Part shown: in pieces, positions 1 to 64,000 of the stretch | Layout of the letters: the number at the start of each line of letters is the position of its first letter | How positions within the stretch are numbered: the first letter of the stretch is position 1 | Origin: Labrenzia sp. OB1 | GTDB taxonomy: Bacteria; Pseudomonadota; Alphaproteobacteria; Rhizobiales; Stappiaceae | Assembly (NCBI RefSeq): GCF_001624695.1 | Contig: NZ_JSEP01000007.1 | Coordinates: forward strand, 124,001 to 188,000 | Direction of reading: 5' to 3' | DNA length: 64,000 bases | Translations under genes and position numbers: made by a program | The notes under the pieces: model-generated | Seen by the model: the letters and a program-made list of their open reading frames with translations, nothing else | The model's database searches: none | Told to the model about the DNA's origin: nothing

Positions 1-344
1 GGATTGACCGGCGCATCTCCCAGGTCGGCAATATTGCGCGTCTCGAACGGCCGCGCGCCAGTGGTCGGGTGAATTCGCCGTATCATGGTGGAGAGGTCGC
101 GCAATTGGCGCGGTCCGTGACGGGTGCCCGGACGATTGGTCGTTCCGCCGTCCCAGGGCACACCGACAATACCGATATCGACGTCGTCTATGCCAACATC
201 CTTCGCGCCGAGGAGAGGCAAACGCATGAAGGTTGGAATTCCGGCATAGCGAGGCAGATCAAAACCGGAGATCGGCTGAAAGGACAGCCCGTCTTTTTCA
301 TTTGCCTGGCCTGGCTCTTTATCTAATGGGGTGGTCTCGGACAT
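1..344 (-). CDS. Agmatinase/ureohydrolase family protein, N-terminal part
   Basis: The reverse strand from an ATG preceded by CGGAGCCTCCC encodes about 114 residues of an arginase/agmatinase superfamily protein; the C-terminus lies beyond the window start. Visible family signatures are GVPWDGGTTNRPGTRHGPRQ (the conserved early loop of agmatinases and guanidino-acid hydrolases) and the following R-I-H-P segment. The Mn-binding His/Asp clusters lie further downstream and are not in view, so activity cannot be judged. Family members hydrolyse agmatine or other guanidino compounds to urea plus an amine, in the cytoplasm. A LysR gene diverges from it across 101 bp and is the likely regulator. The exact substrate (agmatine, guanidinobutyrate, guanidinopropionate) cannot be told from this part. 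Confidence 0.85.
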   Translation of the reverse strand, partial: MSETTPLDKEPGQANEKDGLSFQPISGFDLPRYAGIPTFMRLPLLGAKDVGIDDVDIGIVGVPWDGGTTNRPGTRHGPRQLRDLSTMIRRIHPTTGARPFETRNIADLGDAPVN

Positions 345-362
345 GGGAGGCTCCGCAAGTGT

Positions 363-430
363 GCAACGGCCATCATGTTGCCATGCACAAAAACGTCCGA
401 TAAGATCGAAGTACAAGAATAAACGTCCGA
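363..430. promoter_or_regulatory. Divergent control region with direct repeat and dyad
   Basis: The 101-bp gap between the ureohydrolase and lysR holds two exact copies of AAACGTCCGA starting at 391 and 421, exactly 30 bp apart (about three helical turns), and an imperfect dyad GCAAC-N9-GTTGC at 363-381. LysR proteins usually bind two spaced sites between their own gene and a divergent target, so these are candidate operators. The assignment is inferred from position. Confidence 0.4.
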
Positions 431-445
431 AAGTTTCAACGTAAG

Positions 446-1351
446 ATGGTCTCGACTGTTTCCCCGCTGAGCGACGTCGACCTGCGCCAGCTGCGCATCT
501 TTCGCGCCGTGGTGGACAATAACGGGTTCACAGCTGCCCAGGATGAACTTGGGCTCTCTCGCTCGACCATCAGCGCCCAGATGGCAGCCCTTGAAACACG
601 GCTCGGACTGAAGCTCTGTCGCCGGGGGCGCTCAGGTTTTTTACTGACTGAGCAGGGGCAGAAAATATATGCAGAGGCCATCAAGTGCTTTGCTGCCCTG
701 GAGAACTTTCGCAATGAGATTGGCGTCATGCGCGGAAATCTGGTTGGTGAGCTGCGCATCGGCGCCGTAGATGCCTTTGTTGAAAATCCCAAGGCCCATC
801 TATCAGACGCCATTGCCCTGTTTAACGAGCGTGTTCCCGACGTGCATCTGACGGTCATGGTGTTGTCGCCGAACCAACTCAGCACCGCGCTCCTGAACCG
901 GCAAATCGAGGTCGCAATCGTCGCGAACCAGCCAATGAACGCGGCGGTACAGCTGGAACAGCTCTTTCAGGAGGAGCAGAATCTTTATTGCGGCGCACGC
1001 CACAACCTGTTTCATGCAGATACTAGGGATCTGACACTGGACCGGATTTCCGCCGAGCCATATGCCCGGCGCGGCTATACGATCGCAACCGCCTATAACT
1101 CACTCTTTGCCCATGCTCCAGCAGCGACGGCCTATTCAATGGAAGGTCTCGCACATCTCATTCTCAGCGGGCGGTTTGTCAGTTTTCTGCCAAATCACTA
1201 TGCGGAGCGCTGGGTCGAACGAGGCGAAATGCGCGCTTTGCGCCCGGATCTGGTCAGTTTCCAAATCGGAATGTGCATCGCCCACTTTCCTGTCGGCACC
1301 CTGTCACGCATCGCCGAAGCCTTCCGAGAATGCCTGCTAGAAGCGCATTGA
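446..1351 (+). CDS. LysR-family transcriptional regulator
   Basis: A 301-residue LysR-type regulator. Residues about 11-69 form the winged helix-turn-helix (LRQLRIFRAVVDNNGFTAAQ, then LSRSTISAQMAALE); residues about 95-295 resemble the periplasmic-binding-protein-like effector domain (RIGAVDAF, then VAIVANQP). Length is normal for the family. It is divergent from the ureohydrolase gene, the usual arrangement of a LysR protein with its target, so I infer control of guanidino-compound hydrolysis. No clear Shine-Dalgarno precedes the ATG. The effector is unknown. Confidence 0.9.
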   Translation: MVSTVSPLSDVDLRQLRIFRAVVDNNGFTAAQDELGLSRSTISAQMAALETRLGLKLCRRGRSGFLLTEQGQKIYAEAIKCFAALENFRNEIGVMRGNLVGELRIGAVDAFVENPKAHLSDAIALFNERVPDVHLTVMVLSPNQLSTALLNRQIEVAIVANQPMNAAVQLEQLFQEEQNLYCGARHNLFHADTRDLTLDRISAEPYARRGYTIATAYNSLFAHAPAATAYSMEGLAHLILSGRFVSFLPNHYAERWVERGEMRALRPDLVSFQIGMCIAHFPVGTLSRIAEAFRECLLEAH

Positions 1352-1691
1352 GATAAAACGAAAGCCTTCCGAGGCTGATCCCGACGCGTTGCGCCGCGGC
1401 CGTTATCGCCGTTCCTTTTCCCTGCAGTCCCCTCCACCAATAACCCAGGCTAAGTGGACCAAGATCAAACTGCACACACGAAATGATTAACTAGAGCGCA
1501 AAGCAGCCTACAAATCCCGAGCGCTATCAATGGCCAGAAACCGAAACAAATCAGTTTGTTGATGAAGATTTACAGAGCGAGCATGCCACTTGTTTCATTC
1601 ATATCAGCGCAAGAAGGAACTCAGCCCTGGCAAAGAACCCTTCTCATAAGGGTGGCGTGCCGGAAACAATTTTGAGACGGCACTTCGGAGT
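1352..1691. other. Intergenic region without recognised gene
   Basis: About 340 bp between lysR and the convergent cNMP/CPBP gene. Neither strand shows a convincing start with ribosome binding site. No strong hairpin with a T-run, tRNA or repeat was seen. Confidence 0.5.
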
Positions 1692-2786
1692 TTATATCGC
1701 AACCATCAGTGCGGCGAGAACGCCGAACCAGTAGTGCATCAAGACCACGCCGGCGAGGTTCTTCTGGTAGAGATAGACGTAACCGAAGACGATGCTGGCG
1801 AAGAAGGTGATGACCACCGCGTCCACCCCGAAGGTCAGGTGGAGCGAGGCGAAGATCGTGCTGGTGAGGAGGACGGCGCGGTGTCCCCTGGTGTCGGCCA
1901 GGAACTTCTGGAACAGGCCCTGGAGCAGACCCCTGGAGCCGATTTCCTGGATCACGGTGTGAAACAGGTACTGCACCAGAAACAGCAGGTCGACCTTGAC
2001 GCCGGCATTTTGCGGCACCTGATCCTGCCTGAAGAAAACCATGTAGATCACCGCCGGCGCCGACAGCACCAGACAGATCGCAAACGATTGGGCGAGCGAG
2101 CGGAGCAGCCCTTCCCGGCGCAAACCAAGCTGGCCGGCCGGAATCTTCATGACCTTGATGATGATCAGGCAGGGAACCGCAAACGCCAGGATGGTCTGCC
2201 AGGAGAACCCGGGATCATAGACGTCCTTCACGTAGCGTTCGGCCACGAGATAAAACAGCGAGGTCGAAATCAGATAAAGCGCAATGGTGAAGACCAGAAA
2301 GTAGCCAAACTGGTTTTGCAGCGTCTTGGCCGCCAGTTGCTCCTGCAGGGCGGACAGCATGCCGTCACTCAGGGAGCGCGCGCGCTTCACCACCACACTT
2401 GCCAGGGCCCCTTTCAGCTCGCCGGAAACGGCGGCACCATCGGGCAGCTTCCTGAGGGCGTCCACCGGTATCTTGATTAGCGTGCAGGCGGTCTGCGCGA
2501 CGACCGATGCCGCGCGAGGTGCACCGTCCAGAAACGCCAATTCTCCAAGACATTCTCCTGCGTGCACGGTGTTCAGCGAAATGTCGCCTCCCTCCGGCCC
2601 CTTCCTGGTGGCGAGTGCCTCGCCCTCGATCAGAAGAAACAGATCGGAGGTCTCGTCGCCTTCACGCACGATGGTTTGCGTTTCGGAAATGTGAACGTAT
2701 CGGGATACAGAAGCGATGCTTTCAAGCACGCTGTCGTTCAGATGCGCAAAGGCATCGTGCATCTTGAAGTGATCGATCATTTCCAT
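1692..2786 (-). CDS. Cyclic-nucleotide-binding domain fused to CPBP intramembrane protease
   Basis: 364 residues. Residues about 10-125 are a cNMP-binding fold with the phosphate-binding cassette GELAFLDGAPRAAS (Glu82, Arg91). Residues about 160-364 hold six or more hydrophobic segments of a CPBP (CAAX-processing/Abi-type) intramembrane metalloprotease. Its motifs are E-I-G-S-R (Glu281, Arg285), FASLH (His316) and HYWFG (His351). The first Glu of the usual E-E-x-x-x-R pair is Gln280, so catalysis is plausible but not certain. The layout suggests a membrane protease gated by cAMP or cGMP, or by an apo sensor domain. It is monocistronic and convergent with lysR. The substrate is unknown. Confidence 0.8.
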   Translation of the reverse strand: MEMIDHFKMHDAFAHLNDSVLESIASVSRYVHISETQTIVREGDETSDLFLLIEGEALATRKGPEGGDISLNTVHAGECLGELAFLDGAPRAASVVAQTACTLIKIPVDALRKLPDGAAVSGELKGALASVVVKRARSLSDGMLSALQEQLAAKTLQNQFGYFLVFTIALYLISTSLFYLVAERYVKDVYDPGFSWQTILAFAVPCLIIIKVMKIPAGQLGLRREGLLRSLAQSFAICLVLSAPAVIYMVFFRQDQVPQNAGVKVDLLFLVQYLFHTVIQEIGSRGLLQGLFQKFLADTRGHRAVLLTSTIFASLHLTFGVDAVVITFFASIVFGYVYLYQKNLAGVVLMHYWFGVLAALMVAI

Positions 2787-3056
2787 GGACGGACTATCGG
2801 CAAAGTGTCTGAAATCGAGTTCTATCGCTGTTCCGGCTAACGTGCCCGATGGCTATCATCAAGACGTTCATAAACTCCTACCGCTTCCCGCTTCGGGAGA
2901 ACACAGCCAACCGATTGCCTCCCTTCGCGCAAGCAGTTGCAACGCAAGGCAACTGCACGGGCCGACAAAAGGCAAACGGGCCTTGCCGCGGCTTGTTCGC
3001 GCCGTTAGAGCGTTAGGTTACGGATCGAACCCTATCAAACCTGAACCCTTCGGGAC

Positions 3057-4589
3057 ATGATGCAAGCGGGACAGAAGCGCCGAGTTCTCATCGTCAATGC
3101 CTATTTCGACCCGTGGAGGTCGGCATCGCCCACGCGCTTGTTCGTCCCGCGCGCGATGGCCCCCTACTATCTGGCTGGCTATTTCGACCCCGACCTTGTC
3201 GAGGTCAAGGTCTGGGACGAGGTCTTTCACGGGGCGCTGCTGAACCGCCGCCTGCTGGAATGGCCGGACATGGTGGTCTTCACCGGATTGACCGCGGCCT
3301 TCGACCGGGCCCGGCAACTGGCCGCCTATTGCCGGCATTTCACTCCTCAGGTGGTGAGCGTGATCGGCGGCCCGATTGCCCGGGCGCTGCCCGCCCTCTG
3401 CGATCAGGTGTTCGACTATACCTGCCAGGGCGACGTGGAAGAAATCGGAGCGGTCATAGAGGCCGTGTTCAGCGCGGATCATGTCGCGGACAGAACCGCG
3501 CCCCGCTTCGACCTGACAGCTCCGACGATGGGGGTCGGCTATCTCGAAACCACCAGGAACTGCAATTTTGCCTGTTCCTTCTGCTCCCTGTCCGGCGAAG
3601 GCCGCGCATATTCCGCCCATAGTGAAGCGTCGATCGACGGTCAGCTGGGTGCAATGGGCAAGGCGTTTGGCGTCATGGTTCTGGACAACAATTTCTACGG
3701 CAACAACCGCAGCAGTTTCGAGTGGCGTGTCGGCAAGATCGGCGAGCGCTGGAGGCAGGGGCAGTTTCGCGGATGGGGCGCTCTGGTGACGGGCGATTTC
3801 TTCAAGCGTCCGGAAAACCTCAAGCTGATGGCGGACAACGGTTGCAAGGCTCTCTTCTCCGGTGTCGAGAATCTCGATCCGGCCGTGCTGAGAACCTTCA
3901 ACAAGAAACAAAGCCTTGCTTCCGATCCGCTGTCCCTGACCCAAGCCTGCGCGGAGCACGGCATGTTCTTCGACTACGGGGTGATCATCGATTTTGCCCA
4001 GCAGACCGTCGCCGAGGTGGACGATCAGGTTTCCGGCATCCTGTCGGATCCGCGCATCCCCTTGCCCGGCCTGCTGTCGCTGACCATACCGATCGCCGGG
4101 ACACCCTATTTCGACGAAGCCGCGCGGGCCGGGCGGCTGATGCCGAATGTCCTTTTGAGCGACCTGGACGGGCAGAAACTGGTCGAATGGCCGCAGGAAC
4201 CGCTGGAAAAGGTCACGCCCTTCCTGCGCGACCTGCTGAAGTTCCGCGGGCGCAAGATGGCGCTCTCGCGCCATGCGTTTAGGCATGCGTGGCATTGGCG
4301 CAAGCATTTAGGATGGGAGCAGACGGTCCTGTCCGCCGTGCGTCCGCTGCATCGGTTCGGTGGAAATTTCGGTCTCGGCAGCCCGCGCCAGATGCGCCAG
4401 TCGTTCCGGGAACCCGCGCTGACCTACAGCGTCATGACCGACACGTTGCGGGCCGCCTACCGGCCCCTGCACAGGTTGCCGAGCCAATTCGCCAAGGACT
4501 TCGAACCGTTGAGGGTGACGGATGAGACCGGAGCATTGAGCGATCAGTTCCTGGAAGCCCGGTCGGGAGCGTCATCCCTGACAGCCTGA
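3057..4589 (+). CDS. B12-binding-domain radical SAM protein
   Basis: 510 residues. Residues about 8-140 resemble a cobalamin-binding Rossmann domain (LIVNAYFDPW, then VVSVIGGPIA), and the radical SAM barrel starts near 155. The [4Fe-4S] cluster motif is C-N-F-A-C-S-F-C (Cys169, Cys173, Cys176), the canonical CxxxCxxC. Later motifs such as LFSGVENLD match the SAM-contacting strands of the family. Such enzymes do methylations, rearrangements or ring chemistry on lipids and secondary metabolites. No partner gene or precursor peptide is adjacent: upstream is 270 bp of non-coding DNA and downstream the convergent agt gene. The start ATG-ATG lacks a strong ribosome binding site. Function unassigned. 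Confidence 0.8.
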   Translation: MMQAGQKRRVLIVNAYFDPWRSASPTRLFVPRAMAPYYLAGYFDPDLVEVKVWDEVFHGALLNRRLLEWPDMVVFTGLTAAFDRARQLAAYCRHFTPQVVSVIGGPIARALPALCDQVFDYTCQGDVEEIGAVIEAVFSADHVADRTAPRFDLTAPTMGVGYLETTRNCNFACSFCSLSGEGRAYSAHSEASIDGQLGAMGKAFGVMVLDNNFYGNNRSSFEWRVGKIGERWRQGQFRGWGALVTGDFFKRPENLKLMADNGCKALFSGVENLDPAVLRTFNKKQSLASDPLSLTQACAEHGMFFDYGVIIDFAQQTVAEVDDQVSGILSDPRIPLPGLLSLTIPIAGTPYFDEAARAGRLMPNVLLSDLDGQKLVEWPQEPLEKVTPFLRDLLKFRGRKMALSRHAFRHAWHWRKHLGWEQTVLSAVRPLHRFGGNFGLGSPRQMRQSFREPALTYSVMTDTLRAAYRPLHRLPSQFAKDFEPLRVTDETGALSDQFLEARSGASSLTA

Positions 4590-4650
4590 GTTTCACCGGC
4601 CGATGTGGCTGCCTGCTTGAGTCTGGCCGGCGGTTTTCAGCCACCCGGTT

Positions 4651-5676
4651 TCAGGCATGTCCCTGCGCCGCTTCAGCCGCTTCCATATTGGCAACAAACT
4701 GATCGGTGCAGACGGCCCAGCTCTGCCCGAGAGCCGCTTTCCGGCAGTCCTCTCGCGGTATCTTCAGGGCCTCAAGCGCGGCTTCGCGCAAATCGTCGGA
4801 CAGGACGCCCGCGGCGCTGTCGCCGATCACGTCGAGCGGTCCCATGACCGGATAGGCCGCCACCGGCGTGCCGCAGGACAGCGCTTCCAGCAACACCAGC
4901 CCGAAGGTGTCGGTCTTTGAGGGAAAGACGAAGACGTCGGCGCTTGCATAGTGCCGGGCGAGATCCTCACCGGATTTCGCTCCGGTGAAATGTACCTCCG
5001 GATAGCTGCGGCGCAGGCTTTCCAGCTGCGGACCGTCGCCGACAACGACCTTGGAGCCGGGCAGGTCGAGATCGAGGAAGGCCTCGATGTTCTTCTCGAC
5101 GGCGACACGGCCGACATTCATGAAAACCGGGCGGGGAAGCGCCTCTGGAAGAACGGAACCTTCATGTGGTCTGAACAGGCTGGTGTCGACGCCGCGCGAC
5201 CAGCGCATCAGGTTCCGGAATTTGCGCTCACGCAGATTTTCCTCCAGCAGCGACGTGGCGACCATGCAGCCGGACCCGGAATTGTGGAAGCGGCGGAACC
5301 AGGCATAGAAGGGCGCTGTCGGCAACGGCAAACGGGCTGCGACATATTCAGGGAAACGGGTGTGGTAGCTGGTTGTGAAGGTGCGGTTTTCCTTTTTCGC
5401 GGCCGCAGCGGCGAGCAGCCCGAGGGGACCTTCCGTCGCAATATGCACATGACCGCAGCCGTAGTCCCGGATAAGCCTGCGCACGGTTCGCCCGGTTGTC
5501 AGGGAGAGCCGGATATCGGGATAGGTCGGGCAGGGAACCGTCCTGAATTCCCGAGGGGTGATGAACTCCACGCGCAGGCCTCGGGTCCGCAGCTCACGGG
5601 CCGTATATTCAAGCGTCCGGACGACACCGTTGATTTGCGGATACCAGGCATCCGTCACGAAGAGCACGGATTTCAT
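4651..5676 (-). CDS. agt: GT4 glycosyltransferase, probable diacylglycerol glycosyltransferase Agt
   Basis: A 341-residue GT-B fold glycosyltransferase of family GT4: N-terminal acceptor half (DAWYPQINGVVRT, FTTSYHTRFPEYVA) and C-terminal donor half with VVGDGPQLE and KTDTFGLVLLEALSCG, the nucleotide-sugar site. Its start overlaps the plcP stop by four bases (ATGA), so the two are translationally coupled. In alphaproteobacteria the PlcP-Agt pair replaces phospholipids during phosphate starvation: PlcP releases diacylglycerol and Agt adds glucose, galactose or glucuronate to give glycolipids. The assignment rests on the partner as well as the sequence; MgtA-like mannosyltransferases share the fold. 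It acts at the cytoplasmic face of the inner membrane. Confidence 0.8.
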   Translation of the reverse strand: MKSVLFVTDAWYPQINGVVRTLEYTARELRTRGLRVEFITPREFRTVPCPTYPDIRLSLTTGRTVRRLIRDYGCGHVHIATEGPLGLLAAAAAKKENRTFTTSYHTRFPEYVAARLPLPTAPFYAWFRRFHNSGSGCMVATSLLEENLRERKFRNLMRWSRGVDTSLFRPHEGSVLPEALPRPVFMNVGRVAVEKNIEAFLDLDLPGSKVVVGDGPQLESLRRSYPEVHFTGAKSGEDLARHYASADVFVFPSKTDTFGLVLLEALSCGTPVAAYPVMGPLDVIGDSAAGVLSDDLREAALEALKIPREDCRKAALGQSWAVCTDQFVANMEAAEAAQGHA

Positions 5677-6548
5677 GCTGCAATTACAGGCTCTCTGTCA
5701 TGATTTGTCCTTGTCGTGGCCTGTTCGGACCCGGCCCATCTGACGATCTCCAGCGTACCGTCAAACCGTTCGCCGACGGCGGTGCAGCTTTCCACCCAAT
5801 CTCCCGTATTGAGATAGTGAAGGCCATTCATGTCACGACTGGTGGCGTGATGGATATGACCGCAAATGACCCCATCAAGTTTCCGTTGCCTGATGTCGCT
5901 TGCGACGGTGTTTTCAAACTGCCCGATGATATTGACGAATTGCTTGACGTGCTGTTTCGCGAAGGCCCCCAGGGACCAGTAGTTCATCCCCAGTTTGCGC
6001 CGGGCGATGTTCAGCCAGGTGTTCATCGCCAGAGCAGTGACATAAAAACGGTCGCCCAGATAGGCCAGCCATTTTGCCTTCTGGATAACCACATCGTACT
6101 GGTCGCCATGGATGACAAGATAGCGGCGGCCGGCCGCCGTGACGTGTTCGACATCGTCGGCGAACTCGACACAGCCAAAGCGAAGCTTGCGAGATTTTCT
6201 GAGAAATTCGTCGTGGTTGCCGGGCAGATAGACAATGGTCGTGCCCTGGCGGCCACGCTCCAGCAGAAGATTCATGACCGCCTGGTGAGAGGCCGGCCAG
6301 AATCTCTTTTTCCTGAGCCGCCAGCCGTCGATGATGTCGCCGACAAGATAGATCGTTTCGGCCTGGTGGTGTCTCAAAAAGTCCAGAAGCAGTTCGGCCT
6401 GACATCCGCGCGTGCCCAAATGGATATCTGAAAGAAAAAGCGTCCGAAACGTCCGGACCTGAACGTCCTTGGAAAAATCCTGTTCGTAAATGGCTGAGGC
6501 TCCTGAATGGAATGGCTGCAGGGAGTATTGTTCCAACATCCTGTGCAC
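5673..6548 (-). CDS. plcP: PlcP-type phospholipase C (LpxH-like metallophosphoesterase)
   Basis: A 291-residue calcineurin-like phosphoesterase with the full metal-binding set: SDIHLG, GDIIDGW, GNHDE, HGDQYD and GHIHHA. The family is often annotated UDP-2,3-diacylglucosamine hydrolase, but adjacency to a GT4 glycosyltransferase with ATGA overlap is the signature of the phosphate-starvation phospholipase PlcP (SMc00171 type), which cleaves phosphatidylcholine and similar lipids to diacylglycerol. The first about 33 residues look non-conserved; Met4 is an alternative start. I found no clean Pho box (two CTGTCAT-like units spaced by 4 bp) in the 144 bp upstream. The ugp genes elsewhere in the window support a phosphate-scavenging lifestyle. 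Confidence 0.8.
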   Translation of the reverse strand: MHRMLEQYSLQPFHSGASAIYEQDFSKDVQVRTFRTLFLSDIHLGTRGCQAELLLDFLRHHQAETIYLVGDIIDGWRLRKKRFWPASHQAVMNLLLERGRQGTTIVYLPGNHDEFLRKSRKLRFGCVEFADDVEHVTAAGRRYLVIHGDQYDVVIQKAKWLAYLGDRFYVTALAMNTWLNIARRKLGMNYWSLGAFAKQHVKQFVNIIGQFENTVASDIRQRKLDGVICGHIHHATSRDMNGLHYLNTGDWVESCTAVGERFDGTLEIVRWAGSEQATTRTNHDREPVIAA

Positions 6549-6692
6549 GCAAGACCTCAGCGGAACATCGCAAGGGCTGCCGCTGAAGGCAGCGGTTCTC
6601 CGTTTCCCTGCGACAGGTCCTTCTTGCTCCTGCGCTCTGCTTCTTCAGGTACTCGCCGGATGAACGAAGAGAGATCCGGCCGTGTTGAAAAT

Positions 6693-7769
6693 TCAGTTGT
6701 CGCCGAAATACTGTGTGCGCAGGTCGTCGATCACACCATTTTCATGAGCCCCCACGACCTCTATCGTCATCTCCCGTCTGAGGGGGCTGCCATGGGGAAG
6801 ACCGAAGCCGTATTTCTCCGGCTGAAAAATCGGACCGACCACCTTGAGTTCAGCCTGCGGATTCCTGTGCAGGTAATACTCCAGGACAGGGGCGTCGCCG
6901 ATGATGGCTTCCACCCAGCCGTTTTCCAGGGCCTCAACGGAAGCATTTATATTGCGGGTGGAAATCGAGGTGATGATCGAGTCATGCGCGAATTCTTCCG
7001 CGCTGCTGCCTTCCGCTACCGCGACCGTCTTCCCGGCAAGATCGGAGACGCTGTTGATGGTTCCGGTCAGTGACAGACTTGTCATGACGCTCGTGACCGA
7101 AGATGTGACATAGGCCATCACAGCTATCCCGCACACGAGCCACAATGCCTGCCAGATCCGGCCAACCCAGCCGAACAGGTTCTTCCGGGACGGGGCCTTT
7201 CCCGAGGTGACGACCGACATCACCGAATAAAAGCTTTCCGCAACGCCATCGGTCCACTTCTGCGGAAACCCCTTGTCGAACCTCCGGTCGAAAAGGGTCA
7301 TGCCCAGGGTGGAGACAACGATAATGAGCGCCAGCCAGGCATAGGGCTTGAGATAGCCCGCATCCCTCAGACCTTCAACCAGCCCGCTGAAGCCGACATG
7401 CGGTGTTTCGCTGACCATGATGCGCAAACCCGCGTCGAACCAGGGCTGTGTAAAGTCAAAACGCCCCGCACGCTTCTCGGTGATGGTCAGATTGGTGACG
7501 GCCAGGTCGATTTGCTCAGACGAAACCGCGTCGATCAGTTGCGTTACCGTATCGAAGGACTTGTATTCGTATTCGGCGCCGGTCTCGCCGGCGATATATT
7601 CCCAAAGGTCAACCGCCATGCCTGAAACATCGTCCCCTTCCACCATGACGAAAGGAGGACTTTCATAAACGCCGACCAGCAGTTTCGAGGTTTCTTCCGT
7701 GCTGTCCTGCGCTGCAGACAGTGGCGAAAAACAGACGAGCGCAAGAAACGCGGCGAGAATTCGCATCAT
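6693..7769 (-). CDS. Ionotropic-glutamate-receptor-like ligand-gated channel (GluR0 type)
   Basis: 358 residues from ATG-ATG preceded by AGGTGA; an upstream in-frame ATG at 7832 would place 21 extra residues before the signal peptide and lacks a ribosome binding site. A signal peptide (residues 1-20) is followed by an amino-acid-binding-protein lobe (LLVGVYESPPFVMVEG, DLAVTNLTITEKR), a TM-pore-TM insert at roughly 140-230, then the second ligand lobe (LAGKTVAVAEGSS, IGDAPVLEYYL). This split-SBP plus two-helix pore layout defines prokaryotic glutamate receptors. The pore reads SVVTSGKAP rather than the K+ filter TVGYGD, so ion selectivity may differ or the protein may be a sensor. It is monocistronic. 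Confidence 0.8.
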   Translation of the reverse strand: MMRILAAFLALVCFSPLSAAQDSTEETSKLLVGVYESPPFVMVEGDDVSGMAVDLWEYIAGETGAEYEYKSFDTVTQLIDAVSSEQIDLAVTNLTITEKRAGRFDFTQPWFDAGLRIMVSETPHVGFSGLVEGLRDAGYLKPYAWLALIIVVSTLGMTLFDRRFDKGFPQKWTDGVAESFYSVMSVVTSGKAPSRKNLFGWVGRIWQALWLVCGIAVMAYVTSSVTSVMTSLSLTGTINSVSDLAGKTVAVAEGSSAEEFAHDSIITSISTRNINASVEALENGWVEAIIGDAPVLEYYLHRNPQAELKVVGPIFQPEKYGFGLPHGSPLRREMTIEVVGAHENGVIDDLRTQYFGDN

Positions 7770-8327
7770 GGCATTCACCTGAACTGTAGCGTGTTTCGAA
7801 AAGGAACATTCAAATTTGATCTGATCATACAAGTAATATCAATGTCCTGGATAAGATAACGGACAAAAAGACAGGGGCAGATAGTTTCCTGTGCATGGTG
7901 ACCATCCAGTGTTTAACGTTGAGTTAAATATAAAAACCCTCCGGAGATAGCGCCTGGTGAGGCCTGACTATCGTGCTTCGCTGGCTGTCAGAATTATCTG
8001 GTGGCTACCGTGATAGACACCGCGGCCGATGGCGGAACAGGGCGTCGAATATATAGCTCGGCAAATAAGAGTTCATTTGATGGCTTCGTGGAAGGCGTGT
8101 CGCGTTTAAGCGGATTCATGGGTTCAGGTAGACGCTGGTTGAAGCGTTTGCATTGCAAATGCGCTCGGGCGATTTTCTGAACTCAGTTTTTTGCGGTCTG
8201 CGTCAATTACGTCCTGCCGCAGCGTTCGCCAACCGGGCCGTTGTGCGTCTTTATCTATGAACTCTACGTCCTGGTCAGAACACTTCGGTTATCATGGCTA
8301 CTACAGAGCCCCTACCGGAGTGTCGCT
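7770..8327. other. Intergenic region, no recognised gene
   Basis: About 560 bp of comparatively AT-rich sequence between the channel gene and the end of the sugar operon. It contains an inverted repeat TTTAAC-N5-GTTAAA at 7912-7928, a possible regulator site for the channel gene. No credible coding frame, tRNA or T-tailed hairpin was found. Confidence 0.5.
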
Positions 8328-9266
8328 TCAGCGGGGGAAGGCGTGTGCAGCATCTGTTCGGTACGACCTGACACGCCAGACCATCCCAGACGAGGTGATG
8401 AACATGTCGGTGCCGGAAGGTCCGCCAAAGCACAGGTTGGACGTTTGGGCGGGCAAGCGAATTTTGCCCAGGCAATGCCCCTCCTGATCAAGGCAATGTA
8501 TGCCATCCAGCGCACTGGTCCAGACAAGGCCGCCGTGATCCACCCGCAAGCCGTCGGGCACGCCCGGCATGATCTCGGCAAAGACCCGTCCGTTGGACAA
8601 GACGGTCCCGTTTACGTCGAACACGCGGATATGGTGCGGCAGATTGTAGTCGATGCCGGGAAAACTCGCCCCGCGAATGGCGCCGGAGTCGGCCACATAA
8701 AGCTGCGTTTCATCGGGTGAGAAAGCCAACCCGTTGGGTTTGTCGAAATCGGTCAATACGGCCGTCAAGGTTCCGTTAGGGGCAGCGCAGAATACATAAC
8801 ATCCACCGATCTCACTTTCGGCGGCGTAGCCTTCGATGTCGGAGTTGATGCCGTATGGCGGGTCCGTGAACCATATCGATCCGTCAGAGCGCACAACGAC
8901 ATCGTTTGGAGAGTTCAGCCGCTTGCCCTGATAGCTGTCGGCGATCACTTCAATTGCTTCGGGGTCTTCAGGGTCGTGCCGCCGGATGACCCGTCGCCCG
9001 CCATGTTCGCACGAGATCATCCGCATTTGCATGTCGCGCGTGTTTCCGTTCGCAAACTCGCTGTTGGACAGAGCAGTGGTGACCCCGTGACCCTCGCGCC
9101 AGATCATCATCCGCTTGGCAGGGATATCGTTGAAATACAAGCGATCCTTCATCCATACGGGGCCTTCGGTCCACGTCATACCCTCCCCGATAAGTTCGGG
9201 CGGGTGATCAATGTCGAGGAGATCCGCGAAGACAGGGTCAAAGCTTTCGTAGGTTGCTTCTTCCAT
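8328..9266 (-). CDS. SMP-30/gluconolactonase/LRE family lactonase
   Basis: A 312-residue six-bladed beta-propeller lactonase. Family signatures are GEGMTWTEGPVW near the N-terminus (metal-ligand Glu), RLNSPNDVVVRSDGSIWFTDPPYGI (Asn and Asp metal ligands), KPNGLAFSPDETQLYVADS and PDGLRVDHGGLVWTS. Members hydrolyse sugar lactones to acids. It ends the ABC transporter operon, only one base after the stop of the upstream permease, so it probably processes the lactone made from the imported sugar by a dehydrogenase encoded elsewhere. Substrate unknown. Confidence 0.85.
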   Translation of the reverse strand: MEEATYESFDPVFADLLDIDHPPELIGEGMTWTEGPVWMKDRLYFNDIPAKRMMIWREGHGVTTALSNSEFANGNTRDMQMRMISCEHGGRRVIRRHDPEDPEAIEVIADSYQGKRLNSPNDVVVRSDGSIWFTDPPYGINSDIEGYAAESEIGGCYVFCAAPNGTLTAVLTDFDKPNGLAFSPDETQLYVADSGAIRGASFPGIDYNLPHHIRVFDVNGTVLSNGRVFAEIMPGVPDGLRVDHGGLVWTSALDGIHCLDQEGHCLGKIRLPAQTSNLCFGGPSGTDMFITSSGMVWRVRSYRTDAAHAFPR

Positions 9267-9267
9267 T

Positions 9268-10221
9268 TTATTGCGACTTTCTGCGCAGCGTCTGAAGCAA
9301 CAGCATGACGATGATAATCAGGCCGAATATGATGTTGCGCCACGCGTCAGTGATTTGCATTACCGACAGGATGGAGGTCAGAAGCGTAATGAACAGAACA
9401 CCGCCGACGGTTCCGATCAGGCTCCCCCGTCCTCCCAGAATTGACGTGCCACCAATGACGACAGCGGCGATGGTCGGCAAAAGAAACGGATCGCCCATCG
9501 ACTGATAAGCCTGATTTGCATAGCCTGCCAGCATGACCCCGCCCAATGCGGAGCAAAGCCCGGCGATTGCGAAAGCCGCGAAGATAACCGAAGGGGTTGA
9601 GACGCCAGACAGGAAAGTCGCCTTTTCATTGTATCCGATAGCGGAAAGATAGCGCCCGAAGCCTGACCGTTTCAGCAGCAGAGCCATCGCTCCGGTCACC
9701 GCCATCCAGACGACGAAGGCAACCGGTATTCCCGCAAGATCGCCAGTCGCCAGCAAGGTCATCGCAGGGCTGGCTTCGCCCTTGGGGTTGAACCCGCCCG
9801 TATTCAGAACCGCCACACCAAGCAGCATGGAGTTGACCGCCAGGGTCCAGACCATCGACGGGATGCGCAGAATCGCGACACCAACGCCGTTGACGATCCC
9901 GACAAGAACCCCGAATAGCAGCGCGGCGGGGATGGCCGCCGCGGCCAAGGCCGGATTGCCCGAACCAACCAGCGACGTTGAGATGATGGCCGCACCCGCC
10001 AGTACCCACGGAACGGAAAGGTCGATATGTCCCAACAGGATGACCACTGTCGCCCCAAGGGCCAGAACCCCGAGAAACGCCGCGATCTGCAATTGTTGCG
10101 CAAGGTAGTCGACGCCCAGGATCTGTGGAAAGAAATAGCTTCCACCAAGGATCAGCAGGACCGCTCCGAGATATGGAAACAGGGCGTCGGGGCTGGGCAG
10201 ATTTTGTTTGATCGTATTCAT
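9268..10221 (-). CDS. Sugar ABC transporter permease (RbsC/BPD_transp_2 family)
   Basis: A 317-residue membrane protein with about nine or ten hydrophobic segments and the family landmarks GHIDLSVPWVLAGAA and VVIGGTSILGGRGSLIGTVGG (the EAA-like loop contacting the ATPase). It is the second of two tandem permeases, suggesting a heterodimeric membrane domain. Its start overlaps the preceding permease stop by four bases, so it is translated as part of the operon. Confidence 0.88.
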   Translation of the reverse strand: MNTIKQNLPSPDALFPYLGAVLLILGGSYFFPQILGVDYLAQQLQIAAFLGVLALGATVVILLGHIDLSVPWVLAGAAIISTSLVGSGNPALAAAAIPAALLFGVLVGIVNGVGVAILRIPSMVWTLAVNSMLLGVAVLNTGGFNPKGEASPAMTLLATGDLAGIPVAFVVWMAVTGAMALLLKRSGFGRYLSAIGYNEKATFLSGVSTPSVIFAAFAIAGLCSALGGVMLAGYANQAYQSMGDPFLLPTIAAVVIGGTSILGGRGSLIGTVGGVLFITLLTSILSVMQITDAWRNIIFGLIIIVMLLLQTLRRKSQ

Positions 10222-11183
10222 TTTCCAAACACCTCCAGCCGGTTCCTGACCCGCAATACGCCCGCGCCGCCAATTGCGATGGCCCCGGCCAGGATCAGCC
10301 CTTCGATGAAAGGTTGCGCCAGCGGAGGCAAGCCGGAAAAGAACATCAGGGAGCCGATGGTTTTCAGAATAAACGCACCAGCCATCGCACCTGTCAGCGT
10401 GCCGACGCCGCCGCGCAGTGCAACGCCGCCCAAGACGACCGCGGCGATGGAATTCAGCGTGTAGTTGGGGCCGATCCCAGCGTCCCCCGTTGTCGTTACA
10501 AAGCTGAAATAGAGGCCGGCTAGACCCGCGAACAAACCACCCATCGCGAATGAGACAAGCCGGATCACCGGCACGGGCATTCCTGATTGAAATGCAGCCT
10601 GTTCAGAGGAACCGACGGCATACAACCCAAGACCCAGACCCGTCCGGCGCAAAGGCACCCAGAAAAGAACGATCACCGCGGCAGCGATGATCAGCGCCGT
10701 CGGAATGCCAAAGACATCCAGCGTGAACGCATCGGCCAGGTCATAATCGATCCGGCCGCCCGGAGTGGGCCGCAGCAGCAATGCCAGACCAACAAACAAG
10801 GATGCCGTTGCAAGTGTCGCCACGATCGGTTGAATGCGGCCAAACACAACAACTGCGCCGTTGAAGAGCCCGCAGGCCACACCAACGGCGAGCACCGCCG
10901 CAATCCCAAGGGCCATGTCGAGACCGGAACCGATCACGAAATAGGAGGCGACGCAATTCGTCAGCGCCATGACTGCGCCAACGGACAGATCAATGCCCCG
11001 CACAATCACCGCGAAGAACTGGGCAATCGCTGCCAAGGCAAGGATCAGGCATTGGTTGGCCCAGATCGTGATTACATAGGTATTGGGCCCGCTGGGATGG
11101 CTTGCAAGGTATAACGTGAGCAAGACAGCAAGCACCAGAATGGCGATCGCTTCTCGTTGATTGGACCTGAGCAGATTACCCAT
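10218..11183 (-). CDS. Sugar ABC transporter permease (RbsC/BPD_transp_2 family)
   Basis: A 321-residue polytopic permease with VIVRGIDLSVGAVMALTNC and AAVVLGGVALRGGVGTLTG, the two hallmark loops of ribose/xylose-type permeases. It overlaps the ATPase gene by 8 bp upstream and the second permease by 4 bp downstream. With its partner it should form the inner-membrane channel of the importer served by the binding protein encoded upstream. Confidence 0.88.
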   Translation of the reverse strand: MGNLLRSNQREAIAILVLAVLLTLYLASHPSGPNTYVITIWANQCLILALAAIAQFFAVIVRGIDLSVGAVMALTNCVASYFVIGSGLDMALGIAAVLAVGVACGLFNGAVVVFGRIQPIVATLATASLFVGLALLLRPTPGGRIDYDLADAFTLDVFGIPTALIIAAAVIVLFWVPLRRTGLGLGLYAVGSSEQAAFQSGMPVPVIRLVSFAMGGLFAGLAGLYFSFVTTTGDAGIGPNYTLNSIAAVVLGGVALRGGVGTLTGAMAGAFILKTIGSLMFFSGLPPLAQPFIEGLILAGAIAIGGAGVLRVRNRLEVFGK

Positions 11184-12702
11184 TGGCGGCCTCTGAGGTT
11201 TGCGCAGGAAGGGGGATGTTCAGGGAAGCTGCAATGATCGCCTCGGCTGTGACGTCATTTCCTGTCAGGTGACGAACGATACGCCCCTGATAGAAAATAT
11301 GCGCTTCATCGCAAAGGTGGATCAGCTCTTCATAGTCGGTTGAGACGAGCAGGATCGCGACACCGCTGTCGGCCAACCGCCGCAGCAGCGCATATATCTG
11401 TGTCTTGGTTTTGACGTCGATCCCGCGTGTCGGATCGGCCAACAGCATGCAGCGGGGACCGAGGGCAAGCCATTTCGTCAGAGCCACCTTTTGCTGGTTT
11501 CCGCCGGACAACTCGCCGACCGGCTGATCCAGACTGCGACATTTCAATTCAAGAGCATCCAGAAACGGCTGATAGATCGTGACATCCGACGCATCAATTC
11601 CGTCCGTACCAAGCGCGGCCAGTTCCAGATTTCGGGCGATACTCTGTTGCAGTATGAGCCCTTCGGTCTTGCGATCTTCCGGTACGAGGGCAATGCCCAG
11701 TTTGGGATTCTTGGCCTGTTTGGGGTGGGTGATCGTAACCGGGATGCCACCCACGACGCAGCGTCCCTCCGTTCCCTTGAGAAGACCGAACAAGCCTTGC
11801 AATACGCTGCCTTGCCCTTGCCCATCCAGGCCGCCAAGTCCCGTAATCTGTCCCTTGCGCAAAACGATAGAGATATCACGCAGTTTGTCTGTCCAGCTGA
11901 AACCGTCGACGCGCAGCACCTCTTCCGCGTCCGGGTTCGCCGGTGGCTTTGGCGGGAACAGGTCATCAATGCGCTGTCCGACCATCTTGCTGATTATTGC
12001 GCTGTAGTCGTAGGCACCATTGTCGAAAGTTTCGACATGCGCACCGTTTCGAAAGATGGAGATACGGTCGGCAAGGGATTCGATCTCGTGAAACCGATGC
12101 GAAATGAACAATACACCGACGCCCCGATCCCGTTCCGCACGAATGAGCCGGAACACTTTCTCGACGACAGAGGCATTCAGGGCGGACGTCGCTTCATCCA
12201 GGATCAGCAGCTTGGGATTGCGGGTCAGGGCTTTGGCGATTTCAACCTGTTGTCTTTCCGCCAAGGACAGATCGGCCACGCGCGTTTTCATTCCGATCGC
12301 ACCGCCATCTATCTGTGCCAGTATGTCCTGCGCGCTCCGCACCACGCTCGCATTCAGCCTCCCGAGCCCGGTTCCGACCGCGCCCAGCATCAGGTTTTCA
12401 CGCACGCTCAGATCGGGAACCAAAGACAGTTCCTGAAACATGCAGACAAGCCCGCGCACCATTGCATCGGCCGGGCTGGTCAGCCGGGTGACCGCGTTGT
12501 TGACCTCGATATCTCCGGATGTCGGCTGAATGACGCCTGCCAACAGTTTCATCAGTGTTGATTTGCCGGCACCGTTCTCGCCCAGCACTGCGTGGATTTC
12601 ACCGCCGAAACACGAGAAATCTACATCGGACAATGCCTGGGTCGTGCCATAGATTTTAGAGACGCCGCGAAGGCGCGCAATCGGGTGTTCAGATCGAGAC
12701 AT
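11176..12702 (-). CDS. Sugar ABC transporter ATP-binding protein (RbsA/MglA type)
   Basis: 508 residues with two fused ABC ATPase domains. The first has Walker A GENGAGKS and signature LSLAERQQ; its Walker B is LLILDEATSA. The second has LSGGNQQK and a degenerate Walker A region (GLDGQGQGS), the normal asymmetry of RbsA/MglA/XylG proteins. I chose the ATG giving MSRSEHPIARLRG; an in-frame start 63 bp upstream would add a non-family extension. It energises uptake of the sugar bound by the upstream periplasmic protein. Confidence 0.88.
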   Translation of the reverse strand: MSRSEHPIARLRGVSKIYGTTQALSDVDFSCFGGEIHAVLGENGAGKSTLMKLLAGVIQPTSGDIEVNNAVTRLTSPADAMVRGLVCMFQELSLVPDLSVRENLMLGAVGTGLGRLNASVVRSAQDILAQIDGGAIGMKTRVADLSLAERQQVEIAKALTRNPKLLILDEATSALNASVVEKVFRLIRAERDRGVGVLFISHRFHEIESLADRISIFRNGAHVETFDNGAYDYSAIISKMVGQRIDDLFPPKPPANPDAEEVLRVDGFSWTDKLRDISIVLRKGQITGLGGLDGQGQGSVLQGLFGLLKGTEGRCVVGGIPVTITHPKQAKNPKLGIALVPEDRKTEGLILQQSIARNLELAALGTDGIDASDVTIYQPFLDALELKCRSLDQPVGELSGGNQQKVALTKWLALGPRCMLLADPTRGIDVKTKTQIYALLRRLADSGVAILLVSTDYEELIHLCDEAHIFYQGRIVRHLTGNDVTAEAIIAASLNIPLPAQTSEAANG

Positions 12703-12770
12703 TACAGGCCGTCCGCTGTCAAAAGGAGCGTTCCGGCAGCGCGATGCCGCCGGAACCGATTTCACCGCGA

Positions 12771-13850
12771 TCAGGTGTTGTCAGCGGTTTGGCCAAGCAG
12801 CTCTTCCGGGGTGAAGGGCGCAAAGCAATCAGGGAAACCTGTGCCTGTATTGAAAGACTTCGGCAGGTCCGGGAAGTAATTCACACCCGCTTCAAGGTCT
12901 TCTGCTTTCACCTGCGGAATCGGCAGATAAACAGTTTGCGGCAGTTCGTTGCCCTGAAGCAATGCGACGGCGGCTTCCAGCGCGACGGCGGACATGGCAG
13001 GTGCCTGGGATGCGGAGATGCCGGGGATATCGAGCTCGTCCATAAGCATGCGAACACCATTCTCGCCGTCCACTCCCATAGGCACAATCGGATGTTCAGC
13101 GGCCTGCATTGCGTTGATCGTTCCCGCGGCTCCGTGCTGAGAGACGACACCATCAAATTGGCCATGCGTCGCCAGCGCATCTGCGACGACTTTCTGGCTC
13201 GTGCCGGTATCCCAGTTGCCAACGACCTCGACAATTTCAAGGCCCTCGACATTTTCAAGCACACTCATCATGCCAACACGGCGATCACGATCTGTGGCAT
13301 TGCCGGGCAAACCGTTCACCATCAGGATCTTGTCGGCGGTTCCGCCGAGTTCATCCATCACGGTTTGCGCTTTGAGACGGCCCAGTTCCAGCTGGCTTTC
13401 ATTGATCTGCACGACCTGATCCGTGTCCAGAACATTGTCGAACGGAACAAGGACAGTGCCCTGGCGTGCCGCCCTGCGGATCACCGGCTCAAATGCGCTC
13501 GGGTTCACGGCGATGAACGTGATGGCATCGTAGCCCGCAGCGATGAAGTTATCGATTGCCGCTATTTGCGCCGCGCTGTCATTGCCCACTGATACGACCG
13601 TGAATTCTTCAATATTTGCAGCGTTTTCAGGACGTGCGGCCCAGGCTTTCGATGCCTGGATGGCCGCGATACGCCAGTCGTTTCCGGCAAAACCGTTCAC
13701 AAACGCCATTTTGTAAGGCCCCTCTTTGGCCTCACCTTGAATTGTTGTGCTTTCCGGCGCAGGCGCGAAGCACTCTGCACGGTAGGTTTCCGCGGATGCA
13801 TGTGAAACGACAAACATCGCCAACGCGGTTCCCAGCATGAGATTTTTCAT
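12771..13850 (-). CDS. Periplasmic sugar-binding protein (ribose-type, PBP1 fold)
   Basis: 359 residues from an ATG preceded by AGGAAA. A signal peptide ends near SHASA/ET. The mature protein has the type-1 periplasmic-binding fold: YKMAFVNGFAGNDWR, VSVGNDSAAQIAAIDNFIAAGYD, DKILMVNGLPGNATDRDR and VPMGVDGENG. It is the first gene of the five-gene operon (binding protein, ATPase, two permeases, lactonase), transcribed from a promoter region with two LacI-type operators. The gluconolactonase suggests an aldose or its lactone as ligand; the precise sugar cannot be read from the sequence. Confidence 0.88.
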   Translation of the reverse strand: MKNLMLGTALAMFVVSHASAETYRAECFAPAPESTTIQGEAKEGPYKMAFVNGFAGNDWRIAAIQASKAWAARPENAANIEEFTVVSVGNDSAAQIAAIDNFIAAGYDAITFIAVNPSAFEPVIRRAARQGTVLVPFDNVLDTDQVVQINESQLELGRLKAQTVMDELGGTADKILMVNGLPGNATDRDRRVGMMSVLENVEGLEIVEVVGNWDTGTSQKVVADALATHGQFDGVVSQHGAAGTINAMQAAEHPIVPMGVDGENGVRMLMDELDIPGISASQAPAMSAVALEAAVALLQGNELPQTVYLPIPQVKAEDLEAGVNYFPDLPKSFNTGTGFPDCFAPFTPEELLGQTADNT

Positions 13851-13883
13851 TCGATTTCCTCCCAGAGTTTGATAATTCGTCAC

Positions 13884-13899
13884 ATGTTTACGTAAACAT
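13884..13899. promoter_or_regulatory. LacI-type operator O1
   Basis: A perfect 16-bp palindrome, ATGTTTACGTAAACAT, with the central CG typical of LacI/GalR-family operators. It lies 34 bp upstream of the binding-protein start codon, where it would block transcription of the sugar operon. Confidence 0.8.
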
Positions 13900-13911
13900 A
13901 TGGCGCATCAA

Positions 13912-13931
13912 ACATGTTTACGTAAACATGT
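13912..13931. promoter_or_regulatory. LacI-type operator O2
   Basis: A perfect 20-bp palindrome, ACATGTTTACGTAAACATGT, containing the same 16-bp core as O1 and centred 30 bp from it. The spacing puts both sites on one face of the helix. It is the nearer site to lacI, so autoregulation is likely. Confidence 0.8.
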
Positions 13932-13982
13932 GTCAAGTGATTCTGTTAAATGCATCTGATTATTTACGAATGGAGACCGGAG

Positions 13983-14999
13983 TTGGCGGACCGAAAAGCA
14001 GCGCGCCCCACGATGGATGATGTCGCTGACCGCGCGGGCGTAAGCCAGATGACAGTCTCGCGGGTGATGAGCGGAAAGGGCTATATCTCAAGCAAGGTGC
14101 GCGATCAGGTCCATGCTGCAGCCGCGGAAATCGGCTATGTTCAAAACCGGTTGGCGCGTGGGTTACGCTCCGAGCAATCCTCCCTGATCGCAGTCGTGCT
14201 TCCCACACTTGGCAATACTGTTTTCACGGAGGTGTTGCGCGGCATCACCGACGCCCTGTCAGCGCAAAGTCTGCGCCCGGTGTTTGGTTTGACTGAATAT
14301 TCGGAAGACCGGGAATATGAATTGGTGCGCGATTTGCTGTCGTGGCGTCCTGCGGGCATTGTGCTGGCCGGGCTGGAACATTCTGACCAGACCAGACGTG
14401 CAATCGATGCGTCTGGCGTGCGGGTTGCCGAAGTCATGGATATTGACGGCGAACCTATTTCGACGGCGTTCGGACTGTCGCAGAAAGCCGCGGGACAGGT
14501 CACGGCACAACATATGCTGGACAAGGGCCACCGTCGCTTCGTTTACGCGGGCAGCCAAAGCGGCGCCGATCTGAGGGCGGGTAAACGCCTTGAGGGTTTC
14601 CGGCAGACCGTTCGCGAAGCGGGCGGAACAATCGTGTCCGAAATCATCAGTTCGCAGCCTTCCTCCATGGTTGAAGGGCGGCGGATAACAGCGGAGATCC
14701 TGTCCGGCGGCGACCGCCCGGACGCGATTTACTACTCCAATGATGATCTGGCGGCGGGTGGGATCATGCATTGCCTGGCCGAAGGAGTAAGAATCCCCGG
14801 TGACATTGCTATGGCCGGCTTTAATGGATTGCCATACCTTGATGCCTTGCCGATCCAACTGACGACAATACAAACTCCGCGCTACGATATCGGTTTTCAG
14901 GCTGGAAAGCTCTTGGCGATGCAAGGCGAAGATCGTTCAAGCACCGCGTCGCAATTGGTCGATCTGGGGTTTGAGTTGAGCGTCGGAAGAACCTGTTGA
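13983..14999 (+). CDS. LacI-family transcriptional repressor of the sugar ABC operon
   Basis: 338 residues from a TTG start preceded by GGAG at 7 bp; an in-frame ATG at 13950 lacks a ribosome binding site and would add 11 residues. The HTH reads TMDDVADRAGVSQMTVSRVM, with the hinge helix near NRLARGLRS. The rest is a PBP1-fold ligand domain (IAVVLPTLGNTVFTEVLRGI, YYSNDDLAAGGIMHCLAEG). It is divergent from the sugar ABC operon with two palindromic operators between them, so local repression relieved by the imported sugar or a derivative is the obvious inference. Confidence 0.9.
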   Translation: MADRKAARPTMDDVADRAGVSQMTVSRVMSGKGYISSKVRDQVHAAAAEIGYVQNRLARGLRSEQSSLIAVVLPTLGNTVFTEVLRGITDALSAQSLRPVFGLTEYSEDREYELVRDLLSWRPAGIVLAGLEHSDQTRRAIDASGVRVAEVMDIDGEPISTAFGLSQKAAGQVTAQHMLDKGHRRFVYAGSQSGADLRAGKRLEGFRQTVREAGGTIVSEIISSQPSSMVEGRRITAEILSGGDRPDAIYYSNDDLAAGGIMHCLAEGVRIPGDIAMAGFNGLPYLDALPIQLTTIQTPRYDIGFQAGKLLAMQGEDRSSTASQLVDLGFELSVGRTC

Positions 15000-15046
15000 A
15001 ACGACCGGCAGTTTAACCGGCATCAGAACACTGGTTGCAGCCGGCC

Positions 15047-15535
15047 TCAGGACCAGAAGTCGGCCTGAAGCTGCGCAGCCTCATCCTCCAGAAGCGGGCC
15101 GACCACCTCAACCTGCCTCTGGCCCGCGGCGAAGACGGTGCGGCAGGGCAGGTCCAGTGTCGGGTTCTCGTCGTGATCGCCTGTCTGTTCCTTGAGCGAT
15201 TTTTCCGTCTGGCCGAAGACGACGCGGCCGATGCCGGACCAGTAGACGGCGCCCGAGCACATGGCGCAGGGCTCCGCCGAGGTGTACATGGTGCAACCGG
15301 CGAGAAAATCTGGACGCCATTGCTTGCTGGCGCGGGTGGCGAGCAGACGTTCCGCATGGGCCGTCATGTCCTGCCCCTCGGCGGTATAGCCGTTTCCCTG
15401 CTCCATCAGGATTTCTCCGTCGGGCCCGGCCAGAAGGCAGCCGAACGGATGGTCGCCGGTCTCCCTGGCCATGGCCGCGATCTCGAACGCCCTGCGCAAC
15501 AGCGCGATGTCCCTGTCTTCCCGCGTAGCGCTCAC
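15047..15535 (-). CDS. Nucleoside/nucleobase deaminase (CMP/dCMP deaminase fold)
   Basis: A 162-residue zinc-dependent deaminase. Zinc ligands and the catalytic Glu are visible: His60-Ala-Glu62, and Pro89-Cys90-x-x-Cys93 (SAEPCAMCSGAVYWSGIGRVVFG). The sequence resembles guanine-deaminase (GuaD-like) and tRNA-adenosine-deaminase-like members; the tail (DLPCRTVFAAGQRQVEVVGPL) fits the small-molecule nucleobase branch. It diverges from the purine transporter operon with the xanthine riboswitch between, so guanine or a related base is the best guess for substrate. The cytoplasmic reaction would release ammonia and xanthine. The in-frame alternative start cannot be excluded. Confidence 0.8.
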   Translation of the reverse strand: MSATREDRDIALLRRAFEIAAMARETGDHPFGCLLAGPDGEILMEQGNGYTAEGQDMTAHAERLLATRASKQWRPDFLAGCTMYTSAEPCAMCSGAVYWSGIGRVVFGQTEKSLKEQTGDHDENPTLDLPCRTVFAAGQRQVEVVGPLLEDEAAQLQADFWS

Positions 15536-15712
15536 ACCTGTCTCCCGTATGCATTTTCGACAAACAGGATCATGCCCTTTTTCGCCATGTATGTGTTTGT
15601 AACCCTCAGTCGACTTGGATAGTTTTTGATCAATCTGATGGCGAAAATTGTATCACTTGCGGAAATATTAAGCGAAATCACAGCAATCAATTGCAATTAC
15701 ATTTCACTCTTC

Positions 15713-15718
15713 TTGACA
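15713..15718 (+). promoter_or_regulatory. Candidate -35 element upstream of the riboswitch
   Basis: A TTGACA hexamer begins about 35 bp before the 5' side of the riboswitch. The matching -10 region is poor, so the promoter call is tentative, but it would start transcripts almost exactly at the aptamer. Confidence 0.4.
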
Positions 15719-15743
15719 TAAACACTCCCTTGATCTTCCGTCA

Positions 15744-15787
15744 GGGAGAGTAGAAGCGGTAGAGCCTTTGGCTTTGACATTGCTCAT
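15744..15787 (+). ncRNA. Xanthine riboswitch (NMT1 motif), candidate
   Basis: The leader of the purine transporter operon contains GAG-TAGAAGCG, a 6-bp hairpin (AGAGCC-TTT-GGCTTT, 15761-15775) and GACATTG-CTC. This order (P1 strand, TAGAAGCG internal loop, variable P2 hairpin, A-rich ATTG strand, P1 strand) matches the NMT1 motif as I remember it, an RNA class shown to bind xanthine and uric acid and named for its frequent position before NMT1-like transporter genes. The downstream gene here is such a transporter. The aptamer ends about 140 bp before the first start codon, further than usual for direct masking of the ribosome binding site. The call is from memory of the consensus, not from a covariance search. 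Confidence 0.72.
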
Positions 15788-15927
15788 CTTTGTTAGCTGA
15801 TCAATGCGGCCCCGGGAACGTTCGGGACATGCCTTGCCGATAATGGGATGACGATGGTGAAAGGCAGGAAATCAAGCTCCCGCGTCTTGCCACTTTTCCA
15901 GATGAACAACAGCGAAAGGATGTGCTG

Positions 15928-16938
15928 ATGCGCATGTTTGACGGGAAGATTTTATGCGTTGCCCTGACTTCGGTCGCGGCCGCGTTTACGGCTTCGGGAA
16001 CCGCCTCCGCAGCCGACCTGGTAACCTATCAGCTCGACTGGCTGCCGGGCGGCGACAAGGCACCGATCTATGTTTGCGTCCAGGAAGGCTTCTGCGAGGA
16101 AGCAGGCCTGGAGATCAAGATCGAGCCGGGCCGCGGTTCGTCGGAAGCCATCACCAAGCTGGCGACCGGCACGTCCGATATCGGCTCGGCCGGGCTGGGT
16201 GCGCTGATGGCTGCAAGAGCGACGGAGGGCGTCCCGGCGACCGCCGTCATGTCCATCTTCAACATGGGCCCGCACGCTTTCTACACGACCGCCGACACGG
16301 GCATCGCATCCATCAAGGACGTCAAGGGCAAGAAGATCGCCACTTCCCCCTTCACGTCCTCCAACGTCTTCCTGCCGCTGGTGCTCGCCGACAACGGGTT
16401 TTCGGAAGCCGATATCACCCTGACCAAATCCGATCCGGGCGCGCTCGGCCCGCTGCTGATGACCGGCCAGTCCGATGCCATCATCGCCTGGCTGACGGAT
16501 GTGTCCCGTTACACCGGCCAGGCCAAGGAAGCCGGCAAGGAACTGGTCGTCCTGCCCTGGGCCGATGCGGGCCTGGAGCTTTATTCAGCAGCGCTCGTCG
16601 CCAGCGACACCTTCCTTACCGAACGTCCGGAGGTGGCGAAACGTTTCGTCGCCGCGTTCAAGAAATCGCTCGAATTCGCCTATGAGAACCCGGACAAGGC
16701 GGCAGCGGCCGTTGCTGCCATGGTGCCGGAACTTTCGGCCGAAGACGTCAAGGGCTCCTGGCTCGACGCGTCCAAGCTGGCCTTCAACGAAGTAACGGAA
16801 ACCTATGGCCTCGGCGCACTGGATGCGGACCGGCTGCAAGCCACCTGGGAACGGGTTGCCGCGTCCCAGGATCTGGATCCGGCTTCGCTGCAGCCTGAGG
16901 ACGTTGTCGACCGGTCCTTCATGCCGGCGTCGGAGTGA
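15928..16938 (+). CDS. NMT1/THI5-like ABC substrate-binding protein, probable purine ligand
   Basis: 336 residues from the ATG 7 bp after AAAGGA; an upstream GTG adds two residues. A signal peptide ends near ASA/ADL, followed by an SsuA/THI5/TauA-type binding fold (YQLDWLPGGDKAPIYVCVQEGFCEEAGL, GSSEAITKLATGTSDIGSAG, IKDVKGKKIATSPFTSSNVF). This family carries thiamine precursors, taurine, nitrate and oxidised purines or pyrimidines. The candidate xanthine riboswitch upstream and the deaminases around it point to a purine. It is the first gene of an ABC operon with ATPase and permease 6 bp and about 0.8 kb downstream. Confidence 0.85.
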   Translation: MRMFDGKILCVALTSVAAAFTASGTASAADLVTYQLDWLPGGDKAPIYVCVQEGFCEEAGLEIKIEPGRGSSEAITKLATGTSDIGSAGLGALMAARATEGVPATAVMSIFNMGPHAFYTTADTGIASIKDVKGKKIATSPFTSSNVFLPLVLADNGFSEADITLTKSDPGALGPLLMTGQSDAIIAWLTDVSRYTGQAKEAGKELVVLPWADAGLELYSAALVASDTFLTERPEVAKRFVAAFKKSLEFAYENPDKAAAAVAAMVPELSAEDVKGSWLDASKLAFNEVTETYGLGALDADRLQATWERVAASQDLDPASLQPEDVVDRSFMPASE

Positions 16939-16944
16939 CGCCCC

Positions 16945-17724
16945 GTGGCGCTTGCAGGTAACGCGATCAACTTCTCCGGTGTCGGTCAGACTTTTCTGAC
17001 CGGCACCGGCTCCCTGACGGCTCTCGACGGTGTTTCCGTCACCATTGCCCAGCATGAGTTCGTCGCCGTGCTCGGGCCGTCAGGATGCGGCAAGTCAACC
17101 TTGCTGCGGCTGACCGCGGGTCTGATGAAACCCTCCACCGGCAGCGTGAGCGTCTTTGGCCTTCCGGTGACGCAGCCGCGCGACGATGTCGGCATCGTCT
17201 TCCAGAAGCCGACGCTGCTTCCCTGGGCGAATGTGGAGGACAATGTGGTGTTTCCCGCCAGGCACAAGCTGGGCCGGGTCACCCCCGAGGACCGCGCGCA
17301 GGCGCAGGCGATCATTGAGACGGTCGGGCTGGCCGGGTTTGAAAAACGCCTGCCCTCGGAACTTTCCGGCGGAATGCAGCAGCGGGTGGGGATTGCCCGG
17401 GCGCTGTTCCTCAACCCGGACATCCTGCTCATGGACGAGCCGTTTTCCGCACTGGACGCCCTGACCCGCGACATGATGGGTTTCGAGCTTCTGCGCCTGT
17501 GGCAGGCCAGCCCCAAGACGGTGCTGTTCATCACCCATTCCATTCCCGAAGCGGCCCTTCTGGCGGACCGGGTGCTGGTGCTCAGCGAGCGCCCCGGACG
17601 GGTGATCGCCGACCTGCCGGTGCCGACATCGCGCCCCCGGGACGAAACCTCGCTCGGCTCACCGGAGATGCAGGACTATGCAGCGCATCTGCGTTCGCTC
17701 CTGATCCGAAAGGAAGCCGCCTGA
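16945..17724 (+). CDS. ABC transporter ATP-binding protein (SsuB/TauB/ThiZ type)
   Basis: 259 residues from a GTG start 6 bp after the binding-protein stop. Walker [11 protein letters not shown]-loop [14 protein letters not shown], signature [15 protein letters not shown], Walker [13 protein letters not shown] and the H-loop (FITHSI) are all present. This ATPase subfamily pairs with NMT1-type binding proteins. Its stop overlaps the permease start by one base (TGATG). Confidence 0.9.
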
Positions 17725-18581
17725 TGACGGCCGCAGACACACCGGACACGTCCGCCGCGAAAACACCCAAGCCGGTGACGGCAGCGCCCTCGGCAAAGAC
17801 AGTTCCCTTGAAGGAGCGTCTGCTGCGCACGCCGGTGGCGCTGCCGCTGATGACTTTCCTGCTGTTGCTGATTCTATGGGAAGCAGGCACCCGGCTCTTC
17901 TCGGTGCCGTCCTATATCCTGCCATCTCCCTCACGCATCCTGCTGGGCTTCGAAGCCGTGCCGCCAGGGCGCTGGGTGGAGCATATCTGGGCGACGCTGC
18001 GCGTGGCGCTGCTGGGCTATCTGGTCTCCTTCGTGGTCTCCCTGCCGATCGCTGTCGGGCTGGCGAAGTCCCGGCTGCTGTCGGGCGCACTCTATCCGCT
18101 GCTTGTGGTGATCCAGTCCGTGCCGGTGGTTGCCGTCGCGCCGATCATCATCGTGGTGCTCGGCACGGGCGATGCGCCACGAGTGGTCATAACCTTCATG
18201 ATCTCCTTCTTTCCGCTGGTCGTTTCCATGACCACGGGTCTCGCGGCGACACCGCCGGAGCTGATCGAACTGTCGCGCTCGCTGCGCGCGCCGTCCCTTC
18301 GGGAGATCACCCAGATCCGGCTGCCCTATGCGACGCCTTACATCTTTTCCGGCATGAAGATCTCCATCACCCTGGCGGTCATCGGCGCGGTGGTGTCCGA
18401 ATTCGTGGCGGCGGAAAAAGGCATCGGCTATTTCATCCAGTTCTCGACCTCCATGTTCAAACTGCCGCAGGCCTGGGCCGGTCTGGTGATCCTGGTGGCG
18501 ATGTCGCTCCTGCTGTTTCAGGTCGTCAGCCAGACCCAGCGGATCTTCTTCCCGTGGTCTCTGCCGAAGGGGCAGAAATGA
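17724..18581 (+). CDS. ABC transporter permease (SsuC/TauC type)
   Basis: 285 residues with about six transmembrane helices and the EAA-type coupling loop (ELSRSLRAPSLREITQIRLP). A 35-residue Ala/Pro/Lys-rich cytoplasmic N-terminus precedes the first helix. It completes the three-part importer and overlaps the amidohydrolase start by four bases (ATGA), so uptake and deamination are translationally linked. Confidence 0.9.
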   Translation: MTAADTPDTSAAKTPKPVTAAPSAKTVPLKERLLRTPVALPLMTFLLLLILWEAGTRLFSVPSYILPSPSRILLGFEAVPPGRWVEHIWATLRVALLGYLVSFVVSLPIAVGLAKSRLLSGALYPLLVVIQSVPVVAVAPIIIVVLGTGDAPRVVITFMISFFPLVVSMTTGLAATPPELIELSRSLRAPSLREITQIRLPYATPYIFSGMKISITLAVIGAVVSEFVAAEKGIGYFIQFSTSMFKLPQAWAGLVILVAMSLLLFQVVSQTQRIFFPWSLPKGQK

Positions 18582-19981
18582 CGTCTTTCCTGATTACCGG
18601 CATCGACTACGGACTTACCGGCAATCGGGAGGGGGAGCGTTTCAGCGGCGCGCTGCGGGTGCGCGACGGCATGATCAGCGAGATGGGTGCGCTTCTGCCG
18701 TTCTCCGGAGAAGAGACCGTCGATGCCGGCGGCTGCGCGGTGACGCCCGGACTGGTGAACAGCCATCATCATCTCTTCCAGTCGATCCTCAAGGCGGTGC
18801 CCGAAGGGCTGAACGCCCCGCTCGACGACTGGCTGATGCATGTGCCTTACAGTTACTGGCCGCTGATCGACGAGGAAGCCCTGAGAGTGGCCGCGCGGAT
18901 CGGACTGGCCGAGCTTTTGCTCACCGGCGCAACGACGGTCTGCGATCATCACTACGTCTTCTCCGGCCGTTACGAGTACGACCCCGCCGATATCCTGTTC
19001 GAGGAAGCAGGCGCTCTCGGTCTCCGTTTCGTGCTGGCGCGCGGCGGTGGCACGAAGGGGCGCTCCTTTGCGGATACGGCCCTGCCTCCGGCACCGACCG
19101 AAACACTGGACGCATTTCTGGCCTCCATCGAGCGGACCGCCGACCGCTGGCATGACCCCTCCCCCGGTTCCCTGCGCCGGGTCGCGGTGGCGCCGACGAC
19201 ACCCACCTTTAACGTCGAGCCCGGCGAGCTGAAGGACATTGCCGGTTTCGCCCGCGCCAAGGGCCTGCGGCTGCATTCGCATCTTTCCGAAAACCGCGCC
19301 TATGTGAATTTCACGCTTCGGAGCTACGGCAAGCGGCCGGTGCACTGGCTGGCGGAACAGGACTGGCTGGGGCCGGATGTCTGGTTCGCGCATCTGGTTG
19401 AATGCGATCCGGCCGAAGTGGCGCTGCTTGCGGAAACCGGAACGGGCATGGCCCATTGCCCGCAGGCCAATGCGCGGCTCGGCTCCGGCATCGCGCCCGC
19501 CGACGCGCTGCATGACGCGGGCGGGATTGTTTCTCTTGCAGTCGACGGGGCCGGGGCGAACGAGGCGGCGGATATGGGCGCGGCGCTCTACAGCGCCTTT
19601 GCGCTTCACCGGGCCGCCAAGGGCGTTCAAGCCGCCCGCGCGGAAACGCTGCTGAACTGGGCAACGGAGGGTGGAGCCGGGATGCTCGGCTTCGACGGTT
19701 TGGGAATTCTGGCGCCAGGGATGGCTGCGGATATCACCCTCTTCGACTTGAGTGCCCCGCGTAATCTGGGTCTGCACGATCCGGCCCTGGCACCGGTTCT
19801 GACCGGGGCCGCCACCGTGAAGCACAGTTTCGTCGGCGGCCGGCAGGTTGTGAAGGACGGGCGGATACCGGGTCTCGATCTTGCGGCGCTTGCCGAAGAT
19901 GCCGTCCGGATCACACGTGGCATCATCGAACGAAGAAAGGAGATGACGGCGTCCACCGGGGCCCGCGCCGCCCATGCCTGA
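18578..19981 (+). CDS. Amidohydrolase, 8-oxoguanine deaminase / hydroxyatrazine hydrolase type
   Basis: A 467-residue metal-dependent amidohydrolase with a TIM barrel. The metal site includes NSHHHLFQS (replacing the commoner HxH form), HSHLSE, HLVECD and DGAGANEAADMG. The H-H-H form of the first motif and GLVNSHHHLFQSI are typical of 8-oxoguanine deaminases and the related hydroxydechloroatrazine hydrolases. 8-Oxoguanine deamination gives uric acid, itself a reported ligand of the NMT1 riboswitch class, which would close a feedback loop with the element upstream. Substrate assignment is inference. Stop-start coupling to the permease argues it acts on the imported compound. Confidence 0.8.
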   Translation: MTSFLITGIDYGLTGNREGERFSGALRVRDGMISEMGALLPFSGEETVDAGGCAVTPGLVNSHHHLFQSILKAVPEGLNAPLDDWLMHVPYSYWPLIDEEALRVAARIGLAELLLTGATTVCDHHYVFSGRYEYDPADILFEEAGALGLRFVLARGGGTKGRSFADTALPPAPTETLDAFLASIERTADRWHDPSPGSLRRVAVAPTTPTFNVEPGELKDIAGFARAKGLRLHSHLSENRAYVNFTLRSYGKRPVHWLAEQDWLGPDVWFAHLVECDPAEVALLAETGTGMAHCPQANARLGSGIAPADALHDAGGIVSLAVDGAGANEAADMGAALYSAFALHRAAKGVQAARAETLLNWATEGGAGMLGFDGLGILAPGMAADITLFDLSAPRNLGLHDPALAPVLTGAATVKHSFVGGRQVVKDGRIPGLDLAALAEDAVRITRGIIERRKEMTASTGARAAHA

Positions 19982-20098
19982 TGGGCCTGAAAGACTGGCC
20001 TGAATTGCCGGTGAAACCGGTATGTGGAGTATAAGCTGGCAGTGCCGCCGCGGCACGGGTCATTGCTCCGGGAAACCTTTTTTGAGGAGAACGGAAAT

Positions 20099-21097
20099 AT
20101 GAGCACCTCTACATCATACGGCCTTGCCGAACTGGAGAAGGAAAAGAACTTCGGCGGCGAAGGCGAACTCGTCGATCGCGACATCCCGCGGATCGACATG
20201 TCGGACTATTTCTCACGCAAGGCGGAAATCACCGAAGAGCTGTGGGAAGCAGCCACCGGGATAGGCTTCTTCCAGCTTGCCAATCACGGAATTCCCCAGG
20301 CGTTGATCGACGAGGCCTTTCGCCTCTCGGCCGGTTTTTTCAGCCTGCCTGCGGAGACGAAGGAAAAATTCCCGCTCAAACCCGGTTCGAACGCCGGCTG
20401 GGAATTCAAGGCTCAGGTGCGCCCGTCCACCGGTACGGCGGACCAGAAGGAAAGCTATCAGATCACCCTGCCCCGCATGACCGGCCTCTGGCCGTCCGGA
20501 GAGGAAGTCACGGGCTTCAAGGCGACCATGCTGGCCTTCGAGCGCCACAACTGGGCGCTGGCGATGAAAGTACTCTCCTGCTTCGCGGACAAACTCGACT
20601 TTCCGCCGGATTTCTTCACAGATGGCCATGATCCGCTGACGCCGGAGTATCAGTCCACCCTGCGGCTGATCCACTATCTGGGCATGGAGGACGCCAAGCC
20701 GGAGGACTTCAAGTTCTGGCGCGCCGGAGCTCACACGGACTTCGACTGTCTCACGCTGCTGCACCAGAAGGCAGGGCAAGGCGGATTGCAGCTCTGCCCT
20801 GGCAAGGACAGCCAGGGCCGCGCCATCGCCTGGACCGACGTGCCGCCGCTGGAAAGGGTGATCACCTGCAATATCGGCGACATGCTGATGCGCTGGTCCG
20901 ACGACAAGCTGCTGTCCAACCTGCACCGGGTGCGCATGCCCAAGCCGGAGGAATATCTCGGTCCCCGCTATTCCATGGCGTTTTTCGCGCAGGCCAACAT
21001 GGATACGGTGCTTGCCGGTCCGGAAGGCAAATACGAACCGATGACGGCGCATGACTACATCCAGATGCGCCTCGGTGCGAATTTCGGCAAGAAATAA
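20099..21097 (+). CDS. 2-oxoglutarate/Fe(II) dioxygenase, isopenicillin-N-synthase family
   Basis: 332 residues from an ATG preceded by GAGGAGA. The N-terminal DIOX_N segment (IPRIDMSDYF, GFFQLANHGIP) is followed by the jelly-roll core with iron ligands His212-x-Asp214 and His276, and the 2-oxoglutarate-binding R290-Y-S292. All catalytic residues are therefore present. It follows the amidohydrolase by about 120 bp and is co-directional with the purine operon, so it may hydroxylate or demethylate a purine or its degradation product. The family is very broad (ethylene-forming, antibiotic and hormone oxygenases), and I cannot name the substrate. Confidence 0.82.
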   Translation: MSTSTSYGLAELEKEKNFGGEGELVDRDIPRIDMSDYFSRKAEITEELWEAATGIGFFQLANHGIPQALIDEAFRLSAGFFSLPAETKEKFPLKPGSNAGWEFKAQVRPSTGTADQKESYQITLPRMTGLWPSGEEVTGFKATMLAFERHNWALAMKVLSCFADKLDFPPDFFTDGHDPLTPEYQSTLRLIHYLGMEDAKPEDFKFWRAGAHTDFDCLTLLHQKAGQGGLQLCPGKDSQGRAIAWTDVPPLERVITCNIGDMLMRWSDDKLLSNLHRVRMPKPEEYLGPRYSMAFFAQANMDTVLAGPEGKYEPMTAHDYIQMRLGANFGKK

Positions 21098-21116
21098 AGC
21101 CCAGCGCATATCGACC

Positions 21117-21147
21117 GGTCCGGCGGGGTATCAAACCTCGCCGGACC
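21117..21147. terminator. Possible bidirectional terminator hairpin
   Basis: A 9-bp perfect stem (GGTCCGGCG with CGCCGGACC) around a 13-base loop that can pair further. It lies between two convergent genes. No T-run follows on either strand, so factor-independent termination is doubtful. Confidence 0.4.
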
Positions 21148-21160
21148 TGACTACCTGTCA

Positions 21161-22000
21161 TCAGAGGCCGTAGACCCTGACGGCATTGTCATGCAGGACA
21201 CATTTTATCTCCACCTCGCTCAAGCCCGCGAGAAGCCGGTCCGTTGCCGCGACCCAGTCCGCATAGCTTGCCGCAAGAGTGCAGACCGGCCAGTCGCTTC
21301 CCCAGATCAGCCGGTCCGGACCGAAGGTGGCGAGGAGATGGTCCACATAGGGTTTGAGGTCTTCCACCTTCCAATTTTCTGCAGCCTCGGTGACGAGACC
21401 GGAGAGTTTGCAATAGGCCTTCGTCTGGCCGGCAAGCGCGCTCATGTGCTCCGCCCAGTTATCGAACTCTCCGGAGCGTATATCCGGTTTCGAACCGTGG
21501 TCGATGACGGTTTTCAGACCGGGGTGCCTGCCGAGCAGCTTTCGCAGGTGCGGCAGGTGACCCGGCAGGGTCAGCGCGTCGAAGGTCAGATCATGCCGCT
21601 CCATTGCCTCGAAGGCCGGCGTCAATTGCGGACCCAGCATCCAGGTGACATCGGCAATGTCCTGGATCATCGGGCGCAGGCCGACAAGGCCGGGACGCGC
21701 CGCCAGCACGGCGATCTGACCTGCTGCGTCAGCCGCCTCGAAATCCACCCAGCCGACAACGCCCCTGATGAAAGGATTGTCCTCGGCCAGCGAGAGCATG
21801 AAGGCGGTCTCGGCCGGTGTCGGCGCAGCCTGGACGAGGATCGTCCCGGCAATGCCATGCGCCTCAAGAAACGGTTCGTAATCGGCGGGCAGGAAATCCC
21901 GGTAGATCGGCCCCAGATCGGGTGTCAGCCAGCCGTAATCGCCGCGCCCGATCTGCCAGAAATGCTGGTGGGCGTCGATGCGGGTCCGGGCGGCTGTCAT
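21161..22000 (-). CDS. L-fuconolactonase-type amidohydrolase (COG3618)
   Basis: 279 residues of the amidohydrolase-2 TIM-barrel family. Motifs are RIDAHQHFWQIGRGDYGW at the N-terminus (His-x-His), KTVIDHGSKP and the late WGSDWPVCTLAA (catalytic Asp). In the oxidative fucose route it opens L-fuconolactone to L-fuconate. It overlaps fucU by 4 bp and follows the fucose dehydrogenase gene, making consecutive pathway steps co-transcribed. Paralogues act on rhamnonolactone or pyrone dicarboxylate, but the fucU neighbour favours fucose. Confidence 0.85.
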   Translation of the reverse strand: MTAARTRIDAHQHFWQIGRGDYGWLTPDLGPIYRDFLPADYEPFLEAHGIAGTILVQAAPTPAETAFMLSLAEDNPFIRGVVGWVDFEAADAAGQIAVLAARPGLVGLRPMIQDIADVTWMLGPQLTPAFEAMERHDLTFDALTLPGHLPHLRKLLGRHPGLKTVIDHGSKPDIRSGEFDNWAEHMSALAGQTKAYCKLSGLVTEAAENWKVEDLKPYVDHLLATFGPDRLIWGSDWPVCTLAASYADWVAATDRLLAGLSEVEIKCVLHDNAVRVYGL

Positions 22001-22428
22001 GAACCGATCACGCCCTTTTTCAGAAGGATGTTGCCGTAGAGACGGGTTTCACCGGTCTGGAGAATGACAAAGGCTTCCCGGGAGCGCTGATAGAAGGCAT
22101 TGCGCTCCAGACCACCGATCTTCACCGGGTTGTCAGCCAGTTTATCGACGAGCTTCTGGAATTCGGCGACCACCGGCGGGACTTCGGAAGGATTGCCGAC
22201 TACCTGCATCGTCAGGGCCGGATCGGGCACGAAAGTGTCGAGCGGCAGGACCTGAAGTACTGCTTCCAGCGCCGCCGTCGCCGAAACACCATCGAGGCGG
22301 ACGACGCGCTGGCCGTTGCTGTGCGCGGGGAAGTTCGCGTCGGCGATGACGATGTCATTGCCGTGCCCCATGGCCGCGAGGGCATGCAGCAGGTCGGGTG
22401 AAAGAAGAGGGTTCAGGCCGCGCAGCAT
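21997..22428 (-). CDS. fucU: L-fucose mutarotase (RbsD/FucU family)
   Basis: A 143-residue protein of the RbsD/FucU family with the conserved GHGNDIVIADANFPAHS segment carrying the catalytic His, and the tail ARLYGNILLKKGV-like TRLYGNILLKKG. FucU interconverts the alpha and beta anomers of L-fucose, giving the form used by the dehydrogenase. It overlaps the dehydrogenase gene by 16 bp and the lactonase gene by 4 bp, so the three are tightly coupled. Confidence 0.88.
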   Translation of the reverse strand: MLRGLNPLLSPDLLHALAAMGHGNDIVIADANFPAHSNGQRVVRLDGVSATAALEAVLQVLPLDTFVPDPALTMQVVGNPSEVPPVVAEFQKLVDKLADNPVKIGGLERNAFYQRSREAFVILQTGETRLYGNILLKKGVIGS

Positions 22429-23468
22429 GTGCGTTCCTCCGGCATGGGGGCGTCCTCGCGGACGAGGCCGCCGGACTTCAGGTCCGACCAGACACCGGCC
22501 GGGATGGATGTCTTCAAGACCGCCAGATTGGCTTCGACCTGGGCCGCGTTGACCGCGCCCGGAATGACCGTCTTGACGCAGGGATGGCCGAGCACGAATT
22601 GCAGGGCGGCGGCGACAAGGGGAACGGAATGAGCGGCACAGATCTCCTCGATCCTGCGAACCCGATCCAGTATGTCCGGCGGCGCGTCCGCGTAGTTGTA
22701 TTTCGCTCCGGGCACGGCCCCGGTGGCCAGAATGCCGGAATTGTAAGGCCCGCCCAGAATGATGCCGACATCGCGGGCTTCACAGAGCGGCAGGAAGCTT
22801 TCCAGCGCTTCCTGTTCGAGCAGCGTATAGCGGCCCGCGAGCAGGAAACAGTCGAAATCAGCCAAGCCAAGCAGTTTCTCGCACACCTGCCATTCGTTGA
22901 CGCCGGCGCCGATGGCGCCAATCTCGCCGGCCTCTCTCAGCTCACTCAGGGCGCGGTAACCACCGAGGTCGAAGAGTTCGCGGACACGGGCGTCGCTTGC
23001 TTCCTGGGAGCCCTGGGAAAAGGCGCAGACGTCGTGAACGAAGAGAATGTCGGCGTTCCTGATCTGCAGCCGGGCCTTGCTGGCCTCATAGCTGCGCATG
23101 ACGCCGTCATAGCTGTAGTCGAAGACGATCCGCTTCTGGGGCACATCGACGAAGGCTTCCGGCGTCACTTCCTCCGGTTCGCAGTCGAGCAGCAGACGGC
23201 CGATCTTGGTGGAAAGCCGGATGTTGTCCCTGCCGAAGCGCTTTATGGCCTGCGCGAAGCGTTCCTCCGACCGGCCAAGGCCGTATTGCGGCGCCGTATC
23301 GAAATAGCGGATGCCGTTGTCATAGGCCGCCTGCAGCGCGGCCTGGGCATCGGCTTCGGAAACCTTCCTGTAAAGGTTGCCGAGCGGCGCACCGCCAAAG
23401 CCCATTTCCGTCAGCTCTATCTTTTCGGATGTCCGGCTGTTCAACAGATGCGTTCGAAGACCGTTCAT
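22413..23468 (-). CDS. Aldo/keto reductase, probable L-fucose dehydrogenase
   Basis: A 351-residue AKR-fold oxidoreductase with the catalytic tetrad visible: Asp and Tyr in FDTAPQYGLGRSE, Lys in LSTKIG, His in LFVHDV. The family branch (D-threo-aldose 1-dehydrogenase/L-fucose dehydrogenase) oxidises L-fucose, and often L-galactose or D-arabinose, to the 1,5-lactone with NAD(P)+. It sits between gntR and fucU on one operon. The C-terminus ends in a Cys-Cys-Ala-Ala tail that overlaps fucU. Confidence 0.85.
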   Translation of the reverse strand: MNGLRTHLLNSRTSEKIELTEMGFGGAPLGNLYRKVSEADAQAALQAAYDNGIRYFDTAPQYGLGRSEERFAQAIKRFGRDNIRLSTKIGRLLLDCEPEEVTPEAFVDVPQKRIVFDYSYDGVMRSYEASKARLQIRNADILFVHDVCAFSQGSQEASDARVRELFDLGGYRALSELREAGEIGAIGAGVNEWQVCEKLLGLADFDCFLLAGRYTLLEQEALESFLPLCEARDVGIILGGPYNSGILATGAVPGAKYNYADAPPDILDRVRRIEEICAAHSVPLVAAALQFVLGHPCVKTVIPGAVNAAQVEANLAVLKTSIPAGVWSDLKSGGLVREDAPMPEERTCCAA

Positions 23469-23513
23469 TGCTTATCCTCATTCATGGCTGCGCCTCCAAT
23501 TCGTCCACTTGGC

Positions 23514-24227
23514 CTAGTCGAACAGGTCCGGCCGGCTTTCGATGAGCGGTTCGAGGCGGGTAACAAGCCTGCTCAGATGCTTCTGCATGGCCCGCCGCGC
23601 CTTCTCGGGATCCCGGGCGCGGATCGCATCGATGATGACCTTGTGCTCTTCATAGGCTTCCTGCGCGCGGCCGCGCATCGGCAGCAGCAATTGCCGGGCG
23701 CGGTTCACCTGGACCCAGCCGGCGGAAGCAAGCGTGTTCAGTTTCGGGTAGCCTGTGAAGGAGAAAATGAGTTCATGCATGCGCTCATCCTCCCGGTAGA
23801 ACCCGGCCTCGTCGTAGTCCTCAAGGCAGAGCGCCTGGAGCCGGAGATTGCGGGTCAGTTCGGAAAGCTGTTCCTCGGTGCGTTCCGCCGCGACTTTGGC
23901 CACGGCGGCCAATTCGATCGCTTCGCGCAGAAAGGCACCCTCGTGGATTTCCGACATGGAGAATTTCGTGACACGCGACCCCGACTGGGGAATCACTTCC
24001 ACCAGGCCCTCACCCGCCAGCCTGGTGATGGCCTCGGTCACCGGCGAGCGGGAGACACCGAGCTGCTCGCAGATGAGCTGTTTTTTCAAGTTGGTGCCCG
24101 GCGGAAGATCCATGGCGAGAATGGCCGTACGCAGCGCCTCATAGACACGCTGCGCAAGGGAGCCGGTCAGTTTGCCGATGTCCGGCAGGGCGATTTCGTC
24201 AGGATCTTGTTCGTTCGGCAGCGACAT
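23514..24227 (-). CDS. GntR/FadR-family regulator of the fucose genes
   Basis: A 237-residue FCD-type GntR regulator: winged HTH at about 25-90 (LAQRVYEALRTAILAMDLPP, CEQLGVSRSPVTEAITRLAGEG) and an all-helical FCD ligand domain from about 95. It heads the catabolic operon gntR-fdh-fucU-lactonase and diverges from the dehydratase/SDR/transporter operon. A perfect palindrome next to the -35 box lies between them. The ligand is presumably a pathway acid such as fuconate or 2-keto-3-deoxyfuconate (inference). Confidence 0.9.
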   Translation of the reverse strand: MSLPNEQDPDEIALPDIGKLTGSLAQRVYEALRTAILAMDLPPGTNLKKQLICEQLGVSRSPVTEAITRLAGEGLVEVIPQSGSRVTKFSMSEIHEGAFLREAIELAAVAKVAAERTEEQLSELTRNLRLQALCLEDYDEAGFYREDERMHELIFSFTGYPKLNTLASAGWVQVNRARQLLLPMRGRAQEAYEEHKVIIDAIRARDPEKARRAMQKHLSRLVTRLEPLIESRPDLFD

Positions 24228-24246
24228 GACTATCTCAATTGGAATG

Positions 24247-24258
24247 CTAACATGTTAG
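24247..24258. promoter_or_regulatory. GntR operator palindrome
   Basis: A perfect 12-bp palindrome CTAACATGTTAG directly abutting a TTGACA hexamer, 20 bp from the gntR start. Its place lets one bound regulator dimer repress both divergent transcripts. Confidence 0.65.
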
Positions 24259-24287
24259 TTGACACAGTTGCCCTGTCAAGCTAATCC
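24259..24287 (+). promoter_or_regulatory. Sigma70-like promoter of the fucose dehydratase operon
   Basis: TTGACA (24259-24264), a 17-bp spacer and TAATCC (24282-24287). The perfect -35 box and ideal spacing, with the operator touching it, make this the likely promoter for the rightward genes. Confidence 0.6.
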
Positions 24288-24334
24288 TGAAGACGAGGTT
24301 GGCCTGAGCGAGAGGCTGAACAGGGAGAGCCGAC

Positions 24335-25861
24335 GTGTTGCAGACTTACGCCAATTCAATCCTTCTCAACCCCGGAGACAACGTGGTCGTCGCGCTTCAG
24401 GATATCGAGGCGGGGGCGAACGCGGCCTTTGTGGACACACCGCTTCCCGGACAGGTTCTGCGCGGCCACAAGATCGCGCGCCAGCCGATTGCCGCCGGAG
24501 AGAACGTCATTCGCTACGGCCAGATCATCGGCCAGGCGAAAGCCGACATTCATCCGGGCGAGCATGTGCATGTTCACAATCTCGGCATGGGCGACCACAG
24601 CCAGGACTACCAGCATGGCCAGGCCTGTGTCCCGCTGGACCCGGTCAGCGAGGAGCGGACATTCCTCGGCTACCGGCGCACGACCGGCAAGGCTGGAACC
24701 CGCAATTACATCGGCATCCTGACTTCGGTGAACTGTTCAGGCTCGGTCGCCAGATTCATTGCGGAAGCGGCGGAGAAATCCGGTTTTCTGAGAGACTATC
24801 CCAATGTCGACGGCATCGTCCCGATCGTGCATGGCACGGGCTGTGGCATGTCCGGCAAGGACGAAGGTTACGCGACCCTGTTCCGTACGCTGTCCGGCTA
24901 TGCGCAACACCCAAATTTCGCCGCCATCCTGCTGATCGGCCTCGGCTGCGAGGTGATGCAGGTCGCCGACCTGATCGGCGAACGCAAGATGCGCCCGGGC
25001 GGCGATCTCAGGTATATGACCATCCAGCAGACCGGCGGCACCCGCAAGACCATCGAAGCGGGCCTTGCGGAACTGAAGGAACTGGCGGAAATCGCCAACA
25101 AGGCCGAACGCACACCGGTTCCGATCTCCGAGATCACCGTCGGCATGCAGTGCGGCGGCTCGGACGGTTATTCCGGCATTACCGCCAATCCGGCCCTCGG
25201 CATGGCGTCCGATCTGCTCGTCCGCCACGGCGGCACGACCATTCTGTCCGAAACCTCGGAAATCTATGGCGCAGAACACCTGCTCACCCGCAGGGCGGTT
25301 TCCGTCGATGTCGGCAAGAAACTCATCGAGCGGGTTCGCTGGTGGGAGGATTACACCGCCCGCAACGGCGGCGAGATGGACAACAACCCTTCCCCCGGCA
25401 ACAAGCGCGGCGGCCTGACGACGATCCTGGAAAAATCTCTCGGGGCAGCGGCCAAGGGCGGGTCGGCCCCGCTGGTGGACGTCTACAAATTCGGCGAGCC
25501 CGTCGACAAGAAGGGTTTCGTCTTCATGGACAGTCCCGGTTTCGACCCCTGCTCCGTCACCGGTCAGATCGCCTCCGGCGCCAACATCATCGTGTTTACC
25601 ACCGGACGCGGCTCTGTCTCCGGCTACATGCCGACGCCCTGCATCAAGCTGGCCACCAACAGCGAGATGTACGGCCGCATGTCGGAAGACATGGACATCA
25701 ACTGCGGCGATGTGATCTCCGAGAATATCAGCCTGGAAGCCAAGGGCCGGGAGATCTTCGAAAAGATCATCAGCGTTGCCTCCGGAGGTCATTCCAAGAG
25801 CGAGCAACTGGGCTTCGGCGGTGTCGAGTTCGTTCCCTGGCAGATCGGCGCCGTGATGTGA
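24335..25861 (+). CDS. UxaA-family sugar-acid dehydratase, probable L-fuconate dehydratase
   Basis: 508 residues from a GTG start behind GGGAG. Residues 1-95 form the SAF domain (LNPGDNVVVALQDIEAG, GENVIRYGQIIGQA) and about 105-508 the altronate-dehydratase core with HGTGCGMSG, GLGCEVMQ, QCGGSDGYSGITANPALG, ETSEIYGAEHLL and SPGFDPCSVTGQ. Altronate and galactarate dehydratases of this family use an iron or Fe-S site. In this cluster every other L-fucose step is present except a dehydratase, so this protein most likely makes 2-keto-3-deoxy-L-fuconate. Classical FucD enzymes are enolase-superfamily proteins, so this is a non-homologous replacement. L-galactonate or altronate are alternatives. 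Confidence 0.82.
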   Translation: MLQTYANSILLNPGDNVVVALQDIEAGANAAFVDTPLPGQVLRGHKIARQPIAAGENVIRYGQIIGQAKADIHPGEHVHVHNLGMGDHSQDYQHGQACVPLDPVSEERTFLGYRRTTGKAGTRNYIGILTSVNCSGSVARFIAEAAEKSGFLRDYPNVDGIVPIVHGTGCGMSGKDEGYATLFRTLSGYAQHPNFAAILLIGLGCEVMQVADLIGERKMRPGGDLRYMTIQQTGGTRKTIEAGLAELKELAEIANKAERTPVPISEITVGMQCGGSDGYSGITANPALGMASDLLVRHGGTTILSETSEIYGAEHLLTRRAVSVDVGKKLIERVRWWEDYTARNGGEMDNNPSPGNKRGGLTTILEKSLGAAAKGGSAPLVDVYKFGEPVDKKGFVFMDSPGFDPCSVTGQIASGANIIVFTTGRGSVSGYMPTPCIKLATNSEMYGRMSEDMDINCGDVISENISLEAKGREIFEKIISVASGGHSKSEQLGFGGVEFVPWQIGAVM

Positions 25862-25910
25862 CATGCCGCAAAAACAGAACATATCCGTCTAGGGTTTCGG
25901 GAGAATTTCA

Positions 25911-26660
25911 GTGCGTTTGAAGAACAAGACCATACTGGTTTCGGCAGCCGGCCAGGGCATCGGCCGTGCCAGCGCGATCGCCTGCGCCAGGGAAGGCGCG
26001 AAGGTCTTCGCCGTCGATATCAACGAGGCGACCCTGGCAACCCTGCCGGAAGAATGCCCGGGTATCGAGGTTCACAAGCTGGATGTGCGCGACCGCGCCC
26101 AGATCGACGCGCTGGCTCAAAAACTGCCGCAGCTCGACGGTCTCTTCAACTGCGCCGGGTTCGTCCACCATGGTTCGGTGCTGGATATCGAGGAAGAAGA
26201 CTGGGCCTTCAGCTTCGACCTGAACGTTACCTCCATGTACCGCATGATCCAGGCGTTTCTGCCGGGCATGCGCGAGAGCGCGAAGGCGAGCGGGACGGCC
26301 TCCATCCTCAACATGTCGTCGATGGCCTCTTCCCTGAAGGGCTTTCCCGTCCGCACGCTTTACGGCGCCACCAAGGCCGCGGTTCTCGGGCTGACCAAGG
26401 GTGTCGCCGCCGACTTCGTGCAGGAAGGCATCCGCTGCAACGCGCTTTGTCCGGGAACCGTCGACACACCATCCCTGCGCGGCCGGATCGCATCGGCGCC
26501 CGATCCTGTGGAAGCGGAAAAGAACTTCATCGCCCGTCAGCCCATGGGCCGTCTGGCGACGGTCGACGACATGACCCCGATGGTCATCTACCTGCTGTCC
26601 GATGAAAGCCGGTTCGTTTCCGGGCAGGCACTTCTTGTCGATGGAGGTGTCACCATTTAG
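25911..26660 (+). CDS. SDR oxidoreductase, probable 2-keto-3-deoxy-L-fuconate dehydrogenase
   Basis: 249 residues from GTG, preceded by CGGGAGA. A short-chain dehydrogenase with GQGIGRA (dinucleotide binding), NCAG, active-site Ser in MSSMASS and Y-G-A-T-K. The sequence ends in [13 protein letters not shown], as in classical SDRs. In the oxidative fucose route this enzyme makes 2,4-diketo-3-deoxy-L-fuconate, the substrate for the FAH-family hydrolase encoded at the end of the locus. It follows the dehydratase by 49 bp. Confidence 0.83.
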
Positions 26661-26695
26661 GCGGCACCTTCGTCGCGGTTTGGGAGGACTGCGCG

Positions 26696-28222
26696 ATGAC
26701 AGACCTGGTCAGAATGACGGGGATCGACAAACGGTTCCCGGGCGTTCATGCCCTCAAGAACGTCAGCTTCGATCTGGCCGGTGGAGAAGTTCATGCCCTG
26801 ATGGGCGAGAACGGCGCCGGCAAGTCCACATTGATGAAGATCCTGTCCGGCATCTACCCCAAGGACGGCGGCGAGATTCTCGTCAACGGCCGCGAGGCGG
26901 AACTGGACGGCCCCCGGGCCGCGCAGGATCTCGGCATCGGCATCATTCATCAGGAACTCAGCCTGATGAATGACCTGACAGTCGCGCAGAACATCTTCAT
27001 CGGCCGCGAGCCGCGTCTCAGGTTCGGACGACTGGACGAGACCGCGCTCAACGCGCAGGCCGTCGAAATCTTCAAATCCATGAACCTGAACCTGGACCCG
27101 AAGACGGTTGTCGGCGAACTCACCATTGCCAGACAGCAGATGGTGGAAATCGCCAAGGCGCTGTCCTACCGTTCCCGCGTCCTGATCATGGACGAGCCGA
27201 CCGCGGCGCTGAACGACGCGGAGATCGCCGAACTCTTCACCATTATCCGGCGCCTGAAGGCCGACGGTGTCGGCATCATCTACATCAGCCACAAGATGGA
27301 CGAACTGAAACAGATCGCCGACCGGGTGACCGTGATGCGCGACGGTGCCTATGTCGGCACGGTGGGCGCGGCCGAGACGCCTGTCTCCAGCATCATCTCC
27401 ATGATGGTGGGGCGCGAGGTGACCAACGAGGCAGCCGAGATTCCGGATCTGTCGCAGGCAGAAACCCTTCTGGAAGTGCGCGGCCTCAACCGGGGCCGCG
27501 AGATCCGCGATGTCAGTTTTTCCGTCCGCAAGGGCGAAATCCTCGGCTTCGCCGGATTGATGGGCGCCGGACGGACCGAGGTCGCTCGGGCCATCTTCGG
27601 GGCGGATCCGCGTGACGGCGGAGAGATCCGCGTGCACGGAAAGCCCTGCACGATTTCGCAGCCGTCCGACGCGGTGAAAGCCGGGATCGGCTATCTGTCG
27701 GAAGACCGCAAGCACTTCGGTCTCGCGACCGGCATGGATGTGCGCACCAATATCGCCCTAGCCAGCCTGGACCGTTTCTCCGGCAGCCTCGGTGTCCTCA
27801 AGGAAGAGGACATGCGGCGCACGGCGCAGGACTATATCGGCAAGCTGGATATCCGCACCCCGTCGGACAGGCAGGAGGTGCGGCTGCTTTCCGGTGGCAA
27901 CCAGCAGAAGGTCGTCATCGCCAAGTGGCTCTACCGCGACTGCGACATCCTGATCTTCGACGAACCGACGCGCGGCATCGATGTCGGCGCGAAATCGGAA
28001 ATCCACAAGCTCCTGAAGAACCTGGCGAAGGAAGGCCGGGCCGTCATCGTGATCTCTTCCGAACTGCCGGAAGTCATGCGGCTCAGCCACCGTATCGCCG
28101 TCATGTGCGAAGGGCGGCTGACCGGCATTCTGCCGGGCGGCGAGCAAACCTCGCAAGAAGACATCATGCACCTGGCGACGCTTCGCGCACCGTCCATGCA
28201 GCCAGAGGGATACCAGCAATGA
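26696..28222 (+). CDS. Sugar ABC transporter ATP-binding protein (RbsA/MglA type), fucose locus
   Basis: 508 residues preceded by GGGAGG. Two ABC domains: first with [24 protein letters not shown] and [11 protein letters not shown]; second with [27 protein letters not shown] and [12 protein letters not shown]. It lies 35 bp after the SDR and overlaps the permease gene by 4 bp, so enzymes and importer share one transcript. Its cargo is inferred to be L-fucose from the surrounding pathway. Confidence 0.9.
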
Positions 28223-29223
28223 CTGCCGTCAATCCGACTTCCACCCCCTCCCTGTTCGCGCGGATGATCGACACGGGCGCGCATCAGAAGCTGCTGGCCT
28301 TCGCCAGCCTTGTCCTGCTGCTGATCGGCTTTTCGATCGCCTCGCCCAACTTCATGCAGACCTCCAACATGATCGCCATCCTGCAGGCGACGTCGGTCAA
28401 CGGGGTGCTGGCGGTGGCGGCAACGCTGGTGATCATCACCGGCGGCATCGACCTGTCGGTCGGAACGCTGATGACCTTCTGCGCGGTGATTGCCGGCGTG
28501 GTGCTGACCAATCTCGGCATGCCGCTGCCGGTCGGGGTCGTGGCCGCCATCGGCACAGGCGCGCTCTGCGGTCTGTGTTCGGGCACTTTCGTCGCCAAGA
28601 TGAAGATCCCCCCCTTCATCGCCACCCTCGGCATGATGCTGATCCTGAAGGGCCTGTCGCTGGTGATATCCGGCACGCGGCCGATCTATTTCAACGACAC
28701 GCCGGGCTTCGACCAGATCTCGCGTGGCTCGCTCATCGGCGAGATCTTTCCCGCCCTGCCCATACCCAACGGCGTGTTGATCCTGTTCATCGTCGCGCTC
28801 GCGGCGTCCTATGTTCTCGGGCGCACGGTGCTCGGGCGCTACACGTTCGCGCTCGGTTCGAACGAGGAAGCCGTGCGCCTGTCGGGGGTGAACACCGATT
28901 TCTGGAAAATGGCGGTCTACAGTCTGGCGGGCGGCATCTGCGGCATCGCCGGCATCCTGATCGCCTCGCGCCTGAACTCGGCCCAGCCGGCGCTCGGCCT
29001 CGGCTACGAGTTGGAAGCAATCGCGGCGGTTGTCATCGGCGGGACGTCGCTTTCCGGCGGCCGGGGCACCGTGCTCGGCACGCTGATCGGCGCGCTGATC
29101 ATGGCCGTGCTGACAAATGGCCTGCGGGTGCTGTCCGTCGCCCAGGAGTGGCAAACGGTGGTGACCGGTGCCATCATCATTCTGGCCGTCTACGCGGACA
29201 TGGTGCGCAGACGCAAGGCCTGA
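28219..29223 (+). CDS. Sugar ABC transporter permease (RbsC family), fucose locus
   Basis: 334 residues with about ten hydrophobic segments and hallmark loops [17 protein letters not shown] and [20 protein letters not shown]. The ATG start overlaps the ATPase stop (ATGA). Unlike the importer at 9-13 kb there is only one permease gene, so a homodimer is expected. Confidence 0.9.
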
Positions 29224-29298
29224 CGATCCATCAACAAGAAGAGGGTGCCCACACCCCGCCAAGCGGACAAAGGTCCGATCACGACAAAGGAGAGGAAT

Positions 29299-30243
29299 AT
29301 GCTCAACAGACGTCACCTCATCGGAGCCGCAAGTGCGTTCGCACTTCTGCTTTCCGGTAGTTTCGCTTCCGCTCAGGAAATCTACATTCCGATGATCTCG
29401 AAGGGCTTCCAGCACCAGTTCTGGCAGGCGGTCAAGGCCGGCGCGGATCAGGCCGCCGGAGAGTTCGGGGTCACCATCACCTTCGAGGGACCGGACAATG
29501 AAACCATGGTCGATCGCCAGATCGACATGCTTGCCGCCGCGCTCGCCAAGAACCCGACGGCAATCGGCTTCGCCGCTCTCGACAGCCAGGCCGCCATTCC
29601 GCTTCTGCGCCAGGCGCAGGAAAAGGGTATTCCGGTCATCGCCTTCGACAGCGGCGTGGACAGCGACATTCCGGTGAGCACCGCCTCCACCGACAACCTT
29701 GCCGCCGCCGCGCTTGCCGCCGACAAGATGGCGGATCTGATCGGCGGTGCCGGCCAGGTTGCGGTCATCGCCCATGACCAGACCAGCCGCACGGGCATCG
29801 ACCGGGTGGACGGGTTCTCGAACCAGATCAAGGCCAAGTACCCGGATATCGAAATCGTCACGGTCCAGTACGGCGGCGGCGACCATCTGAAGTCGACGGA
29901 GCTGACCAAGGCTATCCTGACCGCCAACCCGGACCTGAAGGGCATCTTCGGCGCCAACGAAGGCTCGGCGCTCGGTGTGGTCAACGGCGTTACCGAGATG
30001 GGCAAATCCGATATCGTCATCATCGGCTACGACAGCGGCAAGGCCCAGAAGGACGCGATCCGCAGCGGCGTGATGGCCGGCGCCATCACCCAGAACCCTG
30101 TCGGCATCGGCTATGAAACCGTGAAGGCCGCGCTCGAAGCCTCGCAGGGCAAGGACGTTCCGGCGAATATCGACACCGGTTTCTACTACTACGACAACTC
30201 CAACATCGACGATCCGAAAATCGCCGCTGTGCTCTACGACTGA
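29299..30243 (+). CDS. Periplasmic sugar-binding protein (PBP1 fold), fucose locus
   Basis: 314 residues, start chosen at the ATG behind AAAGGAGAGG. A twin-Arg-like MLNRRHLIGAASAFALLLS signal region ends near FASAQ. The mature protein shows the ribose-binding pattern (IPMISKGFQHQFWQAVKAGA, PVIAFDSGVDSDIPVSTAST, IFGANEGSALGVVNGV). It is the third transporter gene; a strong hairpin follows directly, which may protect the binding-protein part of the mRNA and raise its level relative to the hydrolase. Confidence 0.9.
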   Translation: MLNRRHLIGAASAFALLLSGSFASAQEIYIPMISKGFQHQFWQAVKAGADQAAGEFGVTITFEGPDNETMVDRQIDMLAAALAKNPTAIGFAALDSQAAIPLLRQAQEKGIPVIAFDSGVDSDIPVSTASTDNLAAAALAADKMADLIGGAGQVAVIAHDQTSRTGIDRVDGFSNQIKAKYPDIEIVTVQYGGGDHLKSTELTKAILTANPDLKGIFGANEGSALGVVNGVTEMGKSDIVIIGYDSGKAQKDAIRSGVMAGAITQNPVGIGYETVKAALEASQGKDVPANIDTGFYYYDNSNIDDPKIAAVLYD

Positions 30244-30249
30244 TCCGGA

Positions 30250-30287
30250 CCGGAGCATCCCGCGACCAGATGCGCGGGATGCTCCGG
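30250..30287 (+). terminator. Strong intercistronic hairpin after the binding-protein gene
   Basis: A 15-bp perfect stem (arms CCGGAGCATCCCGCG and its complement) with an 8-base loop, followed by GCTTTGCGG without a real T-run. It begins a few bases after the stop codon. Its position is like the mRNA-stabilising or attenuating hairpins found after many binding-protein genes. Confidence 0.55.
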
Positions 30288-30402
30288 GCTTTGCGGACAA
30301 AAGCTCTTTTCTGCTTTCCTATCGGTCCATATGAAGGCAGTTTGAACCGACGAACCCGGCCGCCGGTGCGGCCGGGCTTCCAGCACCAAGGATACTGATT
30401 TC

Positions 30403-31257
30403 ATGAAATTGCTGCGATTTGGCGCTCCCGGACAGGAAAAGCCGGGCGTTCTCGATGCGGACAACCGGGTTCGCGATCTGTCATCGGTTGTTGCGGATAT
30501 CGCCGGCGACGCACTTCTGCCCGATAGCATCGAACGCCTGAAGGGCCTCGACATTTCCGGCCTGCCGCTCGTCGACGGCGATCCGCAGAAGGATCTGCGT
30601 CTGGGACCATGCGTCGGCGCCATCGGCAAGTTCATCTGCATCGGCCTGAATTACGCCGACCATGCCGCCGAAGCCGGAATGGAGGTTCCGCCGGAACCGG
30701 TGGTGTTCAACAAGTGGACATCCGCCGTCATCGGTCCCGATGACGATGTGAAAATTCCGCGCGGTTCCGTGAAGACCGACTGGGAGGTCGAGCTCGGCGT
30801 CGTCATCGGCAAGGGCGGCTCCTATATCGAGGAAGCCGACGCCATGAGCCATGTTGCCGGTTTCTGCGTCGTCAACGACGTCTCCGAGCGCGAATACCAG
30901 ATCGAACGCTCCGGCACCTGGGACAAGGGCAAGGGCTGCGACACCTTCGGCCCGACCGGCCCCTGGCTGGTGACGCCCGATGAAGTCGGCGACCACGACG
31001 CTCTGGGCATGTGGCTCGAAGTCGACGGCAAGCGCTACCAGGACGGCTCCACGAAGACAATGGTCTACCGGGTGCCGTTCCTCGTCTCCTATCTCAGCCG
31101 CTTCATGAGCCTGCAGCCCGGCGACGTGATCTCCACCGGCACCCCTCCGGGCGTCGGCATGGGCCAGAAACCGCCAGTCTATCTGAAGGGCGGCGAAGTC
31201 ATGCGTCTCGGCATCGACAAGCTCGGCAGCCAGACCCAGAAGGTCGTGAAAGCGTAA
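30403..31257 (+). CDS. FAH-family hydrolase, probable 2,4-diketo-3-deoxy-L-fuconate hydrolase
   Basis: A 284-residue fumarylacetoacetate-hydrolase-fold protein. The N-terminal domain is MKLLRFGAPGQEKPGVLDA; the catalytic domain has metal ligands in DWEVELGVVIGKG (Glu-x-Glu) and VVNDVSEREYQ (Asp), and GDVISTGTPPGVGMG. It closes the oxidative fucose route by splitting the diketo acid to pyruvate and L-lactate. It lies about 160 bp after the binding protein, beyond the hairpin, and is followed by a clear terminator, so it is probably the last gene of the long fucose operon. Confidence 0.85.
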   Translation: MKLLRFGAPGQEKPGVLDADNRVRDLSSVVADIAGDALLPDSIERLKGLDISGLPLVDGDPQKDLRLGPCVGAIGKFICIGLNYADHAAEAGMEVPPEPVVFNKWTSAVIGPDDDVKIPRGSVKTDWEVELGVVIGKGGSYIEEADAMSHVAGFCVVNDVSEREYQIERSGTWDKGKGCDTFGPTGPWLVTPDEVGDHDALGMWLEVDGKRYQDGSTKTMVYRVPFLVSYLSRFMSLQPGDVISTGTPPGVGMGQKPPVYLKGGEVMRLGIDKLGSQTQKVVKA

Positions 31258-31294
31258 GGCAGACTTTCGTTTTCACGCATGCAAATGACGCGAG

Positions 31295-31319
31295 AAGGGC
31301 CGGTCTCCGGCCCTTTTTT
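31295..31319 (+). terminator. Rho-independent terminator of the fucose operon
   Basis: A 9-bp stem AAGGGCCGG/CCGGCCCTT with a TCT loop, running into six T residues. A textbook terminator 38 bp after the hydrolase stop. Confidence 0.9.
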
Positions 31320-31343
31320 CGTCTGCTGACACCCCCTTAGCCT

Positions 31344-31527
31344 GGTCATTGCGGACATGTGCAGCAACGCTGCGCGCAGATCCGGAACCCGGCGCATATG
31401 GGCGAGCGAGAGCGAGCGCCGAACCCAAATAAGTTCTTGAAATTATTAATTAAGGTGCACCTACGGCGCGAAATATGTCTGGATTCCGGATCTGCGCTCG
31501 ACTTACGTCTCACTTGTCCGGAATGAC
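31344..31527. repeat. Mosaic palindromic intergenic element
   Basis: Inner arms GCGCAGATCCGGAA (31374-31387) and its exact complement (31484-31497) enclose about 96 bp, an AT-rich core. Outer arms around GTCATTGCGGACATGT and ACTTGTCCGGAATGAC (31511-31526) pair with two mismatches. The core word ATTCCGGACAAG recurs in the hairpin at 61129-61175, so the two look like members of one dispersed repeat family. Confidence 0.6.
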
Positions 31528-31541
31528 GCGGAGAGGTGGTG

Positions 31542-32600
31542 TCATGCCCCGGAGCGATACCCCTGCTCGATCTCGATCAGGCGCTGTTTGCGCCAGAGGC
31601 CGCCGCCGTAGCCGGTCAGGGAGCCGTCAGCGCCCATGACCCGGTGGCAGGGAATGACCACGGCGATCTGGTTGGCGCCATTGGCGCGGGCGACGGCGCG
31701 AACCGCTTCCGGCCGGCCGAGGGCTTTCGCCACATCGGTGTAGCTGCGGATGTCGCCGGCGGGGATCTTCAGCAGCTCGCGCCAGACGTCGCGGGTGAAG
31801 GCCGTGCCGTGCAGGGCGAGCTTCGTCTCGAAGGTGCCGCCCCGGCCCGCGAAGAAGCGGTCGAGCTCGGCCTGGATCTGGTCCGTGACCTCGGTGCGCC
31901 CGAAGCCGATCCGGCCTTTCGCGAAGGTCTGCAGCTTTCTGAACTCGGCGGGAAACGCCTTGCGGTCGAGAAATTCCAGCAGGTGAAGCTGGGTGCTGTC
32001 GGTCACGGCGATCATCGGCCCGAGCGGCGAAGCGACCCAATCGGCGAACAGCAGCGGCTGCGCGGAAAACGCGCCCGGAGGCTGGCCGAGGATTTTCGCG
32101 AAGGCTTCCCGGAAGGCGCTCGGGGACTCGAACCCCGCCGTGATCTGGGCGTCGATGACCTTGCCGCCACCGGCGAGGGCCGAAAACCCCTCCTGCAGGC
32201 GACGCTGGCGGGCCATTTCCAGAAAGGTCATGCCGAAATGACGCTTGAAGGCGCGGCGCACGGTGGAAGGTTCAAACCCCATGCGCACCAGGTCCGGCTC
32301 GCCCCAGCGATAGGAGGGCCGCTTTTCCAGCGCCTCGATCAATGGCTTGACCACCGGATCGGCGCTGGCCTCGGGCGTTGTCGGCCGGCAGCGCTTGCAC
32401 GGGCGAAACCCGGCTTCGATGCATTCGGCCACTGTCTCATGGAAACTGCAGTTTTCCGCCTTGGGCTTGCGCGCCGGACAGGTGAGCCGGCAGAAGATGC
32501 CGGTGGAGGAAACGCAGACGAACATGCGCCCGTCATAGGACGCATCGCGCGTCAGAAGGGCTTCATAAAGCGTATCGAAGGAAGGTCGGGTCATCAGCAT
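31542..32600 (-). CDS. ada: Bifunctional alkylation-response regulator/methyltransferase Ada
   Basis: 352 residues with the complete Ada layout: an N-terminal zinc/methyl-phosphotriester domain with Cys37 and Cys41 (GIFCRLTCPARKP) and the CKRC pair, an AraC-type HTH (RRAFKRHFGMTFLEMARQRR), and a C-terminal O6-alkylguanine methyltransferase domain with the active-site IPCHRVMG. It repairs alkylated DNA by suicidal methyl transfer and, once methylated on the N-terminal Cys, activates the adaptive response. Only 6 bp downstream of its N-terminal region signals are uncertain: the ATG may be the first or third codon. It is monocistronic between two repeat elements. Confidence 0.92.
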   Translation of the reverse strand: MLMTRPSFDTLYEALLTRDASYDGRMFVCVSSTGIFCRLTCPARKPKAENCSFHETVAECIEAGFRPCKRCRPTTPEASADPVVKPLIEALEKRPSYRWGEPDLVRMGFEPSTVRRAFKRHFGMTFLEMARQRRLQEGFSALAGGGKVIDAQITAGFESPSAFREAFAKILGQPPGAFSAQPLLFADWVASPLGPMIAVTDSTQLHLLEFLDRKAFPAEFRKLQTFAKGRIGFGRTEVTDQIQAELDRFFAGRGGTFETKLALHGTAFTRDVWRELLKIPAGDIRSYTDVAKALGRPEAVRAVARANGANQIAVVIPCHRVMGADGSLTGYGGGLWRKQRLIEIEQGYRSGA

Positions 32601-32746
32601 GGCCTGAGATTAAGCTGAGCGGACGGATAGTGCAGCCGGAAATCGGGCGTTTATTTCCAAATGCTGCAACGGGCTGGCATTTCAGGGGAATGCTGTCGGC
32701 CTCGATGCCCCTTGCATTGGCTACAAGCCTTGCGGCTGACACCCGG

Positions 32747-32891
32747 TCTCCCCCCTTGAGGGGGAGATGTCTCCGGCAGGAGACAGAGGGGGGTGACAGC
32801 CTCTCCGCACACAACGGTTTTCCCCGAACACGCAGCACCGCTTCACCCCCCTCCGTCCGTTTCACGGACATCTCCCCCTCAAAGGGGGAGA
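32747..32891. repeat. RIME-like palindromic repeat, copy 1
   Basis: A 145-bp element with two nested palindromes. The left half is TCTCCCCCCTTGAGGGGGAG followed by ATGTCTCCGGCAGGAGACAG and AGGGGGG. The right half carries the complement order ending in CATCTCCCCCTCAAAGGGGG. The whole can fold into one long hairpin. A second copy with the same layout is at 63321-63462. The pattern resembles the RIME intergenic mosaic elements of rhizobia (from memory). Confidence 0.75.
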
Positions 32892-32925
32892 CGGGAGCAA
32901 GCGGAGGTGTCTTTGCCCCCTGCGC

Positions 32926-33735
32926 CTACCTGTAGACCTGATCCTCACCCGGGAAGCTGCGGGACTTGACCTCTTCGGCGTAGGCCTTCACGGCCGCCTC
33001 GATCTGGCCGCCGAGGTTGCCGTAGACCTTGACGAATTTCGGCGGGGTGGGGTTGAGGCCGAGCATGTCTTCCAGAACCAGGATCTGGCCGTCGCACTGG
33101 GGAGAAGCGCCGATGCCGATGGTCGGGATGGGGATCTGGCTCGTGATCCTTGCCGCCAGCGGCTCGACCATGCCTTCCAGAACGATGCCGAAGGCCCCCG
33201 CATCGGAGACGGCGCGGGCGTCCGCCTCGTGCATCGCCCAGGTGTCCTCGTCGCGCCCCTGGGTGCGGAAGCCGCCCATGACGTTGACCGATTGCGGCGT
33301 GAGGCCGGTATGGGCCATGACGGGAATGCCGCGTTCGGTCAGGAAGTTGATGGTTTCGGCCATGCGCACGCCGCCTTCCAGCTTGACCGCGCCGCACTGG
33401 GTTTCCTTCATGACGCGCGCGGCGTTCCTGAAGGCTTCGGACGGGCTTTCCTCGTAGGTGCCGAAGGGCATGTCGACGACGACGAGCGCCTTCTTCGTGC
33501 CGCGCACCACCGCCTTGCCGTGCATGATCATCAGTTCCAGCGACACGCCGACGGTCGATTCCATGCCGTGCATCACCATGCCGAGACTGTCGCCGACGAG
33601 GATGAAATCCGCGTATTCATCGACGATGGCCGCCGTGTGGGCGTGGTAGGAGGTCAGCGAGACGATCGGGTCGCCCCCCTTGCGCCGGGTGATCTGCGGG
33701 GCCGTGGTGCGGCGGATGGGTTTCTGGGTGCTCAT
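32926..33735 (-). CDS. panB: 3-methyl-2-oxobutanoate hydroxymethyltransferase
   Basis: 269 residues, normal PanB length. Signatures are [50 protein letters not shown] and [17 protein letters not shown]; the Mg-binding Asp residues lie in the first two. It transfers a hydroxymethyl group from methylene-tetrahydrofolate to 2-ketoisovalerate, giving ketopantoate, the first step to pantothenate and CoA. It is the second gene of a panC-panB operon, 35 bp after panC. Confidence 0.95.
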
Positions 33736-33770
33736 GCGGCGTCCTTTCGAAGGGGGCTTGAGAGGCGAAT

Positions 33771-34622
33771 TCAGGTATCGGGCGAGATGACCCGCTGGTC
33801 AATCAGAAGAACGTTGCCGAAGCCGACAGCGAGCAGCACGACGGCCGGCCGGTCGAGGCGGCCGGAGAGCTCGGCAAGCGTGTCGGCATCCCGGATATCG
33901 ACGCTCCGGACCTCGGCCGCCGGCGCAGCGGCAAGCTCTTTCCGGATGGCGGCGTCCAGAGCGGCGATATCGGCTGCGGATTTTGCCAGCTCCTGCGCCC
34001 GGGACAGCGCCCGGCTGAGGACAACCGCCTGCGGGCGGTGCTCGGCGCTGAGGCGGACGTTGCGCGAGGACATGGCCAGACCGTCCGCCTCGCGCACGGT
34101 CGGATGTCCGACAATCTCCAGCGGCATGTCGAGATCGCGCACCATCTGGCGGATCAGGGTCAGCTGCTGGTAGTCCTTTTCGCCGAAGACGGCAAAATCC
34201 GGCGTGACGATGTTGAAGAGCTTGGTGACCACCGTGGCGACACCGCGAAAATGACCCGGCCGCAGGGGCCCCTGCAGAATGGCGGAGAGGCCCGGCACCT
34301 CCACAAAGGTATCGCCGCCCGCGCCGTACATTTCCTCAACGCTCGGCACGAACACCGCATCGACGCCTTCGGCCTTCAGAAGCGCCAGGTCGCGGGTCTC
34401 GTCGCGCGGGTAGGTCGCAAGGTCCTCATTGGGGCCGAACTGGGTCGGATTGACAAAAATACTCGCCACCACCCGGTCCGCCCTTTCGCGGGCCACACGC
34501 ACGAGACCGAGGTGGCCTTCATGCAGGTAGCCCATGGTCGGAACCAGACCAACCGCCGCACCTTCGCGCCGCCACGCCCGCACGGTCTCGCGCATATCCA
34601 CCTTTGTCGGGCAGATTTTCAT
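33771..34622 (-). CDS. panC: Pantoate-beta-alanine ligase
   Basis: 283 residues with PanC motifs: [20 protein letters not shown] (the ATP-binding HxGH), [21 protein letters not shown]-like segment, [10 protein letters not shown] and MSSRNVRLS (KMSKS-like loop). It joins pantoate and beta-alanine with ATP to give pantothenate in the cytoplasm. A GGAGGAACG ribosome binding site precedes the ATG. It is the first gene of the operon, transcribed away from the AT-rich island next door. Confidence 0.95.
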
Positions 34623-35105
34623 TTCGTTCCTCCCGCAGCCGGTTTGTCGTCAGACCGGTCTTTTCGCGGGTGCAGCATAATGAGGGGGACGGGGAAGGTC
34701 TAGGGGGAGATGGGGGCAGCGGGCGATCACAGTAAATCTTGCTGCGCGCTTTACTCAATCGTTCATGCCCAATGCAGCATCTCGAAGCTTCCAAAGAGCA
34801 AAAGAGCAGAGGGATTTAGAGTCGGGGTTGGGAACTGCAACTGCATGAGCACGAATTCGCGAGAAATCAGACGTAAAGCGTCAGGCAACTGAGTGGAAAA
34901 CTGATGCCTATATCATATCAAAGGTTGGGATAAAGGCTAGTGACAGCCAACCCATTCGGCCCCGCTCTCCAGAGAACTGGGCCGCACGGACATGGAGAAG
35001 GCATAAGAGCTGCCAATTATGAACATTGTTTAAATGATTAATATTGATTCTTATATTATGTCCGTTATATATGTCTTCTTACTCAATATGGAGACTTTAT
35101 TGGAC
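34623..35105. other. Left edge of the AT-rich island, no recognised gene
   Basis: Base composition drops sharply from about 34.7 kb, right after the panC promoter region. No tRNA, integrase, IS or obvious attachment repeat was seen. An in-frame ATG at 35034 could extend the following gene upstream. Confidence 0.45.
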
Positions 35106-36005
35106 ATGAAAAAAGATAGCGATGATTTCGAGCGCCAAAGCCACCTAGTGCAAAAACAGGCTAAATACTCAGGTGAATTGAAGATCGGCGAAATTCAGAT
35201 GAGTTGCTTCGTAACTGCTGAGGGGGAGCGCTACATTTCTGGTCGGAGTATGACATCTGCGATTGGCATGAAGGGGCGTGGTCAAGGCATGGCACGAATT
35301 TCCTCACATCAAGCCCTGAAGCCGTTCATAAACAACGCGTTGTTTATGGCCATCCAAAACCCTGTTGAGATCGTTGGAAGAACACCGCGACCTGTCCATG
35401 GGCATCGGGCTGAAATTTTGGCTGATATCTGCGATGTGCTCTTGGAGGCCAGGAAAAGGGGGGCCTTGAGGACCGAGCAGGAAATTAGATATGGGGACTA
35501 TGCTGAAATGTTGGTCCGTGGGTTCGCACGCGTTGGCATCGCGGCGCTTGTTGACGAAGCGACTGGCTACGAAAAGGTTCGAGAGCGCGATGCTCTACAA
35601 AAGATTCTCGATAAATTTTTGAAAGATGAAGCTAGGGTTTGGTCGAAAACCTTTCCTGATGAATTCTGGGAAAAACTAGTTAAAATAAAAGGATATGAAA
35701 ATTATCTTGCAGTGAAACGGCCAGCCTTCATTGGTCACTGGGTAAACGACATTGTCTACTCACGACTTGCGCCTGGGATCAAGGACCGCCTTAAAGAGGT
35801 CAATCCGAAAACTCCTAAGGGACATCGGAGAAACCGACACCATCAGCACTTCACTGAGGACTACGGTCTACCAGAACTTCGTGACCATTTGAAAAAGGTA
35901 ATGGTTCTTATGGATGCGGCCTCAAACAAGAGAGATTTTGAGCGCTTGCTGAACCGGTCGCTGCCGAAATATGGAAGCACTCTTGATCTACCATTAGACG
36001 AATAA
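35106..36005 (+). CDS. P63C-domain protein
   Basis: 299 residues from the ATG giving MKKDSDDFER; in-frame ATGs at 35034, 35058 and 35088 could extend it by up to 24 hydrophobic residues. A GGAG sits about 11 bp before the chosen start. An N-terminal half with YSGELKIGEIQMSCFVTAEG is followed by the P63C domain at about 115-210 (YGDYAEMLVRGFARVGIAALVDEATGY, then PAFIGHWVNDIVYSRLAPG). A basic His-rich stretch (GHRRNRHHQHF) follows. P63C is a domain of unknown function first seen in phage proteins and spread on mobile DNA. AT-rich codon use differs from the neighbours, indicating transfer. Role unknown. Confidence 0.75.
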   Translation: MKKDSDDFERQSHLVQKQAKYSGELKIGEIQMSCFVTAEGERYISGRSMTSAIGMKGRGQGMARISSHQALKPFINNALFMAIQNPVEIVGRTPRPVHGHRAEILADICDVLLEARKRGALRTEQEIRYGDYAEMLVRGFARVGIAALVDEATGYEKVRERDALQKILDKFLKDEARVWSKTFPDEFWEKLVKIKGYENYLAVKRPAFIGHWVNDIVYSRLAPGIKDRLKEVNPKTPKGHRRNRHHQHFTEDYGLPELRDHLKKVMVLMDAASNKRDFERLLNRSLPKYGSTLDLPLDE

Positions 36006-36477
36006 AATCGATGAGATGATCGAATTGGCTTTGTTGAAGAAGAGCTTACAGCGACTCCAAACGACCTCTTGTCGCCCTCAGTTCTCAGTCGAGCGTTGCT
36101 CAGCTACCGGCCCTTAGCGATCATACACACCCATCCTAGTAAATAGCCGAACGAATGGGTTGTGTATACCGGGTACAATCTGAGGCCGCGGCGCCGGTTT
36201 TTGTGCTGGATGCAGGGATTGCCCGCGCTCCGACGACAACGGCGTTGCTGCTTAGGGCCACATAGGATGTCCGAATATACGGATCAAGGTTGCGAAGCAG
36301 TTCCTCGAACCGGACATTTAGAACCAGCTCAGCATTCGTAAACCGCTCATGACGGTAGTTCAACTCAGGGCTGCAATCCGAAATGTACATCTTGACGCTG
36401 CGGTAAAAAGCCAGTCTTTCATTAATCCCTCAAAAGTGGTAAACTCTCTGAGTTTAAACTATCTGCGTGCAAATATC
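36006..36477. other. Intergenic region within the AT-rich island
   Basis: About 470 bp between the P63C gene and the secreted-protein gene. A reverse-strand frame of 84 codons at 36136-36390 has no ribosome binding site or recognised domain and may be a gene remnant. No repeat or RNA gene was recognised. Confidence 0.45.
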
Positions 36478-37029
36478 ATGAAGACTTTCTTTATTGTTTT
36501 GTTTGCTGCCCTTTGCGCCCAAGCGAACGCTCAATCAATAGATAGCACAATTGTGGAAGACGGATTATTAGGTATTCCGTCCGCCGAGTATTTTCTTCGT
36601 GAGCGTAGGGGAATTTACAATTTAGTACCTCGCGATAGTGCTATCAACAAATTCTGTTCTGGATATTCAGATGCGGCCGTCGCAATGGTCTTATCTAGTC
36701 GTATTACGAGAGACGAGGCTGACCGGTGCTACCAGAGTGGAGCTACAACCGTCACCGAAGTCTTTGATCGCTATCGAGGTTACGTCTACTTTAATCTAGA
36801 GGCTGAACCAAGAGAGCTCCTTGAGCAGTACCGTATTTGGACTGATCCAAACCTACAAATCGATCAATACGATCTTCATAGATATCTTAATCGAGACCGC
36901 AGGCTGCTGCCCGGAATACTGCAAACCAACGCTCCAGAAACGTGCACTGGTGAAAATCAACTTGCATGCGCTGATGGCGAATACTGTTGCAATGGTACTT
37001 GCATTCCCAACGATGAGGTTTGTAACTGA
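36478..37029 (+). CDS. Secreted protein with C-terminal cystine-knot-like cysteine motif
   Basis: 183 residues. The chosen ATG starts a clear signal peptide (MKTFFIVLFAALCAQANAQ); a longer frame from 36349 would bury it. The middle (about 25-150) is not recognised and has two cysteines (NKFCSGYS, DRCYQSG). The last 30 residues hold six cysteines spaced C-x7-C-x5-C-C-x3-C-x6-C (ending CADGEYCCNGTC and the last Cys next to the terminus). This is the spacing of inhibitor cystine knots (knottins), rare in bacteria. Its stop overlaps the next start by one base (TGATG), so it is co-translated with a membrane protein. AT-rich and probably acquired. Function unknown. Confidence 0.7.
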   Translation: MKTFFIVLFAALCAQANAQSIDSTIVEDGLLGIPSAEYFLRERRGIYNLVPRDSAINKFCSGYSDAAVAMVLSSRITRDEADRCYQSGATTVTEVFDRYRGYVYFNLEAEPRELLEQYRIWTDPNLQIDQYDLHRYLNRDRRLLPGILQTNAPETCTGENQLACADGEYCCNGTCIPNDEVCN

Positions 37030-37781
37030 TGCTTGATCGGTTACAAGATCAGAAATGGATAGTCTACGTCCTCCCAGGTTTCTTGTCCCTTTTTGTTGCG
37101 GGCTTTGTCAGTGACTTTCCACAAATAAGAGATGTTCTAATTCCATTCGTATATGTGGCGCTCACCGCATTAAGTGTAATATTTCCGCTTGCGGTAACCT
37201 TCGTTATAGCCAAGATTTCAAGAAGAAGCATTCACTTGGACGAATTGCCTTCCAACGGTTGGTTTGTGACTGGCGTGTTTTTGTTTTCAATCGTCTTGGG
37301 ATTTGTGTTTGGGGTAGCCCATTCCACAGATGGTGTGTCAAATTGGCTAAGGCAGATGCTCGGAAAAAATGTGGTTCTGGTATCCAGTCATACTGAGCCG
37401 GTTCGCTTGCTGCTACGTGAAGCCTACCAACACGATTTTGTTGATGAATTCGACGGCGTGCCTGCGGCTTACATCCCCAAAAAGGAACGGAATATATATA
37501 CCGTGGTCAATTACGGCGCAGGTGAGACCGCAAAAATCGCGCATGGGGTGGTTCATTCTTACCACAGTCACACCGAAAGCCCACAAGCTTACCTCTCTCC
37601 CGCCTGTACCGAAGAATCTGGCAAAGTCACGCCTATTCAAGGGCCTGGAATTTGGGTAAATCTGACTGACGTACACTCAATTGAATTCGTTTACCAATCC
37701 TGCTCGAGTTGCGCTGCGGCAATTAAGGCCGACACTGGAAATGGAGAACTCAAAAGCAAATGTCCGTTTGAAGGTAGTTGA
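37029..37781 (+). CDS. Membrane protein of unknown function
   Basis: 250 residues. Three hydrophobic helices lie at about 10-28, 36-60 and 77-97; the remainder (about 105-250) is a soluble domain. That domain contains a CSSC pair (YQSCSSCAAAI) and two more cysteines (SPACTEE, SKCPFEG). It has no family match that I recognise. One-base overlap with the secreted cystine-knot-like gene suggests the two act together, perhaps as anchor, exporter or receptor and immunity partner. AT-rich like the rest of the island. Confidence 0.7.
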   Translation: MLDRLQDQKWIVYVLPGFLSLFVAGFVSDFPQIRDVLIPFVYVALTALSVIFPLAVTFVIAKISRRSIHLDELPSNGWFVTGVFLFSIVLGFVFGVAHSTDGVSNWLRQMLGKNVVLVSSHTEPVRLLLREAYQHDFVDEFDGVPAAYIPKKERNIYTVVNYGAGETAKIAHGVVHSYHSHTESPQAYLSPACTEESGKVTPIQGPGIWVNLTDVHSIEFVYQSCSSCAAAIKADTGNGELKSKCPFEGS

Positions 37782-38013
37782 AAGACGTCGAACTTGGGTT
37801 CCCCCCAATTGAAGTAGCTTAGAAAGCTAAGCACTGGATTAAATCAGCCTTGGAGGCAGTGCAGCACCATTGTGCTAGATGTTTTGGGCTTGAGCGGCCA
37901 TCCAGAGGCGAGGCTGGATATTGTGTTATTCAAATGTCGGCTTCCAGCTTTACGGTTTGATCGCTTCGCATTTATATAGAATGACTTTCCTCCACCCCTT
38001 TCGGACTCCCCCC

Positions 38014-39630
38014 TCAAAACGCCCCGTCATACGCCCGCCGTTCAATCCGGCAGGCCAGCAGCGTAAAGCCGTCGCGGCTCAACGCCGCTTCGGCTTCCGC
38101 TTTCAGGTCCGTCGCAGTTTCGATCCACACCCCGTGGCCGCCGTAAGCCCTGGCGACGGCGGGAAAATCGGTCTCGCCGAAATCGACGCCGACGTTCGGG
38201 CGCTGGCTGGAGCGTTGTTTGAGTTCGATGAGGGAGAGGCTGGTGTCGACCAGTACGCAGATGATGACCGGGATGTTCAGGTCGCGCAGGGTGGAGAGTT
38301 CGCCGAGGCACATTTCCAGGCCCGCGTCGCCGACGAAGGCGATGACGGGAGAGCGGCCTTCGACAAGCCGGTGGCCCATGGCCAGCGGCACGGCGCAGCC
38401 CATGGTGCAGAGCGCCGAGGATTGCAGCATGCCGCGCGGGTTGGGGCAGCGCCAGATCTGGCTGACGAGGATGCGGTGGGCGCCACTGTCGGCGGTGGCG
38501 ACCGTGTCTGCGGGCAAGGTGTTGCGCAGCGTGTGGAAGACCGTTCCCGGTCCCCAGCCGGAGGGCTCCGGCGCGAAGGCTTTTTCCAGGTCCGCCCTGA
38601 TCCGCGCCGGTTCCCCGTCCGGCCATGACGGCTTGTCCGCAGCCCTGGCCGCGCTCAGACGCTCCAGCGCCGGGACGACGGTGCTGCGCAGGGTGGCCGA
38701 GACGGCGTGCATGCCGTGGGTGCGCAGAACCGGGGTCACGTCGATCACCGGGGCGTCCGCCGCCCAGGGGCTCCGCCAGTTGATGCGCATTTCGATGGGG
38801 TCGTAGCCCAGAAGCAGAATGCAGTCGCTGCGGTTGATCAGCGGCAGCAGGTGGTTGTCTGCTTTCGGGGAGAGCCCGGCACCGCCCAGCGCCAGAGGAT
38901 CGGTCTCCCCCAGAAGGCCCTTGCCCTTGTAGCTGGTGACCAGCGGCACCTGGAATGTCCGGCAGAAGTCGGAGAGGACGGCCGAGGCGTTTTCATTCAC
39001 CGCGTCGACACCGGCAATCGCGATCGGCCGTTCTGCCTTGGCGAAGAGCTCCAGCGCGGTTTCAAGATCCGACCCGGCGGCCGGGGCCAGCGCGGCGGGG
39101 CCGGAGCGGAAGGTCTTCGACCAGGCTTCATCCGTTTGCGTTTCGGCGACCTTGATGGGCACGTCGATATGGACCGGGCCCGGCTGGCCGTCGAGGGCGA
39201 TGGCGAGCGCCTTTTCCATCATCACGTCGAGCGCACCCGAGCGGGCGGAAAAGCTCGCCTTGACGATGGGGCGCAGCAGCTGCTGATGATCGAACACCTG
39301 ATGGGTGTAGCTTTCGGCTTCGCCGTGGTCGACGCAACCGGTCAGGAAGATCAGCGGCACGCGGTCCTGCCACGCGTTGGCGACCACATTGACGGCGTTG
39401 GCCGCGCCCGGCCCCAGCGTTGCCAGCAGAACGCCGGGCGCGCCGTTCGCATGCCAGCCGCCCTCGGCCATGAAGCCGCCGGCGTTTTCGTGTTTCACCA
39501 GCACGAATTCGAGGCCAGCCTGATCGAGCGCCTGCATCAGCGCCAGAACCTCGCCGCCGGGAATGCCGAAGGCATGGCGGCAGCCGGCGGCAGAAAGCTT
39601 GCCCGCAATGATATCGGCGCCTGTGGTCAT
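38014..39630 (-). CDS. Thiamine-pyrophosphate-dependent enzyme, acetolactate-synthase-like
   Basis: 538 residues with the three TPP-enzyme domains: PYR (IIAGKLSAAGCRHAFGIPGG, catalytic Glu in VKHENAGGFMAEG), central domain (about 190-320) and PP domain (FVGDAGLEMCLGELSTL, the GDG-type Mg/TPP motif, then VLVDTSLSLIELKQ). The Asn of the usual GDG-x-N motif appears as Asp. It overlaps the CoA transferase by 4 bp, a pairing reminiscent of formyl-CoA transferase with oxalyl-CoA decarboxylase or of 2-hydroxyacyl-CoA lyases. The sequence is closer to the generic acetolactate-synthase-like group. Substrate not assigned. Confidence 0.8.
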   Translation of the reverse strand: MTTGADIIAGKLSAAGCRHAFGIPGGEVLALMQALDQAGLEFVLVKHENAGGFMAEGGWHANGAPGVLLATLGPGAANAVNVVANAWQDRVPLIFLTGCVDHGEAESYTHQVFDHQQLLRPIVKASFSARSGALDVMMEKALAIALDGQPGPVHIDVPIKVAETQTDEAWSKTFRSGPAALAPAAGSDLETALELFAKAERPIAIAGVDAVNENASAVLSDFCRTFQVPLVTSYKGKGLLGETDPLALGGAGLSPKADNHLLPLINRSDCILLLGYDPIEMRINWRSPWAADAPVIDVTPVLRTHGMHAVSATLRSTVVPALERLSAARAADKPSWPDGEPARIRADLEKAFAPEPSGWGPGTVFHTLRNTLPADTVATADSGAHRILVSQIWRCPNPRGMLQSSALCTMGCAVPLAMGHRLVEGRSPVIAFVGDAGLEMCLGELSTLRDLNIPVIICVLVDTSLSLIELKQRSSQRPNVGVDFGETDFPAVARAYGGHGVWIETATDLKAEAEAALSRDGFTLLACRIERRAYDGAF

Positions 39631-40907
39631 TTCGCTGCGTTTCCTTTTTGCCCGGCCGGAGCGCCGAGATCGACGATGCCTTTTTCGGCCAGCGCGGACA
39701 GCGCCGTTTCGTCCAGTCCGAGGTGCCGGCTCAGCACGTTTGCCGTGTCCGCGCCCAGAACCGGCGGTGCGCTCCTGTAGGAGACCGGTGTCTTTTCAAG
39801 ATTGATGGGAGAGCCGATCAGGTCCACGCCGCCGCTGAGGGGATGCGGCAGGGTGATGCGCATCTGGCGCGCAAGCACCTGCGGATCGGCGAAAACGCCG
39901 GCAAGATCGTTCACCGGCCCGCAGGGCACGCCTGCTGTCTCCAGAAGGGAAATCCACTCCGCAGCCGACTTTTCGATGGTCAGGCGGCGGATCAGCGGAA
40001 TGAGCTGCTTGCGGTTGCGCACCCGGTCGGCATTGCGGGCATAGAGCGGATCGGTCGCCAGTTCGGGGGCACCGGCGATTGCGCAGAACTTTGCAAATTG
40101 CGTGTCGTTGCCGACCGCCAGAATGAAGGACCTGTCGGCGGCCGGGAAGGTCTCATAGGGCACGATGGCCGGATGGCCGTTGCCGATCCGTCCGGGCACG
40201 TCACCGGAGATCAGATAGGCGACCCCCTGGTTGATCAGCCAGGAGACCTGGGCATCCAGAAGCGAGATGTCGATGGACTGGCCTTCGCCGGTGGTGTTGC
40301 GGTGATTGAGCGCCGCCAGAATGGAGACGGCCGCATACATGCCGCACATGACATCGGCGATGCCGGTGCCGCATTTGGTCTCCGTGCCGCCTTCCTCGTC
40401 CGAGAAGCCGGTGAGGGACATGATGCCGCCCATGCCCTGAGCGATAAAGTCATATCCGGCGCGCTGCGCATAAGGGCCGGTCTGGCCGAAGCCGGAAATC
40501 GAGCAGTAGATCAGCTTCGGATTGCGCACCTTCAGCGTCTCGTAATCCAGCCCGCGCCGCTTCAGGTCGCCGACCTTGAAATTCTCCACCAGGATATCGG
40601 CCCTGGCGGCAAGATCCGCGATCAGCTTCTGGCCTTCCGGTGCCGCAAGATCGATGGCGAGGGAGGCCTTGTTGCGGTTGGAGGAAAGGTAATAGGCGCT
40701 TTCCGCCGTCTCCTTGCCCTCTCCGTCCTTCAGAAACGGAGGTCCCCAGCCACGGGTATCGTCGCCACGGCCCGGCCGTTCGACCTTGAGGACTTCAGCC
40801 CCGAGATCACCGAGGATCTGGGTACAGGTCGGCCCGGCAAGAATGCGCGACAGATCGAGGACGACAAGACCGGAGAGCGCGCCGGTCGCGGAGGAAGGTT
40901 TTGACAA
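39627..40907 (-). CDS. CaiB/BaiF-family (class III) CoA transferase
   Basis: 426 residues. Family landmarks are GLVVLDLSRILAGPTCTQIL, GAEVLKVERPGRGDDTR, YLSSNRNKASLAIDL and the catalytic Asp region (LVENFKVGDLKRRGLDYE), with GFGQTGPYAQRAGYDFIAQ. It moves CoA between carboxylic acids (formyl/oxalate, succinate/mesaconate and similar). It is transcribed first, then the TPP enzyme with ATGA overlap, so an acyl-CoA lyase or decarboxylase route is plausible. Confidence 0.87.
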   Translation of the reverse strand: MSKPSSATGALSGLVVLDLSRILAGPTCTQILGDLGAEVLKVERPGRGDDTRGWGPPFLKDGEGKETAESAYYLSSNRNKASLAIDLAAPEGQKLIADLAARADILVENFKVGDLKRRGLDYETLKVRNPKLIYCSISGFGQTGPYAQRAGYDFIAQGMGGIMSLTGFSDEEGGTETKCGTGIADVMCGMYAAVSILAALNHRNTTGEGQSIDISLLDAQVSWLINQGVAYLISGDVPGRIGNGHPAIVPYETFPAADRSFILAVGNDTQFAKFCAIAGAPELATDPLYARNADRVRNRKQLIPLIRRLTIEKSAAEWISLLETAGVPCGPVNDLAGVFADPQVLARQMRITLPHPLSGGVDLIGSPINLEKTPVSYRSAPPVLGADTANVLSRHLGLDETALSALAEKGIVDLGAPAGQKGNAAK

Positions 40908-41075
40908 TGGCCACCTTGGGTCACGGGTTCAGGAACGTTCTCGTAAAGGCCACACGGCAACCGCCCGCGTCAACTCCACCTTATCGCGGGTGACTACAAC
41001 ACGGCTCACATTCTTGTCAGAGACATAGACTGCCGCATCACATCTGGGCTGGGGCGGCGCAGTGGATAGGTGCGG

Positions 41076-41942
41076 TCAGGACCAGCCTTTCATCTCGGCG
41101 AGATGTTCCCAGGCCCGCCGGATCCACCCGGCCTGAACGCTGTGACCGCCGTCGTGGAGGCAGAGTTCCAGAATGCCGGTGACCGGCTGCCAGCGTTCGC
41201 ATTTCAGGTTGCCGTCCGTTTCGGTCTGCGGCGCGGTGCCGGAGAGGCCGCTCTGGCGGCGCCAGACATCGAAGCTCTGGGATACATCGCCCTGTTTCCA
41301 TTTGCCGCCGCCCAGCCAGCGCCCTTCCAGAGGCACCACCGTGTCGGCCGTTCCGTGAACGTGGAACAGATAGGGCGGCTCTGTGGGGCAATCGTGCGGC
41401 AGAGGCTCCCAGAAGGCGCCCGCTATCGGCGCATATCCGGCGAAGCGGCCGGAATCCGCGCAGGCAAGATACCACGTCATGAAGCCGCCCGAGGAGAACC
41501 CGGAGAGCAGCGTCCGGTTCCTGTCGACGCCGAAGCGGCCGGAAAGATCCTCAAGCACCGCGTCGAAGAAGACGGCCTCGTCGCGCAGGTTGCGCGGCGC
41601 CGTGGGAAACGACCAGGTGCCGTCGACCCCCTGGACGGCGACAAAGGCCACGCCGAGTTCATCCGCCATGCGCTGGAAGCTCTTGTTGCGGACAGCGTTC
41701 AGGGCCTTGCCGCGATGCCCGTGGAGATAAAAGATGGCGCCCAGGGGTTCACCGCTCTTGCGGATCTGCGGCAACGTCTGCGGCAGGTGGATGAAGTATT
41801 CCCCGTTTTCGAGTTCACAGGGCGTTTCCTCGCCGCATGTGCCGCTGTCCACCGAGGGCGCGGCAGACAGCGCGGCGGACGACGCAAGTCCGGCGGCCAG
41901 AAAGGCCGCGCAGGCGATTGAGTGAAGAAATTTCGGGACCAA
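41076..41942 (-). CDS. Secreted polyhydroxybutyrate-depolymerase-type esterase
   Basis: 288 residues from a TTG start preceded by GGAG. A signal peptide (about 1-28) is followed by an alpha/beta-hydrolase fold of the LpqC/PHB-depolymerase-like group: oxyanion FYLHGHRGK, nucleophile Ser in LSGFSSGGFMTWYLAC, Asp in HGTADTVVPL and His in LHDGGHSVQ. A CGEETPC pair follows the signal and two later cysteines may form disulfides. Substrates in this family range from PHB oligomers to feruloyl and acetyl esters. Monocistronic. Confidence 0.82.
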   Translation of the reverse strand: MVPKFLHSIACAAFLAAGLASSAALSAAPSVDSGTCGEETPCELENGEYFIHLPQTLPQIRKSGEPLGAIFYLHGHRGKALNAVRNKSFQRMADELGVAFVAVQGVDGTWSFPTAPRNLRDEAVFFDAVLEDLSGRFGVDRNRTLLSGFSSGGFMTWYLACADSGRFAGYAPIAGAFWEPLPHDCPTEPPYLFHVHGTADTVVPLEGRWLGGGKWKQGDVSQSFDVWRRQSGLSGTAPQTETDGNLKCERWQPVTGILELCLHDGGHSVQAGWIRRAWEHLAEMKGWS

Positions 41943-42096
41943 AATCGTCTCCAGCGCTCATTGAAACAGGACTGATAGGATCAGGCGTGAGGCGGTGCGG
42001 GTCGCGCCACCCTTCACCGGATAGACAATGACCTCAAGACGGCACTTGTCCAGATGGTTGCGTTCACAAGTCGGCGATTGAGCGCGTCCGGGAGGA

Positions 42097-42882
42097 TCAG
42101 TCCCAGGCGCCTTCGGTCGGGATATTGATGGTCTTGCCGCAATGTTTGCAGTGAACCGCGTCCGGATCGTGACGGCTGAGACCGCAATCCGGGCAAGGTG
42201 CGTGGACCTTGGCAGGCCGGAAGATCGTCTGCACCAGGCGCAGGAACAGGGCGACGCCGAAAATCATGATGAGAACGGTCATCAGGCGGCCGACGCTGTC
42301 GGTCATTGTAATGTCGCCGAACCCGGTGGTTGTCAGCGTCGTGACGGTGAAATAGAGCGCGTCGAGGTAATTGTTGATGTTCGGATTGCGGTCGTCCTCC
42401 ACCACGAAGACAAGCGCGGTCACGACAAAGATGAACACCGCCAGGTTCACCGTCGACTGCAGGATCTCCTCGTTGCTGCGGAACCACTTCGAGGATGAGC
42501 GCAACTCCTTCAGGAGGTGATAGGACCGCATCAGCCGCAGCATGCGGACAACGCGCAGGAAAGCGAAGTTTTCAAGGAATGCCGGTGCGATCAGGGACAT
42601 GATCACCACCACATCCGCGAAGGAGGTGAAGCTTAGGATATAGCGCCTGGGCCTTGCCGCCACGATCAGCCGGGCGGTGAAGTCCAGGGCCAGCACCACC
42701 GCGATTGAATAATCCAGCCCGTGATGAATGCGGTAGGGATCGATCACCGAGGACACGATGAAATAGCCGATGGTGATCAGGTCGAAGGCCAGCAGCGCGT
42801 AGCGGAAGACCTGCGCCTTTGTGGAGTGCCCGTAATAAAGCTGGCGCAGAAAGGTTCTCAAACCGGACATTGCTTCCGCCAT
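42097..42882 (-). CDS. Voltage-gated-like K+ channel with C-terminal zinc ribbon
   Basis: 261 residues from the ATG giving MAEAMSGLRT; a TTG 63 bp upstream is an alternative. Six hydrophobic segments are present, with an Arg-spaced S4-like helix (FLRVVRMLRLMRSYHLLKEL) and the pore TVTTLTTTGFGD, a K+ selectivity filter (TGFGD form). The C-terminus carries two CPDC/CKHC pairs (CPDCGLSRHDPDAVHCKHCG), a zinc ribbon not typical of such channels. It would set membrane potential or osmotic balance in the inner membrane. Monocistronic. Confidence 0.82.
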   Translation of the reverse strand: MAEAMSGLRTFLRQLYYGHSTKAQVFRYALLAFDLITIGYFIVSSVIDPYRIHHGLDYSIAVVLALDFTARLIVAARPRRYILSFTSFADVVVIMSLIAPAFLENFAFLRVVRMLRLMRSYHLLKELRSSSKWFRSNEEILQSTVNLAVFIFVVTALVFVVEDDRNPNINNYLDALYFTVTTLTTTGFGDITMTDSVGRLMTVLIMIFGVALFLRLVQTIFRPAKVHAPCPDCGLSRHDPDAVHCKHCGKTINIPTEGAWD

Positions 42883-43099
42883 CGGCACCGCATCCTCATG
42901 TGTTCGCTTCCGCCAGAAGAGGCAACGGACAAGAGGCGGGGACAAAAGTCAATCCGCGTGTTGCGCGGGTCAGAGCGGCATTCGTGCAGAAGCTGCAGGA
43001 CCCTCCTGCAAACGGGCTGTTTATTCCAGCGCCGGACTGACCTAATAGGGATTATGTTGAACACAATTGGCCGGTGGGGCCGAAAGACGGGAAAGTTAC

Positions 43100-43861
43100 A
43101 TGTTCGATTTATCGGGACAAGTTGCGCTGGTTACCGGCGCGAGCCGCGGGATTGGCGAGGCAGCGGCGCGCAGCCTTGCGAAATACGGAGCCAGGGTGGT
43201 TCTGGCGGCCCGCTCCGGCGATGATATTGACCGGATCGCCCGGGACATCGGCGCCACAGGCGGCGAAGCCGCGGCCGTCACATGCGATGTGGCCGATTAC
43301 AGCTCAGTGGACAAGGCCGTCCAGTTTTGCCTCGATACCTTTGGCGGCATCGACATTCTGGTGAACAATGCCGGGGTGATCGAACCGATCAGCCGGATCG
43401 AGACCTCCGATCCGGACGCCTGGAACAAGGTCATCGATATCAACGTGAAGGGCGTCTATCACGGCATCCGCGCCGTGGCTCCGCATATGCTGGAAAAGGG
43501 CTCCGGCACCATCGTCAACATCAGTTCCGGCGCCGCGGCCGGAGCGCTGGAAGGCTGGAGCCACTATTGCTCCTCAAAGGCGGCGGCCCTGGCGCTGACG
43601 CGCTGCGCCGACAAGGAATTCGCCGACAAGGGTTTGCGCGTCGTCGGCCTCAGCCCCGGAACGGTCGCCACGCAAATGCAGGTCGATATCAAGGCCTCCG
43701 GCGTCAATCCGGTCAGCCAGCTCGATCCGTCGGTCCACATTCCCGCCGAATGGGTGGGAGAAACCATCTGCTGGCTGTGCACCGACGCGGGCGACGCCTA
43801 TCGCGGTGTCGACTGTTCCCTGCGCGACGAAGATGTCCGCAAGTCGGTCGGGCTCGTCTGA
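43100..43861 (+). CDS. SDR-family oxidoreductase
   Basis: A 253-residue classical short-chain dehydrogenase: LVTGASRGIGEAAAR, LVNNAGVIEP, active Ser in ISSGAAAG and Y-C-S-S-K. The C-terminus diverges from the common VDGG ending (AYRGVDCSLRDEDVRK). The ATG follows CGGGAAAG; a frame 33 bp longer exists but lacks a site. No pathway partner is adjacent: the DUF302 gene and the small peptide gene are convergent with it. Substrate unknown. Confidence 0.85.
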   Translation: MFDLSGQVALVTGASRGIGEAAARSLAKYGARVVLAARSGDDIDRIARDIGATGGEAAAVTCDVADYSSVDKAVQFCLDTFGGIDILVNNAGVIEPISRIETSDPDAWNKVIDINVKGVYHGIRAVAPHMLEKGSGTIVNISSGAAAGALEGWSHYCSSKAAALALTRCADKEFADKGLRVVGLSPGTVATQMQVDIKASGVNPVSQLDPSVHIPAEWVGETICWLCTDAGDAYRGVDCSLRDEDVRKSVGLV

Positions 43862-43909
43862 GGGCTTCCGCAGCTATTGGCCGTCACATAACCCCCGCCG
43901 GAATCAAAA

Positions 43910-43931
43910 GAGGGCCGCAACCGCGGCCCTC
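43910..43931 (-). terminator. Terminator after the 31-residue peptide gene
   Basis: A 9-bp stem GAGGGCCGC/GCGGCCCTC with a 4-base loop. On the minus strand it is followed by CTTTTG, so it ends leftward transcripts from the DUF302/peptide genes. It could also stop the convergent SDR transcript, though no T-run follows in that direction. Confidence 0.6.
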
Positions 43932-43961
43932 CCATGAGATCGACGTGACACGAGGTCCGGA

Positions 43962-44057
43962 TCAGATCCCGGCGAAACCGTTCAATGCCAGAGGCTGCTC
44001 CAACATCGTTCCATTCCGCCCAGACACATGGGCCACGTTCGGATACTCATTAGACAT
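43962..44057 (-). CDS. Small 31-residue peptide gene, unannotated type
   Basis: The ATG follows an unusually strong ribosome binding site (AAAGGAGGTG, 5 bases before the start). It encodes 31 residues, beginning MSNEYPNVAHVSGRNG and ending LALNGFAGI, with a TGA stop. There is no signal peptide, no cysteine, and about one charge per strand turn. It lies 113 bp downstream of the DUF302 gene on the same strand and 31 bp before a terminator hairpin, so it sits in a complete expression unit. I recognise no family; a small structural protein, a leader peptide or a precursor of a modified peptide are all possible. Confidence 0.6.
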   Translation of the reverse strand: MSNEYPNVAHVSGRNGTMLEQPLALNGFAGI

Positions 44058-44170
44058 GGGCACACCTCCTTTCAGTTGTTGATGACCTGATTAATGTGAG
44101 GTGGTTCAAACGGATTAACAAGCCTAAAAACCCGCCCCTGCTGCCTTTCAAACGTGCATCTTCCGTTCTG

Positions 44171-44674
44171 TTACCGGGAAGACACAGCCTTTTGCGCGAT
44201 TTTCATGAAGACGGCGTCCAGTTCCGCGGCCAGCTCGGCAAGGGCCGCGCCGCCCTCGTCCATGTAGGGTGCGAACACCAGATCCGCCGTTTTCCAGGAG
44301 AGAGTCGCGGTGCCACCGCTGTCTTCGCTCACGTAAAAGCGGATCGGCGCTTCGATGCCGGCGGCAACCGAGGCCTCCAGCATGCGCACCGCGTAGTCGT
44401 TGCGGTAGACGCCGATGACCCGGTTGCCCGGGATCGTCAGACCCCGCCCCTTCGCGCCGGCAGAGGCGCTGGCCTGGGTCACCACGATCATGCCTTCTTC
44501 CTTGACGGCGGCTTGCAGTTTCTCCACCAGATCGTCATAGGCAAGGGACGTCGGCATCACCTGCCAGCCCTCCCGGGGTGCGACGCTGTCCGCCCATGCC
44601 GATCCGGGGGCCAGTCCGGGGACCAGTCCCGGGGCGAGCATCAGCATCACTATGAAACAGCTCAACAAGCGCAT
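44171..44674 (-). CDS. Secreted DUF302-domain protein
   Basis: 167 residues. A signal peptide (about 1-29, ending SAWA/DS) is followed by a DUF302 domain (YDDLVEKLQAAVKEEGMIVV, NRVIGVYRNDYAVRMLEAS, PIRFYVSEDSGGTATLSW). DUF302 proteins are small periplasmic proteins of unknown role, some near metal or sulfur metabolism genes. It is upstream of the 31-residue peptide gene in the same direction. Confidence 0.8.
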   Translation of the reverse strand: MRLLSCFIVMLMLAPGLVPGLAPGSAWADSVAPREGWQVMPTSLAYDDLVEKLQAAVKEEGMIVVTQASASAGAKGRGLTIPGNRVIGVYRNDYAVRMLEASVAAGIEAPIRFYVSEDSGGTATLSWKTADLVFAPYMDEGGAALAELAAELDAVFMKIAQKAVSSR

Positions 44675-45101
44675 TTTCTCGTCTCCCGATTTTTTTCGCG
44701 ACTGTGAGGGGACCCTAGCGGCCCTTCGCTCACAAGCGTCTCACAATGCAGTGTTGCGACGATTTTCGACCGGTGCCGTGCCAGGTGCAGGGTGATGTCG
44801 AGGCAAAGCGGTTTCGCGGCGGTGCGGCAATGCCGATGAAGGATCGCCGGCTCTTCCGGCGGATATCGGCGCCATCCAGTTTCCCGCGCGCGCGGCGGCA
44901 TTCAGCCTGGCATCGTCCGGGCTCATACCGCAATGCAACTCTCCTTTGCCGGTTTACACATTGCCAACACCTTTTTGTGTTTTGCAGTTCAAGTGAAGGC
45001 TGCGGATTTTGGGCATTGATAATTTATTCGGCCGGTGCATTGTGCCCAGCGCGCGCAGCGCGTTTCGGCAAACGCCGGCCCGGGAACCAAAAAGGTCTGT
45101 C
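44675..45101. other. Intergenic region between DUF302 and TTC38-like genes
   Basis: About 425 bp of divergent upstream region. Several open frames exist on both strands, but none has a ribosome binding site with family-like sequence. No hairpin, repeat or RNA gene was recognised. Confidence 0.45.
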
Positions 45102-46487
45102 ATGCGTCTAAGCGATCAATTCGGGTATGACCTCACCCTTGCGGACAAGGACGCCGTCTCGGCCTGGAATGCGACCGTGAACGCCTTTCTGGCGCACGGA
45201 AAAACGACGCCGCAACATCTCGAGACCTGCCTTGGCCTCGCTCCCGACTTCGCGCTCGCACACGCCACACGCGGGCTGTTCTGTCTGTTGCTGGGCCGCA
45301 AGGAACTTAATGCGACGGCGCAGGAGTGTCTTGAAGTGGCCCGTGGCTCCGCCCGGCACACACCGTTGACGGAACGCGAGACGGCGGTCGTCGACGCGCT
45401 GGACAGCTGGCTGCGGGGTTTCCCGTCGCGCTCCGCCGATATTCTCGACACCATGCTGGTGCGGGTGCCCGAAGACGCGCTGATGATGAAGCTGGTGCAT
45501 GCCATCCGTTTCGTCATGGGCGACGCGACAGGCATGCGCCAGTCCATCGAGCGTGTTTTTTCCGCTTATGAAGAAAGCCATCCAGCCTATGGCTACCTGC
45601 TCGGCTGCCGGGCCTTCTCGCTGGAGGAAACCGGAGACTACCGGCAGGCCGAAGCCCTGGGGCGCAGGGGGCTGGAGTTCGCCCGCGACGACGCCTGGGG
45701 CCTGCATGCCGTTGCCCATGTGCATGACATGACCGGCCGCTCGGAAGAAGGCGCCGGCTGGCTGGAAAATCATCCCGACGGCTGGGCCCATTGCAACAAT
45801 TTCGGCTATCACGTGTGGTGGCACCTGGCGCTGATGTATCTTGATCAGAACAATCCGGACAAGGCGCTGGCGCTTTACGACGCGGAGATCCGCAAGGACA
45901 AGACCGACGACTACCGCGACATCTCCAACGCCGCCTCGCTGCTTGTCCGGCTGGAGCTGGAAGGCATTCCCGTCGGAACAAGATGGGACGAACTGGCGCT
46001 TCTGTCCGACAAGCGCGCCGAAGACGGCTGCAATGTCTTCGCCGATCTGCATTACCTGATGGCGCTTTTGAACGGCGGGCGCCGCATGGGGGCCGACCGG
46101 CTTCTCACCGGACTGAGGCTGCGGGCGCAGAGCGAGACCGATCTCGGCCATGTCGCGTCCGAAGCGGGTCTGCCGACCGGTCTCGGCCTGGAGCAATACC
46201 GCAAGGGCAACTACGCCTCGGCCTTCACGCTTCTGGCTTCGGCAAGAAACAGTCTTCACACCATCGGCGGCTCACATGCCCAGCGCGACGTCTTCGAACG
46301 GATCACGATCGATGCCGCCCTGCGCGCAGGGTTTTCGCCCGAAGCGGAAAATCTGCTCAAAAGCCGCGCCCGCAAGCGCGGCGCACTTGACAGATTTGCC
46401 GAACAGCGTCTTGAAATCTGCAACATAATGCATCGCGCCCAACGCGTGATGGAAGATAAAAAACTCAGGGCTACGGATTCGGTATAA
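45102..46487 (+). CDS. TTC38-like tetratricopeptide-repeat protein
   Basis: 461 residues from the ATG following AAAGG; a longer frame from 45009 lacks a site. The whole protein is helical with TPR-like pairs (ALAHATRGLFCLLLGRKELN, HPAYGYLLGCRAFSLEETGDY, HVWWHLALMYLDQNNPDKAL). Its length and the conserved HAVAHVHDMTGRSEEG and NNFGYHVWWH segments match the TTC38 family, found from bacteria to mammals. The function is not established; some relatives are annotated as metabolite-binding scaffolds. About 95 bp separate it from opgC. Confidence 0.8.
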   Translation: MRLSDQFGYDLTLADKDAVSAWNATVNAFLAHGKTTPQHLETCLGLAPDFALAHATRGLFCLLLGRKELNATAQECLEVARGSARHTPLTERETAVVDALDSWLRGFPSRSADILDTMLVRVPEDALMMKLVHAIRFVMGDATGMRQSIERVFSAYEESHPAYGYLLGCRAFSLEETGDYRQAEALGRRGLEFARDDAWGLHAVAHVHDMTGRSEEGAGWLENHPDGWAHCNNFGYHVWWHLALMYLDQNNPDKALALYDAEIRKDKTDDYRDISNAASLLVRLELEGIPVGTRWDELALLSDKRAEDGCNVFADLHYLMALLNGGRRMGADRLLTGLRLRAQSETDLGHVASEAGLPTGLGLEQYRKGNYASAFTLLASARNSLHTIGGSHAQRDVFERITIDAALRAGFSPEAENLLKSRARKRGALDRFAEQRLEICNIMHRAQRVMEDKKLRATDSV

Positions 46488-46583
46488 GACCCGGCCTTCC
46501 CGAAGGGTGAGCAGCCTTTGCGCTTTCGGGTCTCATGCCCCGGAAGCGACCCGTCCTCACCCGATGCATCAGCTGGACCAAAC

Positions 46584-47852
46584 GTGAACGTTCATTCTCA
46601 AGCGAAACGCCCCCGTGACCCGCGGCTCGACTTTTTCCGCGGGCTCGGCATGTTCATCATTTATATCGCCCATCTGCCCGGAAACTGGTGGACCCTCTGG
46701 ATACCCGCCAGATTCGGCTTTTCCGACGCTACGGAAATCTTCGTCTTCTGCTCCGGCATGGCCTCCGCCATCGCCTTCGGCAAAATCTTCGACGTGCACG
46801 GCTGGGCGATGGGCGCGGCCCGCATCCTGCACCGCATGTGGCAGGTCTACTGGGCTCATATCGGCCAGTTTCTGCTGATCGCCGTCGGCCTCGTGATGCT
46901 GCACGAAAGCAATTTCCTGAACAGCTGCTGCGGCCTGACCCAGGACTATGTGGCGTCGCTGAACCTCTGGCACCTTTTCAACAACACCAGCGTTGCCCTG
47001 CCGGGCCTCATGACGCTGACGTGGGTGCCGAACTACTTCGATATCCTTCCGATGTACGTGGTGATCCTGGCGCTGATCCCGCTGATCATGCTGGCGTCCC
47101 GCATTTCGGTGATCGCGGCCTTCGCGCTGTCCATCGGCCTGTGGCTCGCCGCACAGTTCGGACTGCTCGACCTGCCGGCGGAACCCTGGTCGGACCGGAA
47201 GTGGTTCTTCAACCCGTTCGCCTGGCAGATGCTGTTCTTTACCGGCTTTGCCTTCATGCGCGGCTGGATTCCCGCACCGCCCGTCAGCCGCAAGCTGATG
47301 GCGCTGTGCGCCGCCATCGTGATCGCGACAATTCCCTTCGCCTATTTCCGCATTCACCTCAATGTGGAATGGATACAGGAGATCCGCCAGTCCATCCGAC
47401 CCTTGTGGATCAAGACGGAATTCGGGCTGTTCCGCTATATCCACTTCTTGGCTCTGGCCTATCTCGCGTGGATCGCGGTGGGCGAGCGCGGCAAATACCT
47501 GCTCGGGCATGGCGAGCTCTGGGGCCTGTTCGTGCGGGTGGTCCAGAAGGTCGGCCAGCAATCGCTCGCCGTCTTCATGGCCAGCCTCGTGATCGCCCAG
47601 GCGGCCGGGCTGCTGCGCGACATGGTCTGGGGCCGCGGCGACTGGATTCCGCAGATCCTGTCAAATCTTCTGGGTTTTGTGGCTTTGATCGCCGTTGCCT
47701 ACACCGTCTCCTGGTACAAGAGCGAACCCTGGCGCAAGCCACCGGCCACTTCCGGCAGAGGAACCTCGGGCCGGACGACATCCGCACCTGAAGGTCAGAA
47801 CACTCCGGCAGCTCGGGACATCTCGGACAAAAAGACCGATGTGATGGCGTAG
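46584..47852 (+). CDS. opgC: OpgC-family membrane acyltransferase
   Basis: 422 residues from a GTG (GGA six bases upstream); a TTG at 46518 is another option. The OpgC signature RDPRLDFFRGLGMFIIYIAHLPGN opens the protein, followed by about ten transmembrane helices with FVFCSGMASAIAFG. In rhizobia and Rhodobacter OpgC succinylates osmoregulated periplasmic glucans at the inner membrane. The cytoplasmic C-tail is Lys/Thr-rich and poorly conserved. No glucan synthase is in view. Confidence 0.83.
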   Translation: MNVHSQAKRPRDPRLDFFRGLGMFIIYIAHLPGNWWTLWIPARFGFSDATEIFVFCSGMASAIAFGKIFDVHGWAMGAARILHRMWQVYWAHIGQFLLIAVGLVMLHESNFLNSCCGLTQDYVASLNLWHLFNNTSVALPGLMTLTWVPNYFDILPMYVVILALIPLIMLASRISVIAAFALSIGLWLAAQFGLLDLPAEPWSDRKWFFNPFAWQMLFFTGFAFMRGWIPAPPVSRKLMALCAAIVIATIPFAYFRIHLNVEWIQEIRQSIRPLWIKTEFGLFRYIHFLALAYLAWIAVGERGKYLLGHGELWGLFVRVVQKVGQQSLAVFMASLVIAQAAGLLRDMVWGRGDWIPQILSNLLGFVALIAVAYTVSWYKSEPWRKPPATSGRGTSGRTTSAPEGQNTPAARDISDKKTDVMA

Positions 47853-47864
47853 CCCGGCCAGCGT

Positions 47865-47889
47865 CAAAAAAGAGGCCGGCTCAGCCGGC
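47865..47889 (-). terminator. Terminator overlapping the diguanylate cyclase stop codon
   Basis: A 6-bp GCCGGC stem with a TCA loop lying across the stop codon, followed on the minus strand by CTC and six T residues. It probably serves the diguanylate cyclase transcript and, imperfectly, the converging opgC transcript. Confidence 0.6.
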
Positions 47890-49677
47890 AGCCTGACGCA
47901 GGTCCCCGTCCTCTTCACAGACGGTCCTGTCCCGTCCGGCATCCTTTGCCTTCAGCAGGGCAACATCCGCGCGCGTGCGCAGCGAGGACACCACGCCTCC
48001 CTGCGGCGTGTCGGCAAGCCCGATTGATACGGTGACAAGCCCCAGAACCATGCCGCGATGGGAGAGAGCCATCCTGGCGGTTCGCGTGCGAATGTCTTCC
48101 GCAATCCTGAAGGCGTCTTCGCGCGGCATCTCCGGCAGAAGAACGGCGAACTCCTCCCCCCCGTACCGGTAACAGTCGCCGCGGTCACCGACGACCTCCG
48201 TGAGAAGCCCGGCAAAGGACTGCATCACGAGATCGCCCGCATCATGACCGAATTCATCGTTGAAGCGCTTGAATTTATCAATGTCGAGCATCAGGCAGGT
48301 GAGCCGGGCGGGTTCACTCTCGCCGGCCTTTTCCCGCAGTGCCTGGTCGAGCGACCGGCGGTTAAACAGGCCCGTCAGACCGTCCCTTACGGCCAACTGC
48401 GTCAGCCTTTCGCGCAATTGCAGATTGGCAACCGCCAGCGCAACATTCTCGGCAATCATTTTCAGGTAGAGTTGCGCCTCGATGATCGACGTTTCGTCGT
48501 CGGCCGGGCCCGTGAAACTGAGGAGACCGATGATATCTCCCTGAGCTGTCAGTGGCACACACAACGCCACCGAGGCCGTGTCCGTCAAATGGGAGCACAT
48601 GACGTCCTCCCTGCTGCTGTGGCTCACATGGGCGCAGCCCCTGCGAAACCCCCAGCATGAGTGAGGGCTGAACTCGGGAAGCGATGATTGCGGCGTTTTC
48701 CAGAACCCGACCTGTTTCAGCGCCGTGCGCTGCTCATTGATCACGTAAAGCCCGCCCGAAAGATCCGGAAAAATGTGCGGTGCGAATATGCTGACGACGT
48801 CGCTCAACTCCTCCAGCCGCTGGCAGGCCTGCAGGCGGTGCATCATCTGCAGGAAGAGATCCTTCATCTTGACTTCCCGCTGGCTCTCCATATCAAGGCG
48901 CTCACGCTCAAGGCCATTCTGACGGAATATATGTATGGCCGCGTTGAGCTCGCCGATCTCGTCACTGCGATTTTCCAACGGCACTTCGACTTCATAGTCC
49001 TGGGTCGCGAGACGATTGACGATGCCGCTCATGCGCTTCAATGGCAAGGCCACCCGCCGGCGCAGGACAAAATAGAGCACTCCCAGGAACAGCGCCGCCG
49101 TAATACCGAGCAATATACGCGCGATCAGTCCGTACCAGTCGCTGCGCAGTTTCGCGATCTCAAGAGCTTCAGTGGTGCGCGCCTCCACCACCTCGCGAAA
49201 CCGCGCGACATTCTCCACAAGCTGTATGTGATGCCGGTAATGCTCTTCGCCGAACAGGATGGACCGGGCGGCCTCATCATTGCCGGCCTTGCTGGCTTCG
49301 ATTCCCTCCAACTCAAGGGTTTCCAGCGTATCGATCTGGCTCCTGATCTGCTCGAAAAGCACTAGTTCGTTCTGCGTTGCGCCGTTTTCATCGGCATGGC
49401 GGGCTTTTTCCTCCAGCCGGTGCTCCTCGGCATTGGCGACCTCGAAGGCCTCAAGGTGGATGGTATCGCCGCGCATCACATAAAGGCGGGCCTCATCGGT
49501 TCTCAGCTCGGCTTCGATTTCAAGCTGGTCGGCAAGACCTATCAGCGCCAGATGTTCTTCAACGGACCTGCGTTCATCGTGCGCGCTACGGACGGACAGG
49601 ATAAAGGCGGTGCCGGAAAGAGCCGTCAGAATGACCGTTACGCCATAGGCCCAATTCGTGATTGTGCTGATCTTCAT
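47881..49677 (-). CDS. Membrane-bound diguanylate cyclase (HAMP-GAF-GGDEF)
   Basis: 598 residues. Two transmembrane helices (about 9-28 and 185-206) bracket a helical periplasmic sensor (about 30-180). A HAMP domain (about 207-260), a GAF-like domain (about 285-420) and a GGDEF domain (about 430-585) follow. The active site is YRYGGEEF, with DIDKFKRFNDEFGHDAGD upstream. The product-inhibition site RxxD expected nine residues before GGEEF reads GDRG, so feedback control may be absent. It makes cyclic di-GMP in response to an external or GAF ligand, affecting motility and biofilm. Monocistronic. Confidence 0.87.
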   Translation of the reverse strand: MKISTITNWAYGVTVILTALSGTAFILSVRSAHDERRSVEEHLALIGLADQLEIEAELRTDEARLYVMRGDTIHLEAFEVANAEEHRLEEKARHADENGATQNELVLFEQIRSQIDTLETLELEGIEASKAGNDEAARSILFGEEHYRHHIQLVENVARFREVVEARTTEALEIAKLRSDWYGLIARILLGITAALFLGVLYFVLRRRVALPLKRMSGIVNRLATQDYEVEVPLENRSDEIGELNAAIHIFRQNGLERERLDMESQREVKMKDLFLQMMHRLQACQRLEELSDVVSIFAPHIFPDLSGGLYVINEQRTALKQVGFWKTPQSSLPEFSPHSCWGFRRGCAHVSHSSREDVMCSHLTDTASVALCVPLTAQGDIIGLLSFTGPADDETSIIEAQLYLKMIAENVALAVANLQLRERLTQLAVRDGLTGLFNRRSLDQALREKAGESEPARLTCLMLDIDKFKRFNDEFGHDAGDLVMQSFAGLLTEVVGDRGDCYRYGGEEFAVLLPEMPREDAFRIAEDIRTRTARMALSHRGMVLGLVTVSIGLADTPQGGVVSSLRTRADVALLKAKDAGRDRTVCEEDGDLRQAAG

Positions 49678-50031
49678 GTAACCGATCCGAAAGTCCTGGC
49701 GTGCAGAAGCAGCAGCGACGCGCTCCAGCCGGCCTTCGAGCGATATCCGCTCTGTCCTCCCTTACAGGGTGACACGAACCAATTTAATTTCCGTTATGGA
49801 TCCGTCCCCTGCCGAAACAGGTTCAAGGATCCATCCATTCTTCCGGGCAAGTCTCGTTGAGACCGTTCGCGCAAACGAGACAGGCTGCAACTCCGCCAGG
49901 GAAGAAACACGGTGGTATTTTTACGAAATTCGCTTGAGGTTTAAGCGCGTTCCAGCACATGACCGCCTGAAGGCCGGTATTCCATTCGAGGCGCCCGACG
50001 CACATGCATGCACACCCCGACTGCCCATAGA
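49678..50031. other. Intergenic region, no recognised gene
   Basis: About 350 bp upstream of the cyclase gene and downstream of the heat-shock operon. No convincing coding frame, RNA or repeat was found. Confidence 0.45.
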
Positions 50032-50073
50032 AACGGCAGGTACGCCGGCCTTTCGACCGGCGCTCCTGCCGTT
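50032..50073 (-). terminator. Terminator of the hsp20-DUF1150 operon
   Basis: An extended hairpin: outer 9-bp arms AACGGCAGG/CCTGCCGTT, a 2x2 mismatch and inner arms CGCCGG/CCGGCG around an 8-base loop. On the minus strand it runs into TTTCTAT. It starts 15 bp after the DUF1150 stop. Confidence 0.6.
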
Positions 50074-50087
50074 ACGTTAGGATCAGA

Positions 50088-50372
50088 TCAGTGCAGCGAG
50101 GCCATCAGCAGGTCTGCCTCGAAGGCATTGGCAACCGCGGCTTCGCGGCTGTCTGCAAGCAGGATCGGCGTGCCGTCCGCATTGAGCAGCGCATAAAGCG
50201 TCATGTTGTCGTGCAGGGGCGGAACATCCGGGAACATTTCCTTCAGGTCACGCGCCTTGATCGGCTTGATATAGGCGATATCGCCCGTTCCGAGCTCGGT
50301 CAGTTCGTCGACAGACATGAATTCGGACAGAATTTTGCGGTCTGTCCAGGCCGGGATCTTCGTATTGTGCAT
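50088..50372 (-). CDS. DUF1150 family protein
   Basis: A 94-residue protein of the alphaproteobacterial DUF1150 family: LGTGDIAYIKPIKARDLKEMFP, then YALLNADGTPILLADSREAAVANAFEADL. The family has no known activity but is regularly encoded beside a small heat-shock protein, as here, 32 bp downstream of hsp20 on the same strand. The shared heat-shock promoter suggests a role in proteostasis. Confidence 0.88.
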   Translation of the reverse strand: MHNTKIPAWTDRKILSEFMSVDELTELGTGDIAYIKPIKARDLKEMFPDVPPLHDNMTLYALLNADGTPILLADSREAAVANAFEADLLMASLH

Positions 50373-50404
50373 CAGTCATTCTCCATCCGTTGGCCGACGA
50401 GGGT

Positions 50405-50824
50405 CTATTCGCCGCTGGAGATTTCTATTTTTCTTATAACACGTTCCGGTTCGGGACGTGCGAGGTCGATGGACAAAAGCCCATCTTTCAGGTCGGCACC
50501 GAGGATTTCGATCCCCTCGGCCAGAACAAAGGCCCGCTGAAACTGCCGGGCGGCTATACCGCGATGCAGATACTGCCGGGACTTGTCATCCACCTGACGG
50601 CCCCGGATGACGAGCTGGCTCTCCTCCACGGAGACATCGAGCTGGTCTCTGGTAAAGCCCGCGACAGCGAGCGTAATGCGGATGGTATCGCCCTGATCGT
50701 CCGATTTCGGCAATCTTTCGATATTATAGGGCGGATAACCGTCATTCGCGGCCTTGGAGACGCGATCAAGCACACGCTCGATATCGTCGAACCCGAGCAT
50801 GAACGGGCTAGAAAACGCTGACAT
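50405..50824 (-). CDS. Small heat-shock protein Hsp20/IbpA
   Basis: 139 residues from the ATG giving MSAFSSPFMLGFDDIERVLDR; GAGG lies 9 bases upstream. An alpha-crystallin domain spans about 30-125 (YNIERL, ITLAVAGFTRDQLDVSVEESQLVIRG split across strands, the A-x-L/I-like DGLLSIDL), followed by the R-x-I-x-I tail (RVIRKIEISSG). It is an ATP-independent chaperone that holds unfolded proteins. Control is probably by RpoH, given the promoter and structured leader upstream. Confidence 0.92.
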   Translation of the reverse strand: MSAFSSPFMLGFDDIERVLDRVSKAANDGYPPYNIERLPKSDDQGDTIRITLAVAGFTRDQLDVSVEESQLVIRGRQVDDKSRQYLHRGIAARQFQRAFVLAEGIEILGADLKDGLLSIDLARPEPERVIRKIEISSGE

Positions 50825-50914
50825 GCGTGTCATCCTCAAAGTCCTTGTCGAAGCGACCTTGCATCCGGACCCTTCTATTAGGCATCCGGACCGGAGCCCA
50901 CCGGCTCCATTCGC
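50825..50914 (-). ncRNA. Structured hsp20 leader, possible RNA thermometer
   Basis: The leader is about 90 nt from the predicted start site to the ATG. It can form GGAGCC-GGTG-GGCTCC and a second fold between two GGTCCGGATGC-like segments. Rhizobial hsp20 genes often carry ROSE thermometers of this length. I did not find the exact ROSE 3' hairpin masking the ribosome binding site, so the call is by position and structure. Confidence 0.4.
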
Positions 50915-50920
50915 CATTAA

Positions 50921-50949
50921 ATATGGCGCTTCGTTAAATTTGATTCAAG
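50921..50949 (-). promoter_or_regulatory. RpoH-type heat-shock promoter of hsp20
   Basis: Read on the minus strand: CTTGAA (50949-50944), a 17-bp spacer, then CCATAT (50926-50921). These match the alphaproteobacterial sigma-32 promoter (CTTGAA and CCATAT-like elements) and give a start site about 90 bp before the hsp20 ATG. Confidence 0.7.
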
Positions 50950-51144
50950 GAGGGGCGTTTTCAGCGCTTTTTGGCAGCCTGTCATCCTGTTGCGGGCAAA
51001 CATGGTGAACAGGAACCCTTTGATCAAGGCGGCCGGATTTCCCGGCGAGGCGCGCAGTGCAGCTGACCGATCCCGTCTACCGGTTGTCCATGTGCTCACC
51101 CTATGGCAAGATCTCCGAAGACATCTGAGCATGATAGGGATTGT

Positions 51145-52005
51145 TCACGGGCCGGGAGACAGGAGCGGGTTTTGCTTCAGCATCTTTGCAAGAGCCGAGA
51201 CCGCATGGCGCACAGCCGGTTCGTGGCGTTCATCCTGGTGCATGACCAACCAGCGCTCCGTTGTCAGGCTTTCGACAGGATCCGTGATCCGGAGCAGATC
51301 CGGATAGGCATCACCGACAAATGTCGGCAGCAGCATCCGGGCATATCCCTTGCGCACGAGTGACAATGCCAGGGTTGCGTTGTTGACCGTTATATCGACC
51401 TCTTCTCCATGGTTCTCCTTGAGCCACAGACCCGTCGGGAAATGCGCCTCCTCCTCCACCAGACCGATCCAGCCGGGCTCGCCGCCGGAAGGAACGACCC
51501 TTGCCCGGTAGGCGGCATGTTCGACATGGCCAACCTTTTGTCCCGCCAGCCAGGCCTGTTTTGGCCGGCCGTTCCTGACGCCGATATCGATCTGGCGTCT
51601 GGCGACATCGCGATTGCGCAGGTCCGTTAAAAACTCCGGCACCCAATCCGAGCCCGGGGACCAGAAGCCGGCGATGTTGTCGATCAGGAGGCGCGAGGTC
51701 CAGCCGCCGGCGGAGATGCGTATCCGGCGACGGACCCTGCCGCTTTCCCGCCAGGTGGCGATGGAGCGGGCTGCCTGATCCATGTCTTCCAGATGCAGAA
51801 GCAGATCGCGCCCTTCCGCTGTCAGCTGGTAGCCGCGGGCCTCGCGCTCCACGAGACGCACGTTCAGGCTTTTCTCCAGGGACGATACCCGCCGCCCCAG
51901 CGTCGCCGCGCTGACGCCGGTTTTTTCCGCCGCCCCCGAAAGCCCACCTGCCTTGGCGACGGCAAGAAACAGCCGTAAATCTTCCCAACCCATATTTCGT
52001 TTCAT
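51145..52005 (-). CDS. LysR-family transcriptional regulator
   Basis: 286 residues from MKRNMGWEDLRLF; Met5 is an equal candidate and neither has a clear ribosome binding site. The winged HTH is at about 5-65 (FLAVAKAGGLSGAAEKTGVS, TLGRRVSSLEKSL). The effector domain is of the short, GcvA/AmpR-unlike type (RRIRISAGGWTSRLL, VDITVNNATLALSLVRKGYA). The divergent gap carries two TTTGAAAAC direct repeats (52007 and 52026, 19 bp apart), possible binding sites. Target unknown. Confidence 0.87.
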   Translation of the reverse strand: MKRNMGWEDLRLFLAVAKAGGLSGAAEKTGVSAATLGRRVSSLEKSLNVRLVEREARGYQLTAEGRDLLLHLEDMDQAARSIATWRESGRVRRRIRISAGGWTSRLLIDNIAGFWSPGSDWVPEFLTDLRNRDVARRQIDIGVRNGRPKQAWLAGQKVGHVEHAAYRARVVPSGGEPGWIGLVEEEAHFPTGLWLKENHGEEVDITVNNATLALSLVRKGYARMLLPTFVGDAYPDLLRITDPVESLTTERWLVMHQDERHEPAVRHAVSALAKMLKQNPLLSPGP

Positions 52006-52092
52006 TTTTGAAAACTCAATTACACTTTGAAAACATGCCAATAACGTCGCTTCATGAGATTGATTGCAAGACACCACGAAAAGCAATCAAAT

Positions 52093-52428
52093 ATGAAGAG
52101 AACCTGCATGTCCATCCCCCTGCCCCCGCGCTCACAGTCTGCGCGCACGAAAAACGGCGGCCTCGCCTGGAATGACCCACTAAGGGAGCTGCATCCGCAC
52201 CACGCGGTCTTCTGGCCGGAAGACCTGCCGGAGCATGTGCTGCTTGAAAGGCGGCACATGGCCCGCGCTCTCAGGATCAGAAAACTCTTCTGGAGACGCT
52301 TGCTGCGCAGGATGCTCTCCCCCTTTCGACGCGCTGTCCGACGGGTCAGACAGGGCCAGGTCGCCCGGGAGACTGGGTCGATCGTGCCTTCCCGCGAACA
52401 GACCTGTCAGGCTTTTCCGCCGAAATGA
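52093..52428 (+). CDS. Hypothetical small basic protein
   Basis: 111 residues from ATG, divergent from lysR; ATG at 52108 is an alternative with AGAGAA ahead of it. The C-terminal half is strongly basic with repeated Arg-Arg pairs (RRLLRRMLSPFRRAVRRVRQ). No family is recognised. Reading frames also exist on the opposite strand, so this is a tentative gene supported mainly by its place next to a divergent LysR gene. Confidence 0.4.
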   Translation: MKRTCMSIPLPPRSQSARTKNGGLAWNDPLRELHPHHAVFWPEDLPEHVLLERRHMARALRIRKLFWRRLLRRMLSPFRRAVRRVRQGQVARETGSIVPSREQTCQAFPPK

Positions 52429-52512
52429 CGCGTCCGTGATCCGGTTCGCCTTGTGCCCGGGGGCAGGACAGGCCAGTCTGGCCACCGGCCCCGCGCCGGT
52501 GCCGCATTGCTC

Positions 52513-52902
52513 ATGAATGTTCCCGCATACACGACGCTTCAAATGACCCGCGACGAATTCGATATATTCTGCAGCCGGCTGCCTGCGACCACCCATGTGG
52601 TGCAATGGGGCAATGCGTCCGTATGGAAGGTGGGCGGCAAGATCTTTGCCATCTGCTCAAGATGGGGAGACGGCGATCTTCCCCGGTTCAGTTTCAAGTG
52701 CTCCGACATCTCCTATGCGCTGCTGATCCAGCAGGACGGCCTGATCCCGGCGCCTTATCTCGCCCGGGCGAAATGGGTGCAGATGGAGGAAGAGGGCGCG
52801 CTCGATGATGACAGCCTGAAAGCCTATATCGAGGCCGCGCACAAGATCATCTCGGCGAAGCTGACCCGCAAACAGCGCAATGAGCTCGGCCTTGCCGTCT
52901 GA
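52513..52902 (+). CDS. MmcQ/YjbR family protein
   Basis: A 129-residue single-domain protein: MTRDEFDIFCSRLPATTHVVQWG, VWKVGGKIFAICSRWG and KCSDISYALLIQQDGLIPAPYL are the MmcQ/YjbR landmarks (a compact alpha/beta fold annotated DNA-binding in some structures). The start giving MNVPAYTT is chosen; Met11 is possible. It overlaps the MFS gene by 23 bp, so both are co-transcribed. Function not established. Confidence 0.85.
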   Translation: MNVPAYTTLQMTRDEFDIFCSRLPATTHVVQWGNASVWKVGGKIFAICSRWGDGDLPRFSFKCSDISYALLIQQDGLIPAPYLARAKWVQMEEEGALDDDSLKAYIEAAHKIISAKLTRKQRNELGLAV

Positions 52903-54079
52903 GCGCGCCCTGAAATGGCGGTCGCTCAGGCTCCTCATGCTGGCCGAAATCTCAGCCATGAGCCTATGGTTCATGTCTGCCGCCGTCCTGCCCGATCTGA
53001 CCCGCGAATTCGGGATTTCCCCGTTCCGGCAGGCCGCGCTGTCCAGCTCCGTGCAGATCGGCTTTGTCGCCGGGGCTCTCGTCTCCGCATTCCTGGGGCT
53101 GGCGGACAGGATCGATCCGCGGCGTTTCTTTGCGTTCTGCGCGATCCTTGCCGGTCTTTTCAACGCCAGCCTTCTGGTTGTCGAGCCGGGTGGAGCGGCC
53201 TCTATCCTCGCCCGGTTCGCGACCGGCGCCCTGCTTGCCGGGGTCTACCCGGTGGGCATGAAAATCGTCGTCGGCTGGGGACAGAAAGATCGTGGATTTC
53301 TTGTTGGCATGCTTGTCGGTGCGCTGACGTTCGGGTCGGCCGGACCGCATCTTCTCGCCCTTCTGGGGGGCACGGACTGGCGCTGGAGCCTGACGGTGGC
53401 CTCTATTGCCTCCGCTGCCGGCGGGGTCCTGTGCCTTCTGACCGATCTCGGCCCCTACCACGCCCGCGCCGCACGCATGCAGGTGCGCGCCATCCTGACG
53501 GCCTGGACCAACCCGAAGATCCGGTATGCCTATGCCGGTTATCTCGGCCACATGTGGGAGCTTTATGCCATGTGGGCGTGGATCGGCGTGGCGCTCGCCG
53601 TTTCCTTTTCCGCGCATATGGGACAGGAGGCGGCCATTTCGCTCTCGCGCCTGATCGCCTTCCTGAGCATCGCGGCCGGTGGCGCCGCCTGTATTGCCGC
53701 CGGCCTCGCCGCCGACCGGATCGGCAAGGCGAATATCGCCGTCCTCGCCATGGCCGTGAGCGGCACCGCCGCCATTGCCTCCGCCCTCACCTTCGGCGGC
53801 CCCGTCTGGCTGACGATTGTCTGCGTTCTCGTCTGGGGTGCCGCGATCCTTCCGGACTCGGCGCAGTTTTCAGCGCTTGTTGCCGATTACGCCCCGGCGG
53901 ACCAGGCCGGCAGTCTGATGACCTTCCAGACCGCGCTCGGATTTGCTCTGACGTTCTTCACCGTGCAACTGACCCCGCTCGGCGTCGATCTCATCGGCTG
54001 GCCGGGCGTGTTCGCGCTCATGGCCATCGGTCCGGTGTTCGGGATCTGGGGCATGGTGCGGCTGAAACGGCTCGGCTGA
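52880..54079 (+). CDS. Major facilitator superfamily transporter
   Basis: 399 residues with about twelve hydrophobic helices in two halves. The N-half has SSSVQIGFVAGALVSAFLGLADRIDPRR, the MFS cytoplasmic loop 2-3 motif (GxLADRxxRR form). The C-half repeats a weaker version (AGLAADRIGKAN). Substrate unknown; exporters of drugs or metabolites of this size are common. It overlaps the MmcQ-like gene and shares its promoter. Confidence 0.87.
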   Translation: MSSALPSERALKWRSLRLLMLAEISAMSLWFMSAAVLPDLTREFGISPFRQAALSSSVQIGFVAGALVSAFLGLADRIDPRRFFAFCAILAGLFNASLLVVEPGGAASILARFATGALLAGVYPVGMKIVVGWGQKDRGFLVGMLVGALTFGSAGPHLLALLGGTDWRWSLTVASIASAAGGVLCLLTDLGPYHARAARMQVRAILTAWTNPKIRYAYAGYLGHMWELYAMWAWIGVALAVSFSAHMGQEAAISLSRLIAFLSIAAGGAACIAAGLAADRIGKANIAVLAMAVSGTAAIASALTFGGPVWLTIVCVLVWGAAILPDSAQFSALVADYAPADQAGSLMTFQTALGFALTFFTVQLTPLGVDLIGWPGVFALMAIGPVFGIWGMVRLKRLG

Positions 54080-54205
54080 TTTTCGCAGCGCGCGCCGGGC
54101 TCCATGTCGGTCTTCCATCCCCGTCCTCGTCTTCGAGAGGTCCCGGATCTTCGCTTCACTTCGTCCGGGACAGCTGAGGGAGATGCAGGCGCAATGAAGC
54201 TGCGG

Positions 54206-55342
54206 TTACCTCTGGCGCTCCGGCATCACCAGTTCAAACTCCACATGTCCGAAATCCTGGCCATTGATGCGCAGGCTGAGCGCCTGCGTGCCGCCGTAAT
54301 AAACCCGCGTGGTGATCGGCCGGATAGTATGGATGCGCGCCAGGGAAATGGTTTCACCGGGAGCGAGCCGCAGCTTCGTCCATTTGAATACCTTCGGGGA
54401 CAGCGTCCCGTTGGCCTTCCTGAAATGCACCAGATAGTCGATCACCAGGTCCTGCGACGTGCCGCCGGTGGAGACAAGATCGGCGGCGAAGGCAACCGCG
54501 TCGCCATATGACACCACGGGGCTCTCGATGCTCAGGCCCTCAAGGCGGATCTCCGGCGGATTGAGCCCGAAGGCCGTCAGCGTCGCCGGATGACCCTGCT
54601 TGATCAGCGAGCGGCAGGCGTGGCGCACCAGTTTCTCCCGGGTCCTGTCCGCGCCCTTCAGCCAGCGCGCGGCAAGCTCCGCCACCAGATCCGGATGGTC
54701 CTTGGCGATGTCGTTCAGATGGTTGGCGACGGAGCGGCGGACGTAATCTTCCGGATCGTCCTTCAGCGCTTCCAGAAGCGGCAGGGTCGGCGACGGATCC
54801 TCCACAAGGCGTCTGAGCCGCATTCCCCAGGGAAGACGCGGGCGCGTACCTTCGGAAACAAGGCGGCGGACATGCACGCTCCGGTCTCTCACCCAGGGCG
54901 CCATGATCGCAAGCGCCCGGTCCTGATCCTTGTCAAGGAATGGACGGACGTCGAATTCGGCCGTCGCCCTCCTGGTCATTTCTTTCAGGAGCGCAAAGGA
55001 TTTCTCGAAATCATCGAGACCGGATCTTGAGACGATCATGCCCAGCGGCATGATACCCCAGCCACGGATGCCTTTCTCGTCGCTGCCCCGGTCGAAGGCA
55101 ATCTCCGTTACCGGATGCAGGACAGCTTCCAGAACGGCAAAGCGTTCGCACAGATTGTCCGGCAGATGGCGATCCGTCACATCGGCAATATGCGCGGCCC
55201 GCTGTTTAAGCTCCAGTTGCTCCAGATCTGACAGGATCGCCGCTTCATAGGCCTGCCGGTCGAAGCCTCTCACATGCCGCGCAAAGTGGCCACCAAGGCA
55301 ACGCACGAGGTCCGGCGAGATATTGTTCTTGAACGGTTCCAT
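54206..55342 (-). CDS. AlkD-like HEAT-repeat DNA alkylation repair protein
   Basis: 378 residues from an ATG behind GGAGG. Residues about 10-260 form helical HEAT pairs of the DNA alkylation-repair family (KSFALLKEMTRRATAEFDVRPFL, then DDPEDYVRRSVANHLNDIAKD). The C-terminal about 110 residues are a beta-rich extension (SPVVSYGDAVAFAADLVSTG, then LRINGQDFGHVEFELVMPER), longer than plain AlkD. AlkD enzymes excise bulky or cationic alkyl bases. The tail may guide binding. Monocistronic, converging on the MFS gene. Confidence 0.82.
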   Translation of the reverse strand: MEPFKNNISPDLVRCLGGHFARHVRGFDRQAYEAAILSDLEQLELKQRAAHIADVTDRHLPDNLCERFAVLEAVLHPVTEIAFDRGSDEKGIRGWGIMPLGMIVSRSGLDDFEKSFALLKEMTRRATAEFDVRPFLDKDQDRALAIMAPWVRDRSVHVRRLVSEGTRPRLPWGMRLRRLVEDPSPTLPLLEALKDDPEDYVRRSVANHLNDIAKDHPDLVAELAARWLKGADRTREKLVRHACRSLIKQGHPATLTAFGLNPPEIRLEGLSIESPVVSYGDAVAFAADLVSTGGTSQDLVIDYLVHFRKANGTLSPKVFKWTKLRLAPGETISLARIHTIRPITTRVYYGGTQALSLRINGQDFGHVEFELVMPERQR

Positions 55343-55483
55343 GCTCCAACCTCCTTGTCCGTGATCTTGCACCGTATGCCGGAGGAGCACCGCTTCGCCT
55401 AGTCCGGCCCGGAGAGCTCCTGACAGCGTCTGTCAGGAGACCGCATTCCGGACGATTGCCGCACCGTATCGAGGCCGGCCAAC

Positions 55484-55514
55484 AAAAAAAGCCACTCCGG
55501 TTTTCCGGAGTGGC
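55484..55514 (-). terminator. Rho-independent terminator of the ugp operon
   Basis: A 10-bp stem GCCACTCCGG/CCGGAGTGGC with a 4-base loop, followed on the minus strand by seven T residues. It lies about 70 bp after the ugpC stop. Confidence 0.92.
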
Positions 55515-55586
55515 CAGTTCGGGTCGAAAGACCCGTGTCGGTCCGCCGCTACGGCCCGTTATTCAGGTTCTCAAAGTATCCGGGCG

Positions 55587-56663
55587 TCAGTCAATCCGGC
55601 GACCGGTCTGTGCGTCGAAGTAATGGACATGCTCCGGAGCGACCTTCAGGGTGAGCTTTTCGCCTGCCGGGTGGACCGCATGGCTGGAGACACGCACCAC
55701 GAGTTCGGGACCGCCTTCCTCGAAGCTGGCATAGATGAAGCTTTCCGCGCCGACCGGTTCGAGAACATTGACGGTAACCTCAAGGGTTAGTCCGCCGCCC
55801 GCCGACGCACTGTCCACGACTTCCATGTGTTCGGGACGGATGCCGACGGTGTAGCCGTCCCCGCCCTTGACGTTCGCGCCGGACAGCCCCGTGCCTTTTA
55901 CCAGTTCCAGGCCGTCGCCATTGGCTTTGACTTCCAGAAGGTTCATCGCCGGCGAACCGATGAAGCTGGCCACGAAGGTGGAGGCCGGATTGTCGTAGAC
56001 CTCGATCGGCGCGCCGATCTGCTCGATGTTGCCGCCATTCAGAACCACCAGCCTGTCGGCCAGGGTCATGGCCTCGAGCTGGTCGTGGGTCACATAGACA
56101 CTGGTGGTGCCCAGGGCCCGCTGCAGGCGCTTGATCTCCACACGCATCTGCACGCGCAGCTTGGCGTCGAGATTGGACAGCGGCTCATCGAACAGGAAGG
56201 CCGCGGGCTCGCGCACGATGGCACGGCCCATGGCGACGCGCTGACGCTGGCCGCCGGACAGGGCCCGGGGCTTGCGGTCGAGATACTCGCCGATTTCCAG
56301 GATGCCGGCGGCTTCCTTCACCCGGCGGTCGATTTCGGCCTTGTCCATGCCCCGGTTCTTCAGACCGTAAGCAAGGTTGTTGTAGACCGTCATATGCGGA
56401 TAGAGCGCATAGTTCTGGAACACCATGGCGATGTCGCGGTCGGCCGGGTCGACCTTGTTGACCAGACGATCGCCGATCCTGATGTCGCCGGTGGTGATCT
56501 CTTCCAGACCGGCGATCATGCGCAGCAGGGTGGACTTGCCGCAGCCGGACGGACCGACCAGCACGATGAATTCGCCGTCGGTGATATCGATGGAGACACC
56601 TTTGACGGCCTCCACATTGCCCGCATACACCTTTCGGACGGTGTCGAGAGTAATCGTTGACAT
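55587..56663 (-). CDS. ugpC: Glycerol-3-phosphate ABC transporter ATP-binding protein
   Basis: 358 residues of the MalK/UgpC group: Walker [10 protein letters not shown], signature [15 protein letters not shown], Walker [14 protein letters not shown]-loop [11 protein letters not shown], and the C-terminal OB (TOBE) regulatory domain ([10 protein letters not shown]). It is the last gene of ugpBAEC and powers uptake of glycerol-3-phosphate and glycerophosphodiesters under phosphate limitation. Confidence 0.9.
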
Positions 56664-56671
56664 TTAATACC

Positions 56672-57514
56672 TCACTTATCGCTCTCGACGAGCCCTTTGA
56701 CGAACCAGCTCTGGAAGACGACCACGATCAGGACCGGCGGCACGATGGCGAGGATCGCCAGGGCCATGGCCTCGTTGAAGTCCGGGATCTGCGCGCCCAC
56801 CCAGACCTGAAGGATCTGCTTGATGCCGCGTACCAGCGTGAACATGGATTCATCGGTGGTGATCAGGGTCGGCCAGAGATACTGGTTCCAGCCATAAACG
56901 AACATGATGATGAAGATCGCCGCGATCATCGTCTGGGAAAGCGGCACCAGGATATCCTTGAAGAACTTCCAGGGACCGGCCCCGTCGATCCTGGCCGCTT
57001 CCAGCAACTCATCGGGAACCGACATGAAGAACTGGCGGAAGAAGAAGGTGCCGGTCGCGGAGGCGATCAGCGGCACGATCAGGCCCGAATAGGTGTTCAC
57101 CATGCCGAGCTGCTGCACGATCTCGTAGGACGGCAGGATGCGCACCTCGAGCGGCAGCAGCAGCGTGGCGAAGATCACCCAGAAACACAGCGTTGCCATG
57201 GGAAAGCGGAAATAGACGATCGCATAGGCCGCCAGCATGGAAATCACGATCTTGCCGATGGCGAAGCCGAAGCCGAGGATCATGGAGTTCTTGAGCATGA
57301 CCAAGCCGTTGACTTCCTTAGTGAAGCCACCGGCCTCGAACAGGACCGTCTCGTAGTTCTTGAAGAACTCGCCGCCGGGCGTGAACTGGAGACCCTGCTT
57401 GTAGATGGTCAACGCATCGTGGGTGCTGGTCATGAAGGCCAGCACGACCGGGGTGACCATGAAGAAGACACCGAGAAGAAGGATCACGTGGTCCGAGATC
57501 TGCAGTCGATTCAT
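56672..57514 (-). CDS. ugpE: Glycerol-3-phosphate ABC transporter permease
   Basis: 280 residues with six transmembrane helices. It aligns by eye with E. coli UgpE over long stretches: SMLAAYAIVYFRFP, LLPLEVRILPSYEI, SATGTFFFRQFFMSVPDELL, EAARIDGAGPWKFF (EAA loop) and VYGWNQYLWPTLI. It pairs with UgpA. It lies 8 bp before ugpC and 13 bp after ugpA. Confidence 0.92.
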   Translation of the reverse strand: MNRLQISDHVILLLGVFFMVTPVVLAFMTSTHDALTIYKQGLQFTPGGEFFKNYETVLFEAGGFTKEVNGLVMLKNSMILGFGFAIGKIVISMLAAYAIVYFRFPMATLCFWVIFATLLLPLEVRILPSYEIVQQLGMVNTYSGLIVPLIASATGTFFFRQFFMSVPDELLEAARIDGAGPWKFFKDILVPLSQTMIAAIFIIMFVYGWNQYLWPTLITTDESMFTLVRGIKQILQVWVGAQIPDFNEAMALAILAIVPPVLIVVVFQSWFVKGLVESDK

Positions 57515-57527
57515 TTCAGCTCCCCCG

Positions 57528-58409
57528 TCAGGTGTAATGCACGCGCCGCTCGATGAGGCGGAACTGGATGATTGTCAGGATGAAGACCATCGCCATCAGG
57601 ATGACGGACTGGGCCGATGAGCCCCCCAGGTCATTGCCGCGGAAACCGTCCAGATAGACCTTGTAGACAAGGGTGACCGGGTTGTTGCCGGGCTCGTTCT
57701 TGACGATGACGTCGATGATGCCGAACGTATCGAAGAAGGCGTAGGTGATGTTGATGATCAGCAGGAAAAATCCGGTCGGCGCCAGCAGCGGAAAGGTTAC
57801 GGTCCAGAAGCGGCGGAAGCCGGACCGGCAGTCTATGCTGGCGGCCTCCTGAACGGACTTCGAAACACTCTGCAGGCCGGAGAGAAAGAAGATGAAGTTC
57901 ACCGGGATCTGCTTCCACACCGCCGTGGTGATCATGGCGAAACTGGTGTCGAAATAGTTGACGCCTATCTGCATCTGCCAGCCGAACATGGCGAAGAAAT
58001 CCACCATCGGGCCAACATGCTGGTCGAACAGAAGGACGCCGATCAGACCGGCGACCGGGGGCGCCACGGCATAGACCCACATCAGCAGCGTCTTGTAGGA
58101 GGAGGCCCCGCGCAGAACCTTGTCCGCCTTGACCGCCAACAACAGGGCAAGTCCCAGAGACAGGAAGGTCACGGAACATGTAAACACCGCCGTGAACCGG
58201 GCGACGCGGCCGTAATCGGTCGATGTCAGCGTGTCCGTGAAGTTGTCGAGACCGACAAAGGTCGAGCCGAAACCGAACGGATCTTCAAGGTAAAAGGACG
58301 ATTCGACCGCTTCGGCCGCCGGCCAGAGGAAGAAGATCGCCACGATTGAGAGCTGCGGCAAAAGCAGCAGATATGGCAGCCACGGGGACTGGAAGTGGAC
58401 TTTTTTCAT
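57528..58409 (-). CDS. ugpA: Glycerol-3-phosphate ABC transporter permease
   Basis: 293 residues from the ATG giving MKKVHFQSPWLPYLLLLPQL; a frame 69 bp longer has no family similarity. It has about six transmembrane helices and the EAA loop (SVQEAASIDCRSGFRRFWTV), and NPVTLVYKVYLDGFRGNDLGG matches UgpA tails. It forms the heterodimeric channel with UgpE. It lies about 120 bp after ugpB. Confidence 0.9.
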   Translation of the reverse strand: MKKVHFQSPWLPYLLLLPQLSIVAIFFLWPAAEAVESSFYLEDPFGFGSTFVGLDNFTDTLTSTDYGRVARFTAVFTCSVTFLSLGLALLLAVKADKVLRGASSYKTLLMWVYAVAPPVAGLIGVLLFDQHVGPMVDFFAMFGWQMQIGVNYFDTSFAMITTAVWKQIPVNFIFFLSGLQSVSKSVQEAASIDCRSGFRRFWTVTFPLLAPTGFFLLIINITYAFFDTFGIIDVIVKNEPGNNPVTLVYKVYLDGFRGNDLGGSSAQSVILMAMVFILTIIQFRLIERRVHYT

Positions 58410-58531
58410 CGGATTGCGTCTCGACCACCGGGAACGGGCAAAGCGAGCCACCGGTCGACCGGCAAGCCCGCTTCCCATGTATGGGAAATGGGGGCGCGAA
58501 GCGTCCCCATCGGGATCAGGTCAACTGCCGA

Positions 58532-59842
58532 TCAGTTGCCGGCGGTCTTGGAGAAACGATCCAGAAGCTTGTTGCCGTCCGCCTCGATCGTGGCGAAAGC
58601 ATCTTCTACGGAAGCTTCACCGGACAGGATCTTGCCGTATTCGCGGTTCATGACGTCACGGATCTGGACGTAGAACCCCATGCGGTAGCCCTTGGTCCAT
58701 TCGCCGCCCGGCAGGGTGAGCTGCTTGATGCCGACTTCGGCAGCCGGCGTGCTTTCGTAGTAACCGTCTTTCTTGGCCAGCTCATAGGCAGCGTTGGTGA
58801 TCGGCACGTAGCCGGTTTCCTTGTGCCACATGTACTGGACTTCCGGGGAGGTCAGGTACTGGTAGAAGGAGGCAACACACTTGTTTTCCTCGTCCGGCTT
58901 GCCGGACATGGCGAACAGGGCCGCGCCGCCGATGAACGTGCCGGTGCCGGCGCCTTCAACAGCATCCCAGTAAGGCAGGTAGGTTGCGGAGAACGGGAAT
59001 TCGACGGTCTTGGAGATACCGCCGAAGGATCCCGAAGATCCGAGCCACATGGCCACCTTGCCTTCGTTGAACGGGGTCTGGTTGTCGCCCCAGCCGGTGC
59101 CGTAGTAACCGAACAGGCCATCGTCCAGCCAACCCTTCACCTTGGTGAAGTGGTTCTTGATCGGCTCACCGAAGACAAGCTTGGTGTCCTTCGAACCGTC
59201 GTAACCGTTGTTGTTGGTCGCGAACTGCAGGTTATGACGGGACTTGAAATTCTCGGTGAAGATCCACGGCAGGTGAGACTGCGCAAGCGGCACATAACCG
59301 GCTTCTTTCAGCTTCGGAGCGATTGCCTCGAACTCTTCCCAGGTCTTCGGCGCCTCGACACCGGCCTTCTTCAGGGCGTCCTCGTTGGTGTAGAGGATCG
59401 GCGTGGAGGAGTTGAACGGCATACCGATCATCTTGCCGTCGCTGTCGGCGTAGAAATAGCGGACACCGTCGATGTAATCCTCAATGTCGAAGCCCACACC
59501 GGCGTTTTCCAGGATGTCCTGGGCCGGGATAACGGCACCCTTGGCGCCGATGATGGTGGCTGCGCCCGCATCGAAGACCTGCAGGACGTTCGGCTGTTCG
59601 CCGGCACGGAAAGCCGCGATACCGGCTGTCAGGGTCTCTTCATACGTGCCCTTGAACACGGGAGTGATCTGGCAGGCGTCCTGAGCATCATTGTAACCAT
59701 TGGCGATGTCAACGACGACTTCGCCAAGGCGGCCGCCCATGGCGTGCCACCAGGTGATGTCGGTCGCTGCAAAAGAAGCGGAGGAAGTGCCCAAAAGGGC
59801 AGCCGCAGCCACCAGGCTGGCGACAGTCTTACGATAAGCCAT
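58532..59842 (-). CDS. ugpB: sn-Glycerol-3-phosphate-binding periplasmic protein
   Basis: 436 residues with a signal peptide ending near SFA/ATD. It tracks E. coli UgpB closely: ITWWHAMGGRLGEVV, FKGTYEETLTAGIAAFRAGE, VLQVFDAGAATIIGAKG, PFNSSTPILYTNEDALKKAG and HKETGYVPITNAAYELAKKD. It binds glycerol-3-phosphate or glycerophosphocholine in the periplasm. The long upstream gap carries repeats that fit phosphate control. Confidence 0.92.
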   Translation of the reverse strand: MAYRKTVASLVAAAALLGTSSASFAATDITWWHAMGGRLGEVVVDIANGYNDAQDACQITPVFKGTYEETLTAGIAAFRAGEQPNVLQVFDAGAATIIGAKGAVIPAQDILENAGVGFDIEDYIDGVRYFYADSDGKMIGMPFNSSTPILYTNEDALKKAGVEAPKTWEEFEAIAPKLKEAGYVPLAQSHLPWIFTENFKSRHNLQFATNNNGYDGSKDTKLVFGEPIKNHFTKVKGWLDDGLFGYYGTGWGDNQTPFNEGKVAMWLGSSGSFGGISKTVEFPFSATYLPYWDAVEGAGTGTFIGGAALFAMSGKPDEENKCVASFYQYLTSPEVQYMWHKETGYVPITNAAYELAKKDGYYESTPAAEVGIKQLTLPGGEWTKGYRMGFYVQIRDVMNREYGKILSGEASVEDAFATIEADGNKLLDRFSKTAGN

Positions 59843-59959
59843 GTATTTTTGCTCCCATGTATCAGGGCGTCGGGGCCCATGTCAGCAGTTGGTCTCTTTC
59901 ACGATGCTGAATTGGCTCGATCAGCATCAAAAACGATAACGCCTGCGTTTCGTATTGTT

Positions 59960-59991
59960 TTCATATGAACGTTATGTGACGCTCATATGAA
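59960..59991 (-). promoter_or_regulatory. Pho-box-like repeat cluster 1 upstream of ugpB
   Basis: ATATGAA at 59963, ATGTGAC at 59974 and ATATGAA at 59985, exactly 11 bp apart. On the minus strand this reads as TCAT/TCAC units with an 11-bp period, the geometry of PhoB half-sites. The outer units are also palindromic (TTCATATGAA at 59960), which is not typical of Pho boxes, so another regulator is possible. Confidence 0.5.
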
Positions 59992-60185
59992 CATTAAAAG
60001 ACGCCGTGACCGCGTCCGCAAGCAGAAATGGTTTTAAATCTGTAAAACCCGGTTTCCTGTTCATTGCGACAGGCTGTTTGCGGAGTATCGATGGCCCGTC
60101 CGGCCTTGCAATTCCCTTGCGTCTGCCCCCTTCGGAAAAACGGGAGAGCACTTTCAAAAAATTATCCGGCAGAAGGTTAGACGGC

Positions 60186-60217
60186 TCATATGAAGCTTGA
60201 GCGTCGTTCATATGAAC
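60186..60217. promoter_or_regulatory. Palindromic repeat cluster 2
   Basis: TCATATGA at 60186 and a perfect 12-bp palindrome GTTCATATGAAC at 60206, centred 22 bp apart, the same spacing as the outer palindromes in cluster 1. GAGCGTC lies between them and appears inverted in cluster 1, so the two clusters look like inverted copies of one site. Both lie between ugpB and the GT29 gene. Confidence 0.5.
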
Positions 60218-60320
60218 AGACGGCGACATATTCCCGGGCCTTGCGAATCCACACGGGTTCTGCCTCCCGCACGCCTGCGTGAGGGCCCGCGGGCCGGGGT
60301 CAGACCCTTGCCGGACAGAC

Positions 60321-61010
60321 TTAGAGCTTGCCGAAAATCCGGCGTTTGGTGCTGGCGGAGGAATGCAGGATCTTGTTGAAGAGGTAGTGTCTGGCGCGCA
60401 TGTCCACGAACCGGAGCGCGTATTCCAGCCTGCCGGCCAGGCTCCTGCGGGCCCTTGGTCCCGGGGTCAGATGTCTCACAATGCGGCCTTCGGCGCAGAG
60501 CCGTTCGGTCCAGTGGCGCTCCGCGCTCCAGTCGTGAGTGTGCTGCTTGCCCTCATGGGTGAAGCCGAACAGATGGATTTCCGCCTCGGGGTAGAGGTCC
60601 AGCAGCTCGGCGATGATCGATGCCCCCGAGGTCGGGTTGCTCTGATCGAGCGCGTCGAACTCCTTCAGATGGGCACGGGCCCTGGTGATGGGACCGAAGC
60701 CGAGGTAGCGCGGTTTGCACTCCCGTTCGAACAGCCAGTCAACCCGGCCGTTCTCCTCGATGTCGTTCACCCAGACCTCCGGTGCGCGGTGCAGGGCCAG
60801 CGGGTTGATCCGCTTGCTCATGTAGACGCGCGCCCGGTTGAGCATCAGGGCGTCGACCCTCTGGCCCGCCGCCCCGCAGGCCGGCGCGCTGTTGAAGCGC
60901 AGCACGAAATCCGCATCGTCGACAAGCGCCGCATCGGCCTGCGAAACAGGTCCGTTGCCGACGATGGAAATCGTTTTGATCGGCCCTATGTCCGGAATAC
61001 CGCCCGTCAT
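60321..61010 (-). CDS. GT29 (sialyltransferase-family) glycosyltransferase
   Basis: 229 residues from MTGGIPDIGP behind GGGAA; a longer frame to 61121 lacks support. Residues about 13-40 (SIVGNGPVSQ, then DADFVLRFN) match the sialyl L-motif that binds the CMP donor. NPTSGASII at 125-133 matches the S-motif, and His159-Asp-Trp-x-x-Glu164 matches the late catalytic His/Glu motif. The rest is compact, without a signal peptide or membrane segment. Bacterial GT29 proteins are sparse and largely untested; this one may add sialic or a related nonulosonic acid to a surface glycan. No nonulosonate synthesis genes are in view. Confidence 0.72.
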   Translation of the reverse strand: MTGGIPDIGPIKTISIVGNGPVSQADAALVDDADFVLRFNSAPACGAAGQRVDALMLNRARVYMSKRINPLALHRAPEVWVNDIEENGRVDWLFERECKPRYLGFGPITRARAHLKEFDALDQSNPTSGASIIAELLDLYPEAEIHLFGFTHEGKQHTHDWSAERHWTERLCAEGRIVRHLTPGPRARRSLAGRLEYALRFVDMRARHYLFNKILHSSASTKRRIFGKL

Positions 61011-61128
61011 CGCATGTTCCCGATTTTCTCTGACAGGCCGTATAGCAATCCGGCTCCCGACCGGCAACGGCTGTTTGCCGGGGCAGAGGCGGACCGCATT
61101 CGGCCTGTGATTTGCAATCAACCTTCCC

Positions 61129-61175
61129 CGTTATTCCGGACAAGCGCAGCCGTGCTGCGCTTGTCCGGAATAACG
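61129..61175. repeat. Perfect palindromic hairpin element
   Basis: A 22-bp perfect inverted repeat (arm CGTTATTCCGGACAAGCGCA plus two bases) with a 3-base loop, in the gap between the GT29 gene and imuA. It shares ATTCCGGACAAG with the element at 31344-31527, so it is probably a dispersed palindromic unit. It could also act as a bidirectional transcription stop. Confidence 0.75.
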
Positions 61176-61244
61176 GAATGAAGGCACGCCGGTTGCATGA
61201 AAGCCGGTTCCGCACGCGGCCGGCTTCCGCTAGGATATGGACCC

Positions 61245-61844
61245 ATGAAATTCTCCTCCGCCTTTCCCCTGAAGAAAGCCCGCGCCCATGAAGTGTGTGG
61301 CGACGGCGCGCTGGCGTTTGCCGCCATCAGTGCGGGGCTTTCCGAAGGTACCGTCGTGTGGGTGTCGGAGCACCGGCTGCCGGTGGTGAACCCGGAAGGG
61401 CTTTTTCCCTATTGCGACCCCGGCCGGCTGCTTGTCACCCGCGCCGACAGCCATGTGAACGTGCTGGCCAGCACGGAGACGGCGCTGCGCTCCGGGGCTG
61501 CGGGACTGGTGGTGGCCGAACTCGGCGCCGCCATCGGCCTGACGGAGGGCCGCCGCCTGCAACTGGCCGCCGAGGCCGGCGGCACCACGGCGCTGCTGGT
61601 CATCCCGGAGGGCGCGGGAAGCAATGCGGCGGAAACCCGCTGGCGCTGCGCGGGCCTTCCGCCGGATACAGGCGGGTCTTCCGATCTGCCTCTACGTCAA
61701 AATTACCCTCCGCAAAACGGTCCCGACTCGACTCGCTGGCGCTGGTCGCTTATAAAGAACAAAATAGGAACATTGTCTGAATGGATTGTAGGTTGGGATG
61801 CAGCGGCGCATCGTGTCATTGTGGTTTCCGAGGCTGGCGGCTGA
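61245..61844 (+). CDS. imuA: ImuA, translesion mutagenesis accessory protein
   Basis: 199 residues from the ATG after AGGA. The ImuA/SulA-like pattern is visible: ARAHEVCGDGALAFAAISAG, VVWVSEHRLP, RLLVTRADSHVNVLASTETAL and ETRWRCAGLP. It is a RecA-like protein acting with ImuB and DnaE2 in damage-induced mutagenesis. It overlaps imuB by 47 bp. I found no GTTC-N7-GTTC LexA box in the upstream 234 bp. Confidence 0.88.
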   Translation: MKFSSAFPLKKARAHEVCGDGALAFAAISAGLSEGTVVWVSEHRLPVVNPEGLFPYCDPGRLLVTRADSHVNVLASTETALRSGAAGLVVAELGAAIGLTEGRRLQLAAEAGGTTALLVIPEGAGSNAAETRWRCAGLPPDTGGSSDLPLRQNYPPQNGPDSTRWRWSLIKNKIGTLSEWIVGWDAAAHRVIVVSEAGG

Positions 61845-63291
61845 GCGCTCCTTACGCGCCCGTCCCGTCGACGCGCCCTTTGCGCTGAGCCTTTTCGACC
61901 GCAATTCCGAACGCCTTTACGACCTTTGTCCGCGCGCGGAAAGCTTCGGCCTGCAGCGCGGCATGACACTGGTGCACGCGCGCAGCTTCTGCCCCGGCCT
62001 TCTGACGCGGACCGCAGATCCGGACGCCGACCAGCGCTTCCTGCGCATTCTGGCAAGATGGGCGACACGTTATTGCCCCTGGGTGGGGCTCGACGGCCGG
62101 GACGGGCTTTTTCTGGACGTCACCGGCTCGGCCCATCTTCTGGGCGGCGAGGAGCCGCTTCTGGGCGACATCCGCGCCCGGCTGGCGCGTGCCGGTCTTT
62201 CCGCCCGCCTCGGCCTTGCCGGAACGCCGGGGGCAGCCTGGGCGCTGTCACGCTTTTGCGAAGGCATCGCGCCGCCCGGCGAGAACCTGTCGCGCATCGG
62301 CCCGCTGCCATTATCGGCCCTGCGCCTTGCCGACCAGACCTGCACCAGCCTGGAGCGGCTCGGCATCGCGACGGTGTCCGACCTTCACAACCTGCCCCGG
62401 GCCACCGTCGCCCGGCGCTATGATCCCGATGTGCTGCGCCGTCTCGACCAGGCGCTCGGCGCGGTCGGGGAACAGATCTCCCCCCTGCAGGACGCGCCGG
62501 GCTTCGCGGCCCGCCTCACCCTGCCCGACCCCATCGGCCTTCTGGACGATGTGATGGCCGGCGCCCGGCGCCTGATCGGCCATATGTGCACCCAGCTGGA
62601 CGCGACGCAGAAGGGCGCGCGCATGCTGCGGCTGACCTTCCACCGGGTGGACCAGGAAAACCGCTCGGTCGAATTGCGCCTTGCCCGGCCGATGCGCGAT
62701 CCGGTTCGCATCGCCGCACTGTTCGAGCGCGGCGTCGGCGCGGTGGATGCCGGCTACGGCATCGACATGATCCGCCTGGAAGCGGTGGAGATCGAGGCGC
62801 TCGGCATGCGCCAGCTCGACCGCGCCCAGAACCGGGAAAAGGACAGTCTCGACGATCTCGTCACCCAGCTCGGCAACCGGCTGGGGCTGGACAACATCCT
62901 GCGCTTCCAGCCTGTCGACAGCCATATTCCGGAGCGCAGCTTCACGCTCGTGCCCGCCGCCGGGAGCCGCCCCGCCCCGGCCTGGCCGAGCCGCCGCCCC
63001 CGCCCCCTCAGGCTGTTTGCACCCGAACCGGTGATCGCCTCCGGCGGCGGGAGCCGCCAGGGACTGGAACCGCCGCCCCGCTTCCGCTGGCGCGGCAGCT
63101 TTCTGACAACCATCGGCGCCGAGGGCCCGGAACGCATCACCCCGGCCTGGTGGGAAAACGACGCCGGCTGGCGCGGCGGCCTGCGCGATTACTGGCGCGT
63201 GGAAACCGGCGAGGGCCGCCGCCTCTGGCTGTTCCACACGCCCCAGGCACCGCGGCCCCGGGGATGGTTCGTGCAAGGGGAGTTCGCCTGA
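61798..63291 (+). CDS. imuB: ImuB, Y-family-polymerase-like mutagenesis protein
   Basis: A 497-residue ImuB: Y-family palm-like LDVTGSAHLLGGEE, HhH-like SLERLGIATVSDLHNLPRAT, and a long variable C-tail (about 370-497) rich in Pro/Arg. The N-terminus reads SLWFPRLAAER where active Y polymerases have the metal-binding Asp, and the later S-x-D-E is absent, so it is a non-catalytic adaptor, as known for ImuB. It would recruit DnaE2 to the beta clamp. The overlap with imuA indicates translational coupling. Confidence 0.9.
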   Translation: MQRRIVSLWFPRLAAERSLRARPVDAPFALSLFDRNSERLYDLCPRAESFGLQRGMTLVHARSFCPGLLTRTADPDADQRFLRILARWATRYCPWVGLDGRDGLFLDVTGSAHLLGGEEPLLGDIRARLARAGLSARLGLAGTPGAAWALSRFCEGIAPPGENLSRIGPLPLSALRLADQTCTSLERLGIATVSDLHNLPRATVARRYDPDVLRRLDQALGAVGEQISPLQDAPGFAARLTLPDPIGLLDDVMAGARRLIGHMCTQLDATQKGARMLRLTFHRVDQENRSVELRLARPMRDPVRIAALFERGVGAVDAGYGIDMIRLEAVEIEALGMRQLDRAQNREKDSLDDLVTQLGNRLGLDNILRFQPVDSHIPERSFTLVPAAGSRPAPAWPSRRPRPLRLFAPEPVIASGGGSRQGLEPPPRFRWRGSFLTTIGAEGPERITPAWWENDAGWRGGLRDYWRVETGEGRRLWLFHTPQAPRPRGWFVQGEFA

Positions 63292-63320
63292 TGCCTTTCT
63301 CCTTCGCCGCTTGCGCATTC

Positions 63321-63462
63321 TCTCCCCCCTTGAGAGGGAGATGTCCCCGCAGGGGACAGAGGGGGGTATCGGCCTGCCGGCAGACGCAGCCTTTCAGAAT
63401 GCGCCGCACCGCTTCCCCCCCCTCTGTCAGCAGAGCTGACATCTCCCCCTCAAGGGGGGAGA
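63321..63462. repeat. RIME-like palindromic repeat, copy 2
   Basis: 142 bp with the same order of blocks as copy 1 at 32747-32891: TCTCCCCCCTTGAG, GATGTCCCCGCAGGGGACAG, AGGGGGG, a variable middle with CACCGCTTC, then the complementary right half ending CTCAAGGGGGGAGA. It is inserted between imuB and dnaE2, splitting what is often a tightly packed cassette. Confidence 0.75.
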
Positions 63463-63558
63463 GTGGTGTTCGCCGCGCGGCCAGGAAAATAAAACCGGGT
63501 GGAGAAAGGCTGTCTTTCGGCACCGCCTCCCGGCCCATGCGGCGGGACGGAGGTCGGC

Positions 63559-64000
63559 GATGAGTTCCCTGCCCTCCCCCGGCACGTTCCGCGTCGAGCC
63601 TGCGCGCTATGCGGAGCTGTGTGTGACGTCGAACTTCACCTTCCTGACGGGTGCCTCCCATCCGGAGGAGCTGGTGACGCGGGCGGCGGCGCTGGGGCTG
63701 GAGGCGATTGCCATTACCGACCGCAATTCGCTGGCCGGCGTGGTGCGGGCGTTTTCGGCACTGAAGGAGATCAAACGCGCGGCGGCGGAAGAAGGTGTGG
63801 CCGTGCGTTCGCATGCGCAGACGGATCCCTCCTCCCGCCAGGTCACTACCGCCGCGCCGCCGCTTGCCCTCACCCTGCCCGCGCCGCAAGACCCGGCTGG
63901 AACCGCTTCCGAAACCGCCAGCAGTGCTGCCTGTGAGGCCCACTCCGCGACCACGCTCCGCGCCCCCCCGCACTCCGGTCCCCTGAAACTGCCCAGACTG
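63559..64000 (+). CDS. dnaE2: Error-prone DNA polymerase DnaE2, N-terminal part
   Basis: The first 147 residues of a DnaE2-type replicative polymerase; the rest is beyond the window. The PHP-domain start is clear: [20 protein letters not shown] and [19 protein letters not shown]. From about residue 72 to 140 the sequence becomes an Ala/Pro/Ser/Thr-rich low-complexity insert before LKLPRL resumes the family pattern. Such an insert is not usual at this point. It is the third gene of the imuA-imuB-dnaE2 mutasome, about 270 bp after imuB. Confidence 0.88.

What the first reader, a model, noticed from the sequence alone, without database searches (positions are those of the whole stretch)
15744..21097. 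Candidate xanthine (NMT1) riboswitch controlling a transporter-deaminase-oxygenase operon
The leader shows the NMT1 order: P1 strand, TAGAAGCG, 6-bp P2 hairpin, ACATTG, P1 strand. Downstream is an NMT1-type ABC importer coupled by stop-start overlaps to an 8-oxoguanine-deaminase-like amidohydrolase. Uric acid, the product of 8-oxoguanine deamination, is a reported ligand of this RNA class, so product feedback is possible. The aptamer sits about 140 nt before the start codon, so regulation may not be simple ribosome-site masking.
Basis: partly seen in the sequence, partly recalled or inferred. Interest (0 to 1): 0.72.

Follow-up and report, generated by a model that had tools for sequence, protein, structure and literature searches.

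The report
Two xanthine riboswitches in one operon
A bacterial gene cluster for taking up and breaking down purines carries two RNA sensors for xanthine or uric acid, one at its start and a stronger match in front of its last gene; comparison across bacteria suggests that the second one may switch its gene on rather than off.

Summary
The aptamer at 15743-15790 is real and of the xanthine-I (NMT1, RF03054) class, but scores 31.5 bits, below the family cut-off of 36; its P2a/J2 region is contracted. In the genus, 10 of 45 genomes have the family, each with exactly two copies, flanking the transporter genes in 9 of the 10; the pair recurs in other alphaproteobacterial families. Gene types are those published for the class; the deaminase is PRK12393, not the 8-oxoguanine-deaminase equivalog. 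Main new point: in copies close to the oxygenase the outermost P1 pair is G-C, so the 3' P1 strand reads CUCC, complementary to the oxygenase Shine-Dalgarno GGAG (34 of 34 proximal copies, 0 of 70 others; held-out 14 of 14 against 0 of 18). Folding predicts that P1 formation exposes the Shine-Dalgarno in many relatives, an ON switch, opposite to the published OFF reporter; the window's own copy leans the other way. Four loci carry true tandem copies in one leader, although a 2022 survey lists xanthine-I as not found in tandem. Ligand, sign and function in this organism are untested.

The parts
15713..15718 (+). TTGACA box upstream of the leader aptamer, possible -35; no consensus -10 found
   Evidence: CTTGACA in 8 of 8 aligned genus leaders; the consensus scan found no sigma-70 promoter
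   Evidence: RF03054 31.5 bits, below the cut-off of 36; 8 genus leaders
15786..15927 (+). 142-nt leader between aptamer and start codon, mechanism unknown; carries AUCUUU next to P1, which can pair with the Shine-Dalgarno GAAAGGAU at 15913-15920
   Evidence: inference
15928..16938 (+). NMT1/THI5-like ABC substrate-binding protein
   Evidence: PF09084 139.6 bits
16945..17724 (+). ABC transporter ATPase (GTG start assumed)
   Evidence: PF00005
17724..18581 (+). ABC transporter permease, start overlaps the ATPase stop by 1 nt
   Evidence: PF00528
18578..19981 (+). amidohydrolase of the PRK12393 family (guanine/8-oxoguanine-deaminase-like)
   Evidence: NF009059 591 bits, cut-off 543; nearest solved relative 2paj
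20022..20073 (+). internal xanthine-I aptamer; P1 GGAG 20026-20029 pairs with CUCC 20066-20069; substitutions U7 and U12
   Evidence: RF03054 46.5 bits, over the cut-off
20084..20089 (+). Shine-Dalgarno GAGGAG of the oxygenase, complementary to CUCC of P1
20099..21097 (+). 2-oxoglutarate/Fe(II) oxygenase (DIOX_N + 2OG-FeII_Oxy)
   Evidence: PF14226, PF03171; nearest solved relative thymine dioxygenase 5c3p

Best explanation
The operon is governed by two separate xanthine/uric-acid-sensing RNAs of the xanthine-I class. Shown by sequence: a contracted aptamer stands upstream of the importer and deaminase genes, and a second aptamer stands just before the oxygenase. Inferred: each binds xanthine (or urate) through the unchanged G10/U40 clamp and the C11-G35-A39 triple of the class. 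The leader copy sets expression of importer and deaminase through a 142-nt platform whose mechanism is unknown. The internal copy sets translation of the oxygenase alone, because the 3' strand of its P1 (CUCC) can pair either with the 5' strand GGAG (ligand-bound) or with the oxygenase Shine-Dalgarno GGAG (ligand-free). In many relatives this predicts that ligand turns the oxygenase on; in the window itself the sign is not settled.
For: Two RF03054 copies in the window and no other credible one in the genome. 10 of 45 genus genomes have the family, each with two copies. Among 18 mapped relatives 18 have an aptamer directly before the oxygenase and 12 also one before the transporter. First P1 pair G-C in 34 of 34 oxygenase-proximal copies and 0 of 70 others; held-out 14 of 14 against 0 of 18. 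GGAG in the Shine-Dalgarno region of 34 of 34 against 37 of 70. P1 formation raises Shine-Dalgarno accessibility in 19, lowers it in 2, flat in 13 of 34; held-out 10 up, 0 down, 3 flat of 13. Exchanging the pair to C-G lowers the mean gain from 0.22 to 0.05, shuffled linkers give 0.09.
Against: The window's own internal copy is one of the two in which accessibility falls (0.49 to 0.31). The one published reporter of the class, a Hydrogenophaga transporter-type leader, reads as OFF (PMC7373994), and the model does not reproduce OFF for near transporter copies (3 up, 1 down, 6 flat of 10). The duplex swap test is not significant for the oxygenase set (0.13). The copies are related by descent, so the counts are not independent. 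No ligand binding was tested. The leader misses the Rfam cut-off.
Confidence: 0.6

Rival explanations
1. Both aptamers are ordinary OFF switches as published: accumulating xanthine or urate represses import, deamination and oxidation at two checkpoints of one operon, and the G-C pair is a lineage habit of the oxygenase copy.
For: Published OFF reporter (PMC7373994). In the window the modelled Shine-Dalgarno accessibility falls on P1 formation at both copies: leader 0.43 to 0.08, internal 0.49 to 0.31. A local hairpin of CUUUU with GAGGAG can mask the oxygenase Shine-Dalgarno while P1 is formed.
Against: G-C in 48 of 48 proximal copies with no C-G among them, and 0 of 88 elsewhere, is not expected from P1 stability alone. 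Folding of relatives points to ON. For genus leaders the model disagrees: 3 of 7 rise, 4 fall.
Confidence: 0.38
2. The two aptamers recognise different ligands, for example one xanthine and the other urate or another oxidised purine; the internal copy has drifted.
For: Oxygenase-linked copies differ in the core: U at position 37 in 27 of 34 proximal and 10 of 17 distant oxygenase copies against 0 of 53 others; position 12 is G in 51 of 52 transporter or deaminase copies but 5 of 34 proximal oxygenase copies. The window copy has U7 and U12.
Against: In the crystal structure the base contacts to xanthine are from G10 and U40 (PMC8266621), unchanged in both window copies. G12A costs only 7-fold in affinity, so a changed threshold is a simpler reading.
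Confidence: 0.1
3. The leader copy is a decayed remnant and only the internal copy is a working riboswitch.
For: It lacks C15-G36, A16, C33 and C34 and scores below the cut-off; in G053 and G169 the transporter stands without a leader aptamer in the stretch read.
Against: Eight genus leaders keep an identical J1 core and pair in 99% of cells with a compensatory change in P2; a decaying element would not.
Confidence: 0.08

Closest known systems
Xanthine-I riboswitch (NMT1 motif, Rfam RF03054)
   Same: P1, J1 core UAGAAGC, P2, 3' core CAUUGCUC; gene types (NMT1-like binding protein, PRK12393 amidohydrolase, pcbC-like oxygenase, tadA-like deaminase) as listed in PMC7373994
   Different: two copies in one operon; leader with contracted P2a/J2 below the cut-off; oxygenase copies with an anti-Shine-Dalgarno P1 strand and predicted ON sign, while the published reporter reads OFF
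Adjacent divergent NMT1 motifs of Hydrogenophaga intermedia S1 (PMC7373994)
   Same: two copies of the class near one another, serving transporter, pcbC and tadA genes
   Different: there in opposing orientations; here on one strand about 4.2 kb apart with four genes between them
Tandem riboswitches for one ligand (pseudo-cooperative), reviewed in PMC9481103 (passages seen)
   Same: two sensors of one class in one transcript
   Different: in the window they lie in different intergenic regions and can control different genes; only G003, L120, L134 and L184 are tandem in one leader
Xanthine-II riboswitch (guanine-riboswitch variant, PMC9295807, passages seen)
   Same: senses xanthine; its authors read its architecture as ON
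   Different: unrelated three-stem-junction fold; no sequence relation claimed

Membership tests
Xanthine-I (RF03054), internal copy 20022-20073 | score at or above the Rfam gathering cut-off of 36 bits | tested here: met
   46.5 bits
Xanthine-I (RF03054), internal copy 20022-20073 | P1, P2a, P2b and J1 core with G10, C11, G35, A39, U40 | tested here: met
   read; departures U7 and U12; 14-37 is a G-U wobble
Xanthine-I (RF03054), leader copy 15743-15790 | score at or above the Rfam gathering cut-off of 36 bits | tested here: not met
   31.5 bits; E=1.2e-4 genome-wide for this family; so filed as a contracted variant, not as a regular member
Xanthine-I (RF03054), leader copy 15743-15790 | J1 core UAGAAGCG and ACAUUG, P1 and P2 | tested here: met
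Xanthine-I (RF03054), leader copy 15743-15790 | J2 with A16, C33, C34 and the C15-G36 pair | tested here: not met
   absent; one bulged G (15776) remains
Xanthine-I riboswitch | binds xanthine and uric acid | not testable with these tools
   needs in-line probing or ITC
Xanthine-I riboswitch | OFF control of translation | tested here: inconclusive
   folding only: relatives mostly ON-like or flat at the oxygenase, window copies lean OFF
Tandem riboswitch (same 5' leader, gap of at most 300 nt, as in PMC9481103) | both aptamers in one untranslated leader | tested here: not met
   window copies about 4.2 kb apart with genes between; met in G003, L120, L134, L184
8-oxoguanine deaminase (PRK08203) for 18578-19981 | curated equivalog cut-off of 532 bits | tested here: not met
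   399.1 bits
PRK12393 amidohydrolase for 18578-19981 | curated cut-off of 543 bits | tested here: met
   591.1 bits
tRNA adenosine deaminase TadA for 15047-15535 | curated equivalog cut-off of 150 bits | tested here: not met
   55.7 bits

The most novel reading that the evidence does not exclude
The oxygenase-proximal xanthine-I aptamers form a distinct ON-switch subtype in which the 3' strand of P1 is itself the anti-Shine-Dalgarno, so that one metabolite acts through two sensors of one class in one operon: it induces the oxygenase while separately setting, possibly repressing, import and deamination.
Probability: 0.42. Interest if true: 0.72.

Novelty: new variant of a known kind. Interest (0 to 1): 0.55.

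Why it matters
The paper that validated the class reported OFF control, noted that genes for degrading oxidised purines were missing from its associations, and argued that activating members would be expected if toxicity were the concern (PMC7373994). A sequence rule that separates oxygenase copies from transporter and deaminase copies, and that predicts the opposite logic, makes this testable with one reporter and one base-pair exchange. It also adds natural tandem xanthine-I pairs, listed as not found in a 2022 survey (PMC9481103), and a contracted form that the current Rfam cut-off misses.

Tried and rejected
Anti-aptamer idea: the invariant GCUCCCGC of genus leaders is complementary to GCGG and GAGC of the aptamer, and several leaders fold that way. 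Against dinucleotide shuffles only 3 of 34 transporter-linked copies tested reach 0.05 (mean z -0.31), so it is not claimed.

Small upstream reading frame in the leader: a candidate ATG frame runs into the binding-protein gene in one relative but ends in TGA in the window (read by eye); dropped.

Intrinsic terminator or consensus sigma-70 promoter at the leader: 0 found of either. Promoter before the internal aptamer: 0 found; a sigma-54-like site stands upstream of 1 of 34 oxygenase-proximal copies.

Swap test of the duplex between P1 3' region and Shine-Dalgarno region: 0.0015 for 11 deaminase copies, 0.016 for 39 transporter copies, 0.13 for 40 oxygenase copies within 110 nt, 0.89 for 11 farther ones. 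For the oxygenase set it has little power because almost all sites read GGAG.

Position 39 and most of the J1 core cannot be scored for conservation, because the search pattern itself fixed them.

A paper search for a 2-oxoglutarate purine oxygenase showed nothing relevant among the 12 listed. Searches on the class and on two riboswitches in one operon showed no report of a two-copy xanthine-I operon; the supplements of PMC7373994 were not readable here, so this does not prove absence.
Full report
CHECK. Rfam's xanthine model finds it at 15743-15790 with 31.5 bits, below the curated 36, so the default scan omits it. It is not chance: E is 1.2e-4 for that model over the whole 6.0-Mb genome, and the same element precedes the same gene in relatives. 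These two are the only credible copies in the genome; three further hits have E of 1.8 to 5.8.

CONTEXT. The genes are an NMT1/THI5-like binding protein, ATPase and permease, a PRK12393 amidohydrolase and a 2-oxoglutarate/Fe(II) oxygenase. The best sequence match of the oxygenase among solved structures is thymine dioxygenase; that of the amidohydrolase is a putative cytosine/guanine deaminase. These gene types are already listed for the RNA class in PMC7373994 (parts 1-4 of 5 read). The genome has a xanthine dehydrogenase subunit B (1188 bits, cut-off 849.5) and no match to urate oxidase TIGR03383 (other urate-oxidising families were not searched), so which purine step the oxygenase performs is open. 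The host is probably a Stappiaceae bacterium: two same-genus genomes have contigs of exactly the length of named records (Rhodobacterales bacterium BW5, Stappia sp. BW2), and a same-family one matches Pseudovibrio flavus; this is inference.

CONSERVATION. 10 of 45 genomes of the genus (the window's own included) carry the family, each with exactly two copies. In the family it is 12 of 87, in the order sample 12 of 397, in the class sample 4 of 385, 2 of them over the cut-off, and in the phylum sample 17 of 398. These larger searches used stricter filters that lose weak copies. In the 18 relatives mapped, an aptamer lies directly before the oxygenase in 18 and before the transporter in 12. One (G003) has lost transporter and deaminase but kept both aptamers. 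G053 and G169 have the transporter but no leader copy was found in the stretch read. G392, G217 and G152 showed only the oxygenase copy. In the family of G268, 13 of 247 genomes hit, 12 of them with two copies.

LEADER VARIANT. In crystal numbering (PMC8266621, parts 1-4 of 7 read) the window leader keeps U5, A6, G7, A8, A9, G10, C11, G12, A39, U40, U41 and G42 but lacks the C15-G36 pair, A16, C33 and C34; one bulged G remains that could take the role of G35. Eight genus leaders share this form; 99% of cells pair, the first P2b pair being A-U in four rows, G-C in three and unpaired in one; 8 of 500 shuffles reach the observed covariation score, but the counts of double-changed pairs and pair types do not exceed the shuffles. 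That the contraction is sterically possible is my inference from the published stacking order and was not modelled. Among the 80 loci that I examined, of 120 fetched by a scan that stopped at its limit, this form with a purine-pyrimidine first pair and a GAG/CTC P1 was seen only in L104, a genome of the same genus.

OXYGENASE RULE. In 204 loci 122 aptamers were found by a core pattern; 104 had an assignable downstream gene, start and Shine-Dalgarno. Eighteen were dropped for lack of one, among them L129, which has the G-C pair but no assigned gene. The outermost P1 pair is G-C in 34 of 34 copies within 80 nt of an oxygenase start, in 0 of 17 farther ones and in 0 of 53 before other genes, 20 of which are also within 80 nt. 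The 80-nt limit was set after seeing the data. Families searched afterwards gave 32 new aptamers from 40 loci (two loci had no pattern hit): 14 of 14 proximal oxygenase copies have G-C, 0 of 18 others. CUCC is complementary to GGAG, present in the Shine-Dalgarno region of 34 of 34 proximal copies against 37 of 70 others.

SIGN. Forcing P1 and an open J1, against the free ensemble, raises Shine-Dalgarno accessibility in 19, lowers it in 2 and leaves 13 of 34 flat, mean 0.20 to 0.42. On held-out copies it is 10 up, 0 down, 3 flat of 13; one of the 14 had no recognised site. Exchanging the pair to C-G reduces the mean gain from 0.22 to 0.05, and shuffled linkers give 0.09. This supports ligand-ON. 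Against it: the window copy itself falls (0.49 to 0.31), as does L033; deaminase copies, without the G-C pair, also rise (9 up, 2 down, 2 flat of 13); near transporter copies mostly do not change (3 up, 1 down, 6 flat of 10), so the model does not reproduce the one published OFF result, whose exact leader I did not have; and the copies are related by descent. For the genus leaders the model disagrees among genomes: 3 of 7 rise and 4 fall, the window from 0.43 to 0.08.

CORE DIFFERENCES. Position 37 is U in 27 of 34 proximal and 10 of 17 distant oxygenase copies and in 0 of 53 others. Position 12 is G in 51 of 52 transporter or deaminase copies and in 5 of 34 proximal oxygenase copies. G12A lowers xanthine affinity 7-fold in vitro (PMC8266621), so the two sensors may have different thresholds. 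I saw no measurement of the window's U7 and U12.

TANDEMS. Four loci carry two aptamers in one leader with gaps of 117 to 292 nt and no closed reading frame over 13 codons in the gap; in each the first lacks and the second has the G-C pair. A survey of tandem riboswitches lists xanthine-I among the classes not found in tandem and excluded gaps over 300 nt (PMC9481103, passages seen).

VERDICT. Known class, known gene types. The two-sensor layout on one strand, the contracted leader form and the oxygenase-specific P1 rule appear new within what I could search. The sign of the internal switch is the open and testable point.

Noticed in passing
upstream of transporter-leader aptamers in relatives, e.g. 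L027, L029, L038, L110, L135: A sigma-54-like site (TGGCAC-N5-TGC type) lies within 60 nt upstream of 18 of 39 transporter-linked aptamers against 1 of 34 oxygenase-proximal ones, suggesting nitrogen control of the operon; the window's genus has CTTGACA there instead (8 of 8).
   Followed up: partly
L033 (G003), L120, L134, L184: Two xanthine-I aptamers in one leader before the oxygenase, gaps of 292, 117, 169 and 138 nt.
   Followed up: partly
window 15047-15535 (-): Divergent cytidine-deaminase-fold protein next to the leader; below the TadA cut-off, with CMP/dCMP, tRNA-adenosine and guanine deaminases among its matches to solved structures; in two relatives it lies on the operon strand.
   Followed up: partly
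window 20008-20020 (+): A short perfect hairpin CCGGTGAAACCGG directly before the internal aptamer, without a T run.
   Followed up: no
window 20022-20029 with the first codons of the oxygenase: In the free fold of the window copy the P1 5' strand AUGUGGAG pairs with CUCUACAU in the oxygenase coding region; a possible competing helix.
   Followed up: no
window 11176-14999: ABC ATPase and periplasmic sugar-binding-type protein on the minus strand with a LacI-type regulator on the plus strand; a neighbouring cluster, relation to the operon unknown.
   Followed up: no
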